DNA of 40,907 nucleotides from Dehalococcoidia bacterium (GTDB lineage Bacteria > Chloroflexota > Dehalococcoidia > DSTF01 > WHTK01), in the NCBI GenBank assembly GCA_035574915.1, contig DATLYJ010000053.1, forward strand, positions 1 through 40,907. Direction: 5' to 3'. The position numbers and the translations under genes were made by a program. Positions 1 to 40,907 of this stretch are shown here, piece after piece. The notes beneath the pieces are model-generated. The model worked only from the letters and a program-made list of their open reading frames with translations, did not search any database and was not told where the DNA came from. Each line of letters starts with the position of its first letter. The stretch's first letter is position 1.

Positions 1-1528
1 CCGTGGCCGTCGCACGACCGGCTGCCTTCTGGGGCAGACGTGCATGCCGGATGAAGCCGGCGGTCAGGGTCGCTATGCCGGCCAGGACGGCGCAGGCCAT
101 CGCCAGGACAACATAGCCGTCCACGATCAGGCCGGCGGCGCGAGCCTGGACGTCCCCCGTTCCCGCGGCCACGAACCTGCCGGCCGCTGCCACCACGCCT
201 GCAGGGGGCCCTCCCATTTCGGCGAAGCGGCCTTCTGACCCCGTCTCGACCCGCGCAAGGTAAATGGCGCCAAGGAGGGCGACGCCGGCCGCCGTGCCGA
301 CGTTGCGCGCCATCGTAAGCGTCCCGGACGCCAGGCCTGACTTCGCCAGCGGTACGGCGCTGACCACGGCCAGAGATGTCGTCGTCATCACAAGCCCGAT
401 GCCTGCGCCCCGGAACAGGAACGGCAACAGGAAGCCATCGAGGTAACGGCTCTCGACGCCAAGCGTGAGCAGGTAAAGAAACGAAGAAGCCACCGATATG
501 GAGCCAGCCATTACCAGCAACCTCAGGTGGTGGCCAAGCTTCTGTCCCACGACGCCCCCGGCGGGCATCAGGAGCGCAACCAGCGCCGTGGAGGGCAGGA
601 AGCCAAACCCTGCTTCCAGCGGCGTCATGCCCCAGAAGTTCTGCATGAAGAGGCTGGTGTACGGCTGGGACCCGAAGACGCAGGCCGAGAACAGGAATGC
701 GCTCACGCAGGCCATGACGAATGTCCGGCTCCGGAACAGCGAGAGGTCCACGAGCGGCGCCCTCGTCCGGCTTTCCACGATGGCGAAGGCCCAGAGAACC
801 GCTGCCGCGCCAACCAGGCAGCCCAGCACTGTAGCCGACGTCCACCCGTCCGCGTTGCCACGGGTAATGCCGAGCATTGCGAGCAGCAGGCCGCCCGAAA
901 GCAATCCAACACCAGGCCAGTCGATGGCCCGCGACGCGCCTCCATCGCGCGATCGCGGCACGTAGCGGAAAGCCATGACCAGCGCCGCTAGCCCCACGGG
1001 GACGTTGACCAGGAACACCAGGCGCCAGTTGTCGCCGTGCACCAGCAGGCCGCCCAGGACGGGCCCGAGGACGAGGCCCAGGCCCGAGACGCCGCCCCAG
1101 ATACCCACCGCGAGCCCGCGCTCCTCGGCGGGAAAGGCGTTCGTCACGATCGACAGGGTCGCAGGCTGCATGATGGCTGCGCCCACGCCCTGGACCACTC
1201 GGAACGCGATGAGGACGTAGACGTCCGTGGCCAGGGCACAGGCAATGGAGCTGGCAACGAAGAGCGCCAGCCCGGCCATGTACACCTCGCGCCGCCCGAG
1301 AATGTCGGCGAGCCGCCCGCCGGCGACAGGCACGACGCCGAGCGTGAGCACGAACCCGGAAACGATCCACTGCGCGGTCCCAAGGTCGACGTTCAGGTCC
1401 CTCGCCATCGCCGGCAACGCCACGTTGACCACGAAGGTGTTGACCATGAGCATGCCCAGCCCAAGGCACGAAGCAGCCAGCGTGAGCCAGCGGGAGGGGG
1501 AGGGCCGAACGGCAGGCAACGAGGCCAA
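1..1528 (-). CDS. MFS drug efflux transporter, DHA2 (EmrB/QacA) type, partial
   Basis: Predicted inner-membrane drug:proton antiporter of the 14-helix DHA2 branch of the major facilitator superfamily; substrate unknown. The frame stays open to the left edge, so the C-terminus is missing. Visible features: a first helix around RWLTLAASCLGLG, motif A GGRLADILGRR after helix 2, a motif-C-like GVSGLGLVLGPVLGG stretch that marks antiporters, and repeated hydrophobic helices to the edge. There is no ATG near the N-terminus. In-frame TTG codons at 1528 and 1519 are the best starts, 4 and 13 bases after the stop of the DinB-like gene, so the two are probably co-transcribed. Together with the divergent HxlR regulator this looks like a regulated efflux or detoxification unit. 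The family is clear, the exact start is not. Confidence 0.85.
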   Translation of the reverse strand, partial: MASLPAVRPSPSRWLTLAASCLGLGMLMVNTFVVNVALPAMARDLNVDLGTAQWIVSGFVLTLGVVPVAGGRLADILGRREVYMAGLALFVASSIACALATDVYVLIAFRVVQGVGAAIMQPATLSIVTNAFPAEERGLAVGIWGGVSGLGLVLGPVLGGLLVHGDNWRLVFLVNVPVGLAALVMAFRYVPRSRDGGASRAIDWPGVGLLSGGLLLAMLGITRGNADGWTSATVLGCLVGAAAVLWAFAIVESRTRAPLVDLSLFRSRTFVMACVSAFLFSACVFGSQPYTSLFMQNFWGMTPLEAGFGFLPSTALVALLMPAGGVVGQKLGHHLRLLVMAGSISVASSFLYLLTLGVESRYLDGFLLPFLFRGAGIGLVMTTTSLAVVSAVPLAKSGLASGTLTMARNVGTAAGVALLGAIYLARVETGSEGRFAEMGGPPAGVVAAAGRFVAAGTGDVQARAAGLIVDGYVVLAMACAVLAGIATLTAGFIRHARLPQKAAGRATAT

Positions 1529-1532
1529 GGTC

Positions 1533-2045
1533 CTAAGACACGCGGCGGGGCTGGAAGGACGGCTCGCGCCCTTCGATCTGGTCGATGTGCATGCGGGTGT
1601 GGCGGTAGACCGCCCTGAGCATCTGCAGCACCGTGAGGTTGCCGAAGCCCGTATTGCGCCCACGCCGCTCCAATGCGGGCTCCGGAATGCTCTCGACGAG
1701 GGCCAGCGTCTCGCTGTGTCTCGCCTCGATAGCCTGCAACAGTGCTTCCAGCGTCCTCGTCTCCAAGGGCGGCGGGAACGGGTTTTGCTCCTCCACCCGG
1801 CGGTACGTGGCCCACAATTCGGCCAGGTCCGGCTCGTCTTCGAAGGCGGCGCGCGTCGCCGCCTTCGCCCAGACGTCTTCGACGAGCAGGTGGTGCTCCA
1901 GTTGCTGGAGGGCTGTCCACTCGCCCGCGGCCGGAGGCGACGCGAGCTCACTCTCCGCCCGCCGCCTTACGACCGCAACCAGCTCGGCATGATGAGACCG
2001 CAGCTTGTCGATGAGGTCCTCCCGTTCGGGCGATCGTGCCGCCAT
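1533..2045 (-). CDS. DinB-like four-helix metal-binding protein
   Basis: 170-residue protein of the DinB/YfiT-like putative metalloenzyme superfamily, a four-helix bundle that usually binds a divalent metal with three His. Candidate ligands are a His in EHHLLVEDVW (about residue 50) and the two His of YRHTRMHIDQIEG near the C-terminus, the typical spacing for the family. Members include bacillithiol- or mycothiol-dependent transferases and stress-induced proteins of unknown activity; the substrate cannot be read from the sequence. The ATG at 2045 has a GGAGG site 6 bases upstream (complement of 2052-2056). It is the first gene of an operon with the MFS pump and is divergent from the HxlR regulator. 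Confidence 0.85.
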   Translation of the reverse strand: MAARSPEREDLIDKLRSHHAELVAVVRRRAESELASPPAAGEWTALQQLEHHLLVEDVWAKAATRAAFEDEPDLAELWATYRRVEEQNPFPPPLETRTLEALLQAIEARHSETLALVESIPEPALERRGRNTGFGNLTVLQMLRAVYRHTRMHIDQIEGREPSFQPRRVS

Positions 2046-2091
2046 GCCGCACCTCCGGAGTGCCTACAGAATCGTATAGGGAGTAGCGTTC

Positions 2092-2137
2092 ACTATACCC
2101 TCAGTCATTGACGGAATGTCAAGTAGCTACCTAATCT
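2092..2137. promoter_or_regulatory. Overlapping divergent promoters and palindromes between dinB-like and hxlR-like genes
   Basis: Rightward promoter for the HxlR gene: TTGACG (2108-2113), an 18-base spacer, TAATCT (2132-2137). Leftward promoter for the DinB-MFS operon: TTGACA (complement of 2117-2122) with GTATAG/TATAGT about 18-19 bases on (complement of 2092-2098). The two -35 boxes interlock as a perfect inverted repeat TTGAC-N5-GTCAA (2108-2122). Two further inverted repeats flank it: GTATAG...CTATAC (2074-2079 and 2093-2098), and GCTAC-N8-GTAGC (2126-2130 and 2139-2143), which includes the perfect palindrome GTAGCTAC (2123-2130) overlapping the rightward -10 region. These are good candidate HxlR operators. 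The promoter boxes are read directly; their use is inferred. Confidence 0.5.
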
Positions 2138-2147
2138 TGTAGCAAGA

Positions 2148-2510
2148 ATGCCCAGGCGCTATGCCTCTCAGGACTACTGCCCCGTCGCCCGGACCCTGGA
2201 CGTCCTCGGTGACCGCTGGATGATCCTCGTGATCCGGGACCTCCTGCGCGGCGCCACGCGCTACACGGACCTCCAGGCCTCGCTGCGTGGCATTTCGCCA
2301 AACCTGCTGTCCGACCGCCTCAAGCGCCTCGAAGCTGCCGGCATGGTCGAGCGCGTCTTCTACAGCGACCACCCACCCCGGGCCGAGTATCGCCTCACCG
2401 AAAAGGGACGCGACTTCGGCGCGGTCGTCAGGGCCATGTACGCCTGGGGCAGCAAACACGCTCCGAGGCGCGCCGGCGATTTCGTGCCTGCCCACGAGCC
2501 GTCAACCTGA
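2148..2510 (+). CDS. HxlR-family winged-helix transcriptional regulator
   Basis: 120-residue DNA-binding regulator of the HxlR/YodB family. It has the family pattern: an N-terminal CPVARTLDVLGDRW with Cys11 in the position of the redox or electrophile-sensing Cys of YodB/HypR-type members, then the recognition helix region (YTDLQASLRGISPNLLSDRLKRLE) and the beta wing ending in EYRLTEKGRDF. It is transcribed away from the DinB-MFS operon and probably controls both units through the palindromes in the shared intergenic region. There is no Shine-Dalgarno site; TAATCT lies only 10 bases before the ATG, so the mRNA may be nearly leaderless. Inducer unknown. Confidence 0.93.
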   Translation: MPRRYASQDYCPVARTLDVLGDRWMILVIRDLLRGATRYTDLQASLRGISPNLLSDRLKRLEAAGMVERVFYSDHPPRAEYRLTEKGRDFGAVVRAMYAWGSKHAPRRAGDFVPAHEPST

Positions 2511-2817
2511 CGGACAGACGCGAGGTCACGGGCTCCGCCGGCCAACCCTGGTGAGTAGCAGGCGACGACTCGACATGAGCCCGCGCGTTCGCGGGCACGG
2601 CGGACGGCCCACCGCCTGGATGCTACGCGCCGTGTCACAGGGTGTCTGATTCGAGCGCGCGGAGCGCAGAGCACGCCTCGCGTGTCTGAAGAACCTCGCC
2701 GCCCGCGCATACGCGGCCGGAGCCGCTGGGTGGGAGGAGCGGACTTCGCGGCCGGCCGAAACGGCTGCCGCGAGCGTTCTGGCTGACAGGCTGACTAGGC
2801 GAGAGGCCGGCTAGCCG
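2511..2817. other. Intergenic region between hxlR-like gene and gyrB, no gene seen
   Basis: About 307 bases between convergent genes. Open frames here overlap the flanking genes and have no recognisable protein or ribosome site. The only structure of note is the GC-rich hairpin at 2745-2774. I see no RNA gene. Confidence 0.6.
2745..2774. terminator. GC-rich hairpin between convergent genes
   Basis: Stem CGCGGCCGGCCG (2747-2758), loop AAA, and CGGCTGCCGCG (2762-2772), with one bulged base. It sits 28 bases or more beyond the gyrB stop, between convergent transcripts, so it may end transcription from either side. There is no T-run, so it is not a classical intrinsic terminator. Confidence 0.35.
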
Positions 2818-4841
<2,024 letters not shown>

Positions 4842-4872
4842 AGGTCAAGGGGAGATGCCAGGGGCACACTGC

Positions 4873-4878
4873 ATTCTA
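4873..4878 (-). promoter_or_regulatory. Possible -10 box of gyrB
   Basis: TGC-TAGAAT on the complementary strand, an extended -10-like element. No convincing -35 box is seen upstream. It implies a leader of roughly 105 bases for gyrB. Confidence 0.35.
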
Positions 4879-4978
4879 GCACAAATTGATGTTCAGCGTA
4901 TACGCATGCCTTCGCAGACGAAAACGCCTGCAGCGTTGCCGGCCGATCTCTCTGCGGAAACATCCGGCTTCTCGCTGC

Positions 4979-4984
4979 TATATT
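4979..4984 (+). promoter_or_regulatory. -10 box adjacent to GTG start (leaderless)
   Basis: TATATT followed by only six bases and then the GTG start at 4991. Transcription would be expected to begin at or very near the start codon. No Shine-Dalgarno site is present. Confidence 0.5.
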
Positions 4985-4990
4985 CTCAAC

Positions 4991-5497
4991 GTGGGCCTTC
5001 TGCAAAAGCTCCGCAATTTCCTCCCTCTTGGCCGTCCCCTTATTCCGAGGGACCCGATCTCCTACCGGGCGATTGGCGTTGTCCGTAACCGTGTCTCCGA
5101 GTACAGGACCGCGGGCTGGGAGGATATCCGCTCCGACATCTTCCTGCGCGAAGATTTAGCGCCGGCCCTAGAAGGTATCGAGGGCTTCTCACACGTCATC
5201 GTGGTGTTCCATATGCACACGGTATCCGACGATGATCGTCGCCTGCTGACCCTGCCGCTCGCCGGCGAAAATGCCGGCGAAATTGGCCTTTTCGCGACCC
5301 GCATCGCGGTCCGGCCGAACGCTGTCGGCGTCAGCGCCGTGCCCGTGGTCTGGAGGCGAAAAAACGTCCTCCGCGTGCGCGGGCTGGACGCCCTCAACGG
5401 GACGCCCGTCCTCGACATCAAGCCTTACCTGCCGCCGTATGATTCCATCCCCGGCGCAACGCTACCGGCATGGGCGCAGCAGGCGATGCAGCGGTGA
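4991..5497 (+). CDS. TsaA/TrmO-like SAM-dependent RNA methyltransferase
   Basis: 168-residue protein of the TsaA/VirR/YaeB family. Characterised members (TrmO) N6-methylate t6A37 of tRNA-Thr with SAM. Visible family blocks: YRAIGVVRNRV at the start of the barrel, IEGFSHVIVVFHMH, FATRIAVRPNAVGVSAV (usually FATRSPHRPNPIGLS) and LDALNGTPVLDIKPYLP. The changes in the RxPHRPNPIG block mean the substrate may differ from tRNA-Thr. An ATG-opened frame begins at 4886, but the first 35 codons are not family-like; the GTG at 4991, six bases after TATATT, fits the family length. Its stop overlaps the next gene's GTG (GTGA, 5494-5497), implying translational coupling. Confidence 0.85.
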   Translation: MGLLQKLRNFLPLGRPLIPRDPISYRAIGVVRNRVSEYRTAGWEDIRSDIFLREDLAPALEGIEGFSHVIVVFHMHTVSDDDRRLLTLPLAGENAGEIGLFATRIAVRPNAVGVSAVPVVWRRKNVLRVRGLDALNGTPVLDIKPYLPPYDSIPGATLPAWAQQAMQR

Positions 5498-6228
5498 GCC
5501 CCGCCCGGCCGGTTAGGCCCCGGGCTTTCTCCCGTGGGCGCCCGGAGGCCCGGAAAGATGAGGCCAGCCTCCTCGCGGAGGTCTTCGAGCGCCTGGAGGC
5601 CCGATATGACCTTGACCGTTGGCACTGGCGTGAAGACACGCCGGCCTTCGATATCTGCGTTGGGGCGATCCTGGTCCAGCACACGGCCTGGTCGAACGTC
5701 GAGAAGGCCATCGAAGGGATGCGCGCCGCCGGCGTCTTTAGGCCGGAGAGCCTGCTCGCCCTCCCGGAGGACGATCTCGCCCCTCTCGTCCGGCCCGCCG
5801 GCATGCCGGCGACCAAGGCGCGGCGCCTCAAGGCGTTCTTGGCCCTCGCGGCCGGCTACGGGTCGCTGGAGCGGCTCCTGGCGCTGCCGGCTGACCGCCT
5901 CCGCGCAGCGCTGCTGGGGACGCATGGCATCGGGCCGGAGACCGCGGACGTGATCGTCCTCTACGCGTCGAAGCAGCTGGCGAAGGTACATGACGCCTAC
6001 ACCCAGCGCCTCATGCGCCGGCTCGGCGTCGGCCCGGAGCGCGACGGCTACGACGTCTGGGCACGCTGGCTAGCGGAACGGCTGCCGGCGGAGGTGCGCC
6101 TCTACCAGCGCTACCACGCCGCCATCGTCGTGCACTGCAAGGAGACCTGCCGGTCGCGCCCGAAGTGTGGGGAGTGTCCGCTGCTCGACCTCTGCGCCTA
6201 CGGGCGTGTCCAGGTGCTCCAGGCGTAG
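5494..6228 (+). CDS. Endonuclease III-like DNA glycosylase (HhH-GPD, [4Fe-4S])
   Basis: Base-excision-repair glycosylase of the HhH-GPD superfamily, about 244 residues. The helix-hairpin-helix is GTHGIGPETADVIVLYA and the catalytic Asp is in KVHDAYTQRL. The C-terminal iron-sulfur loop has Cys in CRSRPKCGECPLLDLC. In endonuclease III the hairpin reads GVGRKTA and its Lys makes the Schiff base; here that position is Glu (GPETA), as in the MagIII/'endonuclease III-related' branch (GKETAD). The protein is therefore probably a monofunctional glycosylase, perhaps for alkylated purines, rather than an AP lyase. The start is GTG 5494, overlapping the upstream stop by four bases; an ATG at 5470 is the alternative. 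Confidence 0.88.
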   Translation: MSPARPVRPRAFSRGRPEARKDEASLLAEVFERLEARYDLDRWHWREDTPAFDICVGAILVQHTAWSNVEKAIEGMRAAGVFRPESLLALPEDDLAPLVRPAGMPATKARRLKAFLALAAGYGSLERLLALPADRLRAALLGTHGIGPETADVIVLYASKQLAKVHDAYTQRLMRRLGVGPERDGYDVWARWLAERLPAEVRLYQRYHAAIVVHCKETCRSRPKCGECPLLDLCAYGRVQVLQA

Positions 6229-6299
6229 CCCCTCCGTTGAGGCCGCGACACGCCTCCTCCCCCGGCGTGCGGCCCTGTTCCCACGGCGGCTGCCGTCGC

Positions 6300-6305
6300 T
6301 AATCT
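6300..6305 (+). promoter_or_regulatory. -10 box close to the YchF-like start
   Basis: TAATCT nine bases before the ATG at 6315. The GGAG that touches the ATG is too close to act as a ribosome site. This suggests a leader of at most a few bases. Confidence 0.45.
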
Positions 6306-6314
6306 GTACCGGAG

Positions 6315-7397
<1,083 letters not shown>

Positions 7398-7493
7398 TCT
7401 TCAGCAAGGCTCCGGCGCCGCGCCCGCCTCATCCCCTCCCCGTCCGGTGGCGCCCGACTAGTCGCACGGCGCCTCTCCTGACAGAATGACGGC

Positions 7494-8045
7494 ATGGCAA
7501 GACTGCCCTACCTCAACCAGGAAGACCTCTCCGACGAGAACAAGCGCCTCCTGCAGCGCCCGGCGAACCTCTTCCGCCTCCTCGTGCACAGTCCGGAGGG
7601 TTTCCGGAACTTCTCCCGACTCGGCGGTTGGATCCGGAACGGCTCCACGCTCGACCCGCGCCTGCGCGAGCTGGCGATCCTGCAGGTCGGCTACCTGACC
7701 GACGCCGCATACGAGTGGACGCACCACATCAAGCTGGGCCGCGATGACTTCGGCGTCTCTGACGAAGACATCCGCGGCCTGGTGATGGAGACCCAGGGCG
7801 GCGGCTCGGCCCTGCCGCAGCTCGAGCGCCTGGTGCTGCGCGCGGCAAGGGAGATGACAGACGAGTTGCGGGTCTCAGATGAGGCTTTCGAGGGGTTGAA
7901 GCAGCATCTGTCGGACGAGCATATCGTCGACCTCTTCCTGACCATCGCCTACTACAACCTCGTCGTGCGGATGATCCACTCGCTGGACGTCGACCTCGAG
8001 CCCGAGTACGAGCGCATCCTCCAGGAGTTCCCGCTCGATGTCTGA
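7494..8045 (+). CDS. Carboxymuconolactone decarboxylase / AhpD-fold protein
   Basis: 183-residue all-helical protein of the CMD/AhpD superfamily. The core region RLRELAILQVGYLTDAAYEWTHHIKLGRDDFG is typical, with the Glu and His of YEWTHH that form the proton relay in the family. The paired redox Cys of AhpD-type peroxidase reductases (CxxC) are absent, so a thiol peroxidase role is unlikely and a decarboxylase- or lactonase-like role, or none known, remains. The stop overlaps the start of xdhC by eight bases, so the two are coupled. No ribosome site is seen; CAGAAT lies six bases before the ATG, a near match to the leaderless pattern in this window. Confidence 0.9.
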   Translation: MARLPYLNQEDLSDENKRLLQRPANLFRLLVHSPEGFRNFSRLGGWIRNGSTLDPRLRELAILQVGYLTDAAYEWTHHIKLGRDDFGVSDEDIRGLVMETQGGGSALPQLERLVLRAAREMTDELRVSDEAFEGLKQHLSDEHIVDLFLTIAYYNLVVRMIHSLDVDLEPEYERILQEFPLDV

Positions 8046-8898
8046 GCGCGGCGGCGCGAATGCCCTTATCGCCGTCGAGGTCTTGCGCGCCGCGCGCGAA
8101 GGGAACCCCGTTGCTGTCGCGACCATCATCGCGGCGCCGGAGGACGCGCGGCCAGGGGCCGGGGACAAGCTGCTGGTCCGCCAGGACGGCTCTACGCTGG
8201 GCCACTTCCCCCGCGGGCTGCAGGAGGCCGTCATCGAGGACGCGCGTGCCGCACTGACCGCCTTCCCGCGCATCGCGACCCAGTCCTTCTACTACAGGCC
8301 CGAAGGCGGGCGCATTCACCGCCTCGAAGCCAGAGGCGGCGCGGACGCGTATGAGGTGATGATCGAGGTCACCGAGGCTCCGGCCACGCTCCTCATCGTC
8401 GGCGGCGGGCACATCGGGCTCTCCCTGGCGACGATGGGCGCCCACCTCGGCTTCTCCGTCGCAGTAGTGGACGACCGCGAGATGTACGCCAACGCCGAGC
8501 GCTTCCCGATGGCGGACCGCGTGATGGCCGGAGACGTTGCCGCGCACCTCCGGGCCTTTCCCATCTCCTCGAACACCTACGTCGTGCTCGTGAGCCGCGG
8601 CCACAAGGTCGATGAGCTAGCCCTACGCGAGGTTGTCGGCCGGGGCGCCGCCTATGTCGGCATGATCGGGAGCAAGCGAAGAGTCTCGACGGTCCTGCGC
8701 CATCTGGCCGAGGAGGGCTACCCGGTCGCCGACCTCGAGCGGGTCTACACGCCCATCGGCCTCGACATCGGCGCAGAGACCCCCGAGGAGATCGCGGTGT
8801 CCATCCTGGCGGAGATCATCATGGTGCGCCGGGGCGGCAAGGGCGGTCAGATGCGAGAGGGCCGGCCGCCCATCAGGGCTGGAGCGCGGGCCAGCTAA
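8038..8898 (+). CDS. XdhC/CoxI-family molybdenum-enzyme maturation protein
   Basis: 286-residue XdhC-like accessory protein. XdhC binds and helps sulfurate molybdenum cofactor before insertion into xanthine-dehydrogenase-family enzymes. The N-terminal CoxI domain includes NPVAVATIIAAPEDARPGAGDKLLV and a Rossmann domain starts at ATLLIVGGGHIGLSLA. A conserved GAAYVGMIGSKRR block and IGLDIGAETPEEIAVSI follow, all typical. No molybdenum hydroxylase subunits lie in the window. The convergent downstream neighbour is a tungsten/molybdopterin aldehyde oxidoreductase, a different cofactor family that does not normally need XdhC, so the proximity may be coincidental. ATG 8038 lies inside the end of the CMD gene. 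Confidence 0.93.
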   Translation: MSERGGANALIAVEVLRAAREGNPVAVATIIAAPEDARPGAGDKLLVRQDGSTLGHFPRGLQEAVIEDARAALTAFPRIATQSFYYRPEGGRIHRLEARGGADAYEVMIEVTEAPATLLIVGGGHIGLSLATMGAHLGFSVAVVDDREMYANAERFPMADRVMAGDVAAHLRAFPISSNTYVVLVSRGHKVDELALREVVGRGAAYVGMIGSKRRVSTVLRHLAEEGYPVADLERVYTPIGLDIGAETPEEIAVSILAEIIMVRRGGKGGQMREGRPPIRAGARAS

Positions 8899-8948
8899 GA
8901 CTGTCCCCGCACCAGGCGCAAACACGCACCCGTACGCGATCTACCGCG

Positions 8949-8968
8949 CGCCATGCCGCGGCGTGGCG
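8949..8968. terminator. Near-perfect palindrome between convergent xdhC and AFOR genes
   Basis: CGCCATGCCG/CGGCGTGGCG, a 20-base palindrome with one T/G mismatch pair, about 50 bases after the xdhC stop and 77 bases after the AFOR stop. It could serve as a bidirectional terminator but lacks a T-run. Confidence 0.3.
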
Positions 8969-9044
8969 TCCAGCAACACCTCGTCGCCCTGGTCGACGAG
9001 GTACCCCTGGCATGAGCGCGGCCCGCGCAGGCCGCTGGAGGCCG

Positions 9045-10913
9045 CTACACCGCGGCTATCGCATCCGCGACGTCCCGCAGGCCGAGTTCTTCGAGTTTGG
9101 CGCGGGAGGGTTTCGCGGTCTCAAGGTCCCAGCCTGCCGCCTGCAGGTACTCCTGCTCAAGCGTCTTCACGTCCAGCGTGAAGTCGGCGTGGGGGCCGGC
9201 CCTGAGCGCCTCACCGTCGCCGCCCCAGACCCGGCCCGGGACGTGACGCTTGGTCACGATGTCGCCTTCGCGCACGGCAAAGGCCATGCGGAGGTTGGCG
9301 ATGCGCTCGCCCGCCTTGAGTATCTCTTCGTTGGTCGTGTCCCAGCCGGTGGTCATGTTGATCCACTGGGGGATGCGGTTGTTCGGCGCCGCGGACATGA
9401 TGAACTGGCACATGCCGGCCGCGTTCACGACGTGCATGAACTCGGATGCGCCCTTGTGGTGCTGGCCGCGGCCCTCGGCGACCGCCTTGTCCCGATTGCG
9501 GGGCGCAATGCCCCACTCCGGCCTGGCGCTGCCCTCGTACTGCGTGTGGCGCGCCGGTGTCGGGTCGAGCTTGTATGTCGTGTAGTACTCGGGGTTCAGC
9601 TTGGGGTCGTGCATCGGCAGCTCTTCGCCGGCGATGGCGATGGCGAAGCGCTTCGAGGCAGGGCCGATCTTTTCGGACGCTTTCGCGACGCCGTCGGCGA
9701 ACAGCTCGCCCACGCCCTCACGCCGGCCCATCTTGTGCAGGAGCTCGATGACTGCATCGGTGTTGCCCCAGCGCAGGTCGATGCCGTCCGTGTCCTCCTT
9801 CGTGATGAGCCCGTTCTCGTAGCACTCCATGGCGAACGCCACCGTCGCCCCGGCGGCGATCGTGTCGACGCCGTACTGGTTGCAGAGGTGGTTGACGTAG
9901 ATCAGCGACTCCAGGTCGCCGTTCAGGGTCATGGTGCCGAAGGCAGCCGCCGTCTCGTACTCCGGCCGGTGGGTGTTCTCCGGATACGGGTACTTTGGGT
10001 TCTCCGAGGCGAAGCTCTCGGCACCACACGCCAGCGGGCAGTGCCAGCAAGCGTACTTCTTCTTCATCCTGGCGTTGAAGTTGTCGCCCGTGAGCGCCTG
10101 GGCGGCCGGGAAGTCTGTGATGCCGGCCCCGCCCCAGTTCTTCACTGGCGAGTCGCCGGAGAAGGCAGAAGTGTTGGTGATGCCCGTCGTACCGTAGCTG
10201 CGGAAGAAGTTCGCCAGCGGCGCCCGGAACTCGTCCAGGGAGGTCCGCACCATCTGGAACTTGTCCTTGTCGCCCGCGATGATCGACCTGGACGCCAGCA
10301 CTACGACGGCCTTGACCTTCTTCGACCCCATCACCGCGCCGAGACCGCTGCGCGCCGCGAGGCGCCCGCGCTCGTTGCAGATCCCGGCCATGAGCGAGAG
10401 GTGCTCGCCGGCCGGCCCGATGCAGGCAACGCTGGCTTTCTTGCCGTGGCGCTCCTTCAGCTTGTCCTCACAGTCGATCGCGAGCATGCCCCAGAGGTCT
10501 GAGGCGTCGCGGATCTCGACCTGGTCGTCCTGGATCAGCAAGTAAACGGGTGTCTCCGACCGTCCGTAGAAGAGGACGCCGTCCCAGCCTGCCAGCTTGA
10601 GGAAGGGACCAAAGTCGCCGCCGGCGTTGGCGTCGCCCCAGCCGTTGTTCTTGGGCGACTTCGCCACAGCCTGATAGCGGATGCCGAACAGGGGCGTGCC
10701 CGTGAGCAGACCCGGCATGAGGCCGAGGACGTTCTCCGGACCCAGCGGGTCGGCGCCGGCCGGAATGCGGTCGAAGAGCAACCGTGCGCCCAGACCGTAG
10801 CCGCCCAGGTACTCGCGATAGAGGTTCTCCGGAATGTGCTCGACCTCGGTCCGCCCCTGCGAGAGGTAAACGTTGAGGATCTTGCCGTTGAATGCCTTCT
10901 CGCCCTCTGCCAT
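9045..10913 (-). CDS. Aldehyde:ferredoxin oxidoreductase (tungsten bis-pterin)
   Basis: 622-residue member of the AOR family, which oxidises aldehydes to carboxylic acids (or the reverse) with ferredoxin at a tungsten bis-molybdopterin centre. The N-terminal AFOR_N domain contains NVLGLMPGLLTGTP and GGDFGPFLKLAGWDGV. The [4Fe-4S] ligands are visible: Cys289, Cys292 and Cys296 in CWHCPLAC, and Cys502 in AAGMCQF. The PEYETAAAFG and LCNQYGVDT regions belong to the cofactor-binding domain. Length and order match full-size AORs. The ATG at 10913 is preceded by AGGAGG with five bases between. Substrate cannot be predicted. No MoaD-like or separate iron-sulfur subunit was found beside it. Confidence 0.96.
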   Translation of the reverse strand: MAEGEKAFNGKILNVYLSQGRTEVEHIPENLYREYLGGYGLGARLLFDRIPAGADPLGPENVLGLMPGLLTGTPLFGIRYQAVAKSPKNNGWGDANAGGDFGPFLKLAGWDGVLFYGRSETPVYLLIQDDQVEIRDASDLWGMLAIDCEDKLKERHGKKASVACIGPAGEHLSLMAGICNERGRLAARSGLGAVMGSKKVKAVVVLASRSIIAGDKDKFQMVRTSLDEFRAPLANFFRSYGTTGITNTSAFSGDSPVKNWGGAGITDFPAAQALTGDNFNARMKKKYACWHCPLACGAESFASENPKYPYPENTHRPEYETAAAFGTMTLNGDLESLIYVNHLCNQYGVDTIAAGATVAFAMECYENGLITKEDTDGIDLRWGNTDAVIELLHKMGRREGVGELFADGVAKASEKIGPASKRFAIAIAGEELPMHDPKLNPEYYTTYKLDPTPARHTQYEGSARPEWGIAPRNRDKAVAEGRGQHHKGASEFMHVVNAAGMCQFIMSAAPNNRIPQWINMTTGWDTTNEEILKAGERIANLRMAFAVREGDIVTKRHVPGRVWGGDGEALRAGPHADFTLDVKTLEQEYLQAAGWDLETAKPSRAKLEELGLRDVADAIAAV

Positions 10914-11093
10914 GCGCTCCTCCTGACCTACGGACCAGCTTTGCGACCGTCAGCCGAACGCGGGGACTGACTTCGGTTCCGGAATTATAGCCGAGGGCTG
11001 CGAATAACCACAGTGACGGCTTCCAGAATTCACCCTCGCGCAAGGAGCGGGGCGGGATTGCCAGCCGGCCAGACCGCGGCCCACACTGCTCTC

Positions 11094-11636
11094 GTGACCA
11101 TTCCCATCAAGCTGGCCTATGCGGCCGCAGTGGCGGCCTTGCTGGTACTCCTTGTCGCCTTCGGGACGCGCGCCATCGCCGCCGCCCCTCAGCCACCCCA
11201 GTACCCTACGCCGCCGATTGGCAGACCGCCTGTCGTCCCGCCTCCGGCCACCACCGGCCCCCAGGCGCCCCCTGCCATCGTCACGCCGGTCCCGGACGAG
11301 CTTGTGCGTTACGAGCAGGAGCAGCGTGACTTCCAACGCGCCGTCGAGCGCTACGAGGACCGCCGGCGCGAGTACCGCCGCAACGTCTTCCTGGCGAGCG
11401 CCGCCGTAGCCATCGCCGCAATCGCGGGCGGCGCGGCGCTATGGGCAAGCTTTGACGCCCTGAGCCTGGGCTTCATCGCCGGCGGCTTTGCCACCCTGCT
11501 CTACGGTGTCCTGCAGGCCGGGAGCGACCTGGACGAAATCAGCCCGGCTCTGATCTTCGTGGTGGCGCTCGCCGGGTTCGCGCTCGTGCTCGGGGCAGGC
11601 TACCGCTGGCTCGCCTCCTCGCCGCCGAAGCGGTGA
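11094..11636 (+). CDS. Predicted membrane protein with Pro-rich linker and coiled coil
   Basis: About 180 residues, no recognised family. It has an N-terminal hydrophobic segment (KLAYAAAVAALLVLLVAFG, signal anchor or signal peptide), then a Pro-rich linker (PQPPQYPTPPIGRPPVV). A charged helix rich in Glu/Arg follows (DELVRYEQEQRDFQRAVERY), and then three hydrophobic segments near the C-terminus. The GTG at 11094 starts right before the first hydrophobic segment and is the likely start; an ATG-opened frame reaches back to 11013 but adds an unlikely basic extension. CACACT lies six bases upstream of the GTG. It is divergent from AFOR and convergent with the phosphatase-GNAT gene, 10 bases away. 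Confidence 0.6.
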   Translation: MTIPIKLAYAAAVAALLVLLVAFGTRAIAAAPQPPQYPTPPIGRPPVVPPPATTGPQAPPAIVTPVPDELVRYEQEQRDFQRAVERYEDRRREYRRNVFLASAAVAIAAIAGGAALWASFDALSLGFIAGGFATLLYGVLQAGSDLDEISPALIFVVALAGFALVLGAGYRWLASSPPKR

Positions 11637-11646
11637 GCCGTCCGCT

Positions 11647-12666
11647 TCAGGCCAAGTCCTTTGCCATGCAGACGCTGAGCGGCGAGTCAACGTACTCGCC
11701 GAAGGGCTCGATGCGGCGGAAGCCAGCGCTCTCGTACACCCGTATCGCCTCCGGCTGCCGCACGCCCGTCTCCAGCACCAGGCGCCTCGCGCCAAGCCGG
11801 CGGGCCTCCGTCTCGAGCGCGGCCACAACCGCCTTCGCGACGCCGCGCCCGCGCGCTTCCCGGACCGTGTACATGCGCTTGAGCTCCGCCTCCGTCTCGG
11901 AAATCAGGCGCACGGCGCCGCACCCGACGGGCCGCTCGCCGGCGTAAGCGAGCAGGAATGCTCCCCTCCCCGGGCCTACCTCGTCCGGGTCCAGCCGGAA
12001 GTGGGTCGCTCCAGGCTCGGGATAGCGGCTCAGGAGCTCCGCGTCCAGCTCCCGTATGAGGGCCTGCGCGACCTCGGAGAGCAGGTCAGCGTGCGCGATG
12101 CGCAGCGCGGGAGCTTCCTTACGGCGCGCGATCTCCTCGGCGAACCAGTGCACGAACTCGAGTTGCGCCCGGTTCTCAGGCCAGGCCCGGGCGCGGCGTA
12201 CTTCCGCCAGGGCCTCCTCGGCCCCCATTCCGAGGGCAATGAGGATGCACGAGCTCACGGTGCCGGTGCGGCCGATGCCGCCGGCGCAGTGCAGCATCAG
12301 CGAGGCGCCGGCCTGCAGCTCGGCCACAACCTCGTCGATCAGGCTCGCAAACCCATCTCCTCGCGCCGGGGCCCGGAAGTCTTCGATCGGATGCTCGATC
12401 ACCCGCCAGGCGTGGGAGCCGTCGTTCAGGGCCTGGTGGTAGTGCGGCGACTTGTGCTCGATCTCGTCGCGAGGGTTCAGGCAGAGCACGGTTGTCACGC
12501 CCAGGTACTCCGCCTCCGCAATGTCCTGCTCGAATGGGCGGTAGCGGCCCGGCATGGACGAGAGGTAGAGGCGTCCAGGGACGCCGCCAGGGAGCGGCAG
12601 CGGACGAAAGCCGAGGCTGCCTGAGGTCACGAGCAGAGTCTTGCCGTCCCGATGCCCTACGCGCAA
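11647..12666 (-). CDS. Dual-specificity/tyrosine phosphatase fused to GNAT acetyltransferase
   Basis: 339-residue two-domain protein. The N-terminal half (about residues 30-185) is a cysteine phosphatase: the signature HCAGGIGRTG (HCxxGxxRT), with Cys nucleophile and Arg, and a candidate general-acid Asp in HPIEDFRAP. The C-terminal half (about 190-339) is a GNAT N-acetyltransferase with the acetyl-CoA loop REARGRGVAKAVV and the strand-helix region RLVLETGVRQPEAIRVYESAGF. Both domains look intact. The fusion suggests linked dephosphorylation and acetylation, substrate unknown. The first start in frame is TTG 12666; a GTG at codon 13 is an alternative, and no ribosome site decides between them. 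Confidence 0.85.
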   Translation of the reverse strand: MRVGHRDGKTLLVTSGSLGFRPLPLPGGVPGRLYLSSMPGRYRPFEQDIAEAEYLGVTTVLCLNPRDEIEHKSPHYHQALNDGSHAWRVIEHPIEDFRAPARGDGFASLIDEVVAELQAGASLMLHCAGGIGRTGTVSSCILIALGMGAEEALAEVRRARAWPENRAQLEFVHWFAEEIARRKEAPALRIAHADLLSEVAQALIRELDAELLSRYPEPGATHFRLDPDEVGPGRGAFLLAYAGERPVGCGAVRLISETEAELKRMYTVREARGRGVAKAVVAALETEARRLGARRLVLETGVRQPEAIRVYESAGFRRIEPFGEYVDSPLSVCMAKDLA

Positions 12667-12764
12667 GCCGGGATTAGGGTTCCTGCTACGCGCCGCGCGC
12701 TCGCCCTTATGCGCCGGTCATGCCCCTTCGTCCTAATGTCGAACTCGGGGACAAGGAGGAAGAT

Positions 12765-12896
12765 ATGCCCGCGAAGACAGAGAAGCAGCGCAAGTTCATG
12801 GGCGCGGAGCTCGCGCGCAAGCGAGCCGGCAAGAAGACAAAGACCGGGATGAGCGAGAAGAAGCTCGAGGAGATGGCGAGCAAGAAAAAGGGCTAG
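12765..12896 (+). CDS. 43-residue Lys-rich small protein (DUF3008-like)
   Basis: Short, highly basic protein, 43 residues, starting MPAKTEKQRKFMGAEL and ending in KKKG. The PAK(S/T)-x-x-Q-x-x-x-MG opening resembles a widespread group of tiny Lys/Ser-rich proteins (DUF3008-like), with no established function. Evidence that it is real: a perfect AGGAGG (12754-12759) five bases before the ATG, and a strongly non-random, high-GC3 codon pattern. A possible -10 box TAATGT lies at 12734-12739. It is divergent from the phosphatase-GNAT gene and convergent with the metallo-beta-lactamase-fold gene. Confidence 0.7.
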   Translation: MPAKTEKQRKFMGAELARKRAGKKTKTGMSEKKLEEMASKKKG

Positions 12897-12993
12897 AGTT
12901 GCCCTCGACCTTCGAGTTCCCTTGGCGCAGCTGGCGTTTCGAAGCCTGACGGCGGGAAAGCAGCATCAGGGCGGCCCGGGCTTTCGACTCGGC

Positions 12994-13827
12994 TCAGACC
13001 TCATAGGTCGCCCCTTCCCAGCCCGGCTTGAAGTCGAATGGGAGCTCCTGGCGCACCAGGTCCGCGCACAGGCGGTCCAGCATGTCATCCGAGTGGTCGG
13101 GGTCATGGTGAAAGCCGACCAGGCGCCTGACCTCGGCCGCGATCGCGAACTGGATGGCCTGGGTCATGGAGCTATGCCCCCAGCCGATGCGCGCCAGGTA
13201 CTCTTCGTCCGTGTACTGGGCATCGTGGATGAGGAGGTCGGCGCCGAGCGCCAGGGCGTAGCCTGAGATCCAGTCCGGCCGGCCCGGAAAGACGCGGGCG
13301 CCGAGCGCCGGCTCATGGTCCGGGATGTACGTGAGCGCCTTGCCAGCCTCCTCGATGCGGTAGCCGACACTCGACCCGGGGTGGCAGACCAGGTCGGCGC
13401 ACACCCGCAGGCCTTCGATCTCGAAAGGCTGGAGCGGTACGTCGTGCAGGGTGATGTCCGAAGGCAGCTCGCGCAGCGGGACGGGGAAGAGGGGCGGGGA
13501 CAAGTATCGCCCCAGGCGCATCCGCAGGTTCATCGTCGTCGATGGCGGACCCCAAATGTGGATCACCCGGCCGGGCTGAAACAGGGGCGCGAAGAACCCG
13601 AGGCCCTGGATGTGATCGACGTGAAGATGCGACAGCAGGATGTCGATGCGTCCCTCTTCCGAGGCCAGCGCCAGACCGAGGCGCCGTATGCCCGTCCCCG
13701 CATCGAGGACCAGGGTCGCGCCTCCCCGCGAACGCACCTCGACGCATGCCGTGTTGCCTCCGTAGCCAACGGTCTCCGGCCCCGGCGCCGCGAGCGAGCC
13801 CCGGGTGCCCCAGAGCGTGGCCTTCAT
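12994..13827 (-). CDS. Metallo-beta-lactamase-fold hydrolase
   Basis: 277-residue MBL-fold protein of the RNase Z/phosphodiesterase-like group. It starts MKATLWGTRGSLAAPGP, where the GTRGS strand is typical of this group. The zinc motif is LLSHLHVDHIQG (HxHxDH), further ligands are probably in VCHPGSS, PDHEPAL and LIHDAQYTDEEY, and a late His is in GFHHDPDH. It may be a phosphodiesterase or a regulatory MBL protein. ATG 13827 overlaps the stop of the PAS gene (ATGA), so the two are translationally coupled; an open frame extends upstream to 14049 but that part lies inside the PAS gene in another frame. The coupling suggests a PAS-sensed hydrolase module. Confidence 0.9.
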   Translation of the reverse strand: MKATLWGTRGSLAAPGPETVGYGGNTACVEVRSRGGATLVLDAGTGIRRLGLALASEEGRIDILLSHLHVDHIQGLGFFAPLFQPGRVIHIWGPPSTTMNLRMRLGRYLSPPLFPVPLRELPSDITLHDVPLQPFEIEGLRVCADLVCHPGSSVGYRIEEAGKALTYIPDHEPALGARVFPGRPDWISGYALALGADLLIHDAQYTDEEYLARIGWGHSSMTQAIQFAIAAEVRRLVGFHHDPDHSDDMLDRLCADLVRQELPFDFKPGWEGATYEV

Positions 13828-14243
13828 GGTTTGCTCTCCCACAGAAGCGCCACCGCGCCCAGGTGGCGGCCGCCCTGGCCTTCGATCGGGAAGGCAGTGA
13901 CCTCGATGCGCCGCTTGACGCCGTCGAGGCCTGTGATGTTCATGTGGCGGTGGGCTGGCTGGCGCTTGGTCAGCGCGATCATCAGCGGGAGTTCTTCCGG
14001 GGGCAGGGGTTTGCCCTCGTCGTCGGTCTGTTCCCAGATCGTCGACCACTCCTCGGCCGTGAGTTCGCCGTGCTCCTCATAGCGGTGGCCGAGCACGGCC
14101 TCGGCCGGCTCGTTGTAGTAGAGGAGGTTCCCGCCCGGGTCGACGAGGAACACAGGCATGGCGAGATAGCTCGCCAGTTGCCTGGTGAGGATGATCTCGA
14201 CCGCCTTCTGCGGCGGCTTCTCTCCGGCGCGCTCTCCGGCCAT
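13824..14243 (-). CDS. Stand-alone PAS-domain protein
   Basis: About 139 residues, a single PAS fold: YLAMPVFLVDPGGNLLYYNEPAEAVLG at the N-terminus (PAS core), and MNITGLDGVKRRIEVTAFPIEGQGG...VALLWE at the C-terminus (PAC-like strands). No output domain and no transmembrane segment. The ligand is unknown. Start M at 14243 is chosen because the preceding 29 codons are not PAS-like; there is no good ribosome site. The four-base ATGA overlap with the downstream MBL-fold gene argues that the two proteins work together. Confidence 0.8.
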   Translation of the reverse strand: MAGERAGEKPPQKAVEIILTRQLASYLAMPVFLVDPGGNLLYYNEPAEAVLGHRYEEHGELTAEEWSTIWEQTDDEGKPLPPEELPLMIALTKRQPAHRHMNITGLDGVKRRIEVTAFPIEGQGGRHLGAVALLWESKP

Positions 14244-14396
14244 ACGAGTCGTCCGCTCACTATTGGCGGGCGCCGCTCCCCTGTCAATAAGGCTGCTGGC
14301 CCCCGGCGGCGAGACCGAAACCAGACGCAACTGCCAGGTGCAGATCTCTAGAAGTCGTGAAGAGGTGGGCGGCTTGCGTCACCTGACGCGCGGGAC

Positions 14397-15515
14397 CTAG
14401 CCCAGGGCGTCCTTTACCTTGCTCAGGATGCCCTTCGGCTCGCTCGGCGCCCCGCCGTCCAGCGTCGCGGCGAGCTTGCGCAGTAGGTCTTTCTGCTGGG
14501 GTGTCAGCTTCTTCGGCGTGTTGACCTGTACGTGCACCAGCAGGTCGCCGCGGCCGCCGCCGCGGAGGTGAGGAATGCCCTTGCCCCGCAGGCGAATGAC
14601 CTCACCGCTCTGGGTACCGGGCTCCAGCTTGATCTTGTGCGTGCCGTCCAGGGTCGGGATTTCGATTTCGTCACCCAGCGCCGCCTGCGCGAAGTTGACA
14701 TTGAGGGCTACTACGACATCGTCCTCGACTCGCTCGAACACCGGGTGCGGCTCGACGTTGAGCACCACGTAGGCGTTGCCCCTGGGGCCGCCGTAGGAGC
14801 CGAGTTCGCCCTCGTTCGTCAGCCTGATCTGCGACCCTGTGTCCACCCCAGCGGGTACCTTGACCTCGATGGTCCGCGAGACGCGCTCCCTGCCGGAGCC
14901 GCGGCAGTTCGTGCAGGGCGTCGGGATAATGAGGCCGTCTCCGCGGCAGCGGTCGCAGGAGGTGACGTTGATGAACTGGCCGAAGACGCTGCGCTGGACG
15001 CGGCGCACTTCGCCGGAGCCATCGCACGTCGGGCAGCGCTGTGGTTCCGTCCCCGGTTCAGCGCGCAAGCCGTTGCAGCGGGAGCACAGCTCCGTCCGGT
15101 TTATCGTCACCTGCTTGGTGGTGCCGAACGCCGCCTCCTCGAACGTAAGGTCCAGCCGCACCTGGATGTCGGCGCCGCGGCGCGGCGTGCGCCGCCGCGT
15201 CTGGGTCGCGCCGAAGAAGGCATCGAATATGTCGCCGAAGCCGCCAAAGGGCCCGAAGCCCTCGAAGCCGCGGGCCCCGAAACCGCCGTTTACGCCAGCA
15301 TGGCCGAACCGGTCGTATGCGGCCCGCTTCTCGCTGTCCGACAGGACTTCGTAAGCCTCGTTGATTTCCTTGAAGCGCTCTGCCGCGCCCTCTTCCGCGT
15401 TGCGGTCCGGGTGGTACTGCATGGCCAGCCGGCGGAACGCGCGCTTGATCTCGTCCGCGCTTGCGTTACGCGGCACGCCGAGGGTCTCGTAGTAATCAGC
15501 TTTCTGAGTAGCCAT
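14397..15515 (-). CDS. dnaJ: Chaperone protein DnaJ
   Basis: Hsp40 co-chaperone that delivers substrates to DnaK and stimulates its ATPase. Full type I architecture over 372 residues. J domain (about 7-70) with the HPD motif in MQYHPDRN. Gly/Phe-rich linker ([19 protein letters not shown]). Four zinc-finger CxxCxGxG repeats (CSRCNGLR slightly degenerate, [24 protein letters not shown]). C-terminal substrate-binding beta domains end at about 340. The ATG at 15515 begins [13 protein letters not shown]; the TTG at 15518 just before it is less likely. There is no ribosome site, but TACAAT lies nine bases upstream. dnaK and grpE are not adjacent. Confidence 0.98.
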
Positions 15516-15524
15516 CAACCATTC

Positions 15525-15530
15525 ATTGTA
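15525..15530 (-). promoter_or_regulatory. -10 box close to the dnaJ start
   Basis: TACAAT on the complementary strand, nine bases before the dnaJ ATG, with no Shine-Dalgarno site between. It matches the leaderless-type arrangement seen at other genes here. No CIRCE-type inverted repeat is seen. Confidence 0.45.
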
Positions 15531-15619
15531 CCGGCGCTGGCAGAGTTCGGGCAGGCGGGCCGCGACCTCAATTTCGGCGGCTGTGACGCCTACGTTAGAT
15601 GTTCGTTAGTCCGGCAACA

Positions 15620-15648
15620 TTGGATTGATAGCAATCCTGGCGTATCCT
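15620..15648 (+). promoter_or_regulatory. Sigma-70-type promoter of the secreted-protein gene
   Basis: TTGGAT (15620-15625), a 17-base spacer, TATCCT (15643-15648). It precedes a leader of about 30 bases containing AGGAGG (15671-15676) seven bases before the ATG at 15684. Confidence 0.5.
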
Positions 15649-15683
15649 GCGTGTGCGAAATGTCTTGCACAGGAGGTCGGGCA

Positions 15684-16517
15684 ATGCGTCGCCTCTTCGG
15701 ACTGGTCGCCGCTTTCACAGCCATCGCTGCGGTCGTCGCCCTCCGGCCCGGCGCCGAGAGGGCGGCGGTCGCTGTGCTTCAGACGAGCACACCTACCAAC
15801 ACGCCGCTTAGCACCGATACGCCGGTCAGCACGAACACGCCCACGGTCACAGCGACGGTACCCACCGCGACGCCCAGCGCGACGCCCACTTCGACGCCTG
15901 TCGCGCCCCCCGGGGGCCCGGAGCTGGGATTCCCCACCAGCCAGTGTGTTGGCGGGACCGTGCTCAACCCGGCATCGGCGAACGTTACGTTCACCTGGAC
16001 CGGTCCGACCAACGTTTCCACGGTCTACCTGGACCTGAGCCTGTTTGACAACACCTTCGCGGACGGGACCTACATCACCGTCGTCCTGCCGCCTGGCACG
16101 ACCCAGTACACCTGGAGCGGCATTCAGCCGGGCGTCGCGCATCACTGGCGCGTGACGGGCCTGGGGCTGAACGGCGACTGGGTCCAGTCAGCGTTCGGCC
16201 GCTTCACTCCCTGCGGCACGCAGAGACTCCTGAACATCCAGTACACGTGCACGGGCGCCGGCCGCGCCAGCGTCACCTTCCGCTGGGCGCCGGCCTCGTC
16301 GCCGGGCTTCTTCCAGTTCCTGGACCTCAGCCTGTTCAACAACGGCTTCGCGCCTGGCACCTTCCTGGGCGCGGGTCCGATGGTGCCGAACGCCCAGGGG
16401 CTGGTCTGGCCGGGCATCCTGGCCAACACCGTCCACTACTTCAGGGTGAACACCTTCTCGGTATTTGGCTGGGGGCCAAGTCAGACGGGTTCGTTCTTCG
16501 CCCAGTGCCCCTTCTAG
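15684..16517 (+). CDS. Secreted protein with Thr-Pro linker and two Fn3-like repeats
   Basis: 277-residue predicted exported protein. Signal peptide MRRLFGLVAAFTAIAAVVAL, then a low-complexity linker of Thr/Pro/Ser pairs (TPTNTPLSTDTPVSTNTPT...) of the sort common on extracellular Chloroflexota proteins. Two tandem repeats of about 90-100 residues follow. Each has a YLDLSLFDNTFADGT / FLDLSLFNNGFAPGT block and a W-x-G-I...H-(W/Y)-(R/F)RV block, and ends in a Cys-containing strand (GRFTPC / GSFFAQC). They look like fibronectin-III-like beta sandwiches. Function unknown, possibly adhesion or ligand binding outside the cell. The strong AGGAGG and promoter fix the start; the open frame extends far upstream but only as antisense to dnaJ. 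Confidence 0.8.
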   Translation: MRRLFGLVAAFTAIAAVVALRPGAERAAVAVLQTSTPTNTPLSTDTPVSTNTPTVTATVPTATPSATPTSTPVAPPGGPELGFPTSQCVGGTVLNPASANVTFTWTGPTNVSTVYLDLSLFDNTFADGTYITVVLPPGTTQYTWSGIQPGVAHHWRVTGLGLNGDWVQSAFGRFTPCGTQRLLNIQYTCTGAGRASVTFRWAPASSPGFFQFLDLSLFNNGFAPGTFLGAGPMVPNAQGLVWPGILANTVHYFRVNTFSVFGWGPSQTGSFFAQCPF

Positions 16518-16616
16518 CCAGCCCGGACCGGTAGAAGATGCCGACGACGGGCACGATGTCGACGACGTCCTCGTGGCGGCAACCGGCAGCCCGATGACCG
16601 GCCGCGGCCCGTCCCG

Positions 16617-17846
16617 CTAAGCCCTTGCCGGCATGTCCAGGCCCAGGACCCGGCGCAGTCCCGGCGCGATTTCCTCCGGCGTGCGGGTGATCGTGGCCTC
16701 GCGGAGACGCTCGCAGTAGTCCTCCACCTGCTTCCGGCGCAGCTCGTCCAGCTTACGCTTGCCCGCGGCCGGCGAGTCGTCCAGCAGGAGGATGAGGGCC
16801 TCGTTTTGAGGCGTACCATTGCGGATGTCCGACGCAAGCTGGAGCTCGCCGCGGAGCAACCACGTCATCACCGTGGAGCGCTTCTGGTGCTGCGTCTGCA
16901 GGTACCACTTCAGGTGGTCGAGCCCGTAGCGGATGTGCCGCCTGACGTCTTGAGCAACGTAGGCATACATCTTGCGCTCGGCTTCGTTGCGGGCAAGGGA
17001 CAGGCCAGCGCGCTCGAGCAGGCTGAGGAAGAAGCTGGAGCGGACCGTGATGTAGGTGATCATCTCCGTGAACTTCATCGCGGAGAAGATCGCCCGGTGC
17101 ATGGCCCCGGGCGCCTGGTAGCCCAGGCCCCCGCCGTTCGCAAGCGCCCGCTTGCGGAACGTCTCGGCGTGACGGGCGTAATCGAAGACCTGCGTCCCGA
17201 GGTAGAGCTTGACCTCATGGAAACCGTAGCTGATGCGCTCCAGCCAGCCGGCGATGACCTCGCAGCCGATGAGCGCGTCCTCCGCCCAGTGAGTCATGAG
17301 CTGGCAGATCGACTGCTCGATGTGGTCGGGCAGCGGCTCCATGGTCGACCAGGAGATGTCGTTCGCGGACGTCCAGCGCTCGGCGATCGCGTCCTCGTAC
17401 AATTCGCGGCAGGACTCCGCCCAGACCTCGGCCTTGTCATAGATGGTGTAGCTGGCGAGGATACCGGTCTGTGGCGGCGGATAGGCGCCGCGGGGCAGGT
17501 CGGTCTCGATGGGCCAGCGGTCGGGGACGAAGCCGTAGGCGCCCACCTCGACATCGGCGAGCCGCAGGCCCTTCGTTCCGGGCTTGAGGCGCGGCAAGCG
17601 GTCCGTCGGCACCTTCGCCCAGGACATATCGAGGGCCGGGATGCCGCCGAGCAGGCGGTAGTTCGTGAAGCGCTCGTGCGCCGCCTCCGGCCCGATGCCC
17701 GAACGGATGGAGCGCTCGATGAAGCCGGCATTGACGCCGAGCGCCAGGCCTTCCTTCACGATGTCGAGCGGCCAGCCATGCTCCGCCGCCGCCCGCGCCA
17801 ACGACTCCGGGACTTCCACCTCTGTTTTCGTCTCAGCCTGGGTCAT
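16617..17846 (-). CDS. Ferritin-like (R2-type) paralogue lacking diiron carboxylates
   Basis: 409-residue helical protein clearly homologous to the gene at 18787-19857 (shared WAES...LYE, QSICQL, FRKRALANGGGL, RNEAER). In that paralogue the diiron ligands are E137, E169/H172, E215 and E245/H248. Here the aligned positions are A191, Y223/H226 (DYARH), S271 and V301/H304 (DVRRH): both His remain but all four Glu are gone. It has an extra N-terminal region of about 60 residues. It is therefore probably a structural or regulatory partner rather than an oxidase, as the non-catalytic subunits of PaaA/PaaC or multicomponent monooxygenases are. The ATG at 17846 has GGAGG five bases upstream. It is the third minus-strand gene after the paralogue and the transposase. 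Confidence 0.8.
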   Translation of the reverse strand: MTQAETKTEVEVPESLARAAAEHGWPLDIVKEGLALGVNAGFIERSIRSGIGPEAAHERFTNYRLLGGIPALDMSWAKVPTDRLPRLKPGTKGLRLADVEVGAYGFVPDRWPIETDLPRGAYPPPQTGILASYTIYDKAEVWAESCRELYEDAIAERWTSANDISWSTMEPLPDHIEQSICQLMTHWAEDALIGCEVIAGWLERISYGFHEVKLYLGTQVFDYARHAETFRKRALANGGGLGYQAPGAMHRAIFSAMKFTEMITYITVRSSFFLSLLERAGLSLARNEAERKMYAYVAQDVRRHIRYGLDHLKWYLQTQHQKRSTVMTWLLRGELQLASDIRNGTPQNEALILLLDDSPAAGKRKLDELRRKQVEDYCERLREATITRTPEEIAPGLRRVLGLDMPARA

Positions 17847-17952
17847 CGCGCTCCTCCCTCACTGCCTGTAAACTCTGCTGACCTGAGTCGCACGGCGATG
17901 GACAGACGCCGAACCTTCATGCGTGCGCTATCGAATCGCGGCAGACTTCCCC

Positions 17953-17977
17953 GGGCGCAGCATTGCCGCGCCCCTAC
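17953..17977 (-). repeat. REP palindrome, copy A
   Basis: REP element with the GTAG head on the complementary strand: GTAGGGGCGCGGC-N3-GCTGCGCCC. The nine-base-pair stem has one G.T wobble where copies B and C have A-T. It lies between the RAYT gene and the downstream ferritin-like gene, in its upstream region. Confidence 0.85.
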
Positions 17978-18039
17978 ACAGCGACGCCAGGCCCGCGCCG
18001 ACGCCGCAGTGCTGGCTGCCAGATGACCTCCCAATATAC

Positions 18040-18669
18040 TCACTTTTCTTCACGTCCAGGCACCCATCGCTCGATCAGGGCTCGCCGTCTCCTTTTGCGC
18101 TCCCGCTGCCCGACGTAGGGGCGCAGCACTGCTGCGCCCTGGGGCCTCTCAACCCAGGACCACGCCTTCAGGTATTCCGCACTCTCGTCCCTTTCGGGAT
18201 TCTCCGGATCGTAGCGCCAGTTGGCCGGGTTATTCGCAATGTACTCGCGAACGAGGTCGAGATCGCGATGATCCGTGACAATGCGGTCGTAGTAGTGTCG
18301 CTGCCAGATCGACATGGAAAGGCTGGCTTGCGCGCGAAGCTGCCTTGCAGATGCGGCCTTGAACGAACGGACGACCGCCGAGAGCGAACCCGGAAGCACC
18401 CGGCCCGGAATCGGGGTCCCATCCGGCCCGTGGTCAAGGAGGTGAAGGATGCCATGGATGTGGTTTGGCATGACGACGAAGGCGTCGAGTTGCACATGAG
18501 GAAAGTGGCTCGGGATTGCAGCCCAGCATGCCTCCACGGTTCCGTGGACCTGAGCACCAAGAAGGACCGGGCGGCGACCTTCCGTGCAGATGGTCACGAA
18601 GTATGCGCCTGGTGTCCGGTAGTCGTATCCGCGCAGGCGGAGAGAGTTACGTCGTCTGGTCAATGTCAT
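18040..18669 (-). mobile_element. REP-associated tyrosine transposase (RAYT, Y1/HUH type)
   Basis: About 209-residue single-strand endonuclease of the IS200/IS605 TnpA-related RAYT family, which acts on REP palindromes and is usually single-copy and domesticated. It starts MTLTRRRNSLRLRGYDY and has the AYFVTICTEGR strand, the HUH metal motif in MPNHIHGIL and the catalytic Tyr in WQRHYYDRIV, followed by NNPANWRYD. REP copies flank it, C just upstream and A downstream, and copy B lies inside its 3' coding part. The frame opens further upstream (to 18771), but that part reads through REP copy C. It sits between the two ferritin-like paralogues, all on the same strand. Confidence 0.9.
18115..18139 (+). 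repeat. REP palindrome, copy B (inside the RAYT reading frame)
   Basis: GTAGGGGCGCAGC-N3-GCTGCGCCC with a perfect nine-base-pair stem. Its orientation is opposite to copies A and C. It lies inside the 3' end of the RAYT gene and encodes the C-terminal residues QGAAVLRPY on the complementary strand. Confidence 0.85.
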
Positions 18670-18691
18670 GTGGTGATCGTCCGGGGCGCCC

Positions 18692-18716
18692 GGGCGCAGC
18701 ATTGCTGCGCCCCTAC
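18692..18716 (-). repeat. REP palindrome, copy C
   Basis: GTAGGGGCGCAGC-N3-GCTGCGCCC on the complementary strand, perfect nine-base-pair stem, ending 22 bases before the RAYT start codon. With copy B it makes an inverted pair, as in bacterial interspersed mosaic elements. Confidence 0.85.
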
Positions 18717-18786
18717 ACCTACACCGCAACGCCGGTCGACGGAGGGCGGCGGCACCGTGCCGGTCCCGCATGCCCTCGACGCTTGC

Positions 18787-19857
18787 CTAGGCGTCTAGAG
18801 GGTCGCCGGCGAGGAAGGCGGCACGGCGCTTCTCCATGTCATCAGCCAGGTCGGCAAGGCCACAGACGCGCAGGCGCTGCGTCAGCTCCCGGAACTGCTT
18901 CTGCCGCGCCGCCAGCAGCATCATGTAGCCCTCGTCGATGTTCTTGCGGCCTTTGGCGAACAGGATCGCCAGCGCCTCGGAGTTCGTGCCTCCGATGGCG
19001 ATCCCGCCGTTGCCCTGGTTGGCGTTGCGGCCTTCGAGGTAACCGCGGATCTCGTCGTGGCGCCAGGGTTGCGTCTCCAGGAGATGCTTGACATGCATGA
19101 CGCCGAAGGCCACATGCCGGCTCTCGTCCTGGGCGGCGAGGCGAAAGATGCGTTTCTCGGCCTCGTTGTTGGCGATGAGCTCGCCCATGCGGAACACGCT
19201 CTGCACCGCCCCCTCGCCGCCTATGTGCAACGTCGTGGTCATCTCGACCATGTCGGCGTCGTAGAGGATGCCGATCGCGCCGCCGGAGCCCTGGAGCAGG
19301 CCGGCGCCGTTGGCCAGCGCCCGCTTGCGGAAGACGTCCAGGTGCCGGGCCTCGTCCATGATCTGGGAGGCAAGGAAGAGCTTCGTCTCGTAATGGTCGT
19401 TGCTGATGTTCTTGAGCCATCGCCCGGGCACATCGCCGGCGATGAACTCGACCTGGTTGAGGAAAGTGCAGAGCTGGCACATCGCCAGCTCGACGTCATC
19501 GTCCAGTTCGGTCAACTCTTCCCAGGGGATGTCGGTGGCGGAGGACCACTGCCTGGCCTGGGCCTCTTCGTAGAGGAGCATCACGGACTCCGCCCAGGAC
19601 TGGGACATCTCGTTCCAGCGCACTCCGATCCTGCGCGCGTTGGGCAGGGGCGCCGCGCCCCGCAGACGCATGTTCCAGTTGTTGGTCTCCGCGGGGATCT
19701 CGCCGTAGGAGCCCTTTTCGACGTCTTCCAGCGTCAGGCCGCGCCGGCCGGGCCGGGCATACATGCCCTGCTCCGTCGGCGGGTTCAGCCAGGACAGGTC
19801 TAACTGGACATCCGGCTCCTTGCGCAGCTCCTCGAGCACTTTCTCGCTAACGGGCAT
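18787..19857 (-). CDS. Ferritin-like diiron protein (R2/oxygenase superfamily)
   Basis: 356-residue helical protein with a complete carboxylate-bridged diiron signature: E137 (QVEFIAG), E169 and H172 (DEARH), E215 (GGEGAVQ), E245 and H248 (DESRH). The spacings of 32 and 30 between the paired ligands are close to those of ribonucleotide reductase R2 and related oxidases. It lacks recognisable R2 radical-transfer motifs, so an oxygenase, desaturase or N-oxygenase-like activity is more likely than nucleotide reduction; the substrate is unknown. Start ATG 19857 (MPVSEKVLEE) has GGGAGG seven bases upstream; the frame extends upstream to 19947 but without family similarity. Its metal-free paralogue lies two genes downstream. 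Confidence 0.85.
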   Translation of the reverse strand: MPVSEKVLEELRKEPDVQLDLSWLNPPTEQGMYARPGRRGLTLEDVEKGSYGEIPAETNNWNMRLRGAAPLPNARRIGVRWNEMSQSWAESVMLLYEEAQARQWSSATDIPWEELTELDDDVELAMCQLCTFLNQVEFIAGDVPGRWLKNISNDHYETKLFLASQIMDEARHLDVFRKRALANGAGLLQGSGGAIGILYDADMVEMTTTLHIGGEGAVQSVFRMGELIANNEAEKRIFRLAAQDESRHVAFGVMHVKHLLETQPWRHDEIRGYLEGRNANQGNGGIAIGGTNSEALAILFAKGRKNIDEGYMMLLAARQKQFRELTQRLRVCGLADLADDMEKRRAAFLAGDPLDA

Positions 19858-20006
19858 CGGTCCGCCTCCCGAAGAAGTAAGCCACCCCCGAAATTCGCAC
19901 GATTGTGCGGATGCGCGGAGGTTATCACCGGCGCCAGAGGCTGTCAATGAGTATGGCGCCGCCGCGATTGCGAGCGCGTTACGGTCCCGGCCAGTCCGGC
20001 CCGGGG

Positions 20007-21410
20007 TCAGGCCTGGCGCCGCAGCGGCACTTCGACCGTGACCGCCGTGCCCTTTCCGGGCGCCGATTCGAGCGTGAAAGAGCCGCCGAGGGCCTCCGCG
20101 CGGTCAGCCATGTTACCAAGGCCGCGTCCCGTCGCGTGCTCCCGGTCCTGCATGCCACGGCCGTCGTCCGCGACCTGCAGGGAGAGCCGGCCTCCTTCGC
20201 GAGAGAGGGACACCGTGACCGTGCGCGCCTGCGCGTGTTTGCGGACGTTTGCCAGCGCCTCGTGCGCGATGGCGAACAATTGCGACGCCTGTTCTTCGGT
20301 CAGGCTGTCGGCGATGTGCTCATCGTTGACCCTGAGGTCTACCGTCATGAGCGTGTTGACGCGCGTCTCCATCACCAACTCGCCGAGCGCGGTCACCAGG
20401 TCGGAACCCTGGAGCCGCAGGGGACGGAGGTCGAATATGTAGCTCCGGATGTCGCGGATGATGGCGTTGATGCGCTCGATGGCCTCGTCCAGCTCTTCCC
20501 GGACCTCCTCCGGCTCCGACTGTACCCTGCCGATGCAGTCCTCCAGCTTCAGGCCCAGGCCGTACAGCTGCTGGATGGTGCCGTCGTGCAGGTCCATCCC
20601 GATCCGCTCGCGCTCGCGGAGGACGGCCATGTCCTGTACCTGCTCATAGAGGCGCGCGTTCTGGATGGCGACCGCCGCCTGCGTCGCGAACGCCTGGATG
20701 GCGCGCTCGTCTTGCTCGGTGAAGGCGCCGTCCTCTTTGTCTGTCAGGTAAAGGTTGCCGACCACGCGGCCCTTGTAGAGCAGCGGCACGCCAAGGAAGG
20801 AGTGCATACGAGGGTGCCCTGGCGGGAAGCCCACTGCGTGCGGGTCCGAGGCGATGTCCGCCGTCCGGTAGGGCATTCCTGTAGAGAGCACATGGCCGAT
20901 AAGCCCGCGTCCGCGCGGGATGTGGCCCATCCGTGCCCTCTCCTCCTCGCTTACGCCAGAGGTCACGAAGTCCACGATGGTGCCGCTCTCGTCCAGGACG
21001 GCTAGGGCGCCGTACCGCGCGCCCGCGACCCGGCGGCTAGCCTCCACCACGTCGTGAAGCACGGCCGCAAGCGAGAGGTCCGAAGTGATCTTCACGCCGG
21101 CCTCGTAGACGGCCTGGAGGCGCTCTCCGGACACGCGCAGCTCCTCGTTCTGGGCCAGGAGCCGGCGCCGCAGCGGCTCGAGGGCCGAGAAGACCAGGCT
21201 CGAGAAGAGACTTACGCCGGCAATGGCGATCCCGGTCGCGATGAGCAGCGCTGGCACGCTGGACAACTTCTTGACCAGGACGAGGTCGGTGAAGGCGAGG
21301 AGGAGGAAGATCGAGACGGCCGGCAGTGCCACCGTAACCAATCGGATACGGCGGTAGACGGCCTCCTCTTCCTGGGGGAGGTCAGGTCTGGGGCCCCCGG
21401 CGCGAGACAT
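20007..21410 (-). CDS. GAF-domain sensor histidine kinase (NarL/DegS type)
   Basis: 467 residues. Two transmembrane helices near the N-terminus (about residues 22-45 and 51-75), a short linker, then a GAF domain (about 110-260) with the pattern GVPLLYKGRVVGNLYLTDK. A HisKA_3 dimerisation domain follows, with the phospho-accepting His in ERIGMDLHDGTIQQLYG, and a HATPase_c domain with EALANVRKHA, DDGRGM and GRGLGNMADRA. HisKA_3 kinases normally pair with NarL/FixJ-type response regulators; none is adjacent, so it is an orphan. The ATG at 21410 has no ribosome site; TAAGCT lies eight bases upstream. Confidence 0.94.
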   Translation of the reverse strand: MSRAGGPRPDLPQEEEAVYRRIRLVTVALPAVSIFLLLAFTDLVLVKKLSSVPALLIATGIAIAGVSLFSSLVFSALEPLRRRLLAQNEELRVSGERLQAVYEAGVKITSDLSLAAVLHDVVEASRRVAGARYGALAVLDESGTIVDFVTSGVSEEERARMGHIPRGRGLIGHVLSTGMPYRTADIASDPHAVGFPPGHPRMHSFLGVPLLYKGRVVGNLYLTDKEDGAFTEQDERAIQAFATQAAVAIQNARLYEQVQDMAVLRERERIGMDLHDGTIQQLYGLGLKLEDCIGRVQSEPEEVREELDEAIERINAIIRDIRSYIFDLRPLRLQGSDLVTALGELVMETRVNTLMTVDLRVNDEHIADSLTEEQASQLFAIAHEALANVRKHAQARTVTVSLSREGGRLSLQVADDGRGMQDREHATGRGLGNMADRAEALGGSFTLESAPGKGTAVTVEVPLRRQA

Positions 21411-21418
21411 CCCACTCT

Positions 21419-21424
21419 AGCTTA
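21419..21424 (-). promoter_or_regulatory. -10 box close to the histidine kinase start
   Basis: TAAGCT on the complementary strand, eight bases before the ATG at 21410. No Shine-Dalgarno site. Confidence 0.35.
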
Positions 21425-21490
21425 GGCAGCGCAAACCGAGCCCCAGTAGGGCCGCTCGGCCCTAAGTCGAGTGCCGCGCTACAGGTAGCA

Positions 21491-21496
21491 TAAAGT
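21491..21496 (+). promoter_or_regulatory. -10 box close to the CopD-like start
   Basis: TAAAGT eight bases before the ATG at 21505, with no Shine-Dalgarno site. With 21419-21424 it forms a pair of divergent leaderless-type promoters. Confidence 0.35.
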
Positions 21497-21504
21497 CCAG
21501 CGCG

Positions 21505-22005
21505 ATGCTCGAAGCCCTGCCTTACTGGCTCCATCTGATCGCGGCCGCCGCCTGGGTCGGGCCCCAGCTGATGATGTTCCTGGTGGTCGTGCCCGGCCTC
21601 GGCGCTCTCGACACCGGCACGCGCGCCCGCTTCCTGGCGCGCATCAGCGTGCGTTTCGGCTGGCTTGGCGCCGCTTCTCTGGCGCTCCTCTTGCTGACCG
21701 GGATCGACAACATCGACCGCTATGCGCCCGGCCGCATGTTCGAGTTCCGCTACGGCTATATCCTCGCCGTCAAGCTCGCCCTCTTTGGCATAGTCACGGT
21801 GCTGACGGCGCTGCACTCGCTGGTCGTCGGGCCACGCTTGCTCCGTCTCCAGGAGCTGGCGGCGCACTCGCCGGACTCGGCCCCCGGCCTGCCGCGGGCC
21901 CGCCGCGCCTCGGCCCTGCTCTCCGCGCTGACTCTGGTGCTCTCGCTCGCCGTGCTCTTCTGCGCGGCCCTGCTGCGCAGCCGCTGGGCCTTCGGGCCGG
22001 CCTGA
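21505..22005 (+). CDS. CopD-like four-helix membrane protein
   Basis: 166-residue integral membrane protein resembling the CopD/DUF-type membrane domain. Helix 1 is LPYWLHLIAAAAWVGPQLM, with a His in the WLH position that can bind copper or haem in related proteins. A second helix contains GWLGAASLALLLLTGI, then YGYILAVKLALFG, and the C-terminal helix LLSALTLVLSLAVLFCA. The pattern WLHxxAAxxWxG fits CopD. Role unknown, possibly copper handling or a membrane accessory. It is convergent with the hemerythrin gene, four bases between stops. Confidence 0.7.
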   Translation: MLEALPYWLHLIAAAAWVGPQLMMFLVVVPGLGALDTGTRARFLARISVRFGWLGAASLALLLLTGIDNIDRYAPGRMFEFRYGYILAVKLALFGIVTVLTALHSLVVGPRLLRLQELAAHSPDSAPGLPRARRASALLSALTLVLSLAVLFCAALLRSRWAFGPA

Positions 22006-22009
22006 GCCG

Positions 22010-22519
22010 TCAGGCGACCTGGAACCTCGAGTTTCGCCCGACCGCCTCCATAGCCTCGTACAGCCGGTCGAACTCGGCGGCCGTCATCGTGCGGTCGAGC
22101 AGCGGCAGGTAGAGTTCCTCCTCCTTGGCGAAGTGCGCCTTCACCAGGGCGTAGAGGCCGTACAGCACCCTCCGGGCCTCGGTCCGTACGTTCCTGGGCG
22201 GCTCTTCGCCGTCCGCGAGTCCGGCCCTGAGGACGCCGAGCTCGTTCGCCAGCGTGCCCACCTCGACGTGGTCACGCGTCATGGTGTCTGTGGCGTGCTC
22301 GGACCCGAGGGCGCGCGCGACGGCCGGATAAAGCACGCGGTCTTCGGCGCGGGCATGGGGGATGAGATGGTTCTCCAGGAAGAGGTAGGCGTCCTCCAGG
22401 GCATCCCGTAGCTCGTCTGGCGGTGCCGTGTCGATTTCGTCAGCAACGGTCCTCAGCTTCTCGATCTCGGGCAGGAGATGGGCGTGCTCGTCGCGAAGTT
22501 TCTGGGTAGGCAGGGTCAT
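22010..22519 (-). CDS. Hemerythrin HHE-domain protein
   Basis: 169-residue four-helix non-haem iron protein. Ligand candidates appear in order: His in RDEHAHLLPEI, NHLIPHARAEDRVLYP (HxxxE), TRDHVEV, and AHFAKEEELYLPLL (HxxxE). This is a complete hemerythrin cation-binding pattern. Such proteins bind O2, sense oxygen or NO, or repair iron-sulfur centres. The frame opens at 22546, but the ATG at 22519 has a GGAGGAGG tract five bases upstream and matches the family start, so it is preferred. Confidence 0.9.
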   Translation of the reverse strand: MTLPTQKLRDEHAHLLPEIEKLRTVADEIDTAPPDELRDALEDAYLFLENHLIPHARAEDRVLYPAVARALGSEHATDTMTRDHVEVGTLANELGVLRAGLADGEEPPRNVRTEARRVLYGLYALVKAHFAKEEELYLPLLDRTMTAAEFDRLYEAMEAVGRNSRFQVA

Positions 22520-22677
22520 AAGCGCCTCCTCCTCCGCTCTCTTCACCAGAGCCTAAGGCCGGCGCCGGCGCTTTCGAAGGGCCATCAGGCGCGGCCCTTG
22601 ACTGCCGAACGGCAGGTAGGAATTGTCTGGTCGGACGGCAGGAGGATGACGCGGAGGCTAGCGTACCCTGGCGGGCG

Positions 22678-23454
22678 TCAGGCTGACAGGAACGCCGTTA
22701 CCGTCCGGGCGAACTCCTCCGGCTGCTCCAGGTCGAAGACGTGCCCGGCATCGGGCACCTCCAGGAGCCTCGAGCCGGCAATGGCCGAGCGCCAGAGATC
22801 GCCGTAGTAGCGCGGCACGACGCGGTCCAGCCCGCCGACGACGATGAGCGTCGGCGCCTTGATGCGCCGCAGGCGGCGCTCGATGCCCGTGTCCGGGATG
22901 GGCCAAAGGAACTTGGCGCCGGCGCGGAGGTTCAGTTGCTCCTCCACGAAGACATCGATCCGGTTGCGCCCGGCCACCAGGAGCTCCTCGCGCCGCGCCG
23001 GGTCCGCGAACAGCACCGCGGAACCCCGGCCGGGCGGCTGGGCGAAGGGGTCCTCCCCCGGCGCCTCCTCCCGCCACAGGCCGAGCGGGTTCACCAGAGC
23101 CAGCCGCCGCACGCGCTGCGGCGCCAGGGCCGCGAGCTCCGCAGCGATCCAGGCGCCAACGCCGATGCCGGCCACGTGGGCAGACTCGATGCCCAACGCG
23201 TCCAGCAGGTCCAGGTTGAACAGCACCAGGTCCAGCCCGTTGTCGACGCTCGAGAGGTCGTCCTTTGCCGGGCCCCAACCGGGCTGGTAGGGCGCGATGA
23301 CATCGAACTCGCGGCTCAGGGCCTCCAGCGATGGCTGCCAGCCCGCGAGCCCGGCGAGATGGTGCAGGAAGAGCAGGGGCTCACCCCTGCCTGCCCTGTA
23401 GTAGCGCGCTTCCAGGCCGGAAGGCGCCAGCGTGATCGTCTGCATTTCAGCCAT
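22678..23454 (-). CDS. Alpha/beta-hydrolase-fold protein lacking the nucleophile
   Basis: 258-residue protein with the complete alpha/beta hydrolase pattern: LLFLHHLAG oxyanion region, PYQPGWGPA, acid Asp in GGLDRVVP and base His in DAGHVFDLEQPEEF. The nucleophile elbow reads AGIGVGAW, so the GxSxG Ser is Gly (residue 98). Classical ester or C-C hydrolysis by a Ser nucleophile is therefore excluded unless another residue substitutes. It may be a binding protein or cofactor-free lyase. Start 23454 (MAEMQT) is preferred over 23472 because a G-rich tract lies just upstream. It is followed upstream on the same strand by a luciferase-like oxidoreductase, 124 bases away, suggesting a shared catabolic context. 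Confidence 0.85.
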   Translation of the reverse strand: MAEMQTITLAPSGLEARYYRAGRGEPLLFLHHLAGLAGWQPSLEALSREFDVIAPYQPGWGPAKDDLSSVDNGLDLVLFNLDLLDALGIESAHVAGIGVGAWIAAELAALAPQRVRRLALVNPLGLWREEAPGEDPFAQPPGRGSAVLFADPARREELLVAGRNRIDVFVEEQLNLRAGAKFLWPIPDTGIERRLRRIKAPTLIVVGGLDRVVPRYYGDLWRSAIAGSRLLEVPDAGHVFDLEQPEEFARTVTAFLSA

Positions 23455-23578
23455 CGATAACCCCCGGCACACCGCCCCTGCGGGCTTCAGCTCCAGGCTC
23501 CGTAAATGAAGCCGCTAGTTTCATGAAATAGGCCAGACAGTAAGCGGCGAAATCAGTGGCAATCCGGCGAAATTCCCG

Positions 23579-24841
23579 TCATGCCTCCGCCGTCTCGCGT
23601 GCGCGGAATTCGCGCGGCGCGACCATCTTCTCTTTCGGCAGTGGCTTCGGAGACCAGTGGTCTTCGTAGCCCTTCCAGATGCTGCGGAGGTTCGGGATGA
23701 CCTTGCGCGCGAAAAGCTCCGAGCTGTAGGCGCACTTGTCCACGGGCATGTCGCCGATGTGCATCAAGGCGACGATGTGCCCGACCTTCAGGCGCTTCGC
23801 CAGGTTCTCCATTTGCTCCGAAACGGAGTCCGGGCTGCCGGCGATGATGAAGCCCTGGTCGATGAGCTCCCGCCACGAGAGCTTCAGCGCCACCGCCGAG
23901 CCGCTGGCGCCCGGTCCGCCGCCGACCTGGGCCTGGAAGCCGGCGCGGATCGTGGCCTCCGTGCGATAGCCCGGCGCGTCCGCGAAACCCGGGTAGACGT
24001 GCAGGCAGCGCTCGAAGAAATAGCGCACGTGCGACTCGTACAGTTCCTGGGCCTCGGCGTCCGAATCGGCGACGACGATCTGCTGGGCGAAGGCCCCCTG
24101 ATAGGGGTTGAAGTCCTTGCCCAGGGCCTCCACGCGCTGCCAGAAGCCCTCCATGAGCTGTTGCCCGCGCAGATAGCCGCTGAAGCTGAGGTAGCTGTAG
24201 TTGTAACCCCTCTCCGCGCAGAAATCCCAGGTCTCAATCGAACCGCCGCCGGGGATCCAGATCGGTGGGTGCGGCTTCTGGATCGGCTTCGGCCACGTGT
24301 TGACGTAGCGCAGCTTGTAGTGCTTGCCGTTCCAGGCGAAGACGTCCGGGTCGGCCCAAGCCCGCAGGATCAGGTCGTGCGCTTCCTGATACTTCTCCCG
24401 CAACGTCGCCGGATTCGCGCCGAACGCATAGTTGTCGTCCATCGACGTCCCGACTGGGAAACCCGATACGAGGCGGCCGCCGGAGATGACGTCGAGCATG
24501 GCCATCTCCTCGGCTACGCGCGTCGGCGGGTTGTAGAGCGCGATGGACTGGCCGAGGAGCAGTATCGTGACGTCTTGAGTGCGCCGCGCCAGGGTCGCCG
24601 CCATCAGCGCCGGAGAGGGCATCATGCCGTAGGCGTTCTGGTGGTGCTCGTTCACCCCGACACCGTCGTAGCCCATCTCCGCTGCCTGCTCGAGCAGGTC
24701 AAGGTAGTCGTTGTAGACCTTGTGGCCGCGGACGGGGTCGTAAAGCCGCGAGTCGACGTCCACCCAGACGCTGCGATGCTTCTCGCGGAAGTCGTCGGGC
24801 AGATACGGCCAGGGCATGAGGTTGAAGAAGTGGAATTTCAT
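23579..24841 (-). CDS. LLM-class flavin-dependent oxidoreductase (luciferase-like)
   Basis: 420-residue TIM-barrel protein of the bacterial luciferase-like monooxygenase/F420-dependent group. It has GVNEHHQNAYGMMPSPALMAA (substrate and flavin pocket), LLLGQSIALYNPPTRVAEEMAMLDVISGGRL, and IPGGGSIETWDFCAERGY. It resembles the larger flavin monooxygenase subunits and alkanal monooxygenases of metagenomic Chloroflexota and Actinomycetota; the true substrate is unknown, and FMNH2 or F420H2 cannot be distinguished by eye. The ATG at 24841 (MKFHFFNLMPW) has GAGG eight bases upstream; an upstream ATG at 24961 adds a non-family extension. Confidence 0.92.
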   Translation of the reverse strand: MKFHFFNLMPWPYLPDDFREKHRSVWVDVDSRLYDPVRGHKVYNDYLDLLEQAAEMGYDGVGVNEHHQNAYGMMPSPALMAATLARRTQDVTILLLGQSIALYNPPTRVAEEMAMLDVISGGRLVSGFPVGTSMDDNYAFGANPATLREKYQEAHDLILRAWADPDVFAWNGKHYKLRYVNTWPKPIQKPHPPIWIPGGGSIETWDFCAERGYNYSYLSFSGYLRGQQLMEGFWQRVEALGKDFNPYQGAFAQQIVVADSDAEAQELYESHVRYFFERCLHVYPGFADAPGYRTEATIRAGFQAQVGGGPGASGSAVALKLSWRELIDQGFIIAGSPDSVSEQMENLAKRLKVGHIVALMHIGDMPVDKCAYSSELFARKVIPNLRSIWKGYEDHWSPKPLPKEKMVAPREFRARETAEA

Positions 24842-24894
24842 CTTGCAGTCCTCGGGTCTCGCTGCGGTGGCGTGCGGGCGGCAGGGCTGCGGAG

Positions 24895-24900
24895 AGTATA
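24895..24900 (-). promoter_or_regulatory. -10 box of the luciferase-like gene (leftward)
   Basis: TATACT on the complementary strand, 53 bases before the ATG at 24841, with GAGG closer to the start. No clear -35 box. Confidence 0.35.
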
Positions 24901-24954
24901 GCTTAGCCGCCGCCACAGTCACCCTTCTCCGCGACAACGCCAGCCTCCCCGGGC

Positions 24955-24983
24955 TGGGCACTCATGAAAGGAGCCGATAATCT
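24955..24983 (+). promoter_or_regulatory. Promoter of the second luciferase-like gene (rightward)
   Basis: TGGGCA (24955-24960), a 17-base spacer, TAATCT (24978-24983), then a short leader with GGAGG (24999-25003) before the ATG at 25008. Confidence 0.4.
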
Positions 24984-25007
24984 CTGCTCACGAAACCGGA
25001 GGAAGCT

Positions 25008-25853
25008 ATGAAGTACGGCGCCATGATGTTTCCGACCGACTACGCAATCCCGCCGGGCGAGCTCGCCGCGCTCCTGGAGTCGCATGGCTTCGAGTCGCTC
25101 TTCTTCCCAGAGCACACCCACATCCCGGCCAGCCGCCGCACGCCCTACCCGGGCGGTACCGACCTTCCCCAGGAGTACTGGCACACTTACGACCCCTTCG
25201 TGGCCCTGACCGCCGCGGCGATGGCCACGACGCGCCTCATGGTCGGGACCGGCATCTGCCTGGTCATCGAACGCGACCCGATTACCACCGCCAAGGAAGT
25301 GGCCAGCCTCGACTTCCTCTCCGGCGGCCGCTTCCTCTTCGGCATCGGCGGCGGGTGGAATGCGGAGGAGATGGAGAACCACGGCACGGACTTCAGGCTG
25401 CGCTGGCGCATTCTGCGCGAGCGCGTCCTGGCGATGAAGGCCATCTGGACGCAGGACGAAGCCGAGTTCCACGGCCGCTACGTAGACTTCGACCCCATCT
25501 GGTCCTACCCGAAGCCCGCGCAGAAGCCACACCCTCCCGTCCTCATGGGCGGCGACGGGGCGACCACCTTTGACCGCGTGATCGAGTTCTGCGACGGCTG
25601 GATGCCGATCCAGCGCGGCCGGTCAGGCGCCGACCGCCTGATCGAGAAGGCGGCAGAGTTGCGCCGCCGCGCGCAGGTCGCCGGCCGCGACCCGGACACT
25701 ATCTCGATCAGCGTCTTCGGCGCCACGCCCGACCGCGACACCGTCCGGCGCTACGAGGACGCCGGGGTTGAGCGCGTGATCTTCGGACTACCGCCGGCTC
25801 CGCGAGAGGCGGTCGAGCCGCGGGTTGAACGCCTGGCGGAGCTAATCCGCTAG
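25008..25853 (+). CDS. LLM-class F420-dependent oxidoreductase
   Basis: 281-residue luciferase-like TIM barrel of the F420-dependent type. It has the strand-1 start KYGAMMFPTDYAI, the FPEHTHIPASRRTPYPGG region, LMVGTGICLVIERDPITTAKEVASLD, and LSGGRFLFGIGGGWNAEEMENHG, the latter typical of F420-binding members. The short size fits TIGR03619-type oxidoreductases. Substrate unknown. It has GGAGG four bases before the ATG and is divergent from the larger luciferase-like gene; the two may act on the same pathway. Confidence 0.93.
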   Translation: MKYGAMMFPTDYAIPPGELAALLESHGFESLFFPEHTHIPASRRTPYPGGTDLPQEYWHTYDPFVALTAAAMATTRLMVGTGICLVIERDPITTAKEVASLDFLSGGRFLFGIGGGWNAEEMENHGTDFRLRWRILRERVLAMKAIWTQDEAEFHGRYVDFDPIWSYPKPAQKPHPPVLMGGDGATTFDRVIEFCDGWMPIQRGRSGADRLIEKAAELRRRAQVAGRDPDTISISVFGATPDRDTVRRYEDAGVERVIFGLPPAPREAVEPRVERLAELIR

Positions 25854-25910
25854 GCAGGCCCGCGCGGCCCAGCGGCACGCCACCCGCGCACCGGGACGAG
25901 GCGGCCAGGC

Positions 25911-25978
25911 GCCTGCCCCGACCTCTGCAGGCTCCCTTCGGGGAGGTCCGGCGGCCGTCGGCGGCGTTTCGGGCAGGC
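25911..25978. terminator. Nested inverted repeats between convergent genes
   Basis: Outer arms GCCTGCCC (25911-25918) and GGGCAGGC (25971-25978) enclose GACCTC (25920-25925) and GAGGTC (25943-25948). They lie between the convergent F420 oxidoreductase and MarC genes and could fold into a branched bidirectional terminator. There is no T-run. Confidence 0.35.
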
Positions 25979-25983
25979 CTGCG

Positions 25984-26592
25984 TCAGGTCCCCGTAAGGG
26001 CGCCTCCCTCGAAAAAGGCCCGCGCGCCGTCCAGGACGAAGTCCACCGCGATGGCGAAAAGGACGATGCCCACCAGGCGCGCCAGAAGGCGCAGGAACGG
26101 CGCGCCAAGGAGCTGGAACAGTGCTCCCGCCGCCGCGAAGGCCGCGAACGACAGCGCGAGCACCAGGCTGAAGGCCCCGACTGTCACATCCTGCCCGAGC
26201 GTGTCCGAAAACGAGATCGTCGCCGCCAGGGCGCCGGGCCCGGCGATAAGAGGCGTGGCCAGCGGCACCAGCGCCAGGTCCAGCGGGTGCGAAGGCGTCC
26301 CGTCCCCTTCCGCCGGCTGGCCTTCCATCACAAGCCGGTAGGCGGACGGCAGCAAGAGCAGTCCTGCCGCGACCTTGAAGCCGTCCTGGGAAATCCCGAG
26401 GAGGTCCAATCCCTCGTGACCGCCGAGGCTGAACGCCGTCAGCATCACGAAGGCCGCCCCGACCGCTACCGCCGCCGTCAGGAGTCTGTCGCGTTGGCTG
26501 AGGGTGCGGGTGAACAGGTGGAAGACGAGCACGTTGCCGACGGGGTCGATGATCGCGAAGAAAGACACGAAGGCCCGTGCAAGGTCGTCCAT
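25984..26592 (-). CDS. MarC-family integral membrane protein
   Basis: 202-residue membrane protein with six predicted helices. It has the MarC pattern: FFAIIDPVGNVLVF in helix 1, AAFVMLTAFSLGGHEGLDLLGIS, FKVAAGLLLLPSAYRLV, and PLATPLIAGPGALAATI, the duplicated G/P motif of the family. MarC was once thought to give multiple antibiotic resistance but is now an uncharacterised membrane protein family. ATG 26592 has no ribosome site; TAAACT lies seven bases upstream. Function unknown. Confidence 0.93.
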   Translation of the reverse strand: MDDLARAFVSFFAIIDPVGNVLVFHLFTRTLSQRDRLLTAAVAVGAAFVMLTAFSLGGHEGLDLLGISQDGFKVAAGLLLLPSAYRLVMEGQPAEGDGTPSHPLDLALVPLATPLIAGPGALAATISFSDTLGQDVTVGAFSLVLALSFAAFAAAGALFQLLGAPFLRLLARLVGIVLFAIAVDFVLDGARAFFEGGALTGT

Positions 26593-26599
26593 TGGCGCC

Positions 26600-26605
26600 A
26601 GTTTA
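26600..26605 (-). promoter_or_regulatory. -10 box close to the marC-like start
   Basis: TAAACT on the complementary strand, seven bases before the ATG at 26592; no Shine-Dalgarno site. Confidence 0.4.
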
Positions 26606-26652
26606 TGCCCACCCGCCGATCACGGGGCCGTCTGGCCGGGGCAAGACCACCC

Positions 26653-26670
26653 CCGGAACGGCGTTTCCGG
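26653..26670. repeat. Short inverted repeat upstream of marC-like gene
   Basis: CCGGAA-N6-TTCCGG in the 172-base interval between the NDP-sugar pyrophosphorylase gene end and the marC-like start. It could terminate the upstream leftward transcript or be an operator; nothing decides. Confidence 0.2.
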
Positions 26671-26764
26671 CTGGAAGGTCACCGGCCGATTGGCTTCTTG
26701 TTGAGCCCGGCTGCGGCAGAGTTGGGTTGGCGGAAGCGAGCCGGCAGCGCGGCCCTGGTCTCCC

Positions 26765-27859
26765 CTAACCCGCCACCTCGTCCGGCTCCAGGCGCGCGCC
26801 CGGGCCCAGCCGCACGCCGCGCTTCACCTTGGCGCCGTCGGCGAGGATGGCGCCCTCCACGACGGCGCCATCGCCTACCCAGCACCCCTTGCCGAGAATG
26901 CTGTCGCGCACGACGGCCTCTGACCCGACCTTGGCGTTCGACCAGATGACGGAGCGCTCGATGACCGCCTTGTCGCGCACGTCGCAGCGGTCGCCGAGGA
27001 CGGACGGCCCGGCGAGCCGCGTCATCCCGCCCACCCGGCAGGCGCGGCCCAGGATCACGCGCCCCTCCACCCGGACGTCGTGCCACACCTGGCTCTCGAC
27101 ACCCACCGAGGGGTGGCCATCGCGCAGGTCGCCGGGCAGCCACTGGGGGATCCGGCCCTTCAGGAGGTCATAGTGGAGCTGGAGGTAGCGCTCGGGTGTA
27201 CCCACGTCCATCCAGTAGGCGTCCGAGGGGTAGCCGAGAACCAGGTAGCCGTCGGCGATGAGCAGGGGAAACACCAGCTGCTCCAGGGAGCGGTCCATCT
27301 TTTCGTCCGGTATGTGTTCCAGCACCGAGGGATCGAAGATCCAGGTGCCGGCGTTAGCGAAGTTGCTGGGCGCCTCGCTGCGCGGCGGCTTCTCTACGAA
27401 GCGCGTGATCCGGTCCGTCCTGTCCATCTCGACTACGCCGTAGCCGCTGGGGTCCTCCACCTGCGCCAGGGAAATGCTGACGATGGCGCCGCGCTCCTTG
27501 TGGCGCGCCGCCATGTCCGCGACGTCCAGGTCCGTGATCACGTCGCCGTTGCAGACGAAGAAGGGCTCATCGAAGCCCTTTGCCGCCTGCTTGACCGCAA
27601 GGCCGGAGCCCAGCGGCTCCGTCTCGTAGCAGTAGGAAATCTCGAGGCCGATCCCGTCTCCGTCGCCAAGCTCCTCCTCGATGCGCTTCTCCTGCGCCGA
27701 GGCCGCGAACACCACGCGGTCCACGCCGTGGCGTCTCAGGTTGTCGAGCAGATGGGAGATCAGCGGCCGGTTGAGGACCGGGATCAGTGGCTTGGGGACC
27801 GCGTAGGTCAGGGGACGCAGCCGCGTCCCGCCCCCTCCGACCAGGATCACGGCGTTCAT
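26765..27859 (-). CDS. Sugar-1-phosphate nucleotidyltransferase (NDP-sugar pyrophosphorylase)
   Basis: 364-residue enzyme that couples NTP and a sugar-1-phosphate to give NDP-sugar and PPi, for glycan or glycolipid synthesis. The nucleotidyltransferase domain starts MNAVILVGGGGTRLRPLTYAVPKPL (split here: GGGGTRLRPLT signature and the KPLIP lysine). It has CNGDVITDLD for metal binding and FVEKP. The C-terminal left-handed beta-helix has hexapeptide repeats (VILGRACRVGGM, SVLGDRCDVRD, VVRDSILGKGCWVGDGAVV). This arrangement fits mannose-1-phosphate guanylyltransferase or glucose-1-phosphate uridylyl/thymidylyltransferase; the sugar cannot be fixed by eye. No glycosyltransferases are adjacent. 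TAGTCT lies seven bases before the ATG. Confidence 0.94.
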   Translation of the reverse strand: MNAVILVGGGGTRLRPLTYAVPKPLIPVLNRPLISHLLDNLRRHGVDRVVFAASAQEKRIEEELGDGDGIGLEISYCYETEPLGSGLAVKQAAKGFDEPFFVCNGDVITDLDVADMAARHKERGAIVSISLAQVEDPSGYGVVEMDRTDRITRFVEKPPRSEAPSNFANAGTWIFDPSVLEHIPDEKMDRSLEQLVFPLLIADGYLVLGYPSDAYWMDVGTPERYLQLHYDLLKGRIPQWLPGDLRDGHPSVGVESQVWHDVRVEGRVILGRACRVGGMTRLAGPSVLGDRCDVRDKAVIERSVIWSNAKVGSEAVVRDSILGKGCWVGDGAVVEGAILADGAKVKRGVRLGPGARLEPDEVAG

Positions 27860-27866
27860 CGCGGCA

Positions 27867-27872
27867 AGACTA
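27867..27872 (-). promoter_or_regulatory. -10 box close to the nucleotidyltransferase start
   Basis: TAGTCT on the complementary strand, seven bases before the ATG at 27859, with no Shine-Dalgarno site. The ArsR stop is only about 35 bases upstream, so a separate leaderless promoter would be inside the short gap. Confidence 0.35.
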
Positions 27873-27907
27873 CGCGGCGGCCGCGGCTGAGTCCAGAGGA
27901 GGCTTCA

Positions 27908-28273
27908 TCATCCCTCTGCGGCGCCGCTTCCTTCCCCGCTCAGGGGCTCGCCTGCCTCTGCGATGCGCTTGATCTCGGCCAGCCTGCGCTCCCAGGCGGC
28001 GGCCGCCTCGGCAAGCCAGCGCGCCGCGAGCTGCAGGCGGCCCGGACGCACGGAGTACAGCACCTCGCGGCCGGACCGTCCAGCCTCGACGAGGCCGGCG
28101 TCCCGCAGCACCGCCACGTGCTTGGCCACCGCCTGGCGGCTTACGGGGAACTCCCGCGCCAGCGTGGAGACGCTCGCCGCTTCCCGGTTGCCGATGGCAA
28201 CGAGGACCCGCAGGCGCGTCGCGTCCGAGATCGCGGCGAGCACGCGCGGCACGTCGGGAGGAGGCGCATTCAT
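27908..28273 (-). CDS. ArsR-family winged-helix regulator
   Basis: 121-residue HTH regulator: LAAISDATRLRVLVAIGNREAASVSTLAREFPVSRQAVAKHVAVLRDAGLVEAGRSGREVLYSV shows the ArsR helix-turn-helix (VSRQAVAKHVAVLRDAGLV) and wing (GREVLYSV). No metal-binding CxC motif is visible, so it may sense something other than metals. Its ATG overlaps the stop of the SRPBCC gene (ATGA), so it is the second gene of a two-gene unit. Pairs of ArsR and SRPBCC (AHSA1-like) genes are common, usually with the regulator first. Confidence 0.93.
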   Translation of the reverse strand: MNAPPPDVPRVLAAISDATRLRVLVAIGNREAASVSTLAREFPVSRQAVAKHVAVLRDAGLVEAGRSGREVLYSVRPGRLQLAARWLAEAAAAWERRLAEIKRIAEAGEPLSGEGSGAAEG

Positions 28274-28710
28274 GCTGACTCGGCCTGTTCCTTGAGGGCC
28301 GCGAGGGCGCCCACCCAACCCTCGGCGTTCTGTCCCGCCCCGTCGCGCCGGAGTCCTTCCGGCGCATCGAGGCCATCGAAGCCGCTCTCCACGACACGCA
28401 AACGCACCTTGCCTTCCTCCTCGGACAGCATGAACTCCACGAGCGTCGTGTTGCCTTGCCGGGGTGCTTCGCCCTTGTAGATGGGATAGGGAGCCCAGCG
28501 ATAGGAGAGGTACCGCATGGGTTCGATCCTGACCACCTGTTGGTGCAGCCGCGTATCGCCCATCTCGAAGATGATGGTGGCGCCCTCTCTGAGATCGAAC
28601 GCCGCCTGGTCACCCTCGCCGACCCAGTTGAGGGGGTGGGTAAGCACCTGCCAGACCCGCTCGAGGGTCGCCGAGATCATGATTTCGCGCTCGATCCTGT
28701 CGCTGTCCAT
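28270..28710 (-). CDS. SRPBCC (AHSA1-like) domain protein
   Basis: 146-residue START-like/SRPBCC fold protein with IEREIMISATLERVWQVLTHPLNW at the start, and later WVGALAALKEQ, both typical of AHSA1/DUF-type ligand-binding proteins. It often accompanies ArsR regulators and probably binds a hydrophobic ligand. ATG 28710 (MDSDRIERE) has GGAGG four bases upstream; the frame opens further upstream to 28929 but is not family-like there. Confidence 0.92.
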   Translation of the reverse strand: MDSDRIEREIMISATLERVWQVLTHPLNWVGEGDQAAFDLREGATIIFEMGDTRLHQQVVRIEPMRYLSYRWAPYPIYKGEAPRQGNTTLVEFMLSEEEGKVRLRVVESGFDGLDAPEGLRRDGAGQNAEGWVGALAALKEQAESA

Positions 28711-28844
28711 CGCGCCTCCTATCGTGCTACCGGATGGTTGCACGGCTTGCCCACGGATTGCAACCATTCGGTTGCATTTATGCCGTTCGCGCGTGGCGCC
28801 GGAATGCTTTCGATTCGACCCCGCCCGCGGGAAAGACGCGCCCC

Positions 28845-29546
28845 TCAGTCCCGTCCGAAGGGATGGCGCAGGCGCAAAAACGCGTAGCGCAGCAGCGCCC
28901 GCCACAGCGGTGACCGCGGCCGCTGGCACAGCGCGGTCAGGGCGCTGCTCAGGCCTTGAGTCAGCGGTGGGCCATGTCCGAAAAACCCGGCTTCCGCCCC
29001 GAGCGCCGCGAGCCGCTCGAGTCCGCGCTCGTAGGCGTCCGAGTCCTCATTGCTGAAAGCGATGGGCCGGCTGAGCCGGTCGACGTTGTTTATCGCCATG
29101 TCGCCGAGAAAGAGCAGGCCGCGCGCCGGGACGTAGTAGCTGAGGCTGCCGGCCGTATGCCCGCCGCAGTGCACCGCGCGGATCCCGCCCGGGAGCTCTT
29201 CCCCATCCTCGAGCAGCCGGTCGACGATCGCGCCTCCAAGGTTCAGGGTGCCGCGCACCACCCGCAGTTCGCCGACGACCTCGGTCTCGGCAGCGTGCGC
29301 GCACACCTCCGCGCCGGTCCGCTGGCGCAGGTAGGTCGCTGCGCCGCAATGGTCCGGGTGGCGGTGCGTGAGCAGGATGCGCTGGAGCGCGTCAGGCGGG
29401 TGTCCCAGCGCGGCGAGGAAGTCGATGATGGCCCGCCCCGAACCCGGTAGGCCGCAGTCGACCAACGTCAGGGGGCCGAAGGTCAGAAGGTAGGCGTTGG
29501 CGCCTCGGACCCCCGGTACCCTGTGGACTCCCTCGACGTGCTCCAA
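28845..29546 (-). CDS. Metallo-beta-lactamase-fold hydrolase
   Basis: 233-residue MBL-fold protein of the glyoxalase II-like/N-acyl hydrolase group: ANAYLLTFGPLTLVDCGLPGSG, the zinc motif LLTHRHPDHCGAA (HxHxDH), HCGGHTAGSL, FLGDMAI and FFGHGPPL. Substrate unknown. Start: an ATG at 29609 opens the frame, but a GGAGG lies four bases before a TTG at 29546, which begins LEHVEGVHRVPGV and matches the family start, so the TTG is preferred. The 29609 ATG would overlap the -10 box of the divergent kinase gene. Confidence 0.9.
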   Translation of the reverse strand: MEHVEGVHRVPGVRGANAYLLTFGPLTLVDCGLPGSGRAIIDFLAALGHPPDALQRILLTHRHPDHCGAATYLRQRTGAEVCAHAAETEVVGELRVVRGTLNLGGAIVDRLLEDGEELPGGIRAVHCGGHTAGSLSYYVPARGLLFLGDMAINNVDRLSRPIAFSNEDSDAYERGLERLAALGAEAGFFGHGPPLTQGLSSALTALCQRPRSPLWRALLRYAFLRLRHPFGRD

Positions 29547-29603
29547 GTGTCCTCCGGCCGCGAAGACCTGCGCTCTGGCAAGGCCGGGCTTAGCGGCAAG
29601 GAA

Positions 29604-29609
29604 TATCAT
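29604..29609 (+). promoter_or_regulatory. -10 box adjacent to the kdpD-like GTG start
   Basis: TATCAT with six bases to the GTG at 29616 and no Shine-Dalgarno site. Transcription would be expected to start at or very near the GTG. The same bases contain the alternative ATG of the divergent MBL gene. Confidence 0.5.
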
Positions 29610-29615
29610 TTCACT

Positions 29616-31184
29616 GTGAGCATCATTCGCGACAGGGGCGCCCTCGCCGGGATTGCGGCCGCCACGGCGGGCATCGTACTGCTCACGGCTCTCCTGGCGC
29701 CCTTCCGTTCGCAGGTGGGCACCCTCAACGAGGGCCTGTTCTACCTCCTGCTCACCCTGCTCATCGCCTCGCGGTTCGGCCGCATGCCCGGCATCTACGC
29801 CGCCATAGTCTCGAACGCCTCCCTCAACTTCTTCTTCGTCGAGCCCCTGTACCGCTTCGAGGTCGCCGAGCTCCGCAACGTATTCGGCCTGGCAATCTTC
29901 CTGGTCGTCTCCGTAATCGGGAGCTCCATGCTCTCGTCGGCCCAGGAATCCCTGGCCGAGGCGCGGCGCGTGCAGGCCCAGACAGAAGTGCTGCTGCGCT
30001 TGAGCCGGTCGATGATCGGCCAGACGGAACCTCAGGCAGCGCTCGATGGGCTCGTGAGGCAGGTTGTCGAGGCCTTCGGGGCGAGCGGCGCGGCCGTTCT
30101 TACCCTGGGGGCGTCCGGCTGGGAGGTCCTATCAGCCGTTGGCGGGCCCGCGGCCGCACGGCCCCTGACGCCTGAAGAAAGGTCGATGGCCGAGCGGGCG
30201 CTGCAGCTGCGGGCCATTCAGGGCGTCGGCCAGACGGGGTTGCGGACCTCCCGGCTGGCGAGGGTGGTTGGCGGCGCGCCGCCGTCGCGGCCGGGGCCGG
30301 TGATCATCGCGCCTCTCGTCCTCGGGGACGCGCCCCTCGGGGTCCTCCGCCTCGACGGGCCCGTCCAGGCCCCCGCCTTTCGCGAGCGGCCCCAGGAGTT
30401 GCTGCAGGCCTTCGCCGGCGAAGCCGCGCTGACGCTCCAGCGCCTCGCCCTCCAGCGCGCGGCGGCGCGCAGCGAGGTGCTCGAAGAAGCCAGCGAGGCG
30501 AAGACCAGCCTCATGATGTCCCTCTCCCATGACCTGAAGACCCCGCTCGCGGCGATCAAGGCCTCGGTCTCCAGCCTCCTGGACAACTCCGTTGACTGGC
30601 CGGAGGCCGACGTCAGGGCGTTCCTCGAGACCATAGACTCCCAGGTCGACCGCCTCGACCGGACGATCTCCGACATCCTCGACCTCAACCGCCTGGAGTC
30701 GGGCGGCGTACGTCCCCTTCTTCGCCAGGTCGAGGCGCGCGACCTCCTGGAGGACGCGCGCGAGCGGTGCCTGCCGCTCACCCGCGGCCGCACGGTGGAA
30801 GTCGACGCGCCTTCGGGACTCACCCTGGTGGTCGACCCATCCCTCGCCGTCCAGGCCCTGGTCAACCTCCTCGAAAACGCCGCCAAGTACTCGCCCGAGT
30901 CCGGCAGGCTGCGCTTGTCCGCGTCCGCGCTCGACGGCGACGTCGAGCTCGCGGTAGAGGACGAGGGCCCCGGCATCCCGGAAGAGGACCTGCCACGCGT
31001 TTTCGAGCGCTTCTACCGCCTGCCGCGTTCCGGCGGCGATGCGCAGGGCACGGGCCTGGGCCTTGCCCTGGTGAAGGCCTTCACGACTCTCAGCGGCGGG
31101 AGCGTAGACGTGGCCTCCGGGCCTTCGGGGTCCCGGTTCTCGCTGCGCTTCCCTGCCGGCACGGTCAGCCGGGGCGCCGCATGA
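29616..31184 (+). CDS. KdpD-like sensor histidine kinase (DUF4118-GAF-HisKA)
   Basis: 522-residue kinase. Hydrophobic N-terminal helices belong to a DUF4118 domain as in KdpD (LFYLLLTLLIASRFG, YAAIVSNASLNFFFVEPLY, VFGLAIFLVVSVIG). A GAF-like domain follows (about 130-275), then HisKA with phospho-His305 in MMSLSHDLKTPLAAIKAS, and HATPase_c with NLLENAAKYS, EDEGPGIPEED and GLGLALVKAF. The N-terminal cytoplasmic KdpD sensor and Usp domains of the classical protein are absent. Its stop overlaps the response regulator's ATG (ATGA). GTG 29616 is chosen because the codons before it run into the divergent gene and the -10 box lies six bases upstream. No kdpFABC genes are adjacent; a KimA-like potassium permease follows instead. 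Confidence 0.93.
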   Translation: MSIIRDRGALAGIAAATAGIVLLTALLAPFRSQVGTLNEGLFYLLLTLLIASRFGRMPGIYAAIVSNASLNFFFVEPLYRFEVAELRNVFGLAIFLVVSVIGSSMLSSAQESLAEARRVQAQTEVLLRLSRSMIGQTEPQAALDGLVRQVVEAFGASGAAVLTLGASGWEVLSAVGGPAAARPLTPEERSMAERALQLRAIQGVGQTGLRTSRLARVVGGAPPSRPGPVIIAPLVLGDAPLGVLRLDGPVQAPAFRERPQELLQAFAGEAALTLQRLALQRAAARSEVLEEASEAKTSLMMSLSHDLKTPLAAIKASVSSLLDNSVDWPEADVRAFLETIDSQVDRLDRTISDILDLNRLESGGVRPLLRQVEARDLLEDARERCLPLTRGRTVEVDAPSGLTLVVDPSLAVQALVNLLENAAKYSPESGRLRLSASALDGDVELAVEDEGPGIPEEDLPRVFERFYRLPRSGGDAQGTGLGLALVKAFTTLSGGSVDVASGPSGSRFSLRFPAGTVSRGAA

Positions 31185-31867
31185 GCGGCGCGCGCGTCCT
31201 CGTCGTCGATGACGAGCCGCAGTTGCGGCGGGCCGTGCGCCGCTCCCTCGACGGCCACGGCTACGACGTCCGCGAGGCCGAAGACGCCCGTTCCGCACTG
31301 GAGGCGTATCAGCACTTCCGCCCGGACGTCGTCTTGCTGGACCTGATGCTGCCCGACATGAGCGGCATCGAAGTCTGCCGCGAAATGCGCCACATGCGTG
31401 AGACACCGATCATCGTCCTTTCCGTCCTGGGAGACGAGAAGGCGAAGGTGCAAGCGCTCGATCAGGGCGCCGACGACTACCTGACGAAGCCCTTCGGCAT
31501 GGACGAGTTGCTGGCGCGTATCCGCGTCGCCCTCCGCCGCGCCGGCGCGCCGCGCGCCTCCGATGGCGCGATCCACATCGGCGACCTCTCGATCGACCCT
31601 TCGCGCCGGCGCGTCACTCTCGCCGGCGCCGATGTCCACCTGACCCCGACCGAGTACTCCCTCCTCCTCTACTTGGCCGGGCACGCCGGCAAGGTGCTCA
31701 CGCACCCGATGATCCTGCGCGCCGTCTGGGGCAGCGAATACGAAGGCGACACGCACGTCCTGCGCACCTACATCAACCAACTGCGGGCCAAGCTCAAGGA
31801 CGACCCCGCGAACCCGCGCTATATCCGCACGGACCCGGGCGTCGGCTACCGCTTCGCCGAATCCTGA
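31181..31867 (+). CDS. KdpE-like OmpR-family response regulator
   Basis: 228-residue response regulator: receiver domain (1-120) with acidic pocket D10-D11, phospho-accepting Asp54 (LLDLMLPD), and the Lys in LTKPFG. The winged-helix OmpR/PhoB output domain (about 130-228) has HLTPTEYSLLLYLAGHAGKVLTH, WGSEYEGDTHVLRTYINQLRAKL and the TDPGVGYRF wing. Its ATG overlaps the kinase stop by four bases. It probably controls the downstream potassium permease. No operator was found by eye. Confidence 0.95.
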   Translation: MSGARVLVVDDEPQLRRAVRRSLDGHGYDVREAEDARSALEAYQHFRPDVVLLDLMLPDMSGIEVCREMRHMRETPIIVLSVLGDEKAKVQALDQGADDYLTKPFGMDELLARIRVALRRAGAPRASDGAIHIGDLSIDPSRRRVTLAGADVHLTPTEYSLLLYLAGHAGKVLTHPMILRAVWGSEYEGDTHVLRTYINQLRAKLKDDPANPRYIRTDPGVGYRFAES

Positions 31868-31921
31868 CAACTTCCGTACACCCCGGCTTCCGGCCCTGAC
31901 CGCGCCCTGACCTCGCCTCCC

Positions 31922-31927
31922 TAATCT
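31922..31927 (+). promoter_or_regulatory. -10-like TAATCT upstream of the small Rossmann-like gene
   Basis: TAATCT, 17 bases before the ATG at 31945; a GGAG site stands between. It may drive the permease operon independently of the kinase-regulator pair. Confidence 0.35.
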
Positions 31928-31944
31928 GGAAGCAGGAGTGTGAA

Positions 31945-32262
31945 ATGCTGCACAAGGCGGTCGTGCTCGGCCCGGACATGGGCCGGCTGATCGAGCTGGC
32001 CATACGCCTGTCCCCCACGCATCGCGTCATAGTCGTCCAGGCGGCCGACCCCTGGGCGCGCGCCGCCGAAGAAGCGCGCGACCCGGAGGCCCTTGTCCTG
32101 GTATGCGGCGATGGTGCTTTGGTCCACCCCGTTACCGCCGCCGGGCAGCCCGCAAGCGCGGCGCCGCCGGACCCGGAGGCGCCGGCCTCGCGCGGCCGCG
32201 CTCCCTCACCGTGGGCGAGGCCCACGCAGCGGCATCCTCTGGCCCGGCCGGAGAGGCGCTGA
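31945..32262 (+). CDS. Small Rossmann-like protein with low-complexity tail
   Basis: 105 residues, not firmly recognised. The first 60 or so (MLHKAVVLGPDMGRLIELAI, RVIVVQAADPWARAAEEA, LVLVCGDGALVHPV) have the strand-helix rhythm of a TrkA-N/RCK-like nucleotide-binding half. The last 45 are Pro/Arg/Ala-rich and low in complexity. The lack of a canonical GxGxxG loop (GPDMG) leaves this uncertain. GGAG lies seven bases before the ATG, and the stop overlaps the permease ATG by one base (TGATG), so it is translated with the permease. It could be a small regulatory partner. Confidence 0.5.
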   Translation: MLHKAVVLGPDMGRLIELAIRLSPTHRVIVVQAADPWARAAEEARDPEALVLVCGDGALVHPVTAAGQPASAAPPDPEAPASRGRAPSPWARPTQRHPLARPERR

Positions 32263-34352
32263 TGTCCGGGACGGCCCGCAACGGCGCCAGAGGCGACGGA
32301 CCGGTAGGTGACGAGTCGCGCGTGATCCGGCTCCAACGCCGCGCCGGCCACCCGCGGCTGGAGTCTCCCGAACGCCTGACCGGCTCCAAGCCTGGCCAGA
32401 GCGCGGTGCGCATCGTCCGCCCGCGCGAGCGCCGCTTCGAGCAACCGGAGGAGGGCACGCTCGTAGCGACCGAGCGGGCCATCGCGCCCCGCACCGGCGC
32501 GGAACGCCTCTGGCGGGCGGTGCGCAGGGTGGCCGTGGGCAAGCCCATCTCCTCCGCGCATTCCGAGGAGCAGCGGCTCTCGAAGGCGAAGGCCCTGGCC
32601 GTCTTCTCCTCTGACGCGCTCTCTTCGAGCGCTTACGCAACGGACGAAATCCTCATCACCCTGGCAGCGGCAGGGACCGTGTCGTTCTCCTACGCGCTGC
32701 CGCTCGCCGGCGCCATCGTCGTGCTGCTGGCCATCGTTGCCATCTCCTACCGCCAGACAATCCGCGCCTATCCCGGCGGGGGCGGGGCGTTCATCGTCGC
32801 CCGGGAGAACCTCGGGCAGTTCGCCGGCCTCACGGCTGCCGCGGCCCTGGCGACCGACTACGTCCTCACGGTGGCAGTCTCCATCGCCGCCGGAGTGCTG
32901 GCCGTAGTTTCCGCGTTTCCATACCTCGAACCCCTGCAGATCGAGTTGGCGCTGGCCTTCATCGCCTTCATCACCATCGCCAACCTGCGAGGCATCAAGG
33001 AGTCCGGGACCATCTTCGCCATCCCCACCTACGGCTTCATCCTGTCCTTCGGCGTGCTCATCGCCTCCGGGCTCGCGCGCGCCGTCACGGACCCGGGGCT
33101 AACGGCAGAGGTGCCGGAGTCGGCGTATCCCGCCGGCTCATCGGCCCTGACCGCGTTTCTGGTCCTCCGCGCCTTCGCCTCCGGCTGCACGGCGCTCACG
33201 GGCATAGAGGCTATCTCGGACGGAGTCCCGGCCTTCAAGCGGCCGGAATGGAAGAACGCGGCCACAACCCTGGTCTGGATGGCCGCAATCCTGGCCACGC
33301 TCTTCCTCGGCATCACCGTGCTGGCGCGAGTCTTCGAGGTGCAGCCGGCCGAGCACATCTCGGTGGCAGCCCAGATCGGCAGGACTGTCTTCGGCGAATC
33401 GCCGCCCTTCTACGTGATCCAGGCCTTCACCGCGCTCATCCTGATCCTGGCGGCGAACACGTCCTACGCCGACTTCCCGAGACTGGCGTCCATCCTCGCG
33501 CGCGACCGCTTCTTGCCCCACCAGTTCAGCTTCCGAGGCGACAAGCTGGCGTTCTCGAACGGCATCCTGGTCCTTGGCCTCGCCTCCAGCGCCCTGGTCG
33601 TCCTCTTCGAGGCCGACGTCACGAAGCTAATCCCGCTATACGCCTTCGGCGTCTTCGTGTCCTTCACGCTGTCTCAGGCGGGGATGGTGGCGCGCTGGCT
33701 GCGCCGCAGGGAAGCGGGCTGGCGGGCCGGCGTGGTCGTAAACGGCTTCGGCGCCGTCACCACCGGCGTGGTCGCTGTCATCGTCGGTGCCACCAAGTTC
33801 AGCCACGGCGCCTGGATCTCCATGGCGGCGATGTCGGTGCTGGCCCTGATGTTCTGGGGCATCAGCCGCCACTACGCCCAGGTCAGCGCCGCCCTGCGTT
33901 TGCGAGGCCCGGCCCTTGTCCTGCCCGGCCGCCAGGTCCGGCAAACGGTCCTGGTGCCGGTGGAGGGCCTGGACCTCGCGGTCCTCAAGCTCATCGACTA
34001 CGCGACTTCTCTCACCAGCTCCGTCATCGCCATCCACGTTACGGACGACATGGAGGCCGGAAAGCGCCTGAAGGCAGAGTGGGAGTCCACGGTGGTCGAC
34101 GTGCCTTTGGTTGTCATCAGCTCACCCTATCGCTCGCTCGTCGCGCCGATTCTCTCCTACCTCGACGCGATGGACCGGTCAGACGGCAGACAGATCGTCT
34201 CCGTCCTCCTTCCCGAGATACGCACCGGCCTGCCGGGCACAGGCTGGCTCCACAACCAGACCGCCCGCCGGCTGAAGAAGGCGCTGCTGAGCCGCCCCGG
34301 CACCGCAATCATCGAGTTGCCTTACGACCTGTCCGCCGAGGGCCCCGCCTGA
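32262..34352 (+). CDS. KimA-like (APC/KUP-type) potassium permease
   Basis: 696-residue membrane transporter. After a long charged N-terminus of about 100 residues, the APC fold begins at KALAVFSSDALSSSAYATDEIL, which is the KimA/YdaO pattern. About 12 helices follow (for example YPGGGGAFIVARENLG, GFILSFGVLIASGLARAV, CTALTGIEAISDGVPAFKRPEWKNA). The C-terminal 150 residues form a soluble Usp-like domain beginning RQTVLVPVEGLDLAVL. KimA is a proton-coupled high-affinity potassium importer in Bacillus subtilis, there controlled by c-di-AMP. The neighbouring kdpDE-like pair supports a potassium role. The first 85 residues may be partly mis-called; GGAG sits before the ATG. Confidence 0.88.
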   Translation: MSGTARNGARGDGPVGDESRVIRLQRRAGHPRLESPERLTGSKPGQSAVRIVRPRERRFEQPEEGTLVATERAIAPRTGAERLWRAVRRVAVGKPISSAHSEEQRLSKAKALAVFSSDALSSSAYATDEILITLAAAGTVSFSYALPLAGAIVVLLAIVAISYRQTIRAYPGGGGAFIVARENLGQFAGLTAAAALATDYVLTVAVSIAAGVLAVVSAFPYLEPLQIELALAFIAFITIANLRGIKESGTIFAIPTYGFILSFGVLIASGLARAVTDPGLTAEVPESAYPAGSSALTAFLVLRAFASGCTALTGIEAISDGVPAFKRPEWKNAATTLVWMAAILATLFLGITVLARVFEVQPAEHISVAAQIGRTVFGESPPFYVIQAFTALILILAANTSYADFPRLASILARDRFLPHQFSFRGDKLAFSNGILVLGLASSALVVLFEADVTKLIPLYAFGVFVSFTLSQAGMVARWLRRREAGWRAGVVVNGFGAVTTGVVAVIVGATKFSHGAWISMAAMSVLALMFWGISRHYAQVSAALRLRGPALVLPGRQVRQTVLVPVEGLDLAVLKLIDYATSLTSSVIAIHVTDDMEAGKRLKAEWESTVVDVPLVVISSPYRSLVAPILSYLDAMDRSDGRQIVSVLLPEIRTGLPGTGWLHNQTARRLKKALLSRPGTAIIELPYDLSAEGPA

Positions 34353-34406
34353 GGCAAACGTTAACCCAGGCGGCCTCCGCGCCGATATTCGTAGTAGGAG
34401 GGAGCC

Positions 34407-35084
34407 ATGCCGGGAGCAGTGCTCCTCGAAGAACGGCGCCATCGCGTCCACCTGTACGAGATTACGTACTGGTGCCTCGCGATGTATTCCGCCTTCGCGG
34501 CCCTCAGCCCTGCCGACCCGCGTAGCCTGGCGCCGCTCCTCTTCGCTGCCGCCGGGTTTTGCGCCGGCCTCTGCATACTCCTCGGGTCGACAGCGTCCGG
34601 CGCCGCACAGGGGGCGCCAGCGAAGCGGGAGCGGTCCGGGGCCTTGCCCGCCTCCGACCAGGCCCTGAAGGTCGAACTCGAGCGCGCGCGACGCAAGGAC
34701 GGAGGACTGGCCGCGGTGCTCCTGCAGATGGACCGCGGCCCGGTGGAGCTGTCCAACAAGGACTATCACGCGGCGCTTCAATCGGCCGTGGAGCTACTGC
34801 GCCGCTACCTCGGAGAGCGCGCCACCGTGCTCCGCCTCCAGGGCGAGCGCATCGCGGTGATCCTTCCCGGCGCCGTGGTTTACGACGTCGAACGGCTCCT
34901 GGACCGGCTGAAGGAAGACCTGCGCGGCTGGAGCCGCGCAACCGGCGGCGTCGGTTTCACCGCCGGCGTCGTGGTCGACCGCGGCGCGCAGGCGCCGGTG
35001 GACGACCTGATTCGCAACCTGACGCTGGCCGTACGGCGGGCCGCGGTCTACCGGCGGGACCGCTTCGTGTTCAGCGAAAGCTAA
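34407..35084 (+). CDS. Membrane-anchored degenerate GGDEF-domain protein
   Basis: 225 residues. Two hydrophobic segments at about 20-58 (EITYWCLAMYSAFAAL and LAPLLFAAAGFCAGLCILL), then a linker and a GGDEF-like domain (about 85-225). The active-site strand reads RLQGERIAVILPG where diguanylate cyclases have RLGGDEFAVLLPG, so the GGDEF signature is degenerate (QGERI) and cyclase activity is unlikely. Such domains often bind GTP or c-di-GMP or dimerise with a partner. GGAGG lies five bases before the ATG. It follows the permease by 54 bases on the same strand, so may belong to the same unit. Confidence 0.75.
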   Translation: MPGAVLLEERRHRVHLYEITYWCLAMYSAFAALSPADPRSLAPLLFAAAGFCAGLCILLGSTASGAAQGAPAKRERSGALPASDQALKVELERARRKDGGLAAVLLQMDRGPVELSNKDYHAALQSAVELLRRYLGERATVLRLQGERIAVILPGAVVYDVERLLDRLKEDLRGWSRATGGVGFTAGVVVDRGAQAPVDDLIRNLTLAVRRAAVYRRDRFVFSES

Positions 35085-35105
35085 AGCTGTAGCGCTCCGG
35101 GCTCT

Positions 35106-35471
35106 CTAGCCCTGCAGGTCCACTTCGCGCATGTAGACGAATTCGCGCACCACCACGGCCGGGTCCGGGGCCCTCTTTTTCGGGGCGGTCTGCGCAGGCT
35201 GGTGCTTCGCGATTGCCCGCCCCGCTGCGCGCGCCGCTCCGCGCGCAGCGCCGCTTGCCATCCGCCTCGCCAGCCACTCGATGCCCGTGCCGATAGCGAG
35301 GATGGCGATGCTGCCGACCAGCGAGGGCGGCAGACCCCGCGCTGACTCTATCGGCAAAGAGGACTCACGCACGGCGGGCAGATTTACCGTGATCTGGCGG
35401 CCACAGCGCCGGCAGAAGTTGTCGTCCGGGTCGCGTGGCGCGCTGCAAGAAGGGCAGCGGAGGTCGTTCAC
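35106..35471 (-). CDS. Zinc-ribbon membrane protein
   Basis: About 121 residues. An N-terminal zinc ribbon has two CxxC pairs (LRCPSC and NFCRRCGRQ), and a hydrophobic segment (LVGSIAILAIGTGIEWLA) follows at about residue 55-75. The C-terminal half is basic and Ala/Arg-rich. The zinc_ribbon_2-like front is common in small membrane proteins of unknown function. The frame opens much further upstream, but the GTG at 35471 begins just before the ribbon and has TATACT eight bases upstream, a leaderless-type start; the ATG-based starts overlap the divergent usp gene. Confidence 0.65.
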   Translation of the reverse strand: MNDLRCPSCSAPRDPDDNFCRRCGRQITVNLPAVRESSLPIESARGLPPSLVGSIAILAIGTGIEWLARRMASGAARGAARAAGRAIAKHQPAQTAPKKRAPDPAVVVREFVYMREVDLQG

Positions 35472-35479
35472 GGCCTCGA

Positions 35480-35485
35480 AGTATA
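35480..35485 (-). promoter_or_regulatory. -10 box adjacent to the zinc-ribbon gene GTG start
   Basis: TATACT on the complementary strand, eight bases before the GTG at 35471, with no Shine-Dalgarno site. Confidence 0.45.
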
Positions 35486-35583
35486 GCACGCGAAACGGCG
35501 TCCTTTCGGCTTCTGCGGAGGGGTCGAAGGGCACTGTCGGGGGCGCCGCGGCGGGCATGATCATGGTGGTGCGGAGGGAGACC

Positions 35584-36117
35584 ATGAAAATCCTGGCGAC
35601 AGTAGATGGGTCCGGCGAGGCGAAAGCCGTTATCCCCATGCTCACGCGTCTCGCCAACGCAGTAGGGGCAGAGGTGACCCTGCTCACCGTAATCACGGAG
35701 TCGCCCCAGGGCGTCCCCCGCAAGGGCCCGGCGGTCGAGATGGTGACGCCGGGCGGGCAGATGGGTGCGGCCACCGTGCAGACGATGCGCGCCGAAGCGA
35801 TCCTTCATCCGCCGCCGCCGGCCTGGGATGAGTCGAAGGACCAGGCGGTGGAGCGGCTGGAGGCCGAAGCGCGGGACTTCCTCGAAGACTTTGCCTCCCC
35901 TCTCCGGCAGGCGGGAATCGCCGTGCGGGAGGTAACCCTCGTCGATAACGACGCGGCGAAGGCGATCGTCCGGTATGCCCGCGAAGGCGGCTTCGACCTG
36001 GTCGCGATGGCCACGCACGGCCGCTCTGGCCTGCGCGAGATCGTTCAGGGCAGCGTTGCGGCGGCGGTCGTGCGGTCGGGCGTCGCGCCCGTACTGCTCG
36101 TGCGGCCGAAGGCCTGA
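35584..36117 (+). CDS. Universal stress protein (UspA family)
   Basis: 177-residue UspA-fold nucleotide-binding protein. It starts MKILATVDGSGEAKAVIPMLTRLANAVGAEVTLLTV and ends with the ATP-binding signature MATHGRSGLREIVQGSVAAAVVRSGVAPVLLVRP (GRSG-x9-GS-x-A). A variable insert of about 40 residues lies after beta-2. The ATG at 35584 has GGAGG six bases upstream. In context of the potassium genes it may be a stress-responsive ATP/AMP binder. It is convergent with the site-2 protease gene, six bases away. Confidence 0.95.
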   Translation: MKILATVDGSGEAKAVIPMLTRLANAVGAEVTLLTVITESPQGVPRKGPAVEMVTPGGQMGAATVQTMRAEAILHPPPPAWDESKDQAVERLEAEARDFLEDFASPLRQAGIAVREVTLVDNDAAKAIVRYAREGGFDLVAMATHGRSGLREIVQGSVAAAVVRSGVAPVLLVRPKA

Positions 36118-36123
36118 GCGCCC

Positions 36124-37263
36124 CTAATAAGTGCTGGCGCCGGCGCCGATCTCCTGGCGGGTCTGGATGTAGCGGACTACGTCGCCACGGTGGATCAGGC
36201 CTCGCAGCAGCCTGCCCTCCATGAGCGGCACCTGGTTGATGTCGTTGCCCGCCATTATCTGCAGCACCCGCGCCAGCTCGTCCGAGGCGGTCACGGTGCG
36301 CAGCTTGCTCGCCGGCGTCATCGCCCGGTAGACCGTGACCTTCGGCCAGTCCTCGCGCGGCACGTTGCGAGTGTCGGTCAGCGTGATCAGGCCCAGGAGC
36401 TCCTCGCCCGCCATGACCGGGAAGGCCCGTCCGTGGCCGGCGAGGATGTGCTCCTCCACGAGCTGGGCGATCGTCATCTCGGGGCTAATGGGTACATAGT
36501 CCTGTTTCGCCAGCACCGTCGCCGGCACACCCTTGAGCACGGTCTCCAGCAGGAGCGTCTCATAGCTCGCGGCCGAGGCGGAGCGCAAGAAGTTCCCGAT
36601 CAGGAAGAACCACAGGCCGGTGACCCAGTAGTCGCGGTCCGCGATGAACACCACCACCCCCAGCGCCATGATCAGGTTGGCGACGATTTGCCCGACGCGC
36701 GAAGCCAACTTCGTCGCTGAAAGCAGGTCCCGCCTTCGCGCCCAGAGGAGGCTGCGCAGCACCCGGCCGCCATCGAGGGGGAAGCCCGGCACCAGGTTAA
36801 AAATGCCGATTGCCAGGTTGATCGCTGCCAGGTTCAGCGACACCTCAGCCGCGCCCTCCGAGACTGGTCCCAGGGCCACGAACCCGGCCCCGAACAGCAC
36901 CGCCATCGTCACGCTCGTAAGCGGCCCCACGATCGCGATCCAGAACTCCTGCCCCGGGCTGGCCGGCTCCTTGCCGAGATTGCTGACTCCACCGAAAACG
37001 AACAGCGTGATGCTGGTCACAGGTAGCCCGTAGCGCCGCGCCACCAGCGAATGCGAGACCTCGTGCAGCAGGATCGAGAAAAAGAAGATGAAGGCGATGA
37101 GTGCCCCGGCCGTCCAGCGCTGCCCGCCGTCCCAGCGCGGGAAGGAGTCCTTCAGGATCCCTTCCGCGAAGCTGGCCGTGACCAGGAAGAAGATGAATAT
37201 CCAGCTCCAGTGGATGCTGATCTCGAAGCCAAGGAAACGCCCCAGCCGTATGCTGCCGATCAA
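36124..37263 (-). CDS. Site-2 protease family (M50) metalloprotease with CBS domains
   Basis: 379-residue intramembrane zinc protease. The active-site helix is ILLHEVSHSLVARRYG (HExxH) and the second metal motif is NLVPGFPLDGGRVLRS (NxxPxxxxDG), with four to six helices in the first 220 residues. After about residue 225, two CBS repeats follow (around DYVPISPEMTIAQLVEEH and KLRTVTASDELARVLQIM), which usually bind adenine nucleotides and may regulate the protease. The ATG at 37263 has an AGGAA site about ten bases upstream. Substrate unknown. Its neighbour on the other side is the transhydrogenase gene, 188 bases away on the same strand. Confidence 0.95.
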   Translation of the reverse strand: MIGSIRLGRFLGFEISIHWSWIFIFFLVTASFAEGILKDSFPRWDGGQRWTAGALIAFIFFFSILLHEVSHSLVARRYGLPVTSITLFVFGGVSNLGKEPASPGQEFWIAIVGPLTSVTMAVLFGAGFVALGPVSEGAAEVSLNLAAINLAIGIFNLVPGFPLDGGRVLRSLLWARRRDLLSATKLASRVGQIVANLIMALGVVVFIADRDYWVTGLWFFLIGNFLRSASAASYETLLLETVLKGVPATVLAKQDYVPISPEMTIAQLVEEHILAGHGRAFPVMAGEELLGLITLTDTRNVPREDWPKVTVYRAMTPASKLRTVTASDELARVLQIMAGNDINQVPLMEGRLLRGLIHRGDVVRYIQTRQEIGAGASTY

Positions 37264-37415
37264 CTAACGGTTCCTAGCCTGACGGCCCACCGGGCCGGAC
37301 ACGAGCGCCGCTTCGATCATACACAGAGACCGGCAACGACGGTGTGGTGCCGGACGGCCATGGAGGCCGCAGACTACGCGTCTCGGCCTCGAGGCGCATC
37401 GACTCCGGCTGACAG

Positions 37416-37427
37416 GGCGCCGGCGCC
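37416..37427. repeat. Perfect 12-base palindrome GGCGCC-GGCGCC
   Basis: GGCGCCGGCGCC in the interval between the sthA stop and the M50 protease start. It could help terminate sthA transcription, but there is no T-run and a chance event is possible in GC-rich DNA. Confidence 0.2.
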
Positions 37428-37451
37428 GCCTGGTCGCGCCGGCAAGGGCCT

Positions 37452-38846
37452 CTACCGTGACGCAAGCCGTCCCAGGCCGTCATAAGCCGCGTACTTGTAC
37501 ACGTCCGTCAGCGTCGGGAAGTTGAAGACCGAGTCGATGAAGTAGTCGATCGTCCCCTTGTAGTACATGCAGGCCTGCCCGACGTGGACGAGCTCCGAGG
37601 CGCCCTGGCCGATGATGTGCACGCCCAGCAGCTCGCGAGTCTCGCGCTCGAACACCAGCTTCACCATCCCGCCCGTGTCCCCCGCGATCTGGCCGCGCGC
37701 GTTCTCGCGGTAGTAGCCCCGGCCAACGACGGCCTCGCGCCCCGCGGCCGCCGCCTCCTCTTCGCTCAGGCCGAGCTTCGACACCTCCGGGATCGTGTAG
37801 ACGGCGTATGGCAGGAGCGACGAGACCTCGGTCTTGTACTCGAAGCCGAACGCCTGGCAGACGGCTACCCGGCCCTGCTCCATCGACGTGTTTGCCAGCG
37901 CCGGGAAGCCGATTACGTCACCCGCCGCCATCACGCTCGGCACCGCGGTGCGGAAGCGCTGGTCCACCTTCACCCGGCCCTTAGCGTCGACCTCGATGCC
38001 CAACGCCTGCAAGCCCAGGCCCTCGGTGTTGCCCACCCGGCCACCGGTGAAGAGCAGCGCCTCCGCCTCCACGGCCTCCCCGTCCGCCAGTTCGGCGCGG
38101 ACGCCGTTCGGAGTGCGCTGGTAAGCGCGCGCCGAGGCGTTCAGACGCAGGTCCAGCCCCGCCTCCTGCATGCGGGACTGGAGGAGCAGCGCCACCTCGT
38201 CATCGATGAAGGGCAGGAGCGATGGGTCACGGTCGAGCAGGGTCACGCGAATGCCCAGCGCTTGCAGGAGCGAGGCGTACTCGCAGCCCACGACGCCGCC
38301 CCCGACCACGATCATGCTCGCCGGCAGGCGCTTCAACCCCAGGACCGTGTCGCTGTCGAACACGGCCTCGCCGTCGAAAGGCACTTCCGGCGGGCGCATG
38401 GGCCGCGAGCCCGTGGCGATGAGGATGAAATCGCCGCCGAGGAGCCGTGTCCCGCCTTCGCGCAGCCGCACCTCGACCTCGTTCGGCCCCGTAAGGCGGG
38501 CGCCGCCCTCGAAGTAGTCGATGCCGTGCCGCTTGATGTTGGCGGCGACCAGGCCGCGGTAGGCCTCGACGACGGCGCGCTGCCGGAAAAAGAGCTCGTC
38601 CGGCGTCAGTTGCTGGTCCAGCGGGCGGTGGATGCCGTAGGGGTCGCGTTGTCGCAGCTCGGCGAAGTGCACGGCCGTCTCGCGCAGCACCTTGCTCGGC
38701 AGCGTGCCCGTGTTCGTCGCCGAACCGCCGACGTCGCCGCGTTCGATGACCGCTACGCGCTTGCCGAAGTAGGCCGCCTGCGCCGCGCCCTTCTCGCCCG
38801 CCGGCCCCGAGCCGATGACTATGAGGTCGTACCGCCCGTCAGCCAC
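37452..38846 (-). CDS. sthA: Soluble pyridine nucleotide transhydrogenase / flavoprotein disulfide-reductase-like
   Basis: 464-residue FAD-dependent oxidoreductase of the pyridine nucleotide-disulfide family, most like the soluble transhydrogenase SthA that exchanges reducing equivalents between NADPH and NAD. The FAD motif is DLIVIGSGPAGEKGA. The position of the redox-active disulfide reads GGSATNTGTLPSK, without the CxxxxC pair, as in SthA rather than lipoamide dehydrogenase. The NAD(P) motif is VVGGGVVGCEYASLL and the second FAD site is SVMAAGDVIGFPALA. The dimerisation domain at the C-terminus has GVHIIGQGASELVHVGQ. The GTG at 38846 begins MADGRYD; no strong ribosome site. The upstream leader carries a hairpin with a U-run and a perfect palindrome. 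Confidence 0.9.
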   Translation of the reverse strand: MADGRYDLIVIGSGPAGEKGAAQAAYFGKRVAVIERGDVGGSATNTGTLPSKVLRETAVHFAELRQRDPYGIHRPLDQQLTPDELFFRQRAVVEAYRGLVAANIKRHGIDYFEGGARLTGPNEVEVRLREGGTRLLGGDFILIATGSRPMRPPEVPFDGEAVFDSDTVLGLKRLPASMIVVGGGVVGCEYASLLQALGIRVTLLDRDPSLLPFIDDEVALLLQSRMQEAGLDLRLNASARAYQRTPNGVRAELADGEAVEAEALLFTGGRVGNTEGLGLQALGIEVDAKGRVKVDQRFRTAVPSVMAAGDVIGFPALANTSMEQGRVAVCQAFGFEYKTEVSSLLPYAVYTIPEVSKLGLSEEEAAAAGREAVVGRGYYRENARGQIAGDTGGMVKLVFERETRELLGVHIIGQGASELVHVGQACMYYKGTIDYFIDSVFNFPTLTDVYKYAAYDGLGRLASR

Positions 38847-38897
38847 CTGCCCATCTCAGCAGGTAACGCCGCCGGAGTCCAGCGAATAGTTACGAAA

Positions 38898-38917
38898 AAA
38901 GCTCCTCGGCCAGCTTT
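38898..38917 (-). terminator. Hairpin followed by T-run in the sthA leader (attenuator-like)
   Basis: Read on the complementary strand, AAAGCT-N8-AGCTTT is followed directly by T residues (38900-38895), the shape of an intrinsic terminator. It lies about 50 bases upstream of the sthA start and in the same direction, with no gene before it on that strand, so it resembles an attenuator rather than a gene-end terminator. The stem is short. Confidence 0.35.
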
Positions 38918-38925
38918 CGATGCGC

Positions 38926-38937
38926 GTGACGCGTCAC
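38926..38937. promoter_or_regulatory. Perfect 12-base palindrome GTGACGCGTCAC, possible operator
   Basis: A perfect palindrome in the 210-base region between the divergent sthA and coaE genes. Twofold symmetry and location make it a candidate operator for a dimeric regulator of sthA, of coaE, or of both. Confidence 0.4.
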
Positions 38938-38978
38938 ACTCGCGAGCGGTAACAGTTTCTTTGAGCCAGGCCGCATCC

Positions 38979-39008
38979 TTGCTTTGACGGCGGAAGCAAA
39001 CCTAGAAT
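38979..39008 (+). promoter_or_regulatory. Promoter of coaE
   Basis: TTGCTT (38979-38984), an 18-base spacer, TAGAAT (39003-39008). Transcription would start near 39015, which excludes the TTG at 39009 and supports the TTG at 39057 as start. Confidence 0.45.
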
Positions 39009-39056
39009 TTGAAAGCCCACCCGGGGTGGGCGCAGCCCTCCAGGCAGGTCTCCCTC

Positions 39057-39671
39057 TTGATCACTATCGGCCTCACAGGCGGCATCGCTTCGGGCAAGAC
39101 CCTGGTCTCGCAGATGCTGGAGAAGCACGGCGCGAAAGTCGTCGACGTCGACCGGGTGGCGCACGAAACCTACCGTGCCGGCAGTCCCGGGTTCGAACGG
39201 CTGCGGGCGGCGTTTGGCGATCAGGTGGTGGGCCCGGACGGCGAGATTGACCGCCGTGTCCTGGGCGGGCTCGTCTTCGGGCGGCCTGAGGAGATGAAGA
39301 AGCTGACAGACATCGTCTGGCCGCTCACGCGCGCGCGCCTCGAAGCGATGAAGGCCGAGGAGGAGGGCCGGACGCGCGTCCTGGTCTTCGAAGCCGCGGT
39401 GCTGATCGAGGCCGGCTGGACGGACCTCGTGGACGAGGTCTGGGTCGTCAGCGTGCCCGTGGAGGTGGCGCGGGAGCGCTTGATGGCGCGCAATGGCATA
39501 ACGGCCGAGCAGGCGGACGCGCGCATCGGCTCGCAGCTGACGAACGAGGAGAGGGTGCGTCACGCCGTGGTCACGATCGACAACAGCGGCAGCATCGCGG
39601 ACCTGGAGAGGCGCGTGGCCGAGGCCTGGGACGCCCTCGAGGCGCGGGCAGCCGGCGGGGCACGCGCTTAG
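39057..39671 (+). CDS. coaE: Dephospho-CoA kinase
   Basis: Last enzyme of coenzyme A biosynthesis: phosphorylates the 3'-hydroxyl of dephospho-CoA with ATP. About 204 residues, standard length. The P-loop is [11 protein letters not shown] at the N-terminus, followed by [10 protein letters not shown], the CoaE Asp for substrate binding, and the lid region with [12 protein letters not shown]-like [16 protein letters not shown]. The VNSER-type block is replaced by [18 protein letters not shown]. The C-terminal helix is intact. The start is taken at TTG 39057 (LITIGLTGG) on promoter grounds; an upstream TTG at 39009 falls inside the -10 region. Confidence 0.94.
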
Positions 39672-39720
39672 ACCCAGGGACAGGGGCCCTATACCCTGTA
39701 GTCCTAGGGGAGGTAAGGCC

Positions 39721-40626
39721 ATTACCAGAGACATCCGCTTCGAAGACGAAGGCATCGCCTACCGCGAGTACGCGATCGAGGAATACAAGCCCCACGTCGA
39801 GCCGTACTACCTCCCCATCGGCGCCGAGATCGAGTTGTTCACGGCGGCCTTCGAGGAGCGTGTCCCGGTGCTCCTCAAGGGCCCCACGGGCTGCGGCAAG
39901 ACGCGCTTCGTGGAGTACATGGCCTGGCGGCTGGGCCGTCCCCTGACGATCATCAAGAGCCGCTCCGCTGACGGGGGCGAGTCGGAGCGGGCCCTGCCGA
40001 TCGTGACGGTGGCCTGCCACGAGGACCTGACGGCAAGCGACCTCGTCGGCCGCTACCTGCTCGAGGGTGAGACCACGCGCTGGATCGACGGCCCTCTCAC
40101 CCGCGCCGTGAAGGCGGGCGCGATCTGCTACCTGGACGAGGTGGTGGAGGCGCGCAAGGACACCACGGTGCTCATCCACCCCCTGACCGACTACCGCCGC
40201 CTCCTCCCCATCGAGAAACGGGGCCAGGTGCTGGAGGCGGCCGAGGGCTTCCTGCTGGTGATCTCGTACAACCCCGGCTACCAGAGCGCCCTCAAGGACC
40301 TCAAGCAGAGCACGCGCCAGCGCTTCATCGCCATCGAGTTCGACTATCCGCCGCGCGACCAGGAAGCGCAGATCATCATGAAAGAGGCGGGCGTCGACAG
40401 CCGAGTGGCCACCGACCTGGCGAAGCTGGGCGAAAAAGTGCGCAACCTGCGCGAACACGGCCTCTCGGAGGGTGCGAGCACGCGGCTCCTGATCTACGCC
40501 GGCAAGCTGATCGGCAAAGGCATACCGCCGCGGATGGCCTGCCGCTCGGCCGTCGTCTGGGCACTGACGGACGACCAGGAAGTGCAGCGCTCGATCGAGG
40601 AGGTCGTGACGTCGATCTTCGAGTAG
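39721..40626 (+). CDS. CbbQ/NorQ-type AAA+ ATPase, apparent AUU start
   Basis: MoxR-clade AAA+ ATPase of about 301 residues, the motor that with a VWA-domain partner (CbbO/NorD) activates metalloenzymes. Walker A is [49 protein letters not shown] and the Walker B-like [14 protein letters not shown] follow, as does ISYNPGYQS (sensor 1). An unusual stretch of about 17 residues ([18 protein letters not shown]) splits GRPL from VTVACHEDL. The ORF's first TTG is at 39835, but family-like sequence ([12 protein letters not shown]) extends upstream, and the only matching ribosome site, GGAGG at 39709-39713, is seven bases before an in-frame ATT at 39721. The VWA partner is not seen; it may lie beyond the right edge. 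Confidence 0.88.
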
Positions 40627-40649
40627 CCTTGGGGCCGGCTCAGCCCCCG

Positions 40650-40907
40650 TTGGGCGCTTTGCCCCGGAAGTACATCCTGCTGCTGTTGCTGTGCGCCGCG
40701 GCCCTGTTCCTCGCGGCCTGCGGCGAAGGGGACGGCGACGCCCGGTCGCTGCCGACGCAGCTCAGGCCGACGTCGACTGCTGTCCCGCAAGGGGCGGCCG
40801 TGGCGCAGGCGGCGCCGACCGCGCCCGCGGCGCTCAGCGGCCCGGCGAGGGCCACCTGCGGCTCGGGCGGGGGCGGTATCGGCGGCATCCAGCGCACCGG
40901 GCAGCGC
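40650..40907 (+). CDS. Predicted lipoprotein, partial (runs off right edge)
   Basis: The frame is open to the right edge. A lipoprotein signal peptide is clear: basic start (PRK), hydrophobic core YILLLLLCAAALFLAAC, then the lipobox LAAC with the lipid-bearing Cys. After it comes an Ala/Pro/Thr/Ser-rich stretch (GEGDGDARSLPTQ...), a further Cys, and Gly-rich sequence (ATCGSGGGGIGG). Possible starts are the in-frame TTG codons at 40629, 40650 or 40659; none has a clear ribosome site. Function unknown. Confidence 0.6.
   Translation, partial: MGALPRKYILLLLLCAAALFLAACGEGDGDARSLPTQLRPTSTAVPQGAAVAQAAPTAPAALSGPARATCGSGGGGIGGIQRTGQR

Follow-up and report, generated by a model that had tools for sequence, protein, structure and literature searches.

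Why would a bacterium keep, beside a ferritin-like protein with a full set of metal ligands, a paralogue in which these ligands have been replaced? The question is raised by two genes in the window, the 40,907-nucleotide stretch of a Dehalococcoidia genome analyzed here, which an earlier note had read as a catalytic subunit and its metal-free partner.

An intact and a degenerate R2-like protein

The features of the locus are as follows.

18787–19857, minus strand: active partner P0002 (356 aa), an R2-like diiron-carboxylate protein with E137, E169xxH172, E215, E245xxH248 and H211
16617–17846, minus strand: degenerate partner P0001 (409 aa), with A191, Y223/H226, S271 and V301/H304 at the former ligand positions
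17652–17825, minus strand: N-terminal helical domain of P0001, about residues 8–65, the confident part of its structure model (pLDDT 73–91)
18040–18771, minus strand: REP-associated tyrosine (Y1) transposase, not part of the system (PF01797, E=6e-8; NF047646, E=4e-18)
17950–17979, 18116–18145 and 18689–18718, no strand assigned: three copies of a REP-like palindromic 30-nt repeat around the transposase

P0001 and P0002 are encoded by intact open reading frames at these coordinates and are paralogues, with 36% identity over 322 aa (BLASTP, E=3e-57). The ligand set that the earlier note had assigned to P0002 is right to the residue, and so is its reading of P0001, save that S271 reads S270 in another alignment, a one-residue alignment ambiguity. 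Neither protein reached the cut-off of any family in searches of Pfam and NCBIfam. The N-terminal helical domain of P0001 is absent from P0002 and has no match in Pfam; about half of the degenerate relatives have such a domain, and the matches of relatives to P0001 begin at residue ~8.

The partners in the window are not direct neighbors, since the transposase and the three REP-like repeats, which had been missed, lie between them; the resulting gap of 940 nt is an outlier among the 46 adjacent pairs described below. A second pair in the same genome, on contig C155, consists of direct neighbors (locus L005, active gene at 13576–14655 and degenerate gene at 14784–16043). Its degenerate copy has S, Y/Q, A and L/H at the ligand positions, with H226 changed to Q and one His thus gone.

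Ligand states and descent of the two classes

Relatives of P0001 are present in 37 of 119 related genomes and in 18 of 400 genomes sampled across the phylum, and profile searches detected relatives of the family in 115 of the 393 sampled genomes of the class. The family spans many families and two classes; tblastn searches of plasmids with P0001 and P0002 found no relatives, and none were found on viral contigs.

Ligand states were surveyed in 147 sufficiently complete relatives from 40 genomes. Exactly EEHEEH is present in 85 of these proteins, the remaining 62 are degenerate, and there are zero intermediates, a division that is not due to chance. The former site varies by lineage among the degenerate proteins (NAHDKH, QQHALH, GAKKSH, ASMNRA), and in family f5 the replacements can extend to every one of the six ligand positions (ASMNRA). 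The statement that both His are kept is correct for P0001 but does not extend to the family, in which 34 of the 62 degenerate copies retain both, 27 retain one and 1 retains none. Likewise, all four carboxylates are lost in P0001, as had been proposed, but some lineages have D at 215 together with K at 245, and these residues could form a salt bridge replacing the metals.

In a tree calculated with the ligand columns excluded, 61 degenerate proteins form one branch and 70 active proteins its sister branch. The two sister clades are supported in a smaller set analyzed under a mixture model, again with the ligand columns excluded (UFBoot/SH-aLRT 100/99 and 100/98). Judged by these alignments, the predicted loss of the metal site in the degenerate sister is ancient and widespread. 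A distant pair in genome G046 (locus L149, active gene at 2632–3810, degenerate gene at 3749–5074, and 2632–5564 overall with the third gene described below) falls outside this pattern: its degenerate copy, which has a long branch, lies outside the main degenerate branch, and forced grouping with it is rejected (AU p=0.002). The G046 pair therefore appears, on this phylogenetic placement, to represent a separate, second origin of the active/inactive arrangement.

For 45 pairs, the distances among degenerate proteins mirror those among their partners (Mantel r = 0.92; highest value in permutations, 0.13), which points to physical coupling. Degenerate proteins evolve faster, the mean pair distance being 0.60 compared with 0.45 for the active proteins. 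Because synonymous sites are saturated across all pairs, dN/dS was restricted to the four closest pairs, where it is 0.07–0.25 for the degenerate gene and 0.04–0.13 for its partner, indicating purifying selection on the degenerate gene.

Conserved residues around the former metal site

The residues that are invariant in active proteins and lost in degenerate ones are the four carboxylates, their neighbors V136, F138, A140 and G216, and H211, the last being invariant in all 70 active proteins of the paired clade. The degenerate clade has invariant residues of its own (W111, I154, Y207-G208, E228, G242 and Y307), of which E228 is an Asp-to-Glu swap outside the ligand positions, and both clades have W76, R119, Y150, W158, W166, R231-R233, D300, R303 and H311 in common. 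Changed columns are thus concentrated on the metal ligands and the residues next to them, and much of the surrounding shell is shared. The earlier note had asked whether other carboxylates occupy the site of the second protein. The acidic residues conserved in degenerate proteins are E151, E177, E211, E261, D300 and E334 (shared with the active paralogue), and no other conserved set of carboxylates was found, which leaves the proposed pair unrefuted.

Arrangement of the pair and its neighbors

Adjacent pairs were collected from 46 loci of the source class and a second class. The active gene lies upstream in all 46, none being reversed, and the median gap is 74 nt; family f5 contributes 7 further adjacent active/degenerate pairs. 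Genomic surveys, which the earlier note had named as a possible source of refutation, thus show the two genes as neighbors in fixed order. Together with the strict ligand dichotomy, this lends good support, at the level of sequence, to the claim of an active/inactive pair.

Sixteen degenerate genes are unpaired. For 15 of them, the same genome also has an active gene that is itself unpaired (or split, in G010), and the lone exception is in a fragmented genome (G008). In G010, the active gene of one pair consists of two overlapping open reading frames (L117, 75–1144), reflecting a frameshift or an assembly error. Several active genes are solitary, for example in G047, G103 and G117; a partner is thus not a general requirement.

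The genes flanking the pairs vary between loci and indicate no single substrate. In the window, a hemerythrin-domain protein (PF01814) is encoded at 22010–22546, a few genes from the pair, and a luciferase-like monooxygenase (PF00296) at 23579–24961; genes of the latter type are found beside the module in L048, L079 and L080 as well, and enoyl-CoA hydratase genes are among the scattered neighbors. In the second pair of the window genome (L005, 12941–14655), the beginning of the active gene overlaps with the end of a TetR regulator gene, and TetR genes are situated ahead of the pair in L055, L057 and L068 too. A DtxR-type iron-dependent repressor is encoded upstream of the pair in L058 (checked with Pfam), L060 and L063, which belong to three genomes of family f36. 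Clustering and inspection of neighbors, some of which were also searched for domains, revealed no recurrent reductase or PaaB-like gene.

A third gene of about 145 codons

The earlier note had spoken of a two-component system, a description that is too narrow, as a third gene encoding a protein of ~145 aa (alignment A1) belongs in many of the loci. It occurs 48 times in the 119 related genomes, and in 31 of these cases it immediately follows a gene of the family. In L079, for example, the three genes lie at 5842–6918, 6965–8203 and 8240–8677. Third gene and family are both present in 34 genomes, one of them only in 3 and 1, and neither in 81 (Fisher p=4e-25, with kinship ignored). The sole copy in the window genome is located on contig C111 near the contig end and not beside the window pair.

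The 31 cases include the G046 pair and four deep active genes without a degenerate partner. This distribution suggests that the ancestral module consisted of an active enzyme and the ~145-aa protein, and that the degenerate copy joined later. No Pfam family was assigned to the third protein; SCP2 (PF02036) remained below cut-off, with 1 of 15 members matched at E=0.18. A single hhalign comparison with SCP2 profiles gave P=3.6e-4 and a probability of 37%, and an SCP2-like nature of the protein is accordingly suggestive only.

Proposed module and alternative explanations

Taken as a whole, the observations make it probable that the pair belongs to a conserved R2-like dimetal oxygenase module, in which an intact subunit and a non-catalytic degenerate subunit form a heteromer, often with a third protein. 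The intact subunit, a predicted oxygenase, would bind an Fe/Fe or Mn/Fe site and activate O2. The degenerate subunit may serve stability, a substrate channel or the docking of an electron donor, as in PaaC/PaaA or Rnr4/Rnr2. Less certainly, a hydrophobic substrate might be presented by the ~145-aa protein, acting as a carrier or effector of SCP2-like type, and electrons might be supplied by general cellular donors, as no reductase gene was seen beside the loci. A lipid-type substrate is suggested by R2lox precedents, the possible SCP2 link and the scattered luciferase-like, enoyl-CoA hydratase and TetR neighbors. It is conceivable, and put forward here with some reserve, that the module is an undescribed three-component R2-type oxygenase of Chloroflexota, with a catalytic subunit, a ligand-less pseudo-subunit and a lipid-carrier-like protein, and that an ancestral enzyme-plus-carrier module gave rise to such a pair on two or more occasions.

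The active protein might instead be a metal-storage, peroxidase or radical-generating protein for which the partner is a scaffold. R2-type scaffolds do also perform radical chemistry; however, the position of the radical Tyr in R2 (H+4 of the first ExxH) is Phe in 70 of 70 active proteins of the paired clade, and a single-site R2-type architecture with oxidase relatives further makes this explanation unlikely. By this residue the active protein is predicted to be outside classes Ia and Ib, and the same residue is not decisive for class Ic, in which Phe also occupies the position.

Alternatively, the degenerate protein could act alone, for example by binding a ligand or carrying a radical without metal, and be merely co-transcribed with the diiron enzyme. 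Its own invariant residues (among them W111, Y207-G208, G242 and Y307), the extra N-terminal domain in many lineages and the distance of some degenerate copies from any active gene are compatible with such a role, and class Ie R2 proteins are metal-free. The former site nevertheless lacks a conserved Tyr or Lys pattern, its replacements are lineage-specific, and the evolution of the protein mirrors that of the partner, so we regard independent action as quite improbable. A metal-free radical protein of the class Ie type was rejected as a general explanation, the former site having no common residues.

Very little speaks for an unusual subfamily of PaaABCE or of the soluble methane/toluene monooxygenases. 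The active/inactive architecture is the same, and the best Foldseek matches of the P0001 model are PaaC/PaaA (E about 0.008). The models of P0001 and P0002 are of low confidence (pLDDT 52–55) and were built with only 7–8 sequences, and because of this weakness the PaaC matches are not counted as kinship. The PaaA, PaaC and methane monooxygenase (MMO) families gave no Pfam match at E<=1, whereas the active proteins match R2lox, VlmB and R2 profiles. Furthermore, the partners are 36% identical, compared with 17% for PaaA and PaaC, the catalytic and structural ferritin-like subunits of their complex (PMC4498308), and no PaaB-like or reductase gene recurs next to the pair. Finally, the idea that the degenerate copy is a decaying, functionless duplicate is scarcely credible: its catalytic ligands are gone and it evolves faster than its partner, yet it belongs to one ancient clade that has been kept intact throughout two classes and many families, has invariant residues of its own and, in close pairs, a dN/dS far lower than 1, and for the family at large these features rule out pseudogene decay.

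The heteromeric module thus remains the preferred explanation. With dozens of co-evolving pairs, active relatives without a twin and an apparent second origin, it makes the retention of a dead twin testable by comparison and knock-out, and it is common in one class (the 115 genomes above) of organisms about whose aerobic chemistry little is known.

Comparison with known systems

The best profile matches of the active family are VlmB, R2lox and R2, and the fold matches of the P0002 model (pLDDT 52) are the same proteins. In comparisons with PDB profiles, the alignment of active proteins (A2) matches VlmB, R2lox and R2, and alignment A3 has no match below E=0.2. By profile and modeled fold, the active protein is R2lox/VlmB/R2-like and would not be a PaaA or MMO subunit. 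The comparison with PaaA/PaaC and the monooxygenases drawn in the earlier note is therefore apt as architecture and does not hold as kinship.

We know of no inactive partner of R2lox. Among curated profiles, R2lox (NF006200; PDB codes 4hr0 and 3ee4) matches the active protein best, at E about 4e-9 for all 25 members tested; it is also the best fold match, and the two have the E/ExxH/E/ExxH ligand order in common. Identity with R2lox is rejected, as the score of 36.2 bits is far below the cut-off of 194 and the cross-link residues are absent. The cross-link of the Geobacillus enzyme joins Val and Tyr (V72 and Y162; PMC10867098), and the corresponding positions (E69+3 and E167-5) are Ala in 70 of 70 and Met, Leu or Val in 70 of 70 active proteins. 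R2lox precedents include proteins that bind fatty acids (PMC6399176) and one for which alkane degradation is reported (PMC10867098).

The azoxy synthase VlmB and its Kitasatospora homologue (PDB codes 8wvr and 6d9f) provide the top PDB profile match of the active family (E=7e-5). They are 20–21% identical to the active protein in the fold match, and the alignment with the family is limited to the ExxH stretches. To our knowledge, VlmB has neither an inactive paralogue nor a ~145-aa third gene. P0002 has no Pfam match to AurF (PF11583), which deep relatives match weakly and below cut-off, and its score against R2 (PF00268) is 15 bits, below the gathering cut-off of 33.6.

Active/inactive heteromers recur across diiron enzymes. 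The earlier note, whose author knew of no such pair in the literature, overlooks Rnr2/Rnr4 of yeast, a heterodimer on the R2 scaffold whose Rnr4 subunit is without key diiron ligands (PMC3824934). Both systems comprise an R2-scaffold pair with one member that has lost diiron ligands, as judged here by sequence; Rnr2/Rnr4, however, are radical generators working with R1, whereas the active proteins studied here lack the radical Tyr and have a different accessory gene. An open-access literature search of incomplete coverage found no such pair as the present one, and the word undescribed is used within that limit. The layout of PaaA/PaaC and of the MMO hydroxylase, a catalytic and a metal-free ferritin-like subunit of like fold, is matched here as far as residues can tell. 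For the third gene, the ubiquinone biosynthesis of E. coli offers a parallel, although the hydroxylases served there by UbiJ are flavin enzymes. UbiJ is an SCP2-domain accessory protein in a multi-enzyme complex (PMC9499169), and a small lipid-binding accessory of the SCP2 type is what the suggestive SCP2 link would make of the ~145-aa protein.
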